DNA from: Asterias amurensis
Lineage: Eukaryota > Echinodermata > Asteroidea > Forcipulatida > Asteriidae
Assembly (NCBI RefSeq): GCF_032118995.1
Contig: NC_092661.1
Span: forward strand, 16,315,006 to 16,379,005
Direction of reading: 5' to 3'
DNA: 64,000 nt
Shown: piece after piece, positions 1 to 64,000 of the stretch
How positions within the stretch are numbered: the first letter of the stretch is position 1
Layout: every line of letters begins with the position of its first letter
The notes under the pieces: generated by a model
What the model was told of the DNA's origin: nothing
Seen by the model: the letters and a program-made list of their open reading frames with translations, nothing else
Databases searched by the model: none
Program-made: the position numbers and the translations under genes

Positions 1-313
1 ATTGACATTACGAGGCATCGCATTCTCATCTTTTATGCAGTACATTTATAGATTTAATAGCAACATTTGCGTAAACAGCGAAAAAGAACATTGCAAGGAA
101 CCCACCGTCAGCTTTCCCCATCAAGATGTGCTCTGTTTTTAGAATGGTAAAAACTGTTTGATTCACACGTGGTTAAAACTTTGTTGCCACCAATTGAGGT
201 ACAAGTACAACTTTGCTGCCTTTTGGAAACAAAGCAGTACAATAGAGTCAAGCTTAACAGCAAGTTTTAGAAAGTGTGCTTGGTAATTTTGGCTTAAACT
301 CTCTTTTGATGAT
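1..313 (+). repeat. 5' flank of GPCR gene A, left copy of tandem duplication
   Basis: This non-coding stretch is nearly the same as 2918-3283 upstream of the second GPCR gene; over the last 250 bases only about 12-15 positions differ, plus one 8-base indel. It therefore belongs to a roughly 2.97-kb tandem duplication unit whose left end is at or beyond the window start. It probably holds the promoter and 5' UTR, but I see no clear TATA box or initiator. Confidence 0.8.
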
Positions 314-1330
314 TTGAACATGGAATCTACTCAACCTCAGATGGACCAAGAAAACAGCAACGACTCCACAACACAACTACCTAGCATCCATCCCAGCTTC
401 AGCATCTTAAGATGTTTCCTGCTTGTCATAACAACTCTTTTCATCTTAGCACTCAATCCATTCTATCTTCTCATCCTGAGACATGTCAACAGCATCCAAG
501 AAACCACCAAAGTATTCCTGCGAGCCATGACCATTGCCGATATTGGAGTCGGGATTTCAGTTGCCATTCCGGCTACAATTTCTGCATTTTTCAATAATTG
601 GCCATTTGGGGAAGTAGTCTGTTCATTACAACCAACTGCTGGTGCAATTTCTTTCAGTTTAACAATATTTTCCCTGCTGATAGTCACTGTAGATCGTTAC
701 ATTTCTGTGGTGTATGCCTTGCGCTACCCTTCACTTGTTACTGTCAAGCGAGCGCGTATTGCAGTCTGTTGTGCCGGGGGACTCAGCACATTTATCGCAA
801 TTATGAATGGTTTCATAACAACATGGGAAGCTTCTTATGTTCCTGCTTTATTGGTTTGTGAGTCTAAACATTCAAATCAAGACATGTTGTTCACCCAAGT
901 ATTTTCCATCATTTCAGTAACGTTTAATCTCTTCATAATAATAACAACCTACATTCGTTTATTTTTAATTTCCCGCCATCACGCTCGGCGTATAGACGTT
1001 TTAAATATTGCACTCGATGGTAACCAGCCACCACAACCTCCCCCAAGAACCAACAATAAGTCTCTTCATACAACGCTCTTCATAGTTCTGACATCATTCT
1101 TTCTTAATGTCGTACCCATTGTATGCTTTCTTACTGTAGACCGTGATACAAATTCACATGTAGAGATCTTTTATCTGTTCTTTTTGTTGCTGCCCTTGTT
1201 GACAAAAAGTTGGGTAAATGGAGTCTGTTATTATCTGAGTAATACTGACTTTCGTCAGACGTCTAACAGACTCCTGAAAACACACTACAAACTTTGCAAA
1301 TCTAGAATTCTCTTCAACAGAAACCCTTAA
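314..1330 (+). CDS. Rhodopsin-type GPCR, intronless, copy A
   Basis: A 338-residue seven-transmembrane receptor in one exon. Seen: N-glycosylation site at N16; TM1 about residues 31-55; TM2 with the sodium-site Asp (D76); ECL1 Trp (WPFG) and C103, which should pair with C182 in ECL2; a canonical DRY (127-129) followed by ISVVYALRYP in ICL2; a proline-rich ICL3 (about 238-246); TM6 with FFLNVVPIV (Pro268) in place of CWxP; TM7 with NGVCY (302-306) instead of NPxxY. These are class A features with two altered switch motifs. Lineage-specific, intronless class A receptors expanded in tandem are known in echinoderms (sea urchin surreal-GPCRs). Ligand unknown. An upstream ATG (MNM) and the next (MES, codon 3) are both possible starts. 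The paralogue is at 3284-4312. Confidence 0.9.
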   Translation: MNMESTQPQMDQENSNDSTTQLPSIHPSFSILRCFLLVITTLFILALNPFYLLILRHVNSIQETTKVFLRAMTIADIGVGISVAIPATISAFFNNWPFGEVVCSLQPTAGAISFSLTIFSLLIVTVDRYISVVYALRYPSLVTVKRARIAVCCAGGLSTFIAIMNGFITTWEASYVPALLVCESKHSNQDMLFTQVFSIISVTFNLFIIITTYIRLFLISRHHARRIDVLNIALDGNQPPQPPPRTNNKSLHTTLFIVLTSFFLNVVPIVCFLTVDRDTNSHVEIFYLFFLLLPLLTKSWVNGVCYYLSNTDFRQTSNRLLKTHYKLCKSRILFNRNP

Positions 1331-1344
1331 GTTTATTATGGGAA

Positions 1345-1500
1345 TGCAGCAGAGTGTAGGTTAGAATCCCGGTCAGGACACTTGTGGCCTAGAGCAAGGC
1401 ACTTAACAAATAATTTTACTAAAAAAAAAAGTTGGGTAGGTATCGCAGTCTGTTCTACCAGCCAGGCTCCTAGTGGATAAAACCCATGTCAACAGCTTTA
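1345..1500 (+). mobile_element. tRNA-derived SINE relic (family F)
   Basis: Contains the B-box-like string ggttagaatcccggtc followed by a degraded form of the family F body (cacttgtg...gagcaaggcacttaac), as in better copies at 15195 and 37395. The 5' part of the tRNA head is missing. Confidence 0.55.
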
Positions 1501-1590
1501 CATAATTGTGAAGGGGGAAACGCTGTTTCAAACAATGGAGTAGGTTGCAATGTGCCACTGGTGATAGTTGATTTCAACAGCCAAAATCAG

Positions 1591-1981
1591 TTAAAGGCAG
1601 TGGACACTATTGGTAATTATTCAAAATAATTATTAGCATATAAAACCTCACTTGGTAAAGAGTAATGGGGAGAGGTTGGTAGTATAAAACATTGTGAGAA
1701 ACGGCTCCCTCTGAAGAGGAGTAGTTTTCGAGAAAGAAGTAATTCTCCACGAATTAGATTTCAAGACCTTAAGTTTAGAATTTGAGGTCTCGAAATCAAG
1801 CATCTGAAAGCACACAACTTCGTGTGACAAGGGTGTTTTTTTTTCTTTCACAGTTATCTCGCAACTCCGACGACCAATCAAGCTCAAATTTTCACAGTTT
1901 TGTTGTTTTATGCATATGTTGAGATACAGCAAGTGAGAAGACTGGTCTTTGACATTTACCAATAGTGTCCACTGTCTTTAA
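1591..1981 (+). mobile_element. MITE family A, full length
   Basis: About 390 bp with terminal inverted repeats: it starts TTAAAGGCAGTGGACACTAT and ends with ATAGTGTCCACTGTCTTTAA. Internal imperfect palindrome (tttgaggtctcgaaatca). No coding capacity. Flanking TTAA on both sides fits a TTAA or TA target duplication. Confidence 0.85.
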
Positions 1982-2917
1982 GTGTATCCCTCACCTTGAA
2001 GTGGCCATCCGACCCTTTTGATGTTACTGTAGGTGATATTTCATAGAAAAAACTAAATAAACAAAACATACATCTAATGTCTAAAGTGGACTGAATATTG
2101 TTAAAGAAAAATAACTTTATCTTACTATGGCCAAATGGACTGCTGTGGAAATTCATATTGGGCTCAATTCAGTTAGCGCAACCGGTATTAACAACAGACC
2201 TTTATAGGGTCTTTGAATACCACATTCTAGAAACAAATTATCTCTGAGGGATTGTTGGTACTAGCATCAGCGATCTACGAGATATTAAAAAAAATAACTG
2301 ACTTTAAATTGATATTGACACAAATTGGTTCCATAAACAGCTTACCTGCGCTTATCATCGAAGACTGATCAACAAGTAATGAAAAATGTCAAACGCTTTT
2401 TAACCTCGCTAGATGATATTGGTATTGGAACTAATCAATATAACTGACTTGATTGTGCAGGGAAATTAAGGCAGAACAATTAGAGGCTGTTTACACATCA
2501 ATCATCTATAAATCCACGCTCCCAAATTTGTCTGTCAGTCACAAGAGAGTCTTGCTATTGGATGAGATTAGTCAGAGATGAAACCATCGTCCTTGCAGTC
2601 AGCAGTGAAAGTGAAGGGCATCAACAAACTAGGCATTGATATCAGATCTGGGTTGTACACTTTGCCGACCATGATGATGATGATGTACATATTCAGAATC
2701 ACCGCAACACATCAATGAAAACTGGTTATAATTGGACTTGAAGCAAATCTTAAAAATATCAAAGAAGCAAAAAGTTGACATTGATAACAATCTTGATGAG
2801 AACAAAGTCACCGATGCCGTTTGTTAATTTATCAACCCATATGATGTTTGGAGTGTAGACCAACTGTGGACTTGGAACACAACTGACGAACAGGAATCAA
2901 AGCAAGAAAGAAGAAGA
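1982..2917. other. Intergenic stretch, little recognised
   Basis: No exon or tRNA was recognised. About 1990-2045 resembles the inverse of 36330-36380 (aagtggccatccga / aagtggccgtcggg), a possible short dispersed repeat. I looked here on the minus strand for the missing last exon of ACAT2 (GHPxGxSG and CxGGG motifs) and did not find it. Confidence 0.5.
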
Positions 2918-3283
2918 TTGACATACGAGGCATCTCAGTCCCATCCTTATGCAGTAAGCAGAGACAGGACGAACACTCTACTAAAATTAGTTGTCATCCG
3001 CTGAAGGTTCAACTTAAGCTGTAAATTTATAGCTTTATTTGCAACATTTGCGTAAAGAGCGAAAAAGAACATTGCAAGGAACCCACCATCAGCTTTCCCC
3101 ATCAAAATGTGCTTTGTTTTTAGAATGGTAAAAACTGTTTGATTCACACGTGGTTAAAACTTTGTTGCCACTAATTGAGGTGCAATAATAACTTTGCTGC
3201 CTTTTGGAAACAAACCAGTACATTACAGTCAAGCTTAACAGCAAGTGTGCTGGTAATTTTGGCTTATACTCTCTTTTGATGAT
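2918..3283 (+). repeat. 5' flank of GPCR gene B, right copy of tandem duplication
   Basis: Homologous to the first 313 bases of the window, with an extra stretch of about 60-70 bases near 2958-3025 that the left copy lacks. Homology runs straight into the second receptor ORF. The duplication therefore includes the putative promoter, so both receptors may share regulation. Confidence 0.8.
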
Positions 3284-4312
3284 TTGAAAATGGAATCTAC
3301 TGAACCTCAGATGGATCAAGAAAACAGCAACGACTCCACAACACCAGGACCTGAGGAGAGCATCCATCCCAGCTTCAGCATCTTAAGATGTTTCCTGCTT
3401 GTCATAACAACTCTCCTCATCTTAACACTCAATCCATTCTATCTTCTCATCCTGAGACATGTCAACAGCATCCAAGAAACCACCAAAGTATTCCTGCGAG
3501 CCATGACCATTGCCGATATTGGAGTCGGGATTTCAGTTGCCATTCCGGCTACAATTTCTGCATTTTTGGGGGACTGGCCATTCGGGGATGTAGTCTGTAC
3601 ATTACAAGCAGCGGCTAATGTGTTTGTTTACTGTATAGCTTTATTTTTCCTGCTCATAATCACTGTAGATCGTTACATTTCTGTGGTGTATGCCCTGCGC
3701 TACCCTTCACTTGTCACTGTGAAGCGAGCGCGTATTGCAGTCTGTTGTGCAGGGGGACTCAGCACATTAATCCCAATTGTGAATGGTTTCATAACAACAT
3801 GGGAAACTTTGTATTTGCCTCCTGCATTGGTATGCGAGTTTAAACTTTCAAATCAAAACACTAGTAACATCTACACCAAAGTATTTTTTACCATTTTAAT
3901 AACATTTAGTCTCCTTGTAGTTTTCATGACCTACATTCGTTTATTTTTAATTTCCCGCCATCACGCTCGGCAGATAGAAGCTCTAAATATTGCACTCGGT
4001 GGTAACCAGCCGCCACAACCTCCCCCAAGAACCAACAATAAGTCTCTTCAAACAACCCTCTTCATAGTTCTGACATCTTTCTTTCTTAATGTCGTACCCA
4101 TTGTATGCTATATTACTTTAGACACTGATACAAATTCACATGTAGAGATCTTTTATCTGTTCTTTTTGTTGCTGCCCTTGTTGACACAAAGTTGGGTAAA
4201 CGGAATCTGTTATTATCTGAGTAATACCGACTTTCGTCAGACTGCTAACAGACTCCTGAAAACACACTACCAACTTTGCAAAAACCACATTCCATTCAAC
4301 GGAAACACTTAA
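3284..4312 (+). CDS. Rhodopsin-type GPCR, intronless, copy B
   Basis: A 342-residue seven-transmembrane receptor, paralogue of the gene at 314-1330. It has the same architecture: N-terminal glycosylation site, TM2 Asp, DRY with ISVVYALRYP, proline-rich ICL3, FFLNVVPIV in TM6, and NGICY replacing NPxxY in TM7. N-terminus, TM1-TM2, ICL2, ICL3, TM6 and TM7 are almost identical between copies. Differences cluster in the outer part of TM3 just after the conserved Cys, in ECL2, and in TM5, where class A receptors bind ligand. In a 22-codon TM3 block 15 codons differ and 14 change the residue. Similarity ends near the stop codon; the 3' flanks are unrelated. Intact and presumably functional; ligand unknown. 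Confidence 0.9.
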   Translation: MKMESTEPQMDQENSNDSTTPGPEESIHPSFSILRCFLLVITTLLILTLNPFYLLILRHVNSIQETTKVFLRAMTIADIGVGISVAIPATISAFLGDWPFGDVVCTLQAAANVFVYCIALFFLLIITVDRYISVVYALRYPSLVTVKRARIAVCCAGGLSTLIPIVNGFITTWETLYLPPALVCEFKLSNQNTSNIYTKVFFTILITFSLLVVFMTYIRLFLISRHHARQIEALNIALGGNQPPQPPPRTNNKSLQTTLFIVLTSFFLNVVPIVCYITLDTDTNSHVEIFYLFFLLLPLLTQSWVNGICYYLSNTDFRQTANRLLKTHYQLCKNHIPFNGNT

Positions 4313-4329
4313 ACGCACTGGAAACCTTT

Positions 4330-4631
4330 AGTATATTGGCAAAGACCAGTATTCTCACTTGGTGCATCTCAACATGTGCATAAAATAACGTGTGAAAATT
4401 TGGGCTCAAACGATCAATTATTGGTCATCGATGTTGGAAGAAAATAATGAAAGATAAAACACACTTGTTGCACAAACGTGTGTTTTATTATTTGAGAGGG
4501 AAATTACCTCTTTCTCCAAACTGTGTTACTTCAGAGGGAGCCGTTTCCCACAATGTTTGATACTATCAACAGCTCTCTATCACTCGTTACCAAGAAAGTT
4601 TTTATGATTATAATTATTTTGAAGTTATTTC
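4330..4631 (-). mobile_element. MITE family A, diverged copy
   Basis: Reverse orientation relative to 1591-1981 (tggcaaagaccag...cacttggtg...tgcataaaataac...ggagccgtttcccacaatg). Its outer inverted repeats are eroded and it abuts a family B MITE directly. Confidence 0.7.
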
Positions 4632-13483
<8,852 letters not shown>

Positions 13484-14248
13484 CTCTAAAGCAAGTCACA
13501 AGAAAGAATACCACTGAATAGTTGTTCGTGTGTGTGCAGCAGGACGACAACTGTATCTTCGATGAGGTGATTTACGTCTAGCAATGGCAAGATCACGTTG
13601 TTTATGTGTGTGTGGTGTTTTGGTGTGCATGTGGGAGGGGCATGCAGCAGCATTGGATGATCGCTAGCTATAAAGCGCCAAATGGGCAAAAAACTCACAT
13701 ACGAAACCAACCGTGCCGGGTGAAGTTTAAATTATGATGCAAAACAAGTAAAGGAACTGATTATGTAATTTTCGTTGTTAATATTGTTCACCTATTTGGC
13801 CATTGATACAAGAAAACAACATTCATCAGACATTTAAAGCACCGACCACAACGACTTCCATTTTATTTTGTACATTTCTCATTTATATAGGATTAAAACA
13901 ATCGAGTGGTTCCAAATACAAAAGCTATACTTTGCCTTTATTTACCCTTCCAGGCAACTATCTTCGACACCTGTCGCTTTTGTAGGGAAAGATGGAAAAG
14001 GACTCAAATATCACATACAAAAACAACATAGAAACCACACTTTTTAATTAATGTTAGTACTTTTGTTTATTTGTAAATATAGTTCACAAAAAAAAAACAG
14101 AAAAAAAATGACATTTTTTAATGAATTTCATATAAAAATTAATCAACACCGACAATGTATTTTGTTGAATAATAGAATGATGACAAACAAATCTAAAAAT
14201 AAGTATTTGGGTATTCCCAATGTTTTTTTCCTGTTTCTTATCTTTACT
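13484..14248. other. Upstream region of ACAT2
   Basis: Contains the ACAT2 5' UTR and presumably its promoter. No TATA box in a convincing place and no other motif I can defend. The rest to 14248 is AT-rich with no recognised exon. Confidence 0.3.
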
Positions 14249-14485
14249 AAAGGCACTGGACACTTTGGGTAACTTGGATTTTTGATAGTATGAGAAACGA
14301 CTCCCTCTGAAGCCCACAAATTTGTGCAACCGAGGGTGTTTTTTTCTTTCAATATTTTCATGCAATTTTGATGTCCAGATGAGCCTAAATTTCCACATGT
14401 TTGTTATTTTGTGTATAATATGTTGGGATACACCAAGTACGAAAATTGATCTTTGACAATAAACAAATGTGTCCAGCGCCTTTAA
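14249..14485 (+). mobile_element. MITE family A, internally deleted
   Basis: Starts taaaggcactggacactttg, ends gtgtccagcgcctttaa; the internal palindrome is reduced to cccacaaatttgtgcaac. Confidence 0.75.
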
Positions 14486-14499
14486 AACTAAATGTGATC

Positions 14500-14960
14500 C
14501 TACACAATAACACTGAGCCCTCCAACCACGGTTCTCCTTTCAGGATCGGAACCAACCAGAGCAGTGACTGACTCTTTACTGAAACCTCTGAATCCCTTTA
14601 AGTATATAGCCCAACATGTCTCACATTCTTCAGTCTCCTGACGATGACTAGAGCAATCTAGTAAAAATTTTGAGACTAAACAAAAATCACTCCGTGTAAT
14701 AACGAGAAGTCCCCTTGATTCAAATGTAGTATCCCCAGCCGATTTCCTACACTTCGCCCAGGTAAAAGTTAATATTATAAAGCCAGACAATTCTTTCATA
14801 ACTGAGAAGTCTCCCTAATTCTCAAAATCTACTCAGCGGTATAGTAGAGAAGTCTCTTGAATTCTTAAAAATCTACTCTGCGGCAGTATAATGGAATTAT
14901 AGCTAAAAAACAGTTCTCAAAAGAACATAATCTACCAAGCGAGTAAATACAAACATTGTG
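14500..14960 (-). mobile_element. Family K dispersed repeat
   Basis: Contains repeated agaagtctcyttgattc...atctactctgcggcagtat blocks and cagccgatttcctacac, also found inverted at 17175 and 30065 and in the same orientation at 45230. The element type is unknown. Confidence 0.5.
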
Positions 14961-15131
14961 TTACCACAAAGCAAATGCATTGTTCTTACTTTTTTACGTG
15001 CAACTATTTGTTATATTTTAGCCACTGGCCTAAGGCAATCTACTTTTAAATGTACAAAAACAAATTGTATTTCTTAATGTTTTTTTTCTGTAATTTTTAA
15101 CAATTTTTTTTATATAAATCTCTGTATTTTA

Positions 15132-15174
15132 AACTCAATTCGGCCTCAACTCAATTCGGCCTCAACTCAATTCG
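15132..15174 (+). repeat. 17-bp tandem repeat
   Basis: About two and a half copies of actcaattcggcctcaa. Confidence 0.8.
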
Positions 15175-15194
15175 AATGTTTTTAATAAACCAAT

Positions 15195-15505
15195 GGTAAG
15201 AATAGTAGAGTGTGGGTTCGAATCCCGGTCGTGGACACTTGTATCCCTGAGCAAGACACTTAAACTATAATTGCTTGTCTCCACCCAGGGGTAAATGGGT
15301 ACATGTGAGAGCAGAGATCGTTCTTGTGATTGATTTAGCCGTTTAGCGCATATTAATGTTGCACAGGCTGTATATACTCCCCACGGAGCTGAGATGGTTT
15401 AAGGAATGAATTAAGGCCCATAAGTGACCAGGAATAATAACCTTGGAAGCGCTTTGAGACGCCCTTTGGGTGTGAAAAGTGCAATATAAAAGCTGTTTTT
15501 TTTTA
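15195..15505 (+). mobile_element. tRNA-derived SINE family F
   Basis: B box gggttcgaatcccggtcgtg, then gagcaagacacttaaac, the caccaggg...gtacatg body, and the 3' part agcgctttgagacgccc...gtgcaatataaaagc, running into a T-rich tail. Confidence 0.75.
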
Positions 15506-15637
15506 TATTAATAAACAAAATTGATACCTCACCATACAAACATCTACCATTAGTTTGTCTACCATAAAAAAAGTATACACATTCAGAAAGTCCAAAGCTG
15601 ATAAAAATACACAAAAATAGTGTGCATTTTCTAGATC

Positions 15638-15814
15638 TAAAGGCCCGGTCACACAGGCCCCGATAACGAGAACGAAAACGATACAAAGTACGCCCTCGAT
15701 TGGTTGAATGAGCGTGGGCGAATTCTTCGTGAATCAATTCAACCAATCGCGAGCGTGCATTTTTATCGTTCTCGTTTTCGTTCTCGTTATCGGGCCTGTG
15801 TGACCGGACCTTTA
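15638..15814. mobile_element. Foldback element, TAAAGGCCCGGTCACACAGG ends
   Basis: 177 bp; arms complementary through cccgataacgagaacgaaaa / ttttcgttctcgttatcggg, with an inner cgattggttgaat / attcaaccaatcg pair. No ORF. Confidence 0.85.
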
Positions 15815-15930
15815 GAGGTGGAAGAATTTACATTATTTACACACTAAAACAAATTGGCCTCATAATTGTTATGTTGATAAACAAATGAGCACCAATATAG
15901 TTATAACCACAAGGGCTTTATGCTGGGTTT

Positions 15931-16146
15931 TTAAGGCAGTGGACACTATTGGTAATTACTGAAAATAATTATTACCATAAAACCTTACTTGGTAACAAGG
16001 GTGTTTTTTCTTTCATTAATATTTCGCAACTTCGACGACCAATTGAGCTCAAATTTCCACAGGTTGGTTATTTTATGCATATGTTGAGATACAACAAGTG
16101 AGAAGACTGGTCTTTGACAATTACCAATAGTGTCCAGTGGCCTTAA
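15931..16146 (+). mobile_element. MITE family A, internal deletion derivative
   Basis: Both ends intact (ttaaggcagtggacactatt, aatagtgtccagtggcctta) but the central palindromic section is gone, giving 216 bp. Confidence 0.85.
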
Positions 16147-16199
16147 AAATAATAAGTGCTTTGAGACGCCAACAGCTAAAACGCTATATAAAAACTAAG

Positions 16200-16425
16200 T
16201 TTTTTTCCCATTTTTTTTTTCATATGCAGCACCAACCCTCTGGAATACTCTACCAATAGCCAATTGCAACTAAAAACCTATTTGTTTCCTAAGTCACGTT
16301 AATTAGGCACTTATTTGATCATTTTCTTTGTATAAACTTCTTTGTTTCGGTTTGTTTTCCTCTCCAGCGCCTCAAATTAGTTTCTAGATAGATGGCGCTA
16401 TATAAATGCATTGTTATTATCAACA
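16200..16425 (+). mobile_element. LINE 3' end fragment (CR1-like, tentative)
   Basis: caccaaccctctggaatact reads as PTLWNTL, the typical C-terminal tail of LINE reverse transcriptases, followed by a decayed LKTYLF-like reading and a 3' tail with agatggcgctatataaatgc and ttgttattatc. Only the last couple of hundred bases remain. Confidence 0.55.
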
Positions 16426-16571
16426 TGGGGGGGGGGGACACACACAAAAGTTAAAGGTAAGACAAAAGATAACAAGAAAGGCTGGAAATGGATGAAAGAT
16501 CATATCTGCATCTTCAAAAAAGTTTGCAAAAAAAGCTTTGGGTAAACTTGTCTAAATATACCCAAACCAAA

Positions 16572-16734
16572 CAGTGGGTGCGTTCGTTTAGCTTCCCTGG
16601 GTCGACCCTGGTGAGTGGCGGCTTTTTTTTTTTCAGGACAAACGTGGGTAATTATCTGCACACGTTCGTCCTGGAAAAAGAAAACGCCACACACTAAGGT
16701 CAACCCGGGGAAGCTAAACGAACCCACCCAGTGT
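16572..16734. mobile_element. Foldback element
   Basis: Ends gtgggtgcgttcgtttagct and agctaaacgaacccaccc; inner arms gtcctggaaaaag / ctttttttttttcaggac. It is the source of two spurious short ORFs. Confidence 0.8.
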
Positions 16735-16740
16735 ACTCAT

Positions 16741-16840
16741 AGATGCTAATCAGACCCAACATTGAGAGGGGGGCACGGGGCCTTGGTGTGCGGGGGCCCA
16801 ACGAGATACGGCTAGGATTGTAGATCTGTTGGTTCGTATC
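16741..16840 (-). repeat. Family O repeat fragment
   Basis: acggggcc...cgggggcccaacgagatacg and aggattgtag match the inverse of 46832-46905. Unclassified. Confidence 0.5.
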
Positions 16841-16853
16841 ATGTGCGAGTTCT

Positions 16854-19800
16854 CTAATACATCTCAATGAAATCTAGTATGGAGAAGTAAGAAAACATCC
16901 CGATGGCAACCAGCAGGATGATCACGAAATTGATATTCAAGAAAACCTTCATGCAAGATCTCTGCTCCAGGAGTGAACGGTAGTTCATGTCTGAGTTGAC
17001 GGCTGAGTTGCGAGAGCGTCTCTCGGGGGTAACGACGTAACTCCGGTAGCCGCAGCAATTGTCGTAGTAACGACTCCATTTGGACTTGTACAACCAGCTG
17101 TCTCCCACCGCTAATGTATAAAGGGATAATAGAAAGAAAATTTTGAAAATTTGAATAAGAATACTAATAATATATGATTTGAGGCATTGCATGGTAATGT
17201 ATCAATATACATTTGGTTTGTGGTAACACCATGTGTGTATCTTCTTGCCAGGTCGAGTTTGATCTTTAGAGAACTGTCTTTCTATATTCTACTACCGCGG
17301 AGTATATTTGTCGGATTGTTTGGGAGACTTCTCAGTTCTAAAAAGAACTGTCCTTCTTTGTAACTACTACCTGGGCGTAAGGTATAGAAAATTGGCTGGA
17401 AATACTAAACTGCGCCAATAAAGTATCTAAACACTTACAAATGGTCAGATATATCGGAACCTGAAATAGTATGCCAAAAAATAATTATTCATTTCTATTC
17501 ACCGTTAATTTCTGCACATTTTGACACATCTTAGGGGCTTTTGCAACTTTTGCAAAATTCGACCTTAAGCCACTCAAGTGTCCATAAATCCACCAAACAA
17601 CATCATAGCGCAACACAAGATGTGTCAAAATGTGCAGAAATTAACGGTGAATAGAAATGAATAATTATTCTTTGGCATACTAATTCAGGTTCCGATAAAT
17701 CTGACTATTTGTAAGTGTTTAGATACTTTATTGGCGCAGTTTACTAGGATTTATATTAACTGCACTACCGCGGAGCGAGTTCTTAAATTGGTCTCAACGT
17801 TTGGACTAGCTTGCTCTAGTCATCGTTACATCGCAAACCAAATATATATTAATACTAATAATAATTTTGTATGCACTCCGCTGCAGAACAAATAAGGATC
17901 CATTGGCAGTGCGTTACATTACTCTTATGACATGAACTTACAATCGTAACCTTCTTCAAGGAGAAACTTGTTGGCCACATGCTGTGATTTCCTGATGCGA
18001 CTTCCAACGTTGTGACGACTCCAGTATGTAGTACGCAACAACTGTTAACAGAAACGTTAACATTTCAGCTACGTTTATAATAATAATAATTACAATTTTC
18101 ATACCACAAAAATCTGTCCAAAAATACACTTGAGGCACTTTTGAAAAATATTTTTTTTGTAAATATTGTAAAATATTTGTTTTGTTTTAATGAGATACGA
18201 AGAAGTCTGAAGGGCCACTTCAAGGTGAACTACACCCTACTTTAATTGGACTACATCAGGGTTACCCCTTCATGCATTGTCCGTAAGAATAAAGGCCTGG
18301 TTATCAACAGTTCAAATCCCATGTTGATTCCACCTTTGGTTCAAAAGTTGTGAAAGTAGAAACACCAGAGAAAATTAAACTGAGAAAAAGTGGTTTTAAA
18401 GGTTGAGTTGTTTATTTTCAACATACGTTGGCAAATTTTCTTTCATTGCTAACTTTAACCCCTTGTTGATGTTGTCAAAGAAAGTTCTCAATAAAATAAG
18501 ATATATTTTAGCATTTAAACTGACAAAATGAAAAAAAATAAATCTCACATGTTGGCATATTTTGGTTTGTTTTTCCAAAATAATATTTCCGATAGACGAC
18601 TCACTTAGCTTGATCGCATAACAAACGTGCACAGCAAAGGCATGAAATGTGAGAAAATTCAATGAAATAAAACCTACCATAACGTTTTCCGGTTCATCAG
18701 TGCAAAGGCTGATGACGACATCGACTATCACCGTTACAGCAAAGATGATAAGGGTGACGTAGAAGTTGTTGTCTTTTATCAAGAGCATGGGTCGTTCATC
18801 TTGGTCACCACACGCAGGTTCAGTAAAGATGATGTTGCAAACGATGTGAGCGATGCCAAGGATTATGCCAACCAGTAGAGCACAGAATGAGCCCTGTCAA
18901 TAAGATATTGGTTTTTAATGGTGGCGTTCAAAGGAATTGTACAATATTAAACTTTCAAGAGACATATTGCCTTTGGCTGGAGTGTTTTGGACTATAAAGT
19001 GTTTGTTGTTTTTTTCAATTGGAAAGATGTGTTTTAACAATGGCCTGAAATATAATGATTTACACAAATGTCCCTCAAAATCAGGTGCTTTTCCTTTTAC
19101 TTCTTGAACTAACCTGGTCCATAACTTTGTGGAGTCAAAAACCTGGTTTTCACCTAGAGGTATAAATGGGTAGGCCAAGCTGCGAGGTGAGAGGGTGATA
19201 TGGTGTATGAAAAGCCTTTGGAGCGCCACATAGCTCAGGGGTGTAGGTATACTCTCCAGGGAGCTGAGAAAGATGTTATTGGCCCAATGACCAAGGCACT
19301 AATGTAAAGGGCATTGAGAAGTTTTTGTGAATTGCGCTATAAAAGAAGTAATATTATTTCACAAAATGGTGCACTGTGTTAGTTCACAAAGTAAAAGGAA
19401 AACCACACAATCGAGAGCAATTTGTGTTAATCTTTACATTCTACTTTTAAAACATATTTCAAACCATATTATTTTCATGGCAAATGCTTTTATAGCCTAA
19501 AGTGCCAAATCCAGAGGCAATGTGTTCCTTTAATTTTGGGGTGAACAAAGAAATTTTACAACGGAATATATCGTTACCTTTTCATTTGCACGTGGCCAAA
19601 TAATGGCGAGAAGAAAAACCGCGGCAATGGATGGTGCAAAACCAAACTGCACCTTTAGGATGCTGGTAAACAAATCACTGAGTCCAACACCATAGTGGAC
19701 AGCAGGGAGCCAGGCAAAGCAAACTACAAGCATCAAAATAGTACTGATTCTATAGAGGGAAGAAATAAACAAATAAATGGATTAGACTTTTCAATGACTC

Positions 19801-22800
19801 CTGTGGGATAGTTAGTTTCTTTGTAGGTGTGTTTGTTTGTTTGTTTGTTTGTTTGTTTGTTTGTTTGTTTGTTTGTTGCGATTTAGATGACCTTCCCAAC
19901 AAGGGAACTCGGCAAAACTCTAAGCCTACAAGGTAAAGGGATTATACATCAATTTCTCTTAACAGTGGTCCGCGGGCAATTGCCAGTTATTACTGCACTA
20001 TTGGTCATTACTCAAAATAGTTGTTAGCATAAAAATTTACTTTGTTAACAAGTAATGGACAGCTGTTGATAGTATAAAACATGGTGAGAAACTGCTTCCT
20101 CTAATAACATAGTTTTTGAAAAAGAGGTAAGATATCACTCAAATATTAAAAAAACTTGTAGCCTTTTATTGTGCATCTGAAAGCACACAAAGTAATGCAA
20201 CAAGGGGTGTTTTTTCTTTATTATTCTCTTACAATTCAATGACCAATTTTGAGTCAAAAATCTTCACAGTTTTGTTATTTTATGCATATGTTGTCTTTGA
20301 CAATTACCAAACGTGTCCAGTACCTTTAAGGATATGGATATATGAGCCTTATATGAGTTTTACCTTGCACTTGCTATGGTCCACCTGTTCTTTAAGTGAT
20401 TGTTCAGACCACCAGTGATGTCTACAGTGATTAGTGTCGAAGCGCTGTTGAAGATAGAGGAAAGATCCCCCATGGCAGCAGCTAACATCACAGTAAACAG
20501 CAAACCGTGAAGCCCTAGATGGATGAAAGACACAATTCAATTCAATTCTATTAACCCCTTGCCATGCGCCACACGCGGCGACTGTGCCATGCTCACCATT
20601 TTGGTGGGCACATACATGTAGGTTAACGTGTAAACACTGCGTCGCCTAAAATGCGCCCTTCACTGAATAACGCACAGTGACTTCGGCCACCAGTATGGTG
20701 CGTCCAAGATTATTCTGATGATGACGTCAGGTGAATTGGCTCAATATGTCGTTTACTCCATACTCTTTTTGAACATATACATGTATACTTATTTTGTTCT
20801 TAATATTTATTATATTTTCCAAAGTTTATCTTTTCTGTTTTTAAATGTTTGTTAAAGATTCTATTCCTATTTTAAGATTGGATTGATAGGCTTTCGAGTC
20901 ACAGTGGTTAGGTTCAGTTTTATTAATCCTGGCCATCTTAGAATGGGCTTGTCCTGTCTGTTTTTATAATTGTCTTGCTTGATTGCCAGTGTTCTGTCTC
21001 ATTCAATCATTGGTTTACAATTGTTCTAGGTGTTCTAGTTTTCTTATACTGTTATATTTCTTTAGTACGGTAATATTGTATCTTGTACTGTTTGTTGAAA
21101 TCTTGGCCGAATAAATAATAATAATAATAATAGCAAAATCAACATCTTAGAAAATCGATTGGGGGGGGGGGGGGGGGGGGTTAACACCACCACATACTTG
21201 CCTTTTGGGAGAAGTCCAAGCATGAGTTTAGGGTACGCAATATCACTACATCCATGAGGATTACCACACATTGCAAGACACTGCTCTGCCGTTGCACAAC
21301 CAATCACATCTATAAGGAACAGGAATTAGAGTTAAAATTAGAGACGCTATTTTCCGCACAAAAAAAATACATAAATAAAATTCCCATTCAGCAGCATAGC
21401 AAGTAGGAGAGAAAGGGGGAGGTGACAATCCACCAGCCCCCTCCCCCTGACAAAAATTGTCCAGAGTTAATGGGGACACAAAATATTTTGGAAATACAAG
21501 ACGGACTGAAACAGAAAACAAAATGTTTCCGCCTTATAAAACCATTCTGCTTCATGCAAATAATAATAAAGAACAATTTATAAAACGCAAAACAATAGCA
21601 GAACGATTCCACCTCAGGCGCTGAAACGTAACAAAATAAAAGTCTGGACAAGACAAATTTATACAAATCAAAGTATTACACAGTATATAGTTAAAGAAAC
21701 TAGATAAACTGATAAAACAGAAAAATTTCAAACTATGTCATACTTTGAACCTTAAAAAGGGGGCAAAAATATGGCTTTGCTTCCCCACACCAAAAAGCCA
21801 AAAAGCCTGTTTCCAATGGCACTATAGCACAGACATCTCATAATTTATAGACAACAGTGATTAAAAGGACATAAATATACACTCAAATAAAACATTAACT
21901 TCATTACGAGAAAAGTTACAAAGTTTTATAATTGAACAGCAGTTGTGAACGGGAAAACCTGCAGCGAAGAACGTACAAAAAGTTACCTCTATTTATGTAT
22001 AGCTGATGTGTTAGGAAGACGAAACAACAGAAAAACTTTGAGTACAGTGACAAAAACAGAAAGACTCTTTTGTCAATCAGATGAAATAAATAATTGAATG
22101 AATGAATGAACTAAAAAAAATTGCAACATGATTCTATTCAAGCTTCTCTTAATAATTGGAACATGAAGCAAAAACCTTAGAAGAGAAAAATTAATTTACT
22201 TGAGTAGAGAGCGCGGCTGATGATTCCTGGGATGACAATAAGGAACAGTGGTAGAATCTTAAGATATCCAGCCAGAATGCAGCCTCCTTGAGCATGGGAA
22301 AGGCTCCTTGCTGACAGTGTCTTCTGGACTAGTAGCTGGAGGAGACGAAGAAGGAATATTAAAATAAACTACTCTTTAAAAAATTAAAACAAGGCTAAAA
22401 GCCGCTCTCTGTAAGGGGCTACAAGAAGAAGAACAAAATTGAAATGTGAAAAAATAACTCAGGTGAGCTGAAGGTAGGAATTGATATTCCTCTTAAAGGC
22501 AGTGGACACTATTGATAATTACTCAAAATAATTATTGCCATAAAACCTTTCACGATTACAAGTAATGGGGAGAGGTTGATAGTATAAAAAATTGTGAGAA
22601 ATAGCTTCCTCTGAAGTGAAGTAGTTTTCGAGAAAGAAGTAATTTTCCATGAATTTGATTTCGAGACCTCAGATTTAGAACTTGAGGTCTCGAAATCAAG
22701 CATCTGAAAGCACACAACTTCGTGCGACGATGGTGTTTTTTCTTTCATTCATATCTTGCAACTTCGATTTGCAATTTTATGCATATGTTGAGGTACACCA

Positions 22801-25800
22801 ATTGTGAAGACTGGTCTTTGACAATTACCAACAGTGTCCAGTGTCTTTAAAACAGTCTAGATTGTAGGATGGAGGGAAACATGCACCAGGCAAGTAGTTC
22901 CAAGGATGCAGAACATGGAATAAAGCTGTTGGAATGACTCTTTGTTCTACATCCCACCAAAGCAAGAGTGTATGGTTGGGAAGAAGCAGAAAGTCTGGTT
23001 TCATGCTTAAACATTCTGGAGGAAGGCTGGACACACAGGTGGCACATTTACCATAACAATATCTGTACAAAAGACAGAGGCTGGCTACAGTCTGACAGTA
23101 GGAAAGAGGTTGTAACGTTGTAACTGTAATGTACCTACAAAATTTACAAATGAAATGTAATGTTTCCACAAGGTTTGTTGAAACGCAACTGAACTTATTT
23201 AAAGGCATCGGACACTATTGGTAATTACTCAAAGAAATTGTTACCATAAAACCTTACTTTGAAACGAGTAATGAAGAGCTGTTGACAGTATAAAACATTG
23301 TGAGAAACGGCTCCCTTTGAGGAATGAAGTGTTTGAGAAAGAAGTCACTTCTCACTTAAATATTTGAATTGAATTCAAGACCCCAGCTGAGTTCTCGAAT
23401 TCAACACACCTAAAAGCTTGTGTGACAAGGGTATTTTTTTATTCCATTATTATCTCGCAACTTCGGCGACCAATTGAGTTCAAATTTCACAGGTTTGTTA
23501 TTTTATGCATATGTTGAGATACGCCAAGTGAGACTACTGGGCCCAATTTCATAGAGCTGCTAAGCACACAAATTTGCTGAGAGTGAAATTTCTTCCTATG
23601 ATACAAACAAGATTACCAACCAAATTTCCATTTGACACTCTGGATAAGCAAACAACAGCTGAATACAAAGTAATAAGCAATATGCAACAAATATAAATTT
23701 GGTTGGTAATCCTGTTTTTATCAAAGAAGAAATTTCGTGCTAAGCAAATTTTTGTGCTTAGCAGCTCTATGAAACTGGGCTCTGGTCTTTGACAACTATC
23801 AAAGGTGTCCAGTGCCTATAAGTGGCTGCTCGGGTATGAAAAAAACTGCACTGATTGATTAAGCCATACCTGATCAGCACACCACAGCCACAATGCGTTA
23901 CTGCTGTATCCAAACAAGAAAGCAGCCCAAGGCATGTCCGACCCTCCAGCCTCCCGAAGCATCTTGAACGTACTCTCCTTAGGGTAGCCGCACTGCTCTC
24001 CGTTCCTTACGTAACTATCATTGGAGATCATTGTTACAGTGGGTCGATACCTCTTCTGCAGATTGGCATATCCACCGACTTCAATATAAGCTGGAACGAT
24101 AAGAGTTTAAATTTTAAGGGAAGATAATCACTCTTAAAGACACTGGACACTATTGGAAATTGTCAAAGACCAGTCATCTCACTTGGTGTATCTAAACATA
24201 TGCATAAAATCGTCCCATCCGATGGACGAAGCAATGATTAAGTGTCTTGCTTAAGAACACAAGTGTCACGGCTTGGGATTCGAACCCACACTCTGCTGAT
24301 CGGAAAGACCAGGGTTTGAATTCGGTGCTTGCTGGCCACTACACTTCAACAAAATAAATCTGATCACAATAACCCATATCTTACCATAAACTGCAAGAAA
24401 AGCTGAGCCTCCGATCACAACAATGGTCTGAAAGATCTGGGTGTGAATAACAGTCCTCAATCCTCCTAAAAAATAAATTAAAAAAAATAAAAACAACATA
24501 GTACCCTCAGCAGTGGCATAGCCAGGGACTGGTTTCACAAAGAGTTTAGTCTGGTCTTATTTTAAGTTAGGACGAGTTACTCGTCCTAACCGAAAAAACA
24601 AACACAAAATAGTACCCTCAGCAGCGGCATAGCCAGGGACGGGTTTCACAAAGAGTTTAGACTGGTCTTATTTTAAGTTAGGACGAGTTACTCATCCTAA
24701 CCGAAAAAAACAAAAACAAAATAGTACCCTCAGCAGCGGCATAGCCAGGGACGGGTTTCACAAAGAGTTTAGACTGGTATTATTTCAAGTTAGGACGAGT
24801 TACTCATCCTAACCGAAAAAACAAAAACAAAATAGTATCCTCAGCAGCGGCATAGCCAGGGACGGGTTTCACAAAGAGTTTAGACTGGTCTTATTTTAAG
24901 TTAGGACGAGTTACTCATCCTAACCGAAAAAAACAAAAACAAAATAGTACCCTCAGCAGCGGCATAGCCAGGGACGGGTTTCACAAAGAGTTTAGACTGG
25001 TCTTATTTCCAAAAACAAAAACAAAATAGTATCCTCAGCAGCAGCATAGCCAGGGACGGGTTTCACAAAGAGTTTAGACTGGTCTTATTTCAAAAAACAA
25101 AAACAAAATAGTATCCTTAGCAGCGGCATAGCCAGGGACGGGTTTCACAAAGAGTTTAGACTGGTATTATTTCAACTAAGGACGAGTTACTCTTCCTAAC
25201 CGAGGACTAGAAAGATTTTTAATGTCTTTTAGGACTAGTCCCAACTCTGTGAAATCGACCCCAGGAATTTTAGTCGGGGCATGCTCTAAGTGGTCAATGG
25301 GGTAATGGGATTGTCAGTGGGGGGGGGAGTCATGTCTATATTAACCCATTTTGTGGCGGCGGAAGTGATCCCGATTGCGATACATTTTGATTAAACAAAA
25401 AAGCATTTCCTTTTTTGGTTCTCTCTTCTTTTTACTTTTTGTGAGGACTGTGTGGGGGCACCTCTCGTGGGGCACTGGAAAATTGCCCCCAGGCGCCCCT
25501 GGCTACCTTCGATCCCCAGTGCTAGAGAAGCAGATCAAAGAGCATGACTTGTTTTATTTGGAGAGAAATACAGCATTTTCTGTTTACCAGGCAGAATTCA
25601 GATAAAAGTCTGAAAGGAACACTTTGCCTTGGATCGGTTGAGTTGGTCTTTGGAAAGCGTTTGTTTTAAAATGCATATGATTAGAAAGATATTTTAAAAG
25701 TAGAACATATCGATCCACACAAGTGTCACTCGAAATCGCGCTGATTTCCTTTTACCTCGTTGACTACCACGGTCGGCCACTTATGGGAGTCAACGACTAC

Positions 25801-28800
25801 CATGGTCGGCCATTTATGGGAGTCAAATTTTTGACTCATAAATGGCTGACCGTGTTAGTTTGCAAAGTAAAAGTAAAACCACGCATTTTTGAGGCAAACT
25901 TGTGTGGATCTTTGTGTTCTACTTTTAAAACATCTTTCCAACCATATGCACTTTATAAACAAACGGTTCCAAATGTTTTTCAAAGATCAACTCGACCGAT
26001 CCAAGGCACCGTGTTCTCTTAAACTTCTCATCCCTGCTAATGACTAACCTGGTACGGTGTATAATGCAACCAGTACTAGCATTCCAATGATGACTGGGTA
26101 GATAACCCAATCAGGGAAGAAATACTGAAGGACGATGGAGCAAGCATATAAGTTGACCTGATGATAGAAAACAAATGAAAAGTACATTATAAATATTTGT
26201 TTGGTCATAGTGCACCAGATTCAAGATTCGATCGGAATTGGAGGTTGTAATGGTAACAAATTTCTAGCACCAAAGAAGCTTGCAAAGCAGTGTACAGCAC
26301 TTACATGTAGTTTAATGTCCTTCTAGCCACCAGGGCCAAATTTCACAGAGCTGCTAAGCACAAAAAACTTGCTTAGCATGAAATTTATTCCTTAATAAAA
26401 AACAGGTTTACCAACCAAATTCCCATGTGATTTTCAGGATAAGCAAACAAAAGCTGAATACCAGTAACACGCACTATGCAACAAATGGAAATTTGGCTGG
26501 TAATCCCGTTTTTATCTGGGAAGAAATTTCATGCTTAGCAAATTTTTGTGCTTAGCAGCTCTATGAAATTGGGCCCTGGCTTGTGGCCCTCCAGAGGATG
26601 GGGCAATAATGAATGACCTTGAGCAGTAGCCAGTCGGCACCGCCAGGGACAATGATTAACCAACTAAAATAACTAACCCAAACCAACCATTTGAGATGAC
26701 ATTATTATTTAATAGTAATTTGCATTACTTACCGACACCCTGACTCCAATGTAAAGCACGAGGTATATGATGACCAGTAAAATACGCATACGCTGTCCAC
26801 CAAACCTCCTATGAATGTACTGAGGTAGAGTAAACACCTGTTGAGTAAAACAGACACAAAGTTGACACTTGATTCAACAAGATGGCGTGTCGTGGCTTAG
26901 CAGTTAAGAGCACCTGACTCAAACTATGGTGTTTCTGATCAGCAGAGTGTGGGTTCGAGTTCCAGTCGTGACACCTGTGTCCTTAAAGGCAGTGGACACT
27001 ATTGGTAATTACTCAAAATAAAACCTTCCTTGGTGATGAGTAATGGGGAGAGGTTGATGGTATAAAACATTGTGAGAAACGGCTCGCTCTGAAGTGCCAT
27101 AGTTTTCGTGAAAGAAAATTTTCCACGAATTTGATTTCGAGACCTCAGATTTAGAACTTGAGGTTTCGAAATCAACCATGTAAACGCATACAACTTTGTG
27201 TGACAAGGATTCTTTTTCTTTTATTATTATCTCGCAACTTCGATGACCGATTGAGCTCAAATTTTCACAGGTTTGTTATTTTATGCATATGTTGAGATAC
27301 ACCAACTTTGAAGATTAGTCTTTGACAATTACCAATAGTGTACACTGCCTTTAAGCAAGACACTTAACCATGATGCTGCGTCCTTCGCATGGGACTCAAA
27401 GCCGTTGGTCCTGTGTGTTGTGTAAAGCACGTAAAAGAACCCAGTGAACTTACCACAAACAGAAGGGGTTCGCCCTGGTGTTCCTGGCTGGATTGGCTGC
27501 ATAAAGCGCCACAGCACCCTGTAAACCATTACACTGTACATGGTGATATGTAAGAGGAGTACATGTAGGTCTCATAATTTAAGCGTAGTCCCAGTTACCA
27601 TGCAGGAAATGGCTGAATGCTGAGCACCTTGAGTGGTGGATATGAGCACTATATACATGCAAGAAGCCACTATAAAAGTCAATATTGTCACGTCAGTGCA
27701 AAACCGATTATATTTTGAGAACTGATAGATGATTCAGTCTATAAAGCCCGGTTCATACTTCATGCGAATGCAAATGCGAAGCGAATCTTGACGTCACAAA
27801 TTCGCAACACAATTCGCAGCAGTTGAACTCTGCTCTACTCCCTTGCGATAATCGCTGCGAAAGGAGGGTGTGACGTCAAATTCACGTCAAATTCGTATGA
27901 ACCGGGCTTAATTCAGATAGTAATTGAATTGAACTCACACTGCTTGCAATGTAGACTGGAGCGAACACCCATCCAAGCACTAGAAGGAATGGCAGCGCCT
28001 GCAAATGTAAAACATGTAAAATGAGAATCTTTTAAAATGGTTTCTTCTTCAGTCTAAGAATTTACATAAAATTGAATGCTTGGTTTATAAAAGAATGTAC
28101 TAAAGAAATATATATTCATAAAATTTTCAAAACAGGAGTTTACGTTATATGAAAAATACAGATTACAGATTTGAGAAATATTTATAATTTAGTTTTTAAA
28201 TTCTAATATGTTTTTCCCGACTCTTGACCGTACCACTCCCCCAATAATTGAACTACTAACTAGGACTTCAGTGGCTCCAGCTGCTAATCCAGTCGTTGCT
28301 CCTCCCCCTGCAAGGGTTATGATCCGCTCAATTCCCATGCTACTAGCAAACAACGACGCTCCGATCTGCCGTCAACAACAATGAGGTGAAACAAAAACAA
28401 TTACAAATATTTGTTTAGAAAATGGTTAACTATTTCTTTTTCTTTGATTGGTCGTTTATGTACAAATGGAAGGAGTAAACAAGTAAAGTTCACTTTTTTG
28501 ACTATTTGTTCAAACCTTAAATGTTCACAAAGCAAAAAATGTAATAAACTTTACACAAAATATGGCTACTTGTGGTGAATTTGTTGAACACTTCGGCCAT
28601 TTCAAAACCCGGGCTTAGGCCCAGCTTATTAGGATTGGTCAATTATTTTGAAAGTGTACACTTTTGGTACATTGTTAGGGTTGATTGATTAATTGATTAA
28701 TTGATTGCAATTAATACTTACCCCAATCCATGAGAGTTTGTGGTCTCCAAGGAAATACCCTTCCGTGGTTCTGCCGTTGGATTTGCACACAGACTGCAGG

Positions 28801-29382
28801 AAAAGTATTATAATAATAATATTAATGTAAATATTTATATAGCGCCCCACAAAGATCGGAGCGCTTTACAATTTACATACAAACAAACAGTGCAACGACA
28901 AAGACAAAAAAGTCATAGTTAGTTAACCGTTATTCTAAACTTCAATTTCACTTCAGTTCTTCCTTTTCTTAAAAGAAAAACATCTTAATTTCTTAGTTTA
29001 GAAATAAGGATGGTCTCTTTAAAGGGTCTGGGTACTTTTTGAAGGACACAAAACACAACGGTGGCACGGTTGGCTTGTGCGTAAAGCGCTCGCCTCTCAC
29101 CAAGGTGACCCCGGTTCGATTCCCGGCCAGGGCCATATGTGAGTTGAGTTGTGCGTTGGTTCTCTGCTGTGCCACGAGGGTTTTCCAGACTATATCCAGT
29201 TTTCTTCCTTCAGGAAAAAATCAAACACTTTCGATCTTGGCTGTGCTCCGTGGTCATAATGGGTTGATGTGGCTGGCAGCTGAATGCGCCCTTGCATGCC
29301 TGCTTCTCGAACACGTTGTAGCCGCGTCCTTCGCAATTCAGCTCTTAACTGCGAGTAAGGACGATTAGCCCCCCAAATAATA

Positions 29383-29438
<56 letters not shown>

Positions 29439-29948
29439 AACGTCCACAGATTTACACTAAACTCCCAAATCCTTTAAGCTTCCAATATAATGACTGAGAA
29501 GTTCCAACAACTTTATACAATAAATTACAGATGAAGACTTTGAACAAGTCACATTAAGGTGCATCACATCTTTAACAAATAAAATATTAAAAAAAAAATT
29601 GTTTGCATTTCTGAAAAATACTTTGGGCTGTAGCCTACAGTCCATAGATTTAAAATCTAACTAGTTAAACATATTTTGAATTATTTTAAAGTTTTAAAAT
29701 TAAAATAGAATTAGCCATTGCAAACTCATTACCACCAACCAAAAGGACATTATGGTATAAATGTTTCAACATTAGCAAAGTCTTGCTCAAAGGCCAAAGA
29801 AAGGCTCGGCAAGGGTCTATTTTTGAATTTTTAAAATGTAAAAAAATAAAACAAAAGAAATACTTACAATGATGGCAATTAGCAGAAGAATTCCAACATA
29901 GTTTCCAAGGGCAACATAATCCCAGACAATTAGAGTTAACTCTTCCAT
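16854..29948 (-). CDS. SLC5A-family sodium/solute symporter, complete, orphan substrate
   Basis: Membrane cotransporter coupling Na+ entry to uptake of a small solute. Fifteen exons in transcript order: 29948-29868, 28793-28722, 28365-28261, 27998-27939, 26837-26733, 26157-26049, 24465-24385, 24090-23870, 22335-22200, 21309-21202, 20514-20364, 19749-19578, 18893-18678, 18041-17942, 17110-16854; 1974 nt, 657 codons and stop, in frame. Family signatures: TTEGYFLGDHKLSW, GASLFAS, LVLGWVFAPVYI, LPQYIHRRFGG, LWCADQ, AGYLKILPLF, SDIAYPKL, SSIFNSASTL, IAAVFLLAI, and a final TM in the last exon. By alignment from memory to human SGLT1, E102 (here E84), K321 (K304) and W291 (W274) are kept, but N78, H83, T287, Y290 and Q457 become S60, R65, A270, L273 and D435, so glucose is unlikely to be the substrate. 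The intron after 21202 starts GC. Subfamily not assigned. Confidence 0.92.
17175..17860 (+). mobile_element. Family K dispersed repeat, interrupted
   Basis: tgaggcattgcatggtaatg...ggtttgtggtaacaccatgt...cttctcagttctaaaaagaa, matching 30065-30260 and the inverse of 45230-45465. It is split by the foldback at 17407-17744. Confidence 0.65.
17407..17744. mobile_element. Foldback element with long near-perfect arms
   Basis: 338 bp. The left arm aaactgcgccaataaagtat recurs as the complement at the right end; arms of about 125 bp differ at only a few bases, with a centre of about 85 bp. It lies in the last SLC5A intron. The high arm identity suggests youth or arm conversion. Confidence 0.88.
18929..19535. 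mobile_element. Family I foldback relic split by a SINE
   Basis: The left arm (aaaggaattgt...gtgcttttccttttacttc) and the right arm (gttagttcacaaagtaaaag...atgtgttcctttaa) match the intact element at 8069. The centre is interrupted by a family F SINE at about 19141-19360. Confidence 0.7.
19141..19360 (+). mobile_element. SINE family F body fragment
   Basis: cacctagaggtataaatggg...aaagcctttggagcgccaca...gggcattgagaagtttttgt...ttgcgctataaaagaagtaa, collinear with 37500-37680. Nested in family I. Confidence 0.7.
19826..19877 (+). repeat. (GTTT)n microsatellite
   Basis: About twelve uninterrupted TTTG units in an SLC5A intron. Confidence 0.95.
19992..20329 (+). mobile_element. MITE family A, diverged
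   Basis: ctgcactattggtcattact...gtgagaaactgcttcctct...ttttatgcatatgttg...aacgtgtccagtacctttaa. It lies just before the SLC5A exon 20364-20514. Confidence 0.75.
20536..20757. mobile_element. Foldback-like repeat family M
   Basis: Starts accccttgccatgcgccaca and ends gacgtcaggtgaattggctc; an inverse copy lies at 49446-49645 in CUL5. Partly palindromic around tgcgtcgcctaaaatgcgcc. Confidence 0.65.
20980..21181 (+). repeat. Possible LINE 3' tail, (AAT)n and 18-base G run
   Basis: ttggccgaataaataataat resembles the tail gcccgaataaatattatta at 50413, suggesting a shared non-LTR 3' end. Then comes a run of about 18 G (21163-21181) ending about 20 bases before the SLC5A exon border at 21202. Confidence 0.4.
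21330..22140. other. SLC5A intron, nothing recognised
   Basis: A-rich intronic DNA with no repeat family I could match and no exon. Confidence 0.4.
22386..23150 (+). mobile_element. Family D dispersed repeat, split by MITE A
   Basis: aacaaggctaaaagccgctc...gctgaaggtaggaattgata, then after the MITE aggatggagggaaacatgca...gactctttgttctacatc, collinear with the uninterrupted copy at 46330-46740. Family type unknown. Confidence 0.75.
22493..22850 (+). mobile_element. MITE family A inserted in family D
   Basis: TTAAAGGCAGTGGACACTAT to GTGTCCAGTGTCTTTAA. The family D copy at 46435 has the single target (cctcttaaaagatgg), so this gives a filled/empty pair with TTAA (or its core TA) duplicated. Confidence 0.88.
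23203..23821 (+). mobile_element. MITE family A interrupted by family E
   Basis: Starts taaaggcatcggacactatt, ends ggtgtccagtgcctataa. Split between agactactgg and tggtctttgac by the foldback at 23539-23782. Confidence 0.85.
23539..23782. mobile_element. Foldback element family E
   Basis: About 245 bp; ends gggcccaatttcatagagct and agctctatgaaactgggc; arms contain acaagattaccaaccaaatt / aatttggttggtaatcctgt. Confidence 0.88.
24133..24310. mobile_element. MITE A end joined to minus-strand SINE F
   Basis: 24133-24209 is an A terminus (taaagacactggacactatt...catatgcataaaat). From about 24210 a minus-strand F SINE follows: gattaagtgtcttgcttaag and the B-box complement ggattcgaacccacactctg. Confidence 0.65.
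24499..25263 (+). repeat. Tandem array built from half a family C element
   Basis: Seven units of about 80-117 bp, each with taccctcagcagcggcatag, ccagggacgggtttcacaaa and most with gttaggacgagttactcatc. Only the final unit continues into the right half of C (aactctgtgaaatcgacccc). It begins 33 bases upstream of the acceptor of SLC5A exon 24385-24465. Confidence 0.85.
25612..26023. mobile_element. Long foldback element family I
   Basis: Same family as 8069-8461 (tgaaaggaacactttgcctt / caaggcaccgtgttctctta), with a short internal duplication of ggtcggccaattatggg-type centre (25772 and 25808). Ends 26 bases from the SLC5A exon 26049-26157. Confidence 0.85.
26331..26577. mobile_element. Foldback element family E
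   Basis: cagggccaaatttcacagag ... tctatgaaattgggccctgg, with the same inner arms as 23539. Confidence 0.88.
26882..27690 (+). mobile_element. tRNA-derived SINE family F, split by MITE A
   Basis: A-box-like gtggcttagcagttaagagc, B box gggttcgagttcc, then after the MITE gcaagacacttaaccatgat, ttggtcctgtgtgttgtgta and gagcaccttgagtggtgg. The best full-length family F copy. Confidence 0.82.
26983..27354 (+). mobile_element. MITE family A inserted in SINE F
   Basis: tccTTAA|AGGCAGTGG at the left and ACTGCCT|TTAAgcaag at the right; unfilled SINE copies read tccttaagcaag (51180). Clean target duplication of TTAA or its core TA. Confidence 0.9.
27745..27910. mobile_element. Foldback element family J
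   Basis: Ends aagcccggttcatacttcat and gtatgaaccgggctt, core rich in aattcgca / tgcgaatt. A second copy is at 44971. It lies in an SLC5A intron, 29 bases from an exon. Confidence 0.8.
28803..28885. mobile_element. Non-LTR retroelement tail fragment (tentative)
   Basis: aatatttatatagcgcccca followed by ggagcgctttacaatttaca, a form common at 3' ends of non-LTR elements. Close to the SLC5A exon 28722-28793. Confidence 0.35.
29024..29478 (-). mobile_element. Family H remnant split by a SINE
   Basis: ttaaagggtctgggtacttt...gacacaaaacacaa, then after the SINE cgtccacagatttacactaa and ccaaatcctttaa. The unfilled order is visible at 11794-11870 and 63690-63742. Confidence 0.75.
29056..29440 (+). 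mobile_element. tRNA-derived SINE with ATT tail
   Basis: tRNA-like head ggtggcacggttggcttgtg...gcgctcgcctctcac...ggttcgattcccggccag, a body of about 220 bp, and an (ATT)n tail (29384-29435). Flanking acaacg on both sides is the target duplication. A separate SINE family from F and G. Confidence 0.85.
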
Positions 29949-30064
29949 GGCAAACACTAATTATAAAAGAGGAAGACAGAATGTTTGATGGATGGGGTTA
30001 TTTCTTTGCATGGGGGATAAAGAGTATAATTTCGTGTTTTATTTTAAACCCCGTACACTGTGAG

Positions 30065-30260
30065 AATTGAGGCATTACATGGTGAGGTATCAATATAAAT
30101 TTGGTTTGTGGTAACACCATGTGTGAATCTATACTTGCCAGGTAGAGAACCGTCTTGCTTTATTTTCTACTACCACAGAGTAGATTTTGGGAATTCACAA
30201 GACTTCTCAGTTCTGAAAATAACTGTCCTGCTTTTTAACTTTTTATATTCAGTACTTTCC
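30065..30260 (+). mobile_element. Family K dispersed repeat
   Basis: tgaggcattacatggtgagg...tttggtttgtggtaacacca...gacttctcagttctgaaaat; parallel to 17175. Confidence 0.65.
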
Positions 30261-30295
30261 TCCCGAGTTCTTTGAAAGAAAAATCCACAGGCAAA

Positions 30296-30405
30296 TTTTG
30301 TGGCTCTGCTTACCACGGAATTCTACCCTTACACTACATAGAATCCTGTGGGTAACAGGGTTCAGTAAGCGTAGAATTATGTGGTAAGCAGAGCCATGAA
30401 TTAGG
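30296..30405. mobile_element. Foldback element family E2
   Basis: Ends tggctctgcttaccacggaa and gtggtaagcagagccatgaa; related to the larger copy at 60769-61006. Confidence 0.7.
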
Positions 30406-30729
30406 CAAGACGGCATATTTGTTGAAAACTAGAGAATGCAAACTAATTTCCTCATCTGAAACCCAATGATGTATAATACTTTAAAAGCTTTGTCAAACTT
30501 TAGTCAAACTACTTTTTTTTTTAAAGAGAAACTTCTGTTACTGATTTTCTGCATGGCTGATGTAGCCGACCAGTAATGCCACTCCCCAAAAATAATTCAA
30601 TACAGTATTCAAGTACACATTAAATCACGAGTTAAAATCATCAGTTATGATAAATACAAAACAATAACTTCAACACATCACCATGTAAATAAAGCCATCC
30701 GAATAATTAATGAATAAATTTAGACTTAC

Positions 30730-30759
30730 CTCCGGTCAGCTCAACTTGGCCAAAATAAC
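30730..30759 (-). other. Candidate non-coding 5' exon of the SLC5A gene
   Basis: A 30-base interval preceded by an acceptor (ttattaacag) and followed by a consensus donor (gtaagt) on the minus strand. The coding first exon is itself preceded by an acceptor-like ttataattag just upstream of its ATG, so a spliced 5' UTR is plausible. No transcript evidence. Confidence 0.35.
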
Positions 30760-31239
30760 CTGTTAATAAAAACTATAGTCCACCAATGCAAAGCTCTAAT
30801 CTAGCAACTCATATACAGTTTCACTTCTAAATGGCGTGGCCTTGACTTTTTTTAAAAGTATCATCAATCAAAGTTAACTCGTAACAAAAACCGGGTCGTT
30901 ACAGTCTGTTGATTGCTAGCCGTCATAAAGACAAGAAATTTGCATAAAGCTATTTTCCTCTGCTGTGCACACCATTCAAAGTAAGCTCCTGGCAGTTTTG
31001 TAATATGTTGCCCAGGGCTGACACGCTTGAGTTCATTTGTTGAATTGATTCACCCAGACAAAGTACAAGCCCTACACATGTAGTTGTTACAAAATGGTTA
31101 AATCATTAGAATTTAAAAAGAGCTATTTTGAGCACTTTTTGCATGAGGCAGTTAGGCCTACAGTAATATTATACAGCACAGGGCTCGATTGGGAAAAACT
31201 CACAAGACCGTACCCTGGAAAAAACTCTCCTATTGAATC

Positions 31240-33480
31240 CAATCGAGTCCCATTGATATTTTGAATGGGATTCAATGGGATGCCATTGTTTTAATGGGAT
31301 CCCATTGAATCCCATTGTTTTAATGGGATTGAATCCCATTGTTTTAATGGGATTCATTGGGATTGAATGGGATCCCATTGTTTTAATGGGATTCAATGGG
31401 ATTCAATTCGGTTCAATGAGATCCCCTGTCGATCCCATTGGATCCCATTGAATATACGTCCCAAATTCCACACCAATCCCTTTCAAATTTTCCCCATTGT
31501 TTCAATGTGGTTCAATGAGATCCCCTGTCGATCCATTGGATCCCATAGAATATGTCCCAAATTCCACACCAATCTCTTTCAAATTTTCAATGGGATCCCA
31601 TTGTTTCAATGGGGTTCAATGAGTTCCCCTGTCGATCCCATTGGATCCCATAGAATATGTCCCAAATTCCACACCAATCTCTTTCAAATTTTCAATGGGA
31701 TCCCATTGTTTCAATGGGGTTCAATGAGATCCCCTGTCGATCCCGCTGGATCCCATAGAATGTCCCAAATTCCACACCAATCCCTTTCAAATTTTCAATG
31801 GGATCCCATTGTTTCAATGTGGTTCAATGAGATCCCCTGTCATGCCTGTCGATCCCGCTGGATCCCATAGAATATGTCTTAAATTCCACACCAATCCCTT
31901 TCAAATTTTCAATGGGATCCCATTGTTTCAATGGGGTTCAATGAGATCCCCTGTCGATCCCGCTGGATCCCATAGAATGTCCCAAATTCCACACCAATCC
32001 CTTTCAAATTTTCAATGGGATCCCATTGTTTCAATGGGGTTCAATGAGATCCCCTGTCGATCCCGCTGGATCCCATAGAATGTCCCAAATTCCACACCAA
32101 TCCCTTTCAAATTTTCAATGGAATCCCATTGTTTCAATGGGGTTCAATGAGATCCCCTGTCGATCCCGCTGGATCCCATAGAATGTCCCAAATTCCACAC
32201 CAATCCCTTTCAAATTTTCAATGGGATCCCATTGTTTCAATGGGGTTCAATGAGATCCCCTGTCGATCCCATTGGATCCCATAGAATGTCCCAAATTCCA
32301 CACCAATCCCTTTCAAATTTTCAATGGGATCCCATTGTTTCAATGGGGTTCAATGAGATCCCCTGTCGATCCCGCTGGATCCCATAGAATGTCCCAAATT
32401 CCACACCAATCCCTTTCAAATTTTCAATGGGATCCCATTGTTTCAATGGGGTTCAATGAGATCCCCTGTCGATCCCGCTGGATCCCATAGAATGTCCCAA
32501 ATTCCACACCAATCCCTTTCAAATTTTCAATGGGATCCCATTGTTTCAATGTGGTTCAATGAGATCCCCTGTCGATCCCATTGGATCCCATTGAATATGT
32601 CCCAAATTCCACACCAATCCCTTTCAAATTTTCAATGGGATCCCATTGTTTCAATGTGGTTCAATGAGATCCCATGTCGATCCCATTGGATCCCATAGAA
32701 TATGTCCCAAATTCCACACCAATCCCTTTCAAATTTTCAATGGGATCCCATTGTTTCAATGGGGTTCAATGAGATCCCCTGTCATGCCTGTCGATCCCGC
32801 TGGATCCCATAGAATATGTCTTAAATTCCACACCAATCCCTTTCAAATTTTCAATGGGATCCCATTGTTTCAATGTGGTTCAATGAGATCCCATGTCGAT
32901 CCCATTGGATCCCATAGAATATGTCCCAAATTCCACACCAATCCCTTTCAAATTTTCAATGGGATCCCATTGTTTCAATGTGGTTCAATGAGATCCCCTG
33001 TCGATCCCATTGGATCCCATAGAATGTCCCAAATTCCACACCAATCCCTTTCAAATTTTCAATGGGATCCCATTGTTTCAATGGGGTTCAATGAGATCCC
33101 CTGTCGATCCCATTGGATCCCATTGAATATGTCCCAAATTCCACACCAATCCCTTTCAAATTTTCAATGGGATCCCATTGTTTCAATGGGGTTCAATGAG
33201 ATCCCCTGTCGATCCCGCTGGATCCCATTGAATGTCCCAAATTCCACACCAATCCCTTTCAAATTTTCAATGGGATCCCATTGTTTCAATGGGGTTCAAT
33301 GAGATCCCCTGTCGATCCCATTGGATCCCATTGAATATGTCCCAAATTCCACACCAATCCCTTTCAAATTTTCAATGGGATCCCATTGTTTCAATGTGGT
33401 TCAATGAGATCCCCTGTCGATCCCATTGGATCCCATTGGATCCCATTGAATATGTCCCAAATTCTACACCAATCCCAATG
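31240..33480 (+). repeat. Minisatellite, about 20 units of about 103-105 bp
   Basis: Unit landmarks: tcaatgggatcccattgttt, caatggggttcaatgagatc, ccctgtcgatcccgctggat, gtcccaaattccacaccaat, ccctttcaaattt. The spacing of attccacacc is 103 bp in the shorter unit type. Each unit carries the perfect 16-bp palindrome CAATGGGATCCCATTG. The left edge (31240-31430) consists of shorter 20-30 bp subrepeats of the same motif, likely the ancestral form. Two units (about 31838 and 32783) share a 9-base insertion and ttaaattcc variant, showing a higher-order duplication. Lies between the SLC5A and VBP1 genes. Confidence 0.95.
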
Positions 33481-33799
33481 AATCACATTGATTCCTATTA
33501 ATCAAGAGGGGCTCCAGGATCAAATTGAGTTTATGTGATACACTCCTTTTCCAATAGATAGATGCCTCATAGGAAAAAGAAAATTAAAAGTCTCTAACCT
33601 TACGTTAAAATAGTGTAAAATGTCATTTACAAAACTGAATGGTCGATTCTGAATTGAATGGTCTATTCATGTTTTATGGCAGCAACCTGTGAATTGTTTA
33701 TGACTATGGCAAGCAACCTGTTTATTGTTAACGACCTGTCACAATACTTTGTGTTGTGTGGGTTGAAATCGGAAGTCACTGGAGCATTTACTGGTATAG

Positions 33800-33993
33800 A
33801 ATCTGGTTTCATCTGCTTTTAAAGCACAAAAAGTAGCTAAGCACAATTAAATGTTGCTTACCAGAATAAGGGTACCAGCCAAACTACCATGTCACATGTA
33901 CAATTTGTGACTGGTATCCTGCTCATTTCTGCTAAGCAGCGATTGTTAAGCAATATTCTCTGCTTAAGTAGCTCTATGAAATTGGGCCCAGGG
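33800..33993. mobile_element. Family E relic
   Basis: Only the right end is well kept (agctctatgaaattgggccc); the inner part is diverged (ttaccagaataagggtaccag). Confidence 0.55.
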
Positions 33994-34436
33994 CTCAAGA
34001 TTTTATTGAAGCTTAAGCGAAACATTTTGCTATAATAGCAAACAACAATCACTCTTTCACACTCAGTTTTCTTGAAACACAATTTTGCTAACACATTTTG
34101 TTCTGATAAAACTCTTGTTGTTGCCCTTCTTCCAGGTGCACCCTGACAAAATGAACAGAAAACATTCTAATTTTTTTCCCAACTTGAGCAAGTTTGTTTT
34201 AATTGACTAAACACCTAACCTAACACAAATCATATAAATAAGGAAGTTTTTGCAAAACACACATCAAATACAATCATAAAATTCATAAAAGGAGCGTTTT
34301 AAAGGGTGCAAATGACCATCAGGTTTAATTTCAATAGTTTGGCTGAAAAAAGGTTTAAAAAACAATACGAATGTTAACTATACGACTTATTTCAAACTTG
34401 TCCCAATACACGTACATGTATGCTACTTTATAAATG

Positions 34437-34547
34437 AGCCCAAATTTTCACAGGCTTGTTATTTAATGCTTATGACATGTATGATAGGATACACCAAGTG
34501 AGAACACTGGTCTTTGACAATTACCACTAGTGTCCAGTGTCTTTAAG
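34437..34547 (+). mobile_element. MITE family A, right-end fragment
   Basis: agcccaaattttcacaggct...ggtctttgacaattaccact...gtgtccagtgtctttaa. Confidence 0.75.
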
Positions 34548-34834
34548 TAGCTCTATGAAATTGGACCCAGTGTGAAGAAGAAACAGGTAGTAAGAAATAA
34601 AAAAAGTCACACAAAAATCTTTTTAAAATTACGATTTATAGGCTAACACTGCATTTGTGACGAATGTCGAAAAATTATCTTAACTGGGTCTCACCCTAAA
34701 AGAAAGGTTTCATTTCTTGACCCAAGATGTTTTTTTATGACATACAACATTAAAGCTTTCCCCTAGTTTTTTTAAATGATCCTGTACTGGTTCAAATTAT
34801 TTCTAACATCCTGTTTGTATCTTAAGCTTAGGGT

Positions 34835-35066
34835 GCGATTCCTGGCTATACAGCAGTTACAAGTTGCATGGCTTCCGAATGGTATTCCAAAACAAAGATA
34901 TTTGCAAAATAGGTAAACAGCAAACATAGGGCTAGATAGCTCAGGAAGTAGAGCGCTGGCATGCTAATCTGGAGGTCACAGGTCCAAGTCCCACTCTTGT
35001 GACCATTTATTTGTTAAACTCCCAATTTTTTTTTTTTTATTTACCCAGTCAGTCTTTCTTGTGTTT
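34835..35066 (+). mobile_element. tRNA-derived SINE family G
   Basis: Upstream module (acagcagttacaagttgcat...aacaaagatatttgcaaaat), tRNA-like head gggctagatagctcaggaag...ggaggtcacaggtccaagtc, and tail tttacccagtcagtctttct. Confidence 0.75.
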
Positions 35067-35070
35067 TAAT

Positions 35071-35410
35071 TCTTGTACTTGAAGAATCTTTAAACAGATT
35101 CTTAACAAAACCTGACTTTCTTTAAACCGGCTGATTTATCGTTTACTTTGCTACATTTCTTCATATTTTCTTTGGACATGATGTGACAAAGGTGTTACAC
35201 TTGAAGGATCTTAAACAAAACAAAAACCAATTGATTTTGCTGAACCAGCGGATTCTGGGTAACTTTGCTTCATTTCTTCATGTTTTCTTTGGACAGGATG
35301 TGACAAAAGTATAAAACTTAAAGATTCTTAACAAAACCTGACTTTCTTGAAACCTGTTGATTCATGGGTTCCTTTGCTACATTTCTTTATAAAACTTCGG
35401 ACAGGTTTGC
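35071..35410 (+). repeat. Threefold tandem repeat, about 118-123 bp
   Basis: Repeated blocks acttgaagaatctt, tcttaacaaaacctgacttt, tttgctacatttcttcat and ttttctttggacatgatgtg starting near 35071, 35194 and 35310. Confidence 0.75.
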
Positions 35411-35946
35411 AGATCTATCTATCCTAAATTCTCTCAGACTGTTTATCTGATCATCTCCAAGACTGTTTTTCTCCGATCAGAACACGATTTTAAACTATGC
35501 AAAGTTTTTCTTTACGAAGAAAAGTGAAAGATTGAGGCCTGTCCCTTCTTAACTTATCACAACCCTCCAACCATTTTTGTAAATATTTGTTCACAGCGAA
35601 GGCCCTCCGTACTTTTGCCAACAAAGTTTTGCCAAAACTTGTGGCTGCAGCATCACGAAAGAAAAAAAGTACAAAGCAGAATCGCCCATTGTCTCACCAG
35701 TCCGCTCTCAATATAAAGACAACTATCAAGAAGAGTTGATGCTTATAAAGAGTACATTCTGAAGTCCTGAATCTCATTTCTGCTTTTTGTTTCTTTGTTT
35801 TGCCGTCATCTTATAACAACATTTCTGTTTAATTGAGGTCATTTCGCCAGTCCTAGTGAACTTATGTGAGTCGACTGTACTCCAATTCATTCCAGGATTT
35901 TTACCAAGAGTCAAATGTAGGTCAACTACTCTAGGTTGTCCAAGCT

Positions 35947-35985
35947 CAAATTCTCAACCCCCCCCCCCCCCCCAAAAAAAAAAAC
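35947..35985. repeat. Poly-C/poly-A run
   Basis: About 16 C followed by 13 A. Confidence 0.85.
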
Positions 35986-36095
35986 ATTCAGGGAAACAAA
36001 TGTTAGCATTGCTTGATGAATGCAAGATCATTCAACAGTACACACTGGTTCCAGCTTAACACGGCATAAGGATTATTAATAAAAACGGTTAACAC

Positions 36096-37675
36096 CTAGC
36101 TTGAGGACTGGACACTCTGTCTTTTTTTCACTCCGTAGTTGTACACACGCGCCATATCTGTGACGGGCAGTTAAGGATCGCATCAACCCATTATGACCTC
36201 TCCATAGCCAATTTTGCTTTGTTCAACCGCACATGCCTACATCCTTGAAACCTGTTTCAGCCCTAGGAGATGGCAACATGCCTCTAGTGGCAAATGGTTT
36301 GGGTCGATAGTCCAATTCAGTTAACTGTAACCTTCAACTTAAAGTGGCCGTCGGGCTTGGGAAGTTAGGCTACCTTTCATAAAAATAAACAGTTATTAAT
36401 TCAGAAAAACGAAACTCACTTTCTTAAACTCAAAACTTTGATGAAAAAGGATACTGACTTCGGTGGTAGTGTACTGATCTCTAAGAAAGTCCAGATCCTC
36501 ATCGACTTGAAGAAGACTTTCCTTAGCTGCTGTAAGGTTGCTGGTTAGTAAGGACTCTGCGTCTTCCACAGAATATTCTAACATCACGTTAGCCTGAGGA
36601 GAAAGGCATTAAAAGTTAGGATAAAAGGGTTTGCATAACGTTGGTAAGAGTAAAAATAAAAGTATATTCAGTACTTTCCAGAGTTCTGTGATTTGCAGTT
36701 TACTGGGTTGGTTTCGAGCCCATGACCTTTGCCAATCTAGAAATATTACTCAGTGTCTTGTCAGGTCTTGAGTTTCCCGGCTAGAGGCTAAAACCACCGG
36801 CCTTGGGCCTTTGGTCCAGTATAAAATTCGAGCACATATGTAAAAACAGTGTGGCAGGTTTGAAATATTTAAAAAAAAAACTTTGTAAAGAATCTGTTTG
36901 ATGCGCGTGGGTTGTGTGTATGCGCGCGCGCTTAGAAATAGATTACGCGCTGTTACTAATAGCTATGAATTGCGTTCCGCATGATAATACTGGCGTACGT
37001 TAGCTTGTGCACCCGACACACGGAAGCCAGCCGGTTATTAACTCCCCCACGTGATGCGCTCTGCACAAAATAGGAGTAGCAAAACTGTCTGGGGTAATTA
37101 TGAATGTATCTTTAATTGCATCCTTATTGATAAAGACCAATCTATACCCTAACTTTCGGATGGTAAGTAAATTGTAAACATTTATAAGAGTGTTCCTCTT
37201 TTACTGAACTTACCCCCAACCATAAGCATACTCTGTCTGAGGGAGGTATAGTTGCCTTGGCGTACACCTGGTCGGCTAATAAGAATTGGGTTGCCATATC
37301 CTCACCGGAACCCTGACAAGATGACCAGAAATAAAAACTACACATTCAAAAAATGGATACACCGTGGGACATTATTTCCATGTTCCTAAGCATCAAATTC
37401 AAGTTCTGGTGCTAAGTCACCAGAGTGTGGGTTCGAATCCGGGTCGTGACACTTGTGTCCTTGAGCAAGATACTTTCCTATAATTGCTTCTCTTCACCCA
37501 GGTGTATAAATTGGTACATGCGAGGGTAGAGGTTGATATAAAAGCCTTTGGAGCGATATAAACTGTTGCCCAGGTTGTATACTGAGAAACATTAAAAGGG
37601 ATGTTATTGGCCCTATGACCAGGGCACTCATGTAAAGCGCATTGATACGGTTATTGTGAAATGCGCTATATAAGA

Positions 37676-37713
<38 letters not shown>

Positions 37714-40700
37714 CATTATTATTATTTTTTTGTCTGTGGGCATTCTGAATCTCAAAATTTGTGACCTGGCAGTTAATGGTTACTTGGCTTCTTACTGGCA
37801 CCCCATAACAAAGATATTGACAAATAGGGAGCAACCAACATAGGGCTAGATGTAGCTCAGTTGGTAGAGCGCTGACCATTTATCCAGGGATCATTGGTTC
37901 AAATCCGCTCTCGTCAATTTTTCTTGTTCAACCCCAAATCATTAAATTAAATTTCAATATGTAGAAAATGCAGGACTAAATTGATTTGAATACCTGTTTA
38001 CTCCGCATGTGTTGGACTATCTCCAAGGTTGTTCTTATATCAGGTATCTGGGATCTCAACCTGTACGAAGAAAAAAAGACCAACAATTTATTTGAAGGCG
38101 CTGGACATGATTGGTAATTACTCTAAATAAGTGTTAACCTTACTTGGTAACAAGCAATGGAGGGCTGTTGATAGTATAAAAAATTGTGAGAAACGGCTTC
38201 CTCTGAAGTAAGATAGTTTTTGAGAAGAGGTAATTTCTCGCTCAAACATAAAACAAACTTCAGGCATGAAGCCTTTAATTGCAAAAAGGGGAATTTTTCC
38301 TTTCATTATTCTCTTGCAACCGAGTCCGATTTTAAAAAGATTTTTTACTTGATGCATTTTATGTCACTCTTTTCCATGACTATTTCGTCATTTTTTTCTT
38401 TTCTTAAACATCTTACAGGCATATGGTCCTTGAAAAAAAAAAGTAGCAACACATTATCGAGTACACAGGGCTGACCTACTTGTCTTTATGGTGTAAGCTG
38501 CAATTTATGGACTTTCTGTATCTTTCCAAGGGCCAAAACAATCAAAAAAAAGACCAAAAGTAGGGAAGAATATCTTGCCTCAATTCAGAAGAGTCTATTT
38601 GCAAAAATCTGTGTTCCAATGTTGCTCACCTTTTTTTCTTCTGGAGTAGATTAAGCTCCATGAACTTATACTTATTGTGCTGTTCATCTAGACGTTGAAC
38701 CACGGCTGTCGGGTCGGCATTTTCAGCCTTCTGCATAAATGCTTCAACATTCTCCTGAGTAAGACAAAAATAAATATTTCAAGATTATATTTTCTCCTGA
38801 GAAAGACAAAAATAAATATTTCAAGAATATATATTTAAAAAAGATGACCCAGTTTTGGGGAATGTAGTCGGCAGCCATATAAAACTGCTCACAAGAAGTT
38901 AGGAAACTTTTTTCAATCAAGTATATTTTTATTATTTATTACTCTCTTTGTATTAAGTAATATATTAATGCAAAGCTGAAGTGTTCCTCTTTAAAATGAT
39001 ACCACATTTGCAATGATGACATGTTGCTGGACTTGGCAACGAGTGAGAAAGAGACAGAGTCACAAATCAGTTGTGCCAAAATTAGCAATTTTGTATGAAC
39101 AAAAACATTTGACACTGTAATTCAAGCAAGCAAGGCAACTTAATGATCTTAAATCCACTTTATATTGAGACAAGAAGTTCAGTAACGAGTCTTGCAAATA
39201 CCCAAACATGCCAAACAAGGTGTTTTTCAAGAGATGGAGGGTAATTGTTTGTGGTGTTCTCACTGGTGCAAATCTTTTTGTAATTAATCAGTCATGGTTC
39301 TGAAGCCTGATCGGTTTGATTATTGATCTTTACCTATTGACTGTTTAGTACAGATAACAGTAATTTTGGCAAATTTGATTTGTGACTTTGCCTCATTATC
39401 ATTCATGTAGCCATTTTCAGCAACATGTCACCATTGTGGTATCATTTTAAAGAGGAACACCTCAGCTTTGCATTGATATATAACTTAATACAAAGAGAGT
39501 AATAAATGATAAAAATATACTCGATTGAAAAAAGTAGTTCATAAAAAGTTGAACCCCCTTAAGATGATCCCCTGGCTTCCCAGGTTGTATCGTAAACTTG
39601 GGTGTAATCCTTAGCTACACAGTGGCTACGAACATATGGCTTCTGACTGGCACCCTGAACAAAGATATTGACAAAACAGGGAGACCACCAACACATGTTA
39701 TGTAGGGCTAGATAAATAGCTCAGGCATGGTAGCACCGGCATGTTAATCTGGAGAGCGTTGGTTCGAAGCCCGCTCTTGTCAGTTTTTCTTTGTTCAACC
39801 CCAAACCATTATAATTATTATTATATATATCTGGTAATGAAACCAATGGTTATTCAAAAGTGAATTTAACCACTCTATCTTGCAAGCATAAATAATGGGA
39901 ACCTTTAAACAAGGGTGCTTGCTATGTGAACCAGAAACACCAGGGTTAACCCCTCCTCTTCTATGCTAATTGTTATGGGTTCTGTGGTGTATCTCAATAA
40001 CAAAGACTAAGAATCCTAATACTAATTATTTTCCCCCATTTTTTTCGCTGTTTTTCATTGATCCCAATCTATCCCTAAAATTTGACACAAATCTGAGAGA
40101 TAGAGGTAAATTCTTGGTTGATTGGACATGGAATGCAGCTTTTTATAAGTTTATTTTCAGGATCTGAAAATTTAAAGCGATAATCTAAAAGCATAAGTAA
40201 AAAATAGGTGTCAGTTAAAAATAAACAAGTTAGAAAACTGAGTTAGTCTGTTGTTAACTTTTAATTATTTTAAATTTCAATTATTACATATAATTGTTAT
40301 TATTAAATGCATGATTAAAATATCATTTATCAATATAAACCACAAAGGAAACTGACTGGGAAAATGTTTTTGGGGTTGTACAAAGAATTGACTAGAGTGG
40401 GATTCAAACCAACGACCTCTGGATTAAAATATATCATTTATAAGTTTTTAATCTCTAAAATATTGTATACTAAAAACTAATATTTTAATAACTTTATGAC
40501 ATTATCATGATTAGGCCTGGGCGAATTGTTCGAATATCCGGTTTATGGCGAATAGGTTTTCCTATCCGTAACCGCGAATGCCTTTTTTTTCTTAACCGGA
40601 TATCCGCACAGGGCGCGAATACCTATTTATAAACCGGATAGTTCTGTAATTACAACCAAGTAACCGGATATTTTTTTAATATCCGAATTTCCGCGGACGT

Positions 40701-41579
40701 CGGGCAACAACTGACAGGAATGTTTTGTCTGAATCCTTATGAAACTTCTATTATGACAGCATAAAACTCAAACACAGATTTCTTTTAAAATAATCGGACA
40801 CTCTTTTGGTATTTTCGATATCATTTAGGAACATCGAAATTTTCAAAACATCGAAATTTTCGATATATCGAAAATCCGATATTACGATATGATTATAAAA
40901 GTGACATCGGCGATTTCGATGTCAAAAAAATATCGAGTTTTTGAGTTAGTTGAGCATGTACATGATGTATGTTGTGTGCACAAACTGACAAAATTCCTGA
41001 CATTATTACATGAGTTCAGTTTTGGTTTTATTATATATTATAATTATATGAATATCAATATGTATGATGATTATTCAAACATTTTTTTCATTGACTTTCT
41101 TTCATTTGAATAAACATGACACTTTCCTAGCTAGAGTCTATACTCAAACTGTTAAAAATTGTTTTGTTAATTGAACCCTTTGTTGATGAGAATTGATCTA
41201 ATCTTCCGAAAAAAAGAAAATAATGTACTTTTTCATTTTGTTTTTCATAGAACATGATTGGAATTTTTCTCAGAAATTCAATGGAAAATTCTTTGAAAGA
41301 CACCTTGTCTTTCCAAATGAATATCACCATGCTACCATAAAAGGTAACCTGACTATTCTCGCCTATTTTAGTCACTGTCGAAAAAAAAAACCTTGATAAA
41401 AACCCACCCAAAGTCACCTAGAACAAAGCGAAATATGAAACTTAAACTTCCCAACTCGATAACTCAATAAACCATATAAATAAAATGTCACAAACCAGGA
41501 ATACTGCTTCTGGAATTCCAGTGTGAGTCGTTGACTTCAGTTTTTTGGATGACTTGGGTTCTTCTTCCACAAGCGCCAT
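36096..41579 (-). CDS. VBP1: Prefoldin subunit 3 (VHL-binding protein 1)
   Basis: Alpha-type subunit of the hexameric prefoldin co-chaperone that hands unfolded actin and tubulin to the CCT chaperonin in the cytosol. Six exons in transcript order: 41579-41496, 38754-38630, 38060-37994, 37312-37214, 36593-36455, 36157-36096; 576 nt, 191 aa, all GT-AG and in frame. Recognised by GIPEAVFLENVEAF, RLDEQHNKYKFMELNL, RSQIPDIRTTLEIV, LLADQVYAKA, RVCLWLGANVMLEYSV, DLDFLRDQYTTTEV and the C-terminal NMARVYN. Two coiled-coil helices flank the central beta-hairpin segment, as in the family. The very short last exon reads NYGVKKR where the highly conserved family sequence is NWDVKRR. Start chosen at the ATG before ALVEEEPK, the only one that joins the GIPEAVF block. 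Head to head with CUL5. Confidence 0.93.
37395..37735 (+). mobile_element. tRNA-derived SINE family F with ATT tail
   Basis: B box gggttcgaatccgggtcgtg, gagcaagatactttcctata, gcctttggagcgatataaac, aaatgcgctatataagagtt, then (ATT)n at 37677-37730. Confidence 0.82.
37775..37965 (+). mobile_element. tRNA-derived SINE family G
   Basis: Upstream module acttggcttcttactggcac, tRNA-like head agatgtagctcagttggtag...ggttcaaatccgctctcgtc, tail tttcttgttcaaccccaaat. Adjacent to the VBP1 exon 37994-38060. Confidence 0.78.
38092..38345 (+). mobile_element. MITE family A, 3' truncated
   Basis: tgaaggcgctggacatgatt...gagaaacggcttcctctgaa...ttgcaaccgagtccgatttt. Starts 31 bases upstream of the VBP1 exon acceptor at 38060. 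Confidence 0.75.
38748..38838. repeat. 42-bp tandem duplication including a splice acceptor
   Basis: tctcctgagtaagacaaaaa followed by taaatatttcaag is repeated once (38791 on). In the VBP1 transcript this duplicates the acceptor of exon 38754-38630 exactly 42 nt upstream (exon would start at 38796). Confidence 0.85.
38908..39545. mobile_element. Large foldback family N
   Basis: Arms of about 125 bp: 38908-39034 (acttttttcaatcaagtata...gataccacatttgcaatgat) and 39418-39541 (its complement), separated by about 380 bp with no recognisable ORF. Confidence 0.82.
39590..39830 (+). mobile_element. tRNA-derived SINE family G
   Basis: catatggcttctgactggca, aacaaagatattgacaaaac, gggctagataaatagctcag, gttggttcgaagcccgctct, tttgttcaaccccaaacc. 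The head has a small insertion in the A box. Confidence 0.75.
40355..40440 (-). mobile_element. SINE family G fragment
   Basis: Complement of the T-arm and tail: tggggttgtacaaagaattg and gggattcaaaccaacgacct. Confidence 0.6.
40510..40935. repeat. Palindrome-rich repeat, possible hAT-type MITE
   Basis: Starts taggcctgggcgaattgttc, an end form seen in hAT non-autonomous elements, then many copies of aaccggatat / atatccggtt and, from 40798, tatcgaaaattttcga-type dyads. The right terminus is not defined, so the class is a guess. Confidence 0.4.
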
Positions 41580-42616
41580 GATGCACGCCGTTGTCCATAA
41601 ACTGGCGATTCAGTCCTCAGCTACCTCTCTCCAACAACTCGCTCTAGCTCTCTTCCTTGCGCGCTGAGGGCGCTAACCAAAATTATAAACAAACCAGGAG
41701 TGTGGGCGGGGTTAAATTGTATTATCACGATGGGGGGGGGGGGGGGGGGGCACAGCCCAACAAGGGTGGAGCGGGGGGGGGGGGGGGGGCACAGTAAAGC
41801 TAAATAAAATTGCAAGAGGCAATTATCCACCAAAATAAAACTGCGTCTGCAAGAAAAGTTCCCCCAGAAGAGAAACACACTCGAGTCCCCAACAATGAAT
41901 TATAATAACAATTCAACCATGCTGGGCCCAATTTTATAATGCTGTATTATAAAGCAGACATCTTTTATGGAATTTATTGAATTCAATATTGCACTCTCTC
42001 CCAGGACCAGCCTAGTCGAGGGGGCATAACAAAAAAACAATACCATAAGAAAATTTTACACAGAACAAGTTTAATACTAGAATTAGTACACCATTCAGTC
42101 ATTTACTTCATGAAACTTGGAACATTGTCAAAAGATCCCATTCAGACTGCTCATTTTAAGAACTAACTTTCTTAATTAATGCTTGAGCACAATCGGCCCA
42201 AGGCCACCCCTCAACACGTAGTAGTTGACAGTGACAAAACACAGTGACACAATGATTACGAGCAGGTTGCCCTTGACTAGGGCTTAAAATTAAAGATTTG
42301 TGTACACACAGCGCTCCATACAATGGCAAAGGTCATTCAGTGACCTTCTTTTCATGTCGTCAAAAAATGGCTGAAGGCCGGCAAATGGTATGGTAACCAC
42401 TCGCACTGAAAACGCTGTGTAGATGAGCACGCTCTGGGAACCATACAAGGAAAGACGGACAAAAATAGAGAGATTCACGTCTGTGTGTTTTGTACATTAA
42501 ATCGTGCGCTGAGGAGTCGAGTGTATTATTTTTTACATTCAGAAAAGAAAAGGAAAGCGATGTTGTTCACATAACCATCATATTTATTCTGCAGAAACCT
42601 GACCGACGAAGAAAAA
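41580..42616. promoter_or_regulatory. Divergent intergenic region VBP1 / CUL5
   Basis: 1037 bp between the two start codons on opposite strands, so it should carry both promoters. Two G runs (41732-41750 and 41775-41789). No TATA box that I can place with confidence. No gene seen inside. Confidence 0.5.
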
Positions 42617-45600
42617 ATGGCGTCTAGTGCAATGCTGAAGGTAAACCATAATTTGTAAAATGTAGAGATAGTGGACGTGGTTTGATATTATTATTTGATT
42701 TCGTATTTTTTGATGGGAACACAAACGCACACACAGCCTGCGCTTGCGCCTACGCAATATTATTGAAACTGATTGATCTGTGTGATTGAATGACATTAAT
42801 TTTGTTGTCATTAAGAAAATATACTGCCAAATATACCCCTATTTTAGTATTTTGTGTTTATTATCATTCAGTTCATTTGTTTTTATTTTATTATTCATTT
42901 AAATTAATTCAATTTCAATTCATGTTCATGAAATCATATTTTTAATGATTTAGTTAAATTGTTTTTACACTACAGTTCCAGCAGTTAATGTTTTTCTAAT
43001 CCTATTCCTATGTCCTATAGTTTTAGTAGTTAATCAAATATTTTGTTTACTTGTAAGTTCTCTTCTCTATTCTATTTCTAATGCTTTTTTTAATGTTTCT
43101 TTGTTGATGATAATAATGAAGTGTTTTTTTAATTCTCAGGAGTAATGGTAGAGCGTGTATGAATAACGAAGAACTTAACTATCAATCAATGCCCTTTCGG
43201 ATGGAACCCAATCAATAACTTAATTAAGTTAAAAAGAGTTTTAGTTGCGATAACGTAACCCTCCTCCCAACGTCCGCTAGGCCGGAGGGTTACGAGATTC
43301 TCTCGAGCGGCAAACGACAATCTGGTCCAACACGTATAATTTCGACAACTAGTCACCAGATTTGCCCCATTTTTACCACTTTAAAAAATCATGACACAAA
43401 TTCTAAGGGCATGAACCTTATCCTCATTGTCTAGTGAACACTCAAAACACCATTGAGAAAATATTTTTGAAGAAAAAGGACAAAAACTTACAAGATCCCG
43501 CCTGGAGCAAAACTGTCACAAATTTCCCAGCTTTAAAATTTGGACCTGCGTCGCATCGCACGTATTTGACTTCCTGATATGTTAACGCTTTATTTTTTGG
43601 TCACCAAGCGCTGAACCACAGGTACCAGCCTATTGGATTGACAAACTGCCGAGCCGCGGCCGAGTTGGACTAAACCATTCTGTGAAAGGGGTGTTACAAG
43701 GCAGTGCTGCGCGCCATTATAAGTGAACGACAGGCAATGTAAACAAACAGCGCACATGCACTGCCTTGTAACACCCCTTTCACAGAATGGTTTAGTCCAA
43801 ATCGGCAGGTTGTCACCGATTCTGTACATTGTTATTGTCTTTGAAGGCAAAGTATACCTGGGTGTTTGGAACTGTTTGATTGTTTTAATCTTGTATTAAA
43901 TTCAATAAAACTATTTTACCTGTTAAAATTTCATTTGAAAACGTGGCTGCTTTGTTTAGATCCATCCGGAGTGAATATGTCCACGCAGGATGATTAACCC
44001 CTAATCGTTTTATGTAATTATCTTTTGTTCTTCTGAGCGCTTAGAGATTTACTTCTTTCTTCTAGGCGCTATACATGTTGTAATTATTAACACAATCTGA
44101 GAAACATTTTTCAGATTTAAACTTCGGGCATAAAAACTGATATTATTTTTAAACACATCATCAAGTTGAGTGTTATGTAGAAGCTTAAGCCTGCCCAGTG
44201 ATTTTTTTCCATATGTTCTGATCTAGCATGCAGGAGCGTAGTTTCTCAGCGCTGGCCAAGCCGGTGTCTCATTTCAGGGTGTCTGCACAGGAGAGACACT
44301 TGCCTTGTGTAACCACATGTAACCACATTACTTCAAAATGAAATGTTTCTCAAAATGCTTTATACTAACACAAATTTGATCTATTACCATTAATTTTAAA
44401 GACACTGGACACTATTGGTGATTGTCAAAGACCAGTCTCCTCACTTTGTGTATCTCAACATATGCATACAAAAACAAACCTGTGAAAATTTTAGATCAAT
44501 TGGACGTCGAAGTTGCGCAATAATAATGAAAGAAAAAACACCCATGTCACACAAAGTTATGTGCGTTATTAGATGCTTGATTTCGAGACCTCAAATTCTA
44601 AATTTGAGGTCTCGAAATCAAATTCAAAAAAATTACCTGTTACTCGAAAACTATGTCACTTGAAAGGGGGCCTTTTCTCACAATGTTTTATACTATCAAC
44701 CTCTCCCCATTACTTGTCACCAAGTAAGGTTTTATGCTAATAATTATTTTGAGTAATTACCAACAGACCAATAGTGTCCAGTGAATCAATCGTTTACCTT
44801 CCCTTTCAGGATAAGATGCAGCTTCAGTTTGAAGACAAATGGGAAGGAATGCGACCCACTGTACTTAAACTACTCAGGCAGGAGAACGTTAGCAAGGCAG
44901 AGTGGCAGGATCTCTTCTGGTAAGGACACTAATGTATCGTCCATGTTCTCCTGAACATGACTATAGAGTCAAACTCGGTTCATACTTCATGAACGCGAAT
45001 GCGAATGCGAAGGGAATTTGACATGAATTTGACGCACAACCCTCTTTTCGCAGCGATATTCGCAAGTGAGTTGAGCAAAGTTGAACTGCTGCAAATTTTT
45101 CGTTGCGAATTTGTGACGTCAACATCCGCCACATCAGCACTCGCAGGAAGTATGAACTGGGCTTAAGCTATTTGAAACTTTTATGAACTGACTCTTTTAT
45201 GAACTGCAGTTAGTAATGATCATATAAGCTAAAGTAGTAGTCTCAGCCGATTTTCTACCTCCAGCCCAGGTAGTAGTCAAAAAGCAGGACAGTTCTTTTC
45301 AGAACTGAGAAGTATCTCGAACAATCCAAAGAAAAAAAACTACTCCACGGTGGTAGAATAACAAACTCTACAGGCTGGCAAGTAGATTCACACATGGTGT
45401 TACCGCAAACTCAATATATATTGATACCTCACCATGCAATGCCTTGCCAGTAGGACCAGTTATTTTACAACAACTGGTCCCCTGGCTTTTGCACTAGTCC
45501 ATTGTTTGAAATAAAACAGTTTAAGGGATGCTTTTCTGTAATAAACCAGCCAGCCAGACTACTTGTAGTGAATTTTGACTGGTTCTCATGTCTTTTAACT

Positions 45601-48600
45601 GGCATTAAGCCAGTTAAGGTAGAACCTTGCGAGGTCTGGAAATTTGTAAATCAAAACAAAAATATTTGTACAAGCCTACATGTACTTTCTTTGCTTTCTT
45701 TCAGGGATGTTCATTCAGTATGTCTGTGGGATGAGAAAGGAGCGTTAAAAGTTCATGCAGCATTAGTGGATGATATCAAAGAATTTGTCCATCAAGCCAA
45801 GGCGGTAAGTTAACAATAAATATAATACACAGTTCCTATATAGCACCTTGTCATATGATGCTGCTGCAAATCTCACATGACTGTTCAGCTTATGTTTGCA
45901 AAACCTTAAAGAAACACGTTGCCTTGGACCAGTCGAGTTGGTCTTTGAAAAGCGTTTGTAACATCTTTCCAACCATACGCTTTTTATTACAAATGGTTTC
46001 AAACGCTTTCTTTTTAAGACCAACTCGTCCGACCCAAGGCGACATGTTCCTTTAAACATAAATGTAAAAGTACCCTTCAATTGCTTATATTCCAACAGCG
46101 AGTATTACGTGATCAAGAAAACACTGCGTTACTGAAGGCTTACATCAGTGAATGGAGTAAGTTTTTCACTCAGTGTAACTACCTTCCGAAGCCTTTCGGC
46201 CCTCTAGAGACGGCACTGACACAGATGAGCGCTGGTTCTCAACAGAAGAAGAATGTACAAAATGAAGACACTATAGTGAGAAAGGTAGGCATGAATGTTT
46301 TTTTTTTATTATTTTTTTTTTATGCAAGTCGCCCAAAACAAGGCTAAAAGCCACTCTAGGTTAAGGGCTACAAGGAAGAAAACATAGACATGCAGAAACT
46401 CAGTGGAGCTGAAGGTAGGAATTGACATTCCTCTTAAAAGATGGACGATCATAGGATGAAGGGAAACATGCACCAGGCAAGGAGTTCCAAAGAGATGCAG
46501 TACGAGGGAAAAAGCTACTGGAGTAGCTCTTTGTTCTACATCTCGGCACAGCCACAGTATAAGGATGAGAACAAGCAGAAAGCCTGGTTATGCTGTCTTA
46601 TTTCAATTAGCAGGTTTTGTAAGGTAAAGCAACTGTACACAGAACTGGTTTGTAGTGTGTTGTAATAGTTACAAGGTTGGAGACTTGTTGTTATAAGTTG
46701 AAACACAATGGTTTTATTTGAGCAACTGTAGAACTGGTTGTCTGACATACACTGGGTATACTAGCATATATGAATAAAACATGAGTGTAGACTTGTACAG
46801 GTCCTTCATAAGTATTATCTCAACATAGTGAGCCTACAATCCTGGCCATATCTCGTTGGGCCCCCTCTCCACAGCCCCCGTGCCCCCGTTCAATGTTGCC
46901 TCTTATTGCGCGGTCTGCACTGCCATCTATACTGAGCGGGGGAGGGGGGAGGGGGAGAGAATGTTAATAGTCATGTTGCGAATGGGTGGCCCAAGCATTT
47001 TGCCCGGGATTGTAGCTGCTTTCATTTATGATATCGTACAATGTAGTGGATGTTAGCATAGTTTATACATGTATGTACTTTATATCATTCAGAATCACAA
47101 TTGGTGATAATGAATGGCCAAACAGTACCAGCCTTCAATTTCACCGAACTCTTCCTAACTTAAGATTAATGTAAGGACTTAAGACGAGTTAAGTTTTGTA
47201 TTCAAAGATGTACGACGCATTGAACCCATCCTTAGTTAAGATGAATCCTAACTCGAGATAGGATTAATCCTAGCGTTTCGTGAAGTTGGCTGCAGGGTCA
47301 TTAACGTTGCCTTTATTTCTCAGTTAATGCTAGAGAGTTGGAACGACCACATCTTCAACAACATCAAGCAACGCTTACAAGACAGTGCAATGAAACTGGT
47401 GCTAGCAGAGAGGAACGGAGAGGCCTTTGAGAAACAGCTGGTCATCGGAGTCAGGGAGTCGTACGGTAAGTGTCTCTTGAAACAATAGACCGATCCATTA
47501 AAGGGAAGGTACACGTTTGGTAATCAAGTATCACTCAAAATTGCGGGGTTTTCCTTTGACTCCCATAAATGGCCGACCGTGTTAGTTCGCAAATTTGTAT
47601 GGATCATTGTATTCTACTTTTAAATCATCTTTCTAACCATATGCATTTTATAACAAACGGTTACAAATGCTTTTCAAAGACCAACTCGACCGATCCAAGG
47701 CAACGTGTTCCTTTAAAATCAATGGCATTTGTATCTATGGTCATTGTACTTTATTTTACAAAGCATTCCTTAAACTTTCTTTTAAATTTTTATTGATATA
47801 TTTTGTATTTCTGTCTTCAGTTAACCTATGCGCAAATGTTGACGACCGATTGCAAATTTATCGCGATAACTTTGAAAGAGCGTACCTTGAAGCTACGGAT
47901 ACGTTCTATAAGAGAGTCGGACCGGAATACCTGCTGGATAATGGAGTGCAAAACTTCATGAAATTTGTAAGTTGAATTTATTTTTATGAATGTGCGCTCC
48001 TGCATTTTAATGGGAACCTGCATTGTAATGGTCAAAAAGCAGTATCTTCTCTTAGTTTATCTCAGCATATGCATAAAGCAACAAATCTGTGAAAATTTGG
48101 GCTCGATTGGTCATCGCAGTTGCAAGAGAATAATGAAGGAAAAACACCCTTGTTGCACACATTTGTGTGCTTTCAGATGCCTATAAATAAAAGGCTTCAG
48201 GCCTGAAGTCTTTTAATATTTGAGTGAGAAATTACATCTTTCTCAATAGATACTTTAGAGGGAGCCATTTCTCACAATGTTTTATTCTATCGACATCTCA
48301 TCATTGCTCGTTACCAATTATACATTCTTATTGTAATATATATTGAGAAAATAGAATTAGATTCTAAATACCAAATGTGTCCAGTGCCTTTCGAAGAAGA
48401 TAAAAAAAGTTTCAATTATTTTTTTGTTTTCCCTGGCAGGCTGAGAATAAATTGAAAGAAGAAGAAATGAGAGCTCAGAGGTATCTAGAAATCTGCAAAG
48501 GTAGCAACTCCAAAGTGGCAGTAAGTCCATTCATTGTTCGTTCAAAATGAAACAGTGAGAGAGCAGGGCCCAATTTCATAGAGCTGCTAAGCACAAAAAT

Positions 48601-50430
48601 TTGCTTAGCATGAAATGTCTTCCTTGATAAAAACAGGATAACCAAATTTCAATTTATTGCATATTGCTTGTTAATGGTATTCAGCTGTTGTTTGCTTATC
48701 CTGAAAATCTTTTGGAAATTTGGTTGGTAATACTGTTTTTATTAAGGAATAAATTTCATGCTAAGCACATTTTTGTGCTGAGCAGCTCTATGAAAGTGGG
48801 CCCAGGCCTTGAGCCTCGCTCTTGAAGGGGCATAGCAATTCTTCTCTTGTAAGAGGCACCTCTAGGAGGAAAATGCAGAAGCACGGGGCACCACGGCAGT
48901 TGCTGTGGTTACTGTGGGCTATTTCGAGGACTGAGGGAGTGTGGACAATTTATGTACTAGTCAAAAAGTCTGTGATTTAAATATTTATCTTTTGATTTTG
49001 GCTGGTATTATAATTTACAAATGGATAATCTTTCCAGTTTGTTGACAGATTGACGGTGAAACCTTTTCTGTTGACTTTATATTAGTATGAGTTATACTTG
49101 TGTATTGTTATTCAGCCATGCTACTTTGATATGATTTCCAATTTATAATTTTGCACTCAGTCCAGACAATCAGTAAGATTGTTATTAAATAGCGTGAACA
49201 AGTCGTTAGAGGTCAATTGAACCAATACACATGATGTCATCATCACAATAAATCTTGGTTCTGATTTTTCATGATTCAAAAACATTTCAAAACGGCTGTA
49301 ATATGATGATTTTTCGTTGTTTTCCCTTGTAGTTGTCAGAATGTTGCGTGCAAGCCTTAGTGAGCTCCTTCAAGGAAGAGATTCTTAGAGAATGTGCTCC
49401 TATGATCAAGAGTAACGAAACGGAAAGTAAGTATACAAGATTTTGTATATTGACCCATTTCACCTGACGTCATCATCAGAATAATCTTGGATGTGCCATT
49501 TTGGTGGTCAATGTCAATGTGTGTTATTCAGTAAAGTGAGCATTTTTAGGTGACGCGGCGTTTACACGTAAGCCTATTGACCACCAACAAGGTGAGCGTG
49601 GTATCAGTCGCTGCGTGTGATGCGCGTGCAAGGGGTCAATACTATGCAGTGGCCATGTTAAGGTTGCTTTGGCTGGATGCAAAAAGCACCTTGACATGCC
49701 TGAGGCTCAACAACATTGAGCACATTCAAGTGCGCACACTAGTCGACTACTGACCAGCAAAGACTTGCGCAGTGACGCACTCACTCTAACGACTGGTTGG
49801 AAGCCTCGTCAACCAACACGGTATTCAACATTCCACCATCCACTTGCCTACTGTGTTTTTCGCTAAAGTGTCACTGGTTCCCCTCTGTGCTTCACACACT
49901 AGCATGAAAAAGGCTTTTGGGACCAGTGAAGAAACCATGGTTATGAGGCTGTTTCCAAATGGTCAATTGTTAGTTGTTCGTTTCCATTGTTCTATGCTTT
50001 TTAATTACTTTTATAACTGTTCAAATTTGTCCACCCCCTGCAGTTTTGCTCTTAGATAGAGTTACTTGCCTGTTTACAATGTCATTTCATATGTGTCCCC
50101 TTATCCGAATTTTGTTGTATTGCTCTTTAACCATTTTGATGTATACACTTGCTTTTTTAATGTGTATCATTGTATGTGTGTTTATCTGTGTATGTCTATG
50201 CTTGTTTGCCTTTTAAAATTGTTTAGTGATTTGTATTATCTTCTGCGCTTTTTTACATGCCCCCTCTTGCCTTAATGTATTTTAAGGGTTTTAGGAGACA
50301 TACCCTTTTTGGCGACAGTTATTTTTTAAAGTTTTATGCTCTCCTGGGCACCCCTCTGTTCTTTTACTTTGTTTTCTTAAATATTTTTAATGTATGTACA
50401 TGTGCTTGTAAATGTGATTGCCCGAATAAA

Positions 50431-50479
<49 letters not shown>

Positions 50480-50658
50480 GTTGTTATTGTTATTGTTATT
50501 GTTATTGTTATTGTTATTGTTATTGTTATTGTTATTGTTATTGTTATTGTTATTGTTATTGTTATTGTTATTGTTATTGTTATTGTTATTGTTATTGTTA
50601 TTGTTATTGTTATTGTTATTGTTATTGTTATTGTTATTGTTATTGTTATTGTTATTGT

Positions 50659-50693
<35 letters not shown>

Positions 50694-53600
50694 CATTATT
50701 ATTATTGTTTGGCATGTTGAGTGGCTTGGTGAAGAGGTTCATCAGACATGTCAGAGAGTTGCTGTTGTTAGGTTCACATAGGTACTATACCTATACAATA
50801 AGGTTCTTTAGGTTGGGTGGTCTTGTCCAGAAGTGTTGAGCGAGAAGAGTGTCATGCCTAGTTGCATGTCTGATCAGTTTTAATATTTGCTTAAATTTTT
50901 TATTTACAGAGCTCCATTTGATGTTTCGGTTAATGGACAGAGTACCTGATGGTATCAATCCAATGTTAAGAGATCTAGAACACCATATAATGGAGGCTGG
51001 TCTGGCGGACATGGTAGCTGCGGCAGATATCATTACATCGGTAAACAACAAAAACACAATTCATTCAGTATTTTATTATTTGAGGAAGTGTCGTGACCGA
51101 AGGGTTAAGAGCTCCAAATTCAAACTCTAGTGTTTCTGATCAGCAGAGTGTGGGTTCGAATCCCAAGCCGTGACGATTGTGTCCTTAAGCAAGACATAAG
51201 CATTGCTTTCGAACTTCGGATGAGGCATAAAGGTCCTGTGTGTTGTTATACATTTTTCCTTTTTGTTATTACGTGAGGAAGGTGTTTTTTGTTTTGTATT
51301 TTGTGTCACTCTAGTTTGAAAAATTATTTGATGATTAATTGTCCATTGAAGCTATTATTATTTACATTGCCAAATACATATTTTTTCATTAAATGTTTGA
51401 AAAGAAAATTAAAATGTATGATTAGGGTTTTAAATAATATCTTTTGTTCTATGCATTTATCCTCATATTTGGTGCTCCATAATGGGCATGGTGATGCCCC
51501 CCCCCCCACTTTTGTGTCTTGGTTGTGTGCTTGGAATCTAAGGATTTACGCAAACCCTGAACGTCATTTCTTATTTTTTCCTAGGATTCCGAGAAGTACG
51601 TGGAGCAACTTCTAGAGTTATTCACTCGGTTTAGTACACTAGTCCGAGATGCATTCAATGATGACCCGAGATTCCTAACGTCAAGAGATAAGGTAAACAA
51701 ACAAAGCTGTTAGTTTGTAAATAAATACCTTGTTTACTTTGTATATTTTTGTTTGTATTTCCAGGTTATTTGTTCTGTACATTTCATCGTTGTTTTTTCA
51801 GCGCCTTGGAATGTGTTTAGTCATAGATAGATGACCCTTTAGAAATTTGTACTATAAGTTTTGTTGTATAAGGCTGTGTCTAAAACGGCGACTGCGTCTA
51901 TAGCTACGGCTATATCAGCGTGTGTCTGCATATTCTTCAAACCTGGCAAACGCACTAATCTAGCCGGAGCCGTATATTGGGAGAGTTGCGACATGGGGGG
52001 ACCAGTTATTTTGGTCACGTGGTTGCTGGGCGCCATTTTCGGTCCCAAAAAAATGTGATATGGCCTCAGTTTGCATGTAATCTCACTATTTATAACTGAA
52101 GGTGATTTATCAGAATGATTCTTAACGGTAACACTGATCTGATTTGATATATTTTGATCTGATTTTGTACATCGAAACTGGATTCACCTGATTGTAGACG
52201 TACTAGCTACCTCTGGACAAAAGAATATTTTATTTATTTATTTATTTCCTCAGAACCTCAAAACAATGAAGAAGATAAAAAAAAAAAAAAAAAAGTACAA
52301 TATTGTTTTGGTTGTTCGTGTGTTTTGTTAATTGGTAATTGCTTGTAATTATTTGTGTAAAGCGGTGTGGTACCTTTTGTGTGTAAGGAAGCTATATAAA
52401 TGTCACGTTTTTATTATTTCTATTGTACCCGTGTATAGATGTGTGAGAAGCACTCTGCACTCAGTGATTTCCAAGATTTTCCTGTTCACCACATGGGTGG
52501 GAGGGTAAAATAAAGAACAACAAAAACAGACGATTTTCATGTGAAATTTGAAGTTTTTAACAATGTGCACATCTTCAATGAAAACGTACTTCATTTATCA
52601 ATAATAATGTTTGCCCTCTGAATTGCAGGCTTACAAACATGTAGTTAACGACACAAAAGTCTTCAGACTCGATCTTCCAGCTAAAAGTAAAAGGTAATAC
52701 TACTTTCTTCAGCATGACTCCTACCTTAAAGCCATTGGACACTTTCGGTAAACAGTTTTGTCCAAAGGCCCACACTTCGTGTATCACAACTTATGTATAA
52801 AATAACAAACCTTTGGAAAATTTAGGCTCAATCGGTCATCGGAGTCGGGAGAAAATAACGGGAAAACCCACCCTTGTTTCCGCACGTTTCGCCTTGTCAT
52901 GACATGTGTTTAAAATAAATCCGTAATTGTCGATATCGAGAATTGATAATTGTTTTAATGTTTCCTCAAAAAGTAAAGCATTTCATTGAATGATATTTCA
53001 AGAGAAGTCTTTCACCATTACCTTCTGTTAACCCTGTAAGTTATTTGTAAATTAATTTGTGAACTTTTTTTTTTTTTTTTTTTTTTCTTTCCCCGAAAGT
53101 GTATAATGGCTTTAATCATGTAGAAATGTAAAGTTAATTGCTATGGAAAGACGAAGGGATTTAATTTGACGATGATTGTTTAATCTCCCTTCCTTTGTGT
53201 TGTCTATCTCTCTTAGTATAAGTAGTAAGACGCAGCCTGAGTCCAAGTGTCCAGAACTTCTTGCCAATTACTGCGACCTACTCCTTAGGAAAACCCCCCT
53301 CAGTAAGAAACTTACATCGGAAGAGATCGAGATGAAACTCAGGAATGTGGTAAGGAAACATTGACTTTAAAAGGCAGCAGACACTATTGGTAATTACTCA
53401 AAGTAATCTCAAAATTAATGGATTCGGAAACCATTTTTACCCGTAAATACCCAATTTTACATTTCGTTGAAAACCTGTGAAATTGAAAGTGTAATTTATA
53501 AATTTGGAAAATGTGTGGTGGTCGGAACTACCAGTGTAAATTCTTCCAGTGGTGGTTTGGGAATCCTGAATGCTGGGGTGGATTTCACAAAGAGTTAGGA

Positions 53601-53995
53601 CTAGTCCTAACTTAGGACTAGTCCTAGAAGATATCAAAAACGTACAGCTAGTCCTAAGTTAGGAAGAGTAACTCGTCCTAACTCAAGATAAGACTAGTCT
53701 TAACTCTTTGTGAAATCGACCCCTGCGCAGATTTTCCGGCACTGACCACTGTGGGCAAAACCCTGAACATGGAAGGGGGCTTGATTAAGTGTGAAAGGCA
53801 TATTGACTGTTTTGTGTGTTTTCTGGCCTGTGACGTCAGAGAAGCAGAGTCTACTTCGATCTTCAAGCGGTCTCTCAAAACGTTTTTGTTTCCCCACTGA
53901 GAGCCTCCTGTAATTTTCTTTTGTATTGCTTTCTACTTATGTTATTTTGTTTTTCTTGTGAGGCGCTGTGTTAATTGTAGAGCGCCATAGAAATG

Positions 53996-54054
<59 letters not shown>

Positions 54055-57000
54055 CATTTCTTCTACGTGTATCTGTGCAGCTATTGGTACTGAAGTATGT
54101 GCAGAACAAAGACGTGTTTATGCGTTATCACAAAGCCCACCTGACGAGGAGGTTAATATTGGATACATCGGCAGACAGTGAGAAGGAAGAGAACATGGTG
54201 GAATGGCTTAGGGTAAGGATCTGAACATCTCAGAGTCCATTCATTGTTTTCTTGCAAATATTTTCCTGCCGATATGTACATACAATATTGTAATTGTTGA
54301 TAATTTGTATAATATTTCTACTGTCATCGTTTTGATTCTGACTCTAGGAGGTCGGCATGCCAGCGGACTACGTCAACAAACTTGCAAGAATGTTTCAAGA
54401 CATCAAAGTCAGCGAAGATCTCAACCAGGCTTTTAAGGAGCTCCATAGGAATAATTACGACAGTGTAGCAGGTATGATTAACCCTTTAAAGCCATTGGAC
54501 ACTTTCGGTAAACAGTATTTTCCAAGTCCCACACTTCGTGTATCACAACTTCTATATAAATTAACAAACCTGTGAAAATTTAGGCTCAATCGGTCATCGG
54601 AGTCGGGAGAAAATCACGGGAAAACCCACCCTTGTTTCTGCATGTTTCGCCGTGTCATGACATGTGTTTAAAATAAATCCGTAATTCGTGATATCGAGAA
54701 TTTATATTGTTTTAATGTTTTCTCAAAAAGTAAAGCATTTCATGGAATAATATTTCAAGAAAAGTCTTTCACCATTACCTTCTGTAAACCCTGTAAGTTA
54801 TTTGTAATTCTGTGAACTTAACAAAAAAGAATTCTGTACCGAAAGTGTCCAATGGTTTTAATAATAACAATAATAAAAACATTTTTAAAGCGCCTAATGC
54901 AAAAGCCTCTAAGGGCCTAAAGAGAACAATGACATACAATAAGTTAAATATACAATTACAAATAAGCAGTTTTCAAAATAAGCAGCAAATAGGTTTTTAA
55001 CAGAAAAAAGCCGCTGTACTTTTACTAAGTAAGTTTTAGGAGTGGTTACCAAACCTATACCTTTCCTTTAACTAAGCCTTTTTGTAACTTTCTCGGCAGA
55101 CAATATCAACATCAAGATCCTGAACGCCGGTGCTTGGTCGAGGAGCTGTGAACGAGTCCCTGTGTCACTTTCTCTGGAACTAGAAGATTTTATCCCCGAA
55201 GTGGAAGAGTTCTATCGCAATAAGCACAGCGGGCGGAAGCTGCAGTGGCATCATCTCATGTCGAATGGCATAGTAAGTGCTAACCTTTGACCTAGGGTCA
55301 TTCTTAAGTTCATGTCACATAGGCCAATTTTATTGAGTTTAAACAGATTTCTCCCATAGCATTCCAGTCTGTTTTTTGTAAATGTTTTCTTGTTACCTAT
55401 TTGTCTTGTCTCCTTGTTGGTAGTTTGTCTGCCTAGGCTGTCTTCTACAAGTCTTTGCTTAATCTGACAGCCCCATAGACCTTCATCATGGCGTAACAAT
55501 TTTGAATTTCTCCCATTGATATCAATGTTACCAAACCGAGGTTGGAAGAACAAAAAAGTCTGGTTCCTGTTTGCAAAATGATTATTAGCATTCATTATTG
55601 TTGTTCGATACAAGGAACATGACCAAGATGGAGGTAGCATGATAAAGGTTTATACTCTTTTTGTTTTGGTTTACATACATTGTAGATTAACATTTTTTCC
55701 CTCCATCCTCTGTGCTTATGATTGTGCTGATCTATATTATATTTTGTATATGTTATATCTTGAGAAGAGTAGTAAGACATAAATGTTGATTTCAATTGAA
55801 CTGAATTGAAATAAAAGTGAAACAACCACTGACCACTTGCACTGTATGGAAAAGGAACACTTTGGCAGCGCAAGACACGGTTTCCTAGCTGGAAATCTCT
55901 GAGCTGAAAATGATGAGAAAACTGAAACGTGAATGGATTTGTCTTGTTGGAGATTGCCTGGAAATGGTTGCCTGTAGATTTTTATTTTCTTGCAACTTCG
56001 ATGACCAATGGGAGACTTTTGGGACAATTGGTGGCAGCAGACTAACCAGGTAAAATCCATTGTTATCGGGAATGTGCGCATGTTCAGGACTACGTAAACA
56101 ATGGCAATTTACCTGGTAAGTCTGCTGCCACCTAGTGTTCCAAAGTCTCACATTGAGCACAAATTTTCACAGGATTGTTATTTTATATGCATATGTTGGT
56201 ATGTGGTCTTTGACATTTACCAAAAGTACATGTATACACTGCACATGTGTTAATATCGGATAAATTTGTTTCCCCTTTTTTGTTGTACTGGCATACATCA
56301 AAAGATACCTCTCTGCAACATTTTTAGTTTCTTTTTGAACCCAAAGCCAACAGTTTCATTTTGTGTAAAAAATTACAATTTTGTCTCCATTTTGATCAAA
56401 GATCACATTTAGGAATGAAATTGGTGTGTTTGACCTGGAGGTCACGACCTTTCAGATGGCAGTACTCTTCGCTTGGAATCAGAGACCGAAAGACAGGATT
56501 ACGCTGGAGAATCTGCGGCTAGCGACGGAGCTTCCGGACAGTGAGCTAAGGAAAACGTTATGGGTAAGTAGTGGTTAGTAGAGGTGTATTTTTTTTAATT
56601 GGCTTAGAAAAAAAAAAATAAGGGCAAACCCCTGTTTTTGAGGATGCTAACTTAAAGATGTATCTGTTTTATTTGGTTACAGTCCCTCGTAGCATTCGTC
56701 AAGATGAAACGACAGGTTGTTATCTGTCATCCTGAAGCTAAGTCTCCAAAAGATTTCACGGACGCTAGCGTGTTTTGGTTCAATCAACAGTTTGCCGTAA
56801 TGTAAGTATAAGTTTATGTTGTTTTCTATTTGATAAATTCACCAGGGCCCAATTTCATAGAGCTGCTAAGCACGAACATTTGCTTAGAATGAAATTTCTT
56901 CCTTGATAAAAACAGGATTACCAACCAAATTTCCATCTTGTTGCATTTCCTAGTTACTGGTATTCAGCTGTTGTATGGTTTTCTTGAAAATCACGTAGAA

Positions 57001-58938
57001 ATTTGGTTGGTAATCCTGTTTTTATCAAGGCAAACATTTCATGTTAAGCAAATTTTTGTGCTCAGCAGCTCTATGAAAGTGGACCCTGGCATGTGAGTTT
57101 TCAGGATTTTTTTCTGATTTGAGGATCTTTGCAAAATCTCAGAGTGAGCAAATTTGTCTTGAATTTATTTTGTTTGTTTACAAAAATACACCACATTATG
57201 TCCAAACATGTAGTTGTATATTTGTGGTGATGCAGTTTGTAAATCTCCTGAATGGTAACATCTGAGAGGGTCTGGGTCTACCCACCCTGGAGAACCCAGG
57301 CCAGCAAGACATTTTTTTTTCAGGAAAGTTCCAGTCTTCAAATCTTGTACCTGATTCATGTATAAACCCTGCTTCTCTTAATAACAACATTAATAATTGT
57401 ACGCGTGTCATGTGTTTTTATAAACATTCATGTTGTGATGTCACATTGCATATTGGTAAAGTGCATCTTTTATTCATTGGTTTTTGATGTTTATGTATTT
57501 ATTTCTGTGCGATTCCATTTGATTATTTGTTGAATGTAATTTTTAACAAAGGATAGTTTCTAATGTTACATATGTGATGTATTTAATCTGCTCCTTTTTA
57601 ATCACTCATTTCACCTATTTTGGTTGCTATGTGATTTTTTAATGAATCTTTGATTAATTAATGAATGAATTTATCATGTATATAACTTCAGTGAGAGTGT
57701 TGACTTTGAACTGTGTATTATGCATTTATCATACGATATCATAAACGTAGGCTGGAATACTTTATTTATCATTCATATCTACAGACAATGATTTTAAACG
57801 GTCACACAGTAGGAGGGTTGACTATTCTGTGAGCATGTAGATGCATTTGTCATATGACATCATACTGCATGGTGGCATACCTCATCTCTTATTCAAACCA
57901 CAGTGGATGATATTGAATGGTCAGACAGTAGGAGGGTTTACTGTGAACTGAGTAGAGGCATTCACTACATGGTATCATGCAGGCTGGCATAGTTTATCTA
58001 TTATTCAAAACCACAGTGTTTATAGAACAGGTGTTTGTATTTATAGGCTTAGAACTTTTTGCTTGTAGTTTTTACGTGTTTTTATTTTGGCTGACATGTA
58101 CTTATTCTGTTGATTTTGTTTTGAGTTTGACGTATAAGGCGTTCAATAGGTATTTTATTATTATTTTAAGTATTATTATCAATGTTTACTCATTACTCGT
58201 ACTATTCTACAGGTAGAGTTGGCAATTCTACTGAACTGTGCTTTTAAAACGATGGAAGTTACTGATGCAATTAGAAAACTAAAAACAATTGTTTGATAAT
58301 TTTCCATTCATAGTAAGAATGGAAAGCCACAGAAGAGGGGTAAGATCAATCTGATTGGTCGATTACAACTGAACACGGAGAGGAGCGCTGAGGACGAGAA
58401 GGAAGGCATTGTACAACTCAGAATACTCAGAACTCAGGTTGGTCATCTCAGACTGGGGTCTTAAAAAACACTGTGAATTTCAAACCAGTCACCTTCCCTC
58501 TGCCCCGATCTCAGGCTGGTGTCTTAAAAAAACACTGAATTTCAAACCAGTCGCCTTCCCTCTGCCCCGATCTCAGACAGGTGTCTTCAAAAAGTTTGAA
58601 ATTTAAACTAGCAACCTTCCCTCACCCCTGGTCTGTAAAAAAAAAGGAGAGGTTAGCATGAACAAATATTAAATTGGAAAATAATAATGTCTAAATAACA
58701 AGAACAATGAGATGGCAATAATCTTGGTCTCATCTCTTTACAGGAGGCAATCGTCAAGATAATGAAGATGAGAAAGAAGATAACGAATGCTCAGCTTCAG
58801 ACGGAGCTGGTTGAGATCTTGAAGAACATGTTCCTCCCTCAGAAGAAGATGATCAAGGAGCAGATTGAATGGCTGATTGAACATAAATACATGAAACGAG
58901 AGGAGAACAATATCAATACCTTTATTTATCTCGCATAG
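42617..58938 (+). CDS. CUL5: Cullin-5, scaffold of CRL5 ubiquitin ligases
   Basis: Binds Elongin B/C-SOCS-box receptors at its N-terminus and RBX2 at its C-terminus. Nineteen exons: 42617-42640, 44810-44919, 45705-45804, 46099-46284, 47324-47465, 47821-47966, 48440-48520, 49333-49426, 50910-51040, 51585-51692, 52629-52693, 53217-53349, 54081-54212, 54348-54471, 55100-55272, 56402-56563, 56683-56801, 58314-58437, 58744-58938. Sum 2349 nt, 782 aa; human is 780. Hallmarks: LQFEDKWEGMRPTVLKLLRQ, IGVRESYVNLC, GLADMVAAADIIT, PESKCPELLANYCD, RYHKAHLTRRLI, MPADYVNKLARMFQDIK, KILNAGAWSR, SGRKLQWHHLMSNG, then the winged-helix segment with the NEDD8 acceptor K726 in IVKIMKMRKKI, ending NTFIYLA. The 24-nt first coding exon encodes MASSAMLK. 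All introns GT-AG; intact, no breaks. Confidence 0.97.
43664..43800. mobile_element. Foldback with perfect 42-bp arms
   Basis: ttggactaaaccattctgtg at 43664 continues to gcagtg at 43705 and is exactly complementary to 43759-43800, with a 53-bp loop. Outer flanks are also partly complementary (gccgag / atcggc). In CUL5 intron 1. Confidence 0.85.
43970..44095 (+). mobile_element. Non-LTR retroelement 3' tail (tentative)
   Basis: ttcttctgagcgcttagaga and ttctaggcgctatacatgtt with a short att-rich end, a typical tail form. Confidence 0.4.
44397..44783 (-). mobile_element. MITE family A, full length
   Basis: aaagacactggacactattg to caatagtgtccagtg, with an internal dyad gatttcgagacctcaaattc. Ends about 27 bases before the acceptor of CUL5 exon 2. 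Confidence 0.85.
44971..45165. mobile_element. Foldback element family J
   Basis: aactcggttcatacttcatg ... gaagtatgaactgggctt with a cgaatgcgaatgcg core; partner of 27745. Confidence 0.78.
45230..45465 (-). mobile_element. Family K dispersed repeat
   Basis: Inverse of 30065: cagttcttttcagaactgag, cacacatggtgttaccgcaa, tgatacctcaccatgcaatg. Confidence 0.65.
45906..46055. mobile_element. Family I foldback, internally deleted
   Basis: ttaaagaaacacgttgcctt ... aaggcgacatgttcctttaa, only 150 bp. Ends 43 bases before CUL5 exon 4. Confidence 0.8.
46330..46740 (+). mobile_element. Family D dispersed repeat, uninterrupted
   Basis: aacaaggctaaaagccactc, gctgaaggtaggaattgaca, gaagggaaacatgcaccagg, ctctttgttctacatctcgg. 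Provides the empty site (attcctcttaaaagatgg) for the MITE at 22493. Confidence 0.7.
46832..47020 (+). repeat. Family O repeat
   Basis: cctacaatcctggccatatc, tcgttgggccccctctccac, ggcccaagcattttgcccgg; the first part is the inverse of 16741-16840. Confidence 0.5.
47028..47130 (+). repeat. Solo unit related to the 57.7-kb tandem repeat
   Basis: tatgatatcgtacaatgtag...ttagcatagtttat...gataatgaatggccaaacag resembles units at 57722-58015 in the same gene. Confidence 0.55.
47133..47294. mobile_element. Family C element, diverged
   Basis: caatttcaccgaactcttcc ... ctagcgtttcgtgaagttgg with internal ctcgagatagg / cctaacttaag blocks. Ends about 30 bases before CUL5 exon 5. Confidence 0.65.
47498..47716. 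mobile_element. Family I, one arm mostly deleted
   Basis: ttaaagggaaggtacacgtt, then the centre ctcccataaatggccgaccg and the full right arm to aacgtgttcctttaa. Starts 33 bases after CUL5 exon 5. Confidence 0.8.
48029..48392 (-). mobile_element. MITE family A, diverged
   Basis: tctcagcatatgcataaagc, tgggctcgattggtcatcgc, agggagccatttctcacaat, aatgtgtccagtgcctttcg. It has the alternative centre aaggcttcaggcctgaagtc. Ends 47 bases before CUL5 exon 7. Confidence 0.75.
48565..48803. mobile_element. Foldback element family E
   Basis: agggcccaatttcatagagc ... agctctatgaaagtgggccc. Starts 45 bases after CUL5 exon 7. Confidence 0.87.
49446..49645. mobile_element. Family M repeat
   Basis: atattgacccatttcacctg...gatgtgccattttggtggtc...ttaggtgacgcggcgtttac...gcgtgcaaggggtcaa, the inverse of 20536-20757. 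Starts 20 bases after CUL5 exon 8. Confidence 0.65.
49980..50430 (+). mobile_element. Possible non-LTR element 3' region
   Basis: T-rich DNA ending gattgcccgaataaatatta and running into an ATT microsatellite, like the tail at 21105. No coding domain can be read. Confidence 0.35.
50431..50708 (+). repeat. Compound microsatellite (ATT)n-(TTGTTA)n-(ATT)n
   Basis: About 50 bases of ATT, about 180 bases of near-perfect TTGTTA hexamers (50481-50660), then ATT again. It generates long low-complexity ORFs in several frames. Confidence 0.96.
51085..51250 (+). mobile_element. tRNA-derived SINE family F
   Basis: tcgtgaccgaagggttaaga, agcagagtgtgggttcgaat, gtgtccttaagcaagacata, aaaggtcctgtgtgttg. Supplies the empty site for the MITE at 26983. 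Confidence 0.75.
52280..52425 (+). repeat. Poly-A run and possible retroelement tail
   Basis: A run of about 17 A at 52279, then gtgtaaagcggtgtggtacc...gaagctatataaatgtcacg, a tail-like form. Confidence 0.35.
52726..53115 (+). mobile_element. MITE family B, full length
   Basis: TTAAAGCCATTGGACACTTT to AAAGTGTATAATGGCTTTAA, with internal catgacatgtgtttaaaata. Starts 33 bases after CUL5 exon 11. Confidence 0.9.
53366..53407 (+). mobile_element. MITE family A, left-end fragment
   Basis: ttaaaaggcagcagacacta followed by ttggtaattactcaaagta; 17 bases after CUL5 exon 12. Confidence 0.65.
53576..53724. mobile_element. Foldback element family C, best copy
   Basis: ggggtggatttcacaaagag ... ctctttgtgaaatcgacccc; arms of gttaggactagtcctaactt blocks; about 149 bp. 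Confidence 0.87.
53820..54056 (+). mobile_element. LINE 3' end (CR1-like, tentative) with ATT tail
   Basis: Reads STSIFKRSLKTFLFP, the usual C-terminal motif of LINE reverse transcriptases, then gaggcgctgtgttaattgta, gagcgccatagaaatg and (ATT)n to 54053. CUL5 exon 13 starts 27 bases later. Confidence 0.65.
54486..54861 (+). mobile_element. MITE family B
   Basis: TTAAAGCCATTGGACACTTT to GAAAGTGTCCAATGGTTTTAA. Starts 14 bases after the end of CUL5 exon 14, so it almost touches the splice donor. Confidence 0.9.
55976..56240 (+). mobile_element. MITE A right part interrupted by foldback L
   Basis: ttgcaacttcgatgac | element L | gagcacaaattttcacagg...tgcatatgttgg...ggtctttgacatttacc. Confidence 0.7.
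56006..56155. mobile_element. Foldback element family L
   Basis: caatgggagacttttgggac ... ttccaaagtctcacattg, inner arms accaggtaaaatccattgtt / aacaatggcaatttacctgg. Second copy at 62665. Confidence 0.82.
56844..57088. mobile_element. Foldback element family E
   Basis: agggcccaatttcatagagc ... agctctatgaaagtggaccc. Starts 43 bases after CUL5 exon 17. Confidence 0.87.
57090..57700. other. CUL5 intron 17, nothing recognised
   Basis: AT-rich intronic DNA. Possible weak repeats but no family match and no exon. Confidence 0.35.
57700..58018 (+). repeat. Tandem repeat, about 115-121 bp, 2.5 units
   Basis: Unit blocks gcatttrtcatayga-atcat, aggctgg-atac, tcattcaaaccacagt and ggtcacacagtaggagggtt begin near 57722, 57843 and 57958. 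Confidence 0.75.
58447..58632 (+). repeat. 62-bp tandem repeat, three units
   Basis: ctcagactggggtcttaaaa...aatttcaaaccagtcacctt...ccctctgccccgat, starting 58447, 58509 and 58571. The first unit begins nine bases after the end of CUL5 exon 18. Confidence 0.88.
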
Positions 58939-59290
58939 TATACCTCTCCTGATTGGACAGTTAGCCTTTTGTCTTGAAATTACAGCCAGTCAGTGTGTTT
59001 GTAACTGATTGAGTGCAGTCGCCAATACCTTCATTTTGTTTTGCTTAGTACACCTTTCCTGATTGGACAGTTAACCTTTTGTCATGGAGTCCTAGCCAAT
59101 CGGGTGTTTTGTAACAGGGTGAATACAGTCACCAACACCTTTATATATCTCGCATAGTACACCTTTCCTGATTGGACAGTTAACCTTTTGTCATGGCATC
59201 ATTAGCCAATAAGGTGGTTTGTAACTGATTGAGCATGAATGCATCTACATTTTTATAGTATCTTGCGTAGTATCGCTACTTCAGATTGGG
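58908..59290 (+). repeat. 110-bp tandem repeat spanning the CUL5 stop codon and 3' UTR
   Basis: The segment coding for the CUL5 C-terminus (acctttatttatctcgcata at 58919) recurs about every 110 bp: 59031 (ttcattttgttttgcttag), 59140 (tttatatatctcgcatag) and about 59250 (tttatagtatcttgcgtag). Between them lies ctgattggacagttaacctt. Confidence 0.85.
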
Positions 59291-59877
59291 CAGTCAAGTT
59301 GATTGACATGAGATATTGATTAATCCTGACGGCTAGAATTCAAAAGAAGGTTGCTCATTGGCCTGTCCTTTGCGTTGTGCATGTAGCTGTGTGTTTTCAT
59401 CAGTGTAGGAGCCATGTCACATCATGCAATTTACCCTCCACTATTTTCAGTGACTCCCCTTACTTATTCACAATATCACCACTTCACTTTGGAAACGCGT
59501 CGAAAATCTTTCATTTTGTGTTTTTCACCAACTTTTTCCTTGCCCTCTTTATCAAGACCTCCCAATTTCAACCCTATTTCCAAGGATAATTGATCTCGCA
59601 GTGGCAATTCCCCCCCCCCCCCCCCCACTCGTTTCAACCGTTTGAAATAATTATTAGGGAAAGAAAACTACTGTATTGGTCCAAATAATATTTACAATTC
59701 GTAAAACTATTTAAGAGCCTATTTCAGTTTGCTGATTAGAGTTGTCTTCATTGAGTGGGGCTGCTCAACACGGATCTTTGGTCCTTTGAAAAAAATAGGA
59801 ATATTTGTTTTAGTACAAGGGCTGACCTAAATGTACCGTACACATTGGTAGGCCATATAATGGATATTTTAGGCTAT
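59291..59877. other. CUL5 3' flank, with C run
   Basis: No gene recognised. A run of about 18 C at 59610-59627. The CUL5 polyadenylation site should lie in or beyond this region, but I cannot choose one. Confidence 0.4.
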
Positions 59878-60412
59878 TTAAAGGCAGTGGACACTATTGG
59901 TAATTACTCAAAATAGTTATTAGCATAAAACCTTACTTGGTAAGGAGTAATGGGGAGCTGTTGATAAGTATAACACATTGTGAGAAACGGCTCCCTCTGA
60001 AGTAACGTAGTTTTCGAGAAAGAAGTAATGCTCCATGAATTTGTTTTCGAGACCTCAGAATTAGATTTTGAGGTCTTGTGTGACCAGGGTGTTTTTTCTT
60101 TTATTATTATCTCGCAACTTCGACGACCAATTTAGCTCAAATTTTCACAGGTTTGTTATTTAATGCATATGTTGAGATACACCAAGTGAGAAGACTAGTC
60201 TTTGATAATTACCAATAGTGTCCAGCCGTCGATTTCACAAACCTCTTCCTAACTTAAGACTAATCTTAGGACTTGGGACGAGTCACAACCCTGCACTGTA
60301 GCATGGAGAGTATTGGAGACCTTAAGATTAATCCTAAGTTGGGAAGAGTTACTCAGCCTAACTCGAGTCCTAACTCTTTGTGAAATCGACGGCCGTGTCT
60401 TTAATCAGCTTC
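59878..60412 (+). mobile_element. MITE family A interrupted by family C
   Basis: taaaggcagtggacactatt...gaccaatttagctcaaattt...caatagtgtccag, then the nested element, then tgtctttaa. Confidence 0.82.
60228..60396. mobile_element. Family C element nested in MITE A
   Basis: ccgtcgatttcacaaacctc ... aactctttgtgaaatcgacgg. Inserted in the A terminus after gtgtccag, the same position as the C insertion at 7225. Confidence 0.8.
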
Positions 60413-60768
60413 ACTGATTTTTCTCACAGGGAGAACATAGACTAAATTAGGAAGAATATGACATGCCTGGGCCCATGGCTTGTTTGGTATATGTTTTAAA
60501 AGAGACCTTTCATTTCTGTAATAATCATTACAAGACACCTAGACTTTGCTTGTATTGTTGATTTATTTAAGCACATTTTGTCAGTACAAAAGTCAACCGA
60601 AATAACATGAAACCGAAAATTGAATATTGTGTTTAGAAGTTGGGATACTAAATGTTAATATACTATGTACATTTGAAAATTGCATATCCAGACATGACCT
60701 TTACTTTGATGACCTATTTATATAAATGGAAGTAGGTCAACGCAGCAGTTTGTGGCTGCTATGGCATC

Positions 60769-61006
60769 TGGGCCCAATTTCATGGCTCTGCTTACCGTAA
60801 GCACAGAATGAATCAGGGAATTCTGTGCTTATGGCAAGCATATTTCACTGGTTAGCGGTGAATTTTAGCTTCTGCGCATGCGTACTCCACATTACTAGGC
60901 ATTCTACGCTTATACGTTAACGCAGAAATTCGGCGCTAGCACATCAAGCGGGGAATCGTGATCATAAGCACAGAATTCGACGGTAAGCAGAGCCATGAAA
61001 TTGGGT
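60769..61006. mobile_element. Foldback element family E2
   Basis: ctgggcccaatttcatggct ... agccatgaaattgggtcct. Outer 15-20 bases resemble E, but the inside differs (ctgcttaccgtaagcacaga). Confidence 0.78.
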
Positions 61007-61229
61007 CCTGAAGAGTTGGGCAGCTCTTATGAGCCCAGGGTCTGTTTGGGTACCTCTTCCAGTTCTCATTGTGAAACTTGTTTTTTTCCCCTTCCCCCAT
61101 ATTTTTCAGTTCAAATATTTTAAAAACAAAAATTGCCGATGAGATAATTTATACATGGCAGACAATTTTTCACAAGAAAAATGATATATGCCAAAAAACA
61201 AAGAGAGAGAAAGATATTGTATCAATAGA

Positions 61230-61395
61230 GACCACAAGGGACCCCCCGAACAAAGATATTGACAAACTAGGGACACGCTAACATAGGGCTAGATAGCTCA
61301 GTTGGTAGAGCGCTGGCACGTTAATCCTGAAGTCGTTGGTTTGAATCACACTCTAGTCAATGCTTTGTTCAACCTCCAAAAAACAGAAAGATGTG
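61230..61395 (+). mobile_element. tRNA-derived SINE family G
   Basis: aacaaagatattgacaaact, gggctagatagctcagttgg, gagcgctggcacgttaatcc, tgctttgttcaacctcc. The outer arms ggctaga / tctagtc can still pair over seven positions (one G-T), so the head is tRNA-like, but it sits inside the repeated family G module. Confidence 0.75.
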
Positions 61396-62402
61396 ACTCC
61401 AGAGTAACTTGCGATTCAAAACAAACTTAGAATTTGAAGGTTCTGGGTTTGGTTTCACAAAGAGATAAGAGCGATCTTAGAGTGCGAATCAATCTTCAAA
61501 TGGAGCCCAGGGCTATGTATTTTCATTTGGATCAAGGGTGCTACTTCCATATTGACATATTTACAGTCCTGCATGTTCGCAGAGATTTTTGCTTCTTAAA
61601 AAAACTACTCTTATATCTGTACAAAACCCATGGTAGACCACTACTGCAACAGGCAAACAGGCACAACACAAAAGTATAAAGACAAGTGTTGTTTTTGTAC
61701 AGGGAACTGTTATCATAATAAGTAATCATTATGTGTGTTTGATTTGTAAATAAAGTATTACATGAATTATTACTACCTTAAATAGTTAGTTTCTGTACAG
61801 TATTTTCGTGGCTTAACTTTTTAAGAATGGACTATATTAATAGTAACTTAGGGGGTACAACCATGTGATAATTCTCTTTTGAGGAAGAGACGGTTTGGTG
61901 TCTATGGTCAAAAGGGTATAGAAACTCCACTCTAAGCCAAGGGCCTTTCTCAAACCTTGGCTTGGGTCAAGGGCTTCGTGTGCTGTGTACGCAGTGGAAG
62001 CTGTATGAACTGGCCGTTAGGCCTAACAAAAATGTTAGCAGCGTGTTCATTGCACACCATGGTTCGAACATCAGCAGACGGAGCCCGGTATCGGAACCAA
62101 AGCCTTGCATTATGGTGTATTTTTAAGATGGCGCATGTGCATACATGTCTTTGAAAAGTGTGGACCTTAGAACAAAAGAGGTCCACATGGGGACTTGTAA
62201 CACTTTGTGGGCTTCCACATGTCCACACATTGTTATTGAAGAATGGGATTTGCCTGTATTGTACAGAACAAAGGAATGCCCACTCAGTGACTGCACCACA
62301 GCTGTGGGCTGTTAATTTGGGATATCAATAAGCCATCGCACAATGTTCCTGTCGTTTGACACAATGTCATGGTTTAGCGGAGCGTTCCGTCAGTCCAGTG
62401 GA
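61396..62402. other. Intergenic region, nothing recognised
   Basis: Between CUL5 and the converging gene. No exon or named repeat seen. Confidence 0.35.
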
Positions 62403-64000
62403 TTATGGGATAGAAGGCGCTGCAGAGGGTAGCTCTAGATTCTTCAGATGGTCAACTATTCTCGATGCTTGATCATCAATCTCAGAAATACGACCCTGTT
62501 TGCAAAAATAAAAAAAATAAAAAAATCACTTGTGGATGATGGTCTCACTTGCACAAGAATAACATGATTTTGTTATGTATATTTGGTTTACGTTAACACC
62601 ATGTGTTAGAGACCTCCAGTTCTGATGAGAACTGTCATGCTTTTTAACCAGGGCTGAAGGTAAACAATGGGAGACTTTTGGGACGCTTGGTGGCAGCAGA
62701 CTTACCAGGTAAAATCCATTGTTCTCGGTAATGTCCGCATGCTCAGAACTACGTAAACAATGGAAATTTACCTGGTAACTGTCACCTACCGTTCCAAAGT
62801 CTCCCATTGGCCGGGACTACTACTTTTGCTCAGTGGATTGAGGGTACTTCTTGTTATTGATTTCACTACTGCCAAGTAACAGCTTAAGGAAATTGGGCCC
62901 AGAACTTGAGCCCAGGGCCCAGATTCATAGAGCTGCTAAGCACGAAAATTTGCTTAGCATGAAATTTCTTCCTTGATAAAAACAGGATTACCAACCAATT
63001 TTCCATTTTGTTGCATTTCCTAGTTAGGTACTGGTATTCAGCTGTTGTATGGTTATCTTGAAAATCATGTAGAAATTTGGTTGGGAAATCCTGTTTTTAT
63101 CAAGGCAAACATTTCTTGCTAAGCATATTTTTGTGCTTAGCAGCTCTATGAAATTGGACCCAGAGCACCAGACAGCTAGGCCAAAATGGTCTCTGGTGTA
63201 AGAAACCTAACAAAGACTTACGTTGATGATAGTGGTGTGTTCAACAACTTTGATGGTGGCTTTCGCAAGAAACTTGTCGTAATCTTTCTCTTCTTGCTGC
63301 ATTGTTCTGCAAGCTTCGTTGTACCTTGACGGAAAACAAAAACCAATATTGAGAAACGTTAAAAAAACCAACAATCGTTAATCCAAAAGTCAAACTCAAA
63401 CTATTTTAAGGGAATGTAGGCCACTGAAGTTTTGAAAAGTTGGTAGTTTTTAAGTGGGAAAAACATCTGCCCTTGTGCTGTTCGTATAAGTTGACACTAC
63501 AACAACAATTATCAGAAAGATAGTAGAATCACTTGATATTTGCAAATATTTATGGTCAGTTTACAACAACATGCCATGCTGTCATGTCATCGTGTAATAT
63601 TTTAAGGGAAGCTTTCTACCATCATCATCTTTTTCAAAAGATAATGATGGAGCTAAACACAGTTTAAAAAGTGTGTTTAGTTTAATGTAAATCTGTGGAT
63701 GTTTGTGTTTTGTGTCGTACAAAAAGTACCCAAACCCTTTAAAACTCTGCGCTACGACATCTTTAATACTGCCTCTAGCCACCGCACAATCTCGGTGGTC
63801 TAGTTGGTATGACACTGCTCTAGAATTGCAAAGGTCGTGGGTTCGAATCCCACGCGAGTAATATGCCTGTGATGTTTTTTCACAGAACTCGGGGTAAGTA
63901 CTGAGTATACAGTGCTACCAGACATTGGTGTTTCGGGGGAAAAAAACAAATGAATAATCTTTGATACAGTACCTTGCAATGAGTTCCTTCAACTCTGCTT
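62403..64000 (-). CDS. C-terminal exons of a coiled-coil protein (possibly kinetochore NDC80)
   Basis: Three exons, transcript order: 64000-63973 (continues right of the window), 63324-63222, 62495-62403 with stop TAA. All borders are GT-AG and the frame holds. The readable tail is about 73 residues, highly charged and helical (AELKELIARYNEACRTMQQE, EKDYDKFLAKATIKVVEH, ISEIDDQASRIVDHLKNLEL), ending PSAAPSIP. Spacing of EE-x-basic, then a helix and a His before a short acidic helix, resembles the C-terminus of NDC80/HEC1 as I remember it (TEERRK...VATHVGSVEKHLEEQ), the part facing SPC24/25. That match is weak; other coiled-coil proteins are possible. Converges tail to tail with CUL5, about 3.5 kb apart. 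Confidence 0.65.
62582..62830 (+). mobile_element. Family K fragment interrupted by foldback L
   Basis: ggtttacgttaacaccatgt and tctgatgagaactgtcatgc match K; split by L at 62665-62809. Confidence 0.55.
62665..62809. mobile_element. Foldback element family L
   Basis: caatgggagacttttgggac ... ccaaagtctcccattg; partner of 56006-56155. Confidence 0.82.
62913..63163. mobile_element. Foldback element family E
   Basis: cagggcccagattcatagag ... agctctatgaaattggaccc. Upstream of it lies aattgggcccagaacttgag, possibly a remnant of another E end. Confidence 0.85.
63583..63742 (-). mobile_element. Family H element
   Basis: gaagctttctaccatcatca, a dyad gataatgatgga / tccatcattat-like centre, gtaaatctgtggatgtttgt, and the end gtacccaaaccctttaaa. 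Shows the H sequence without a SINE. Confidence 0.7.
63787..63955 (+). mobile_element. tRNA-derived SINE, third family
   Basis: Head tctcggtggtctagttggta...tctagaattgcaaaggtcgt and gggttcgaatcccacgcgag, followed by the body cctgtgatgttttttcacag...ggtaagtactgagtatacag. The head keeps A and B boxes, but the attached body marks it as a SINE and not a tRNA gene. Confidence 0.75.

Follow-up and report, generated by a model that had tools for sequence, protein, structure and literature searches.

A pattern in which tandem receptor copies are alike except in segments predicted to meet the ligand is already known in kind from vertebrate odorant receptors, V1Rs, and L/M opsins. Vertebrate odorant receptors are described as tandem arrays with mosaic genes from conversion and hypervariable predicted ligand-contact residues (PMC1995454), and adaptive sites of zebrafish ORs are placed in TM3, TM4, and ECL3 (reviewed in PMC1995454; PMC3914689). 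Primate V1Rs have been subjected to conversion tests, and the differences between their alpha and beta lineages lie in TM4, TM5, and ECL2 (PMC3914689). For primate L/M opsins, a peak of divergence is reported that selection maintains against conversion (PMC3924837; PMC3213168), and for a copepod enzyme pair, divergence islands that persist under conversion (PMC3728101). For echinoderms, published accounts describe one 12-gene cluster of crown-of-thorns ApORs with helices at least 80% conserved and variable loops (PMC5442662), and sea cucumber OR-like genes that are mostly single-exon and whose site models, with w at or below 1, point to purifying selection (PMC7042368). The words "gene conversion" are absent from the main texts of both echinoderm papers, and no earlier report of the present pattern was found in the literature on echinoderm GPCR gene conversion, our coverage of which is incomplete.

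Here we compare these systems with two receptor genes, A and B, from a window of 64,000 nucleotides (G000:C14:16315006-16379005) in a genome of 491.5 Mb and 23 contigs. Like vertebrate ORs and V1Rs, the A/B family has tandem arrays, conversion mosaics, and variable predicted contact residues; unlike them, it stands in another receptor clade and probably in another phylum, and A/B is a single pair with a nearly identical TM1-TM2 beside the divergent blocks. A and B resemble the L/M opsins as tandem GPCR genes homogenised except where the putative functional difference sits. They differ from these opsins in that opsin conversion is seen mostly in introns, whereas A and B are intronless and their alike parts are other coding segments; in addition, raised silent divergence of the A/B blocks is only partly supported. 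Selection that removes tracts running through the pocket, which we infer for A and B, would match the red/green opsin model (PMC3924837; PMC3213168). ApORs and sea cucumber OR-like genes share with A and B a rhodopsin-like sequence, tandem clusters, and fast evolution. Unlike in both echinoderm studies, variation in the A/B family is among its highest in TM3 and TM5, a helix-centred pattern that differs from the conserved helices of the one (PMC5442662) and the purifying site models of the other (PMC7042368). The locus may serve as an invertebrate chemoreceptor-like case, built on four copies and 21 pairs of one genome, in which copy exchange and pocket diversification are separable. It also carries a caution: in a converting family, a divergent block beside a similar flank does not by itself prove positive selection.

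Two intronless receptor genes and their close copies

Receptor gene A (positions 320..1330, forward strand, 336 aa) and receptor gene B (3290..4312, forward strand, 340 aa) encode class A (rhodopsin-like) GPCRs with 79.6% protein identity, and both exceed the curated cut-off of 30.5 bits for the Pfam profile 7tm_1 (A, 92.4 bits, E = 4.4e-26; B, 94.7 bits, E = 8.4e-27). The starts given in the earlier note, 314 and 3284, are to be corrected, as they fall on an in-frame TTG upstream of the ATG codons at 320 and 3290. Among PDB sequences, B matches 444 distinct entries at E up to 0.001, with muscarinic M2 at the top and beta-adrenergic receptors next. The residues N48, D76, D127-R128-Y129, C103, and C182 (B numbering) are invariant in A and B; we take them, under the usual motif names, to be N1.50, D2.50, the D/E-R-Y motif, and the C3.25-C45.50 pair. 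The motifs CWxP (TM6) and NPxxY (TM7) are common in class A GPCRs and not universal. Both are absent from A and B, where the B protein reads FLNVVP in TM6 and VNGICYY in TM7, so the two receptors are atypical class A members despite their match to the 7tm_1 profile. Residue 3.32 is G in A, N in B, and T in C (see below) rather than the aminergic Asp, and with G or N at this position A and B do not look aminergic. An AlphaFold2 run on the two sequences of A and B reached pLDDT 39 and pTM 0.21, and the model was set aside.

Both genes are single open frames without introns, and open-frame relatives lie in arrays on C14, C20, and elsewhere, a trait of echinoderm odorant-receptor-like genes (surreal-GPCR / ApOR). 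As recent tandem duplicates, A and B would belong with an open copy C and a broken copy D to one clade of four, which would sit in a large class A GPCR family with many single-frame genes in tandem arrays. This family most likely consists of chemoreceptors. The A and B loci are homologous up to the stop codon and no further, because dispersed repeats that recur several times in the window stand directly after the B stop (4309-4622) and downstream of A (1591-1982).

In a genome search in which the best 119 of 460 candidates were scored, only C and D proved close to A and B; no closer copy appeared among these 119 anywhere in the genome, and the next relatives are 48% and 45% identical. Copy C (C14:16643069-16644088, reverse strand) is open and 76% identical. 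Copy D (C14:16646113-16647076, reverse strand) is a broken receptor in two pieces, in which TM1 carries a frame-shifting deletion and a TAA stop comes late, near the C terminus. The C/D pair lies about 324 kb from A/B and is inverted relative to it. The earlier note had proposed adding further paralogues from the left of the window; the 8.9 kb covered there hold none besides A's own upstream flank, and the two additional copies were found on the same chromosome instead. Pieces of the family's upstream region recur in the 5' flank of D. These 5'-flank fragments were all that was seen near C/D in the way of a dead fifth copy. About 40 kb from C/D lies a further receptor array (G000:C14:16687684-16746240), 27-29% identical to B, two genes of which are 100% identical in protein.

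Divergent blocks and probable exchange among four copies

The basic contrast described in the earlier note is reproduced. Of the 22 codons after the TM3 cysteine C3.25 (from 3599 in B), 15 differ between A and B and 14 change the residue; TM1-TM2 is nearly alike, with 3/194 differing bases (3372-3565); and the 5' flank of B (3014..3289, forward strand; homologue of A 33-319), for which about 94% identity had been claimed, differs from that of A at 20/276 aligned bases (about 93% identical without gaps) and from that of C at 11/275. A stretch of 142 bases in TM1-TM2 (3426..3567 of B, forward strand), read from the alignment and codon list, is identical to A 450-591 and was probably homogenised recently. 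Two points of the description need correction. The paralogues had been said to differ almost only in TM3 and ECL2-TM5: the changes do cluster, but ECL1-TM3 and ECL2-TM5 hold 40 of 66 residue changes and 26 fall elsewhere. The clustering is beyond chance (15 changes in the densest 22-codon window, permutation p = 1e-4), and this densest run begins at 3857 in B, within ECL2-TM5 and not TM3. Nor do the changes of this pair bear out a ligand-facing position, since TM3 differs at 6/7 predicted pocket and 8/14 other positions (Fisher p = 0.34; helical moment p = 0.44). A periodicity on the pocket face was likewise rejected for A/B; none is seen by helical moment, and non-pocket positions of TM3/TM5 change nearly as much.

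Divergent block 1 (ECL1-TM3) occupies 590..685 in A and 3566..3661 in B, where it contains most of the block of the earlier note; 28/96 bases and 18/32 residues differ between the two genes. Divergent block 2 (ECL2-TM5) occupies 824..948 in A and 3800..3930 in B, with the densest run starting inside, and is as divergent as the first (35/125 bases, 22/42 residues). All four lie on the forward strand. The share of A/B residue differences that falls into the blocks, 0.61, is the second highest among the 20 pairs, A/B counted, that have 10 or more differences; the top pair reaches 0.67 and the rest 0.16-0.50.

Across the six pairs of A-D, divergence ranges from 0.156 to 0.292 in ECL1-TM3 and from 0.256 to 0.360 in ECL2-TM5, as against 0.015-0.080 in TM1-TM2 and 0.051-0.094 in ICL2-TM4. 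ECL1-TM3 and ECL2-TM5 are the two most diverged coding regions in four of these pairs. The exceptions are A-C and C-D, in which ECL3-TM7 (0.200 and 0.192) exceeds ECL1-TM3 (0.156 and 0.188) and ECL2-TM5 is still highest.

Identity runs and conflicting groupings indicate, at the level of sequence, that these four copies have exchanged segments. Longest-run permutation tests gave p values per pair for six pairs, uncorrected for the number of pairs, and the runs for A-B, A-C, and B-C (flank) yielded p from 0.0001 to 0.0011. A matches B over 19 polymorphic sites among A-D in ECL3-TM7 (4129..4183, forward strand, p = 0.0001), and A (586-625) matches C over 12 polymorphic sites (3562..3601 in B co-ordinates, forward strand, p = 0.0007). 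In the 5' flank, B matches C over 10 sites polymorphic among A, B, and C (2941..3088, forward strand, p = 0.0004; p = 0.002 when the flank is combined with silent coding sites). The tests on all four coding sequences give a C-D run at 3626-3648 (p = 0.015), and the coding runs of A-D, B-C, and B-D are not significant (p = 0.11, 0.52, and 0.18). At silent coding sites only, A-D has a run at 3751-3955 (p = 0.0044), and the runs of A-B, A-C, B-C, B-D, and C-D are not significant. The grouping also shifts along the locus: pairwise matches AB:AC:BC stand at 17:27:42 in the 5' flank vs 26:9:6 at silent coding sites (chi-square p = 4e-6, on sites that are not independent).

Within 3566-3598, all five two-against-two sites support AC|BD, such that the ECL1 of A is C-like and B shares sites with D. 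The TM3 core (3602-3661) has 35 invariant sites, 4 two-against-two sites, and 4 with at least three bases, and sites unique to one copy number 6 in A, 7 in B, 2 in C, and 2 in D. The earlier note had allowed that a third paralogue might account for the block; this is so for ECL1 alone, where A matches C, and not for the TM3 core, where A is unlike B, C, and D. No donor for the TM3 core was found in a genome DNA search of limited sensitivity with the TM3 blocks, which returned known copies only: four matches for the block of A (all four copies) and one for that of B (itself). The search with B's block thus missed A, C, and D, and a foreign donor, for which these DNA queries gave no candidate, could be missed if distant.

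Selection, age, and the predicted pocket

For the 22 codons, NG86 gives dN 0.44 and dS 0.27 between A and B (ratio 1.6), and ML gives a dN/dS (w) of 1.79 (p = 0.33 vs 1); both blocks together give 1.17 by ML (p = 0.67 vs 1). The earlier note had made a dN/dS above 1 in the block the measure of its reading: the point values of 1.2-1.8 do lie above 1, but not significantly. We therefore rejected A/B alone as proof of positive selection, with block values of 1.17 and 1.79 not distinguishable from 1. When ages are left free, w of the blocks is not distinguishable from that of the rest (p = 0.34). Synonymous divergence t is 0.33 in the blocks vs 0.079 in the rest (likelihood-ratio test, p = 0.001), an age difference whose parametric bootstrap support depends on the block limits (p = 0.005 with data-informed limits, 0.06 with structure-only limits, 0.28 for TM3 alone). 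Silent changes at codons with unchanged residues number 5/34 in the blocks and 11/234 in the rest (p = 0.038), the latter being below A-C (24/215) and B-C (25/216). Four-fold sites differ at 6/23 in the blocks vs 10/120 in the rest (p = 0.024), and at 3/15 vs 9/112 when the first two bases are equal (p = 0.15). Given this raised synonymous divergence, the block-to-flank contrast in A/B seems, with moderate support, to be partly a matter of age rather than selection, and the step of the earlier note from a block that outpaces its flank to positive selection fails for A/B alone.

A three-way ML fit of A, B, and C gives w of 1.24 in the blocks (p = 0.43 vs 1) and 0.55 in the rest; between the two partitions, the difference in w is modest, and so is that in age. 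In this fit, the neutral length of ECL1-TM3 (0.35, w 1.53) is close to those of ICL2-TM4 (0.33, w 0.16) and ICL3-TM6 (0.35, w 0.35), so that these regions are of similar age and the contrast there lies in w. Silent changes between A and C are not raised in the blocks (4/36, set against the 24/215 of the rest).

The wider family was sampled as 67 aligned open frames of at least 270 aa, each matching B (A, B, and 65 others including C; D is not among them), taken from stretches of the 119 matches that were chosen, largely by eye, for their clustering, with most isolated genes left out. The disjoint pairs with at least 69% identity numbered 23; one of them, 100% identical, was dropped and A/B is reported apart, leaving 21 pairs that are not fully independent owing to greedy picking and shared clusters. 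A subset of 12 pairs was chosen by eye, one per cluster or subclade, with two from the same C14 region; a subset of 17, chosen after viewing the pairs, is not relied on.

Over the 21 pairs, residue differences amount to 192/820 in ECL2-TM5 (0.234) and 107/677 in ECL1-TM3 (0.158), followed by ECL3-TM7 (0.157), C terminus (0.137), ICL2-TM4 (0.113), N terminus (0.095), ICL3-TM6 (88/1078, 0.082), and TM1-TM2 (88/1356, 0.065). Position 3.32 differs in 16 of the 21. ECL1 alone is conserved (13.5 replacement changes at 504 sites; common-t w 0.25), and the A/B change in ECL1 is thus not a family trend. The blocks of these pairs show no rise in silent divergence (75/1185 vs 286/4696, p = 0.42), and since it is not raised in A-C either, conversion that spares the pocket is not a family rule. 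In terms of an Innan-type model, in which a selected peak of divergence persists between converting duplicates, the tracts between copies are supported here, and a rise in neutral divergence near the selected sites has limits-dependent support in A/B and is not seen in the 21 pairs.

The pocket positions used are predicted ones that follow generic class A numbering. At the TM3/TM5 pocket positions of the 21 pairs, dN over four-fold divergence is 2.02 (bootstrap over pairs 1.44-2.82), or 1.87 (1.35-2.75) over the four-fold sites of the blocks themselves, compared with 1.03 (0.83-1.31) at other TM3/TM5 positions and 0.64 elsewhere; the summary ranges are 1.9-2.0 at the pocket vs 0.85-1.0 at the non-pocket positions of both helices. 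When a common neutral rate is set, codon ML yields w of 1.91 at the TM3/TM5 pocket in 21 pairs (p = 3e-7) and 1.55 in 12 pairs (p = 0.008), and 1.59 and 1.87, respectively, in ECL2; the pocket positions of TM2/6/7 are not above 1 under the same model (1.08 and 0.93). Over five helices, pocket positions differ at a higher rate than non-pocket positions (p = 5e-5; outer halves p = 0.006), also in the 12 pairs (p = 0.0007; outer halves 0.03); with TM3 and TM5 only, p = 0.005 over the full range and 0.085 in the outer halves. Helical-moment tests in TM3 and in TM5 are not significant.

The excess at the pocket depends on how neutral rates are set. With class-specific synonymous rates, which differ between classes (p = 2e-5; synonymous scale at pocket codons 1.83), the family pocket w drops to 1.07 (p = 0.75), since pocket codons collect an excess of synonymous changes as well. 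A possible source of this excess, among others, is multi-base mutation; clean four-fold sites show no unevenness (60/624 vs 207/2361, p = 0.47). The A/B pocket w with its own synonymous rate is not significant. The step to positive selection thus needs an even neutral rate along the gene. Judged from the aligned genes, we read the variation in TM3 and ECL2-TM5 as the effect of diversifying, or else strongly relaxed, selection across the family on segments with a predicted role in ligand recognition. Of the two causes offered in the earlier note, gene conversion gains support from the two further copies, and positive selection gains it for the family if the neutral rate is even, and not for A/B alone.

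Competing explanations of the A/B pattern

We consider it probable that fast change of the pocket segments in the family and exchange among the four copies jointly explain the A/B pattern. TM3 and ECL2-TM5 would line the ligand pocket and take up residue changes at a higher rate than most of the protein; the rate is seen in the sequences, and diversifying selection on the pocket positions would be its cause. Gene conversion or unequal crossing over among the four copies would have made TM1-TM2 and part of TM7 alike in A and B, provided A and C with the same ECL1 cassette, and left a 5' flank shared by B and C. Conversion tracts that erased a pocket difference would have been selected against, such that the pocket blocks keep an older divergence and the homogenised remainder exaggerates their contrast. 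A and B apparently became near-copies except mainly in putative ligand-touching parts because the family changes fast there and copying acted elsewhere; the expected outcome would be two receptors that share one coupling body and differ in the ligands they prefer.

Local positive selection alone, with one recent duplication, a single age along the gene, and selection on TM3 and ECL2-TM5 of A/B, strikes us as unlikely. If equal neutral age is assumed, the A/B blocks have a dN/dS of 3.5 vs 0.49 in the rest and the TM3/TM5 pocket codons reach 5.0 (p = 0.0004). Family pocket selection appears under the same common-rate assumption, and DNA searches, within their limited sensitivity, found no donor for the TM3 core. 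This account sits poorly with the raised synonymous sites of the A/B blocks (to the extent that the limits-dependent bootstrap supports them), with the conflicting groupings that C and D yield, and with non-pocket TM3/TM5 positions that change nearly as much in this pair. Conversely, conversion alone, in which the blocks escaped homogenisation under relaxed constraint and no diversifying selection acted, would fit the block dN/dS values for A-B and for A, B, and C, neither of which differs from 1, the family pocket w near 1 with class-specific rates, and the exchange supported by runs and grouping shift. We regard it as quite improbable, given that 21 other pairs show fast change in TM3 and ECL2-TM5 and no rise in silent divergence there at clean sites, and that pocket positions change more than the remaining positions of their helices.

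A mutational cause, whether clustered multi-base mutation or import of a block from an unrelated donor gene, appears very improbable. Synonymous changes at pocket codons are indeed raised in counts that include multi-hit codons, whereas clean silent sites show no such rise. The TM3-block searches gave the four known copies only (that of B with low sensitivity), codons with a single A/B difference show a replacement:silent ratio of 23:5 in the blocks vs 20:13 in the rest (p = 0.09), and the same segments are fast in many pairs, which would not be expected of a chance hotspot. We tentatively raise the swapping of pocket cassettes, which is possible though doubtful: short conversion tracts may move ECL1, TM3, or TM5 segments onto an otherwise homogenised body, and new ligand preferences might then arise from recombined old pieces plus selected point mutation. 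A would be such a mosaic, with the ECL1 of C, its own TM3, and a somewhat D-like TM5.

Finally, three features elsewhere in the window may be recorded. At about 5000-8000, the reverse strand carries exon-like pieces that by eye resemble a putative thiolase (acetyl-CoA acetyltransferase). A tandem array of about 2 kb at 31402-33436, with 18.5 copies of a unit of about 103 bases, overlaps two long open frames that are probably spurious, and a microsatellite at 50431-50703 comprises 45.7 copies of a six-base unit (TATTGT).
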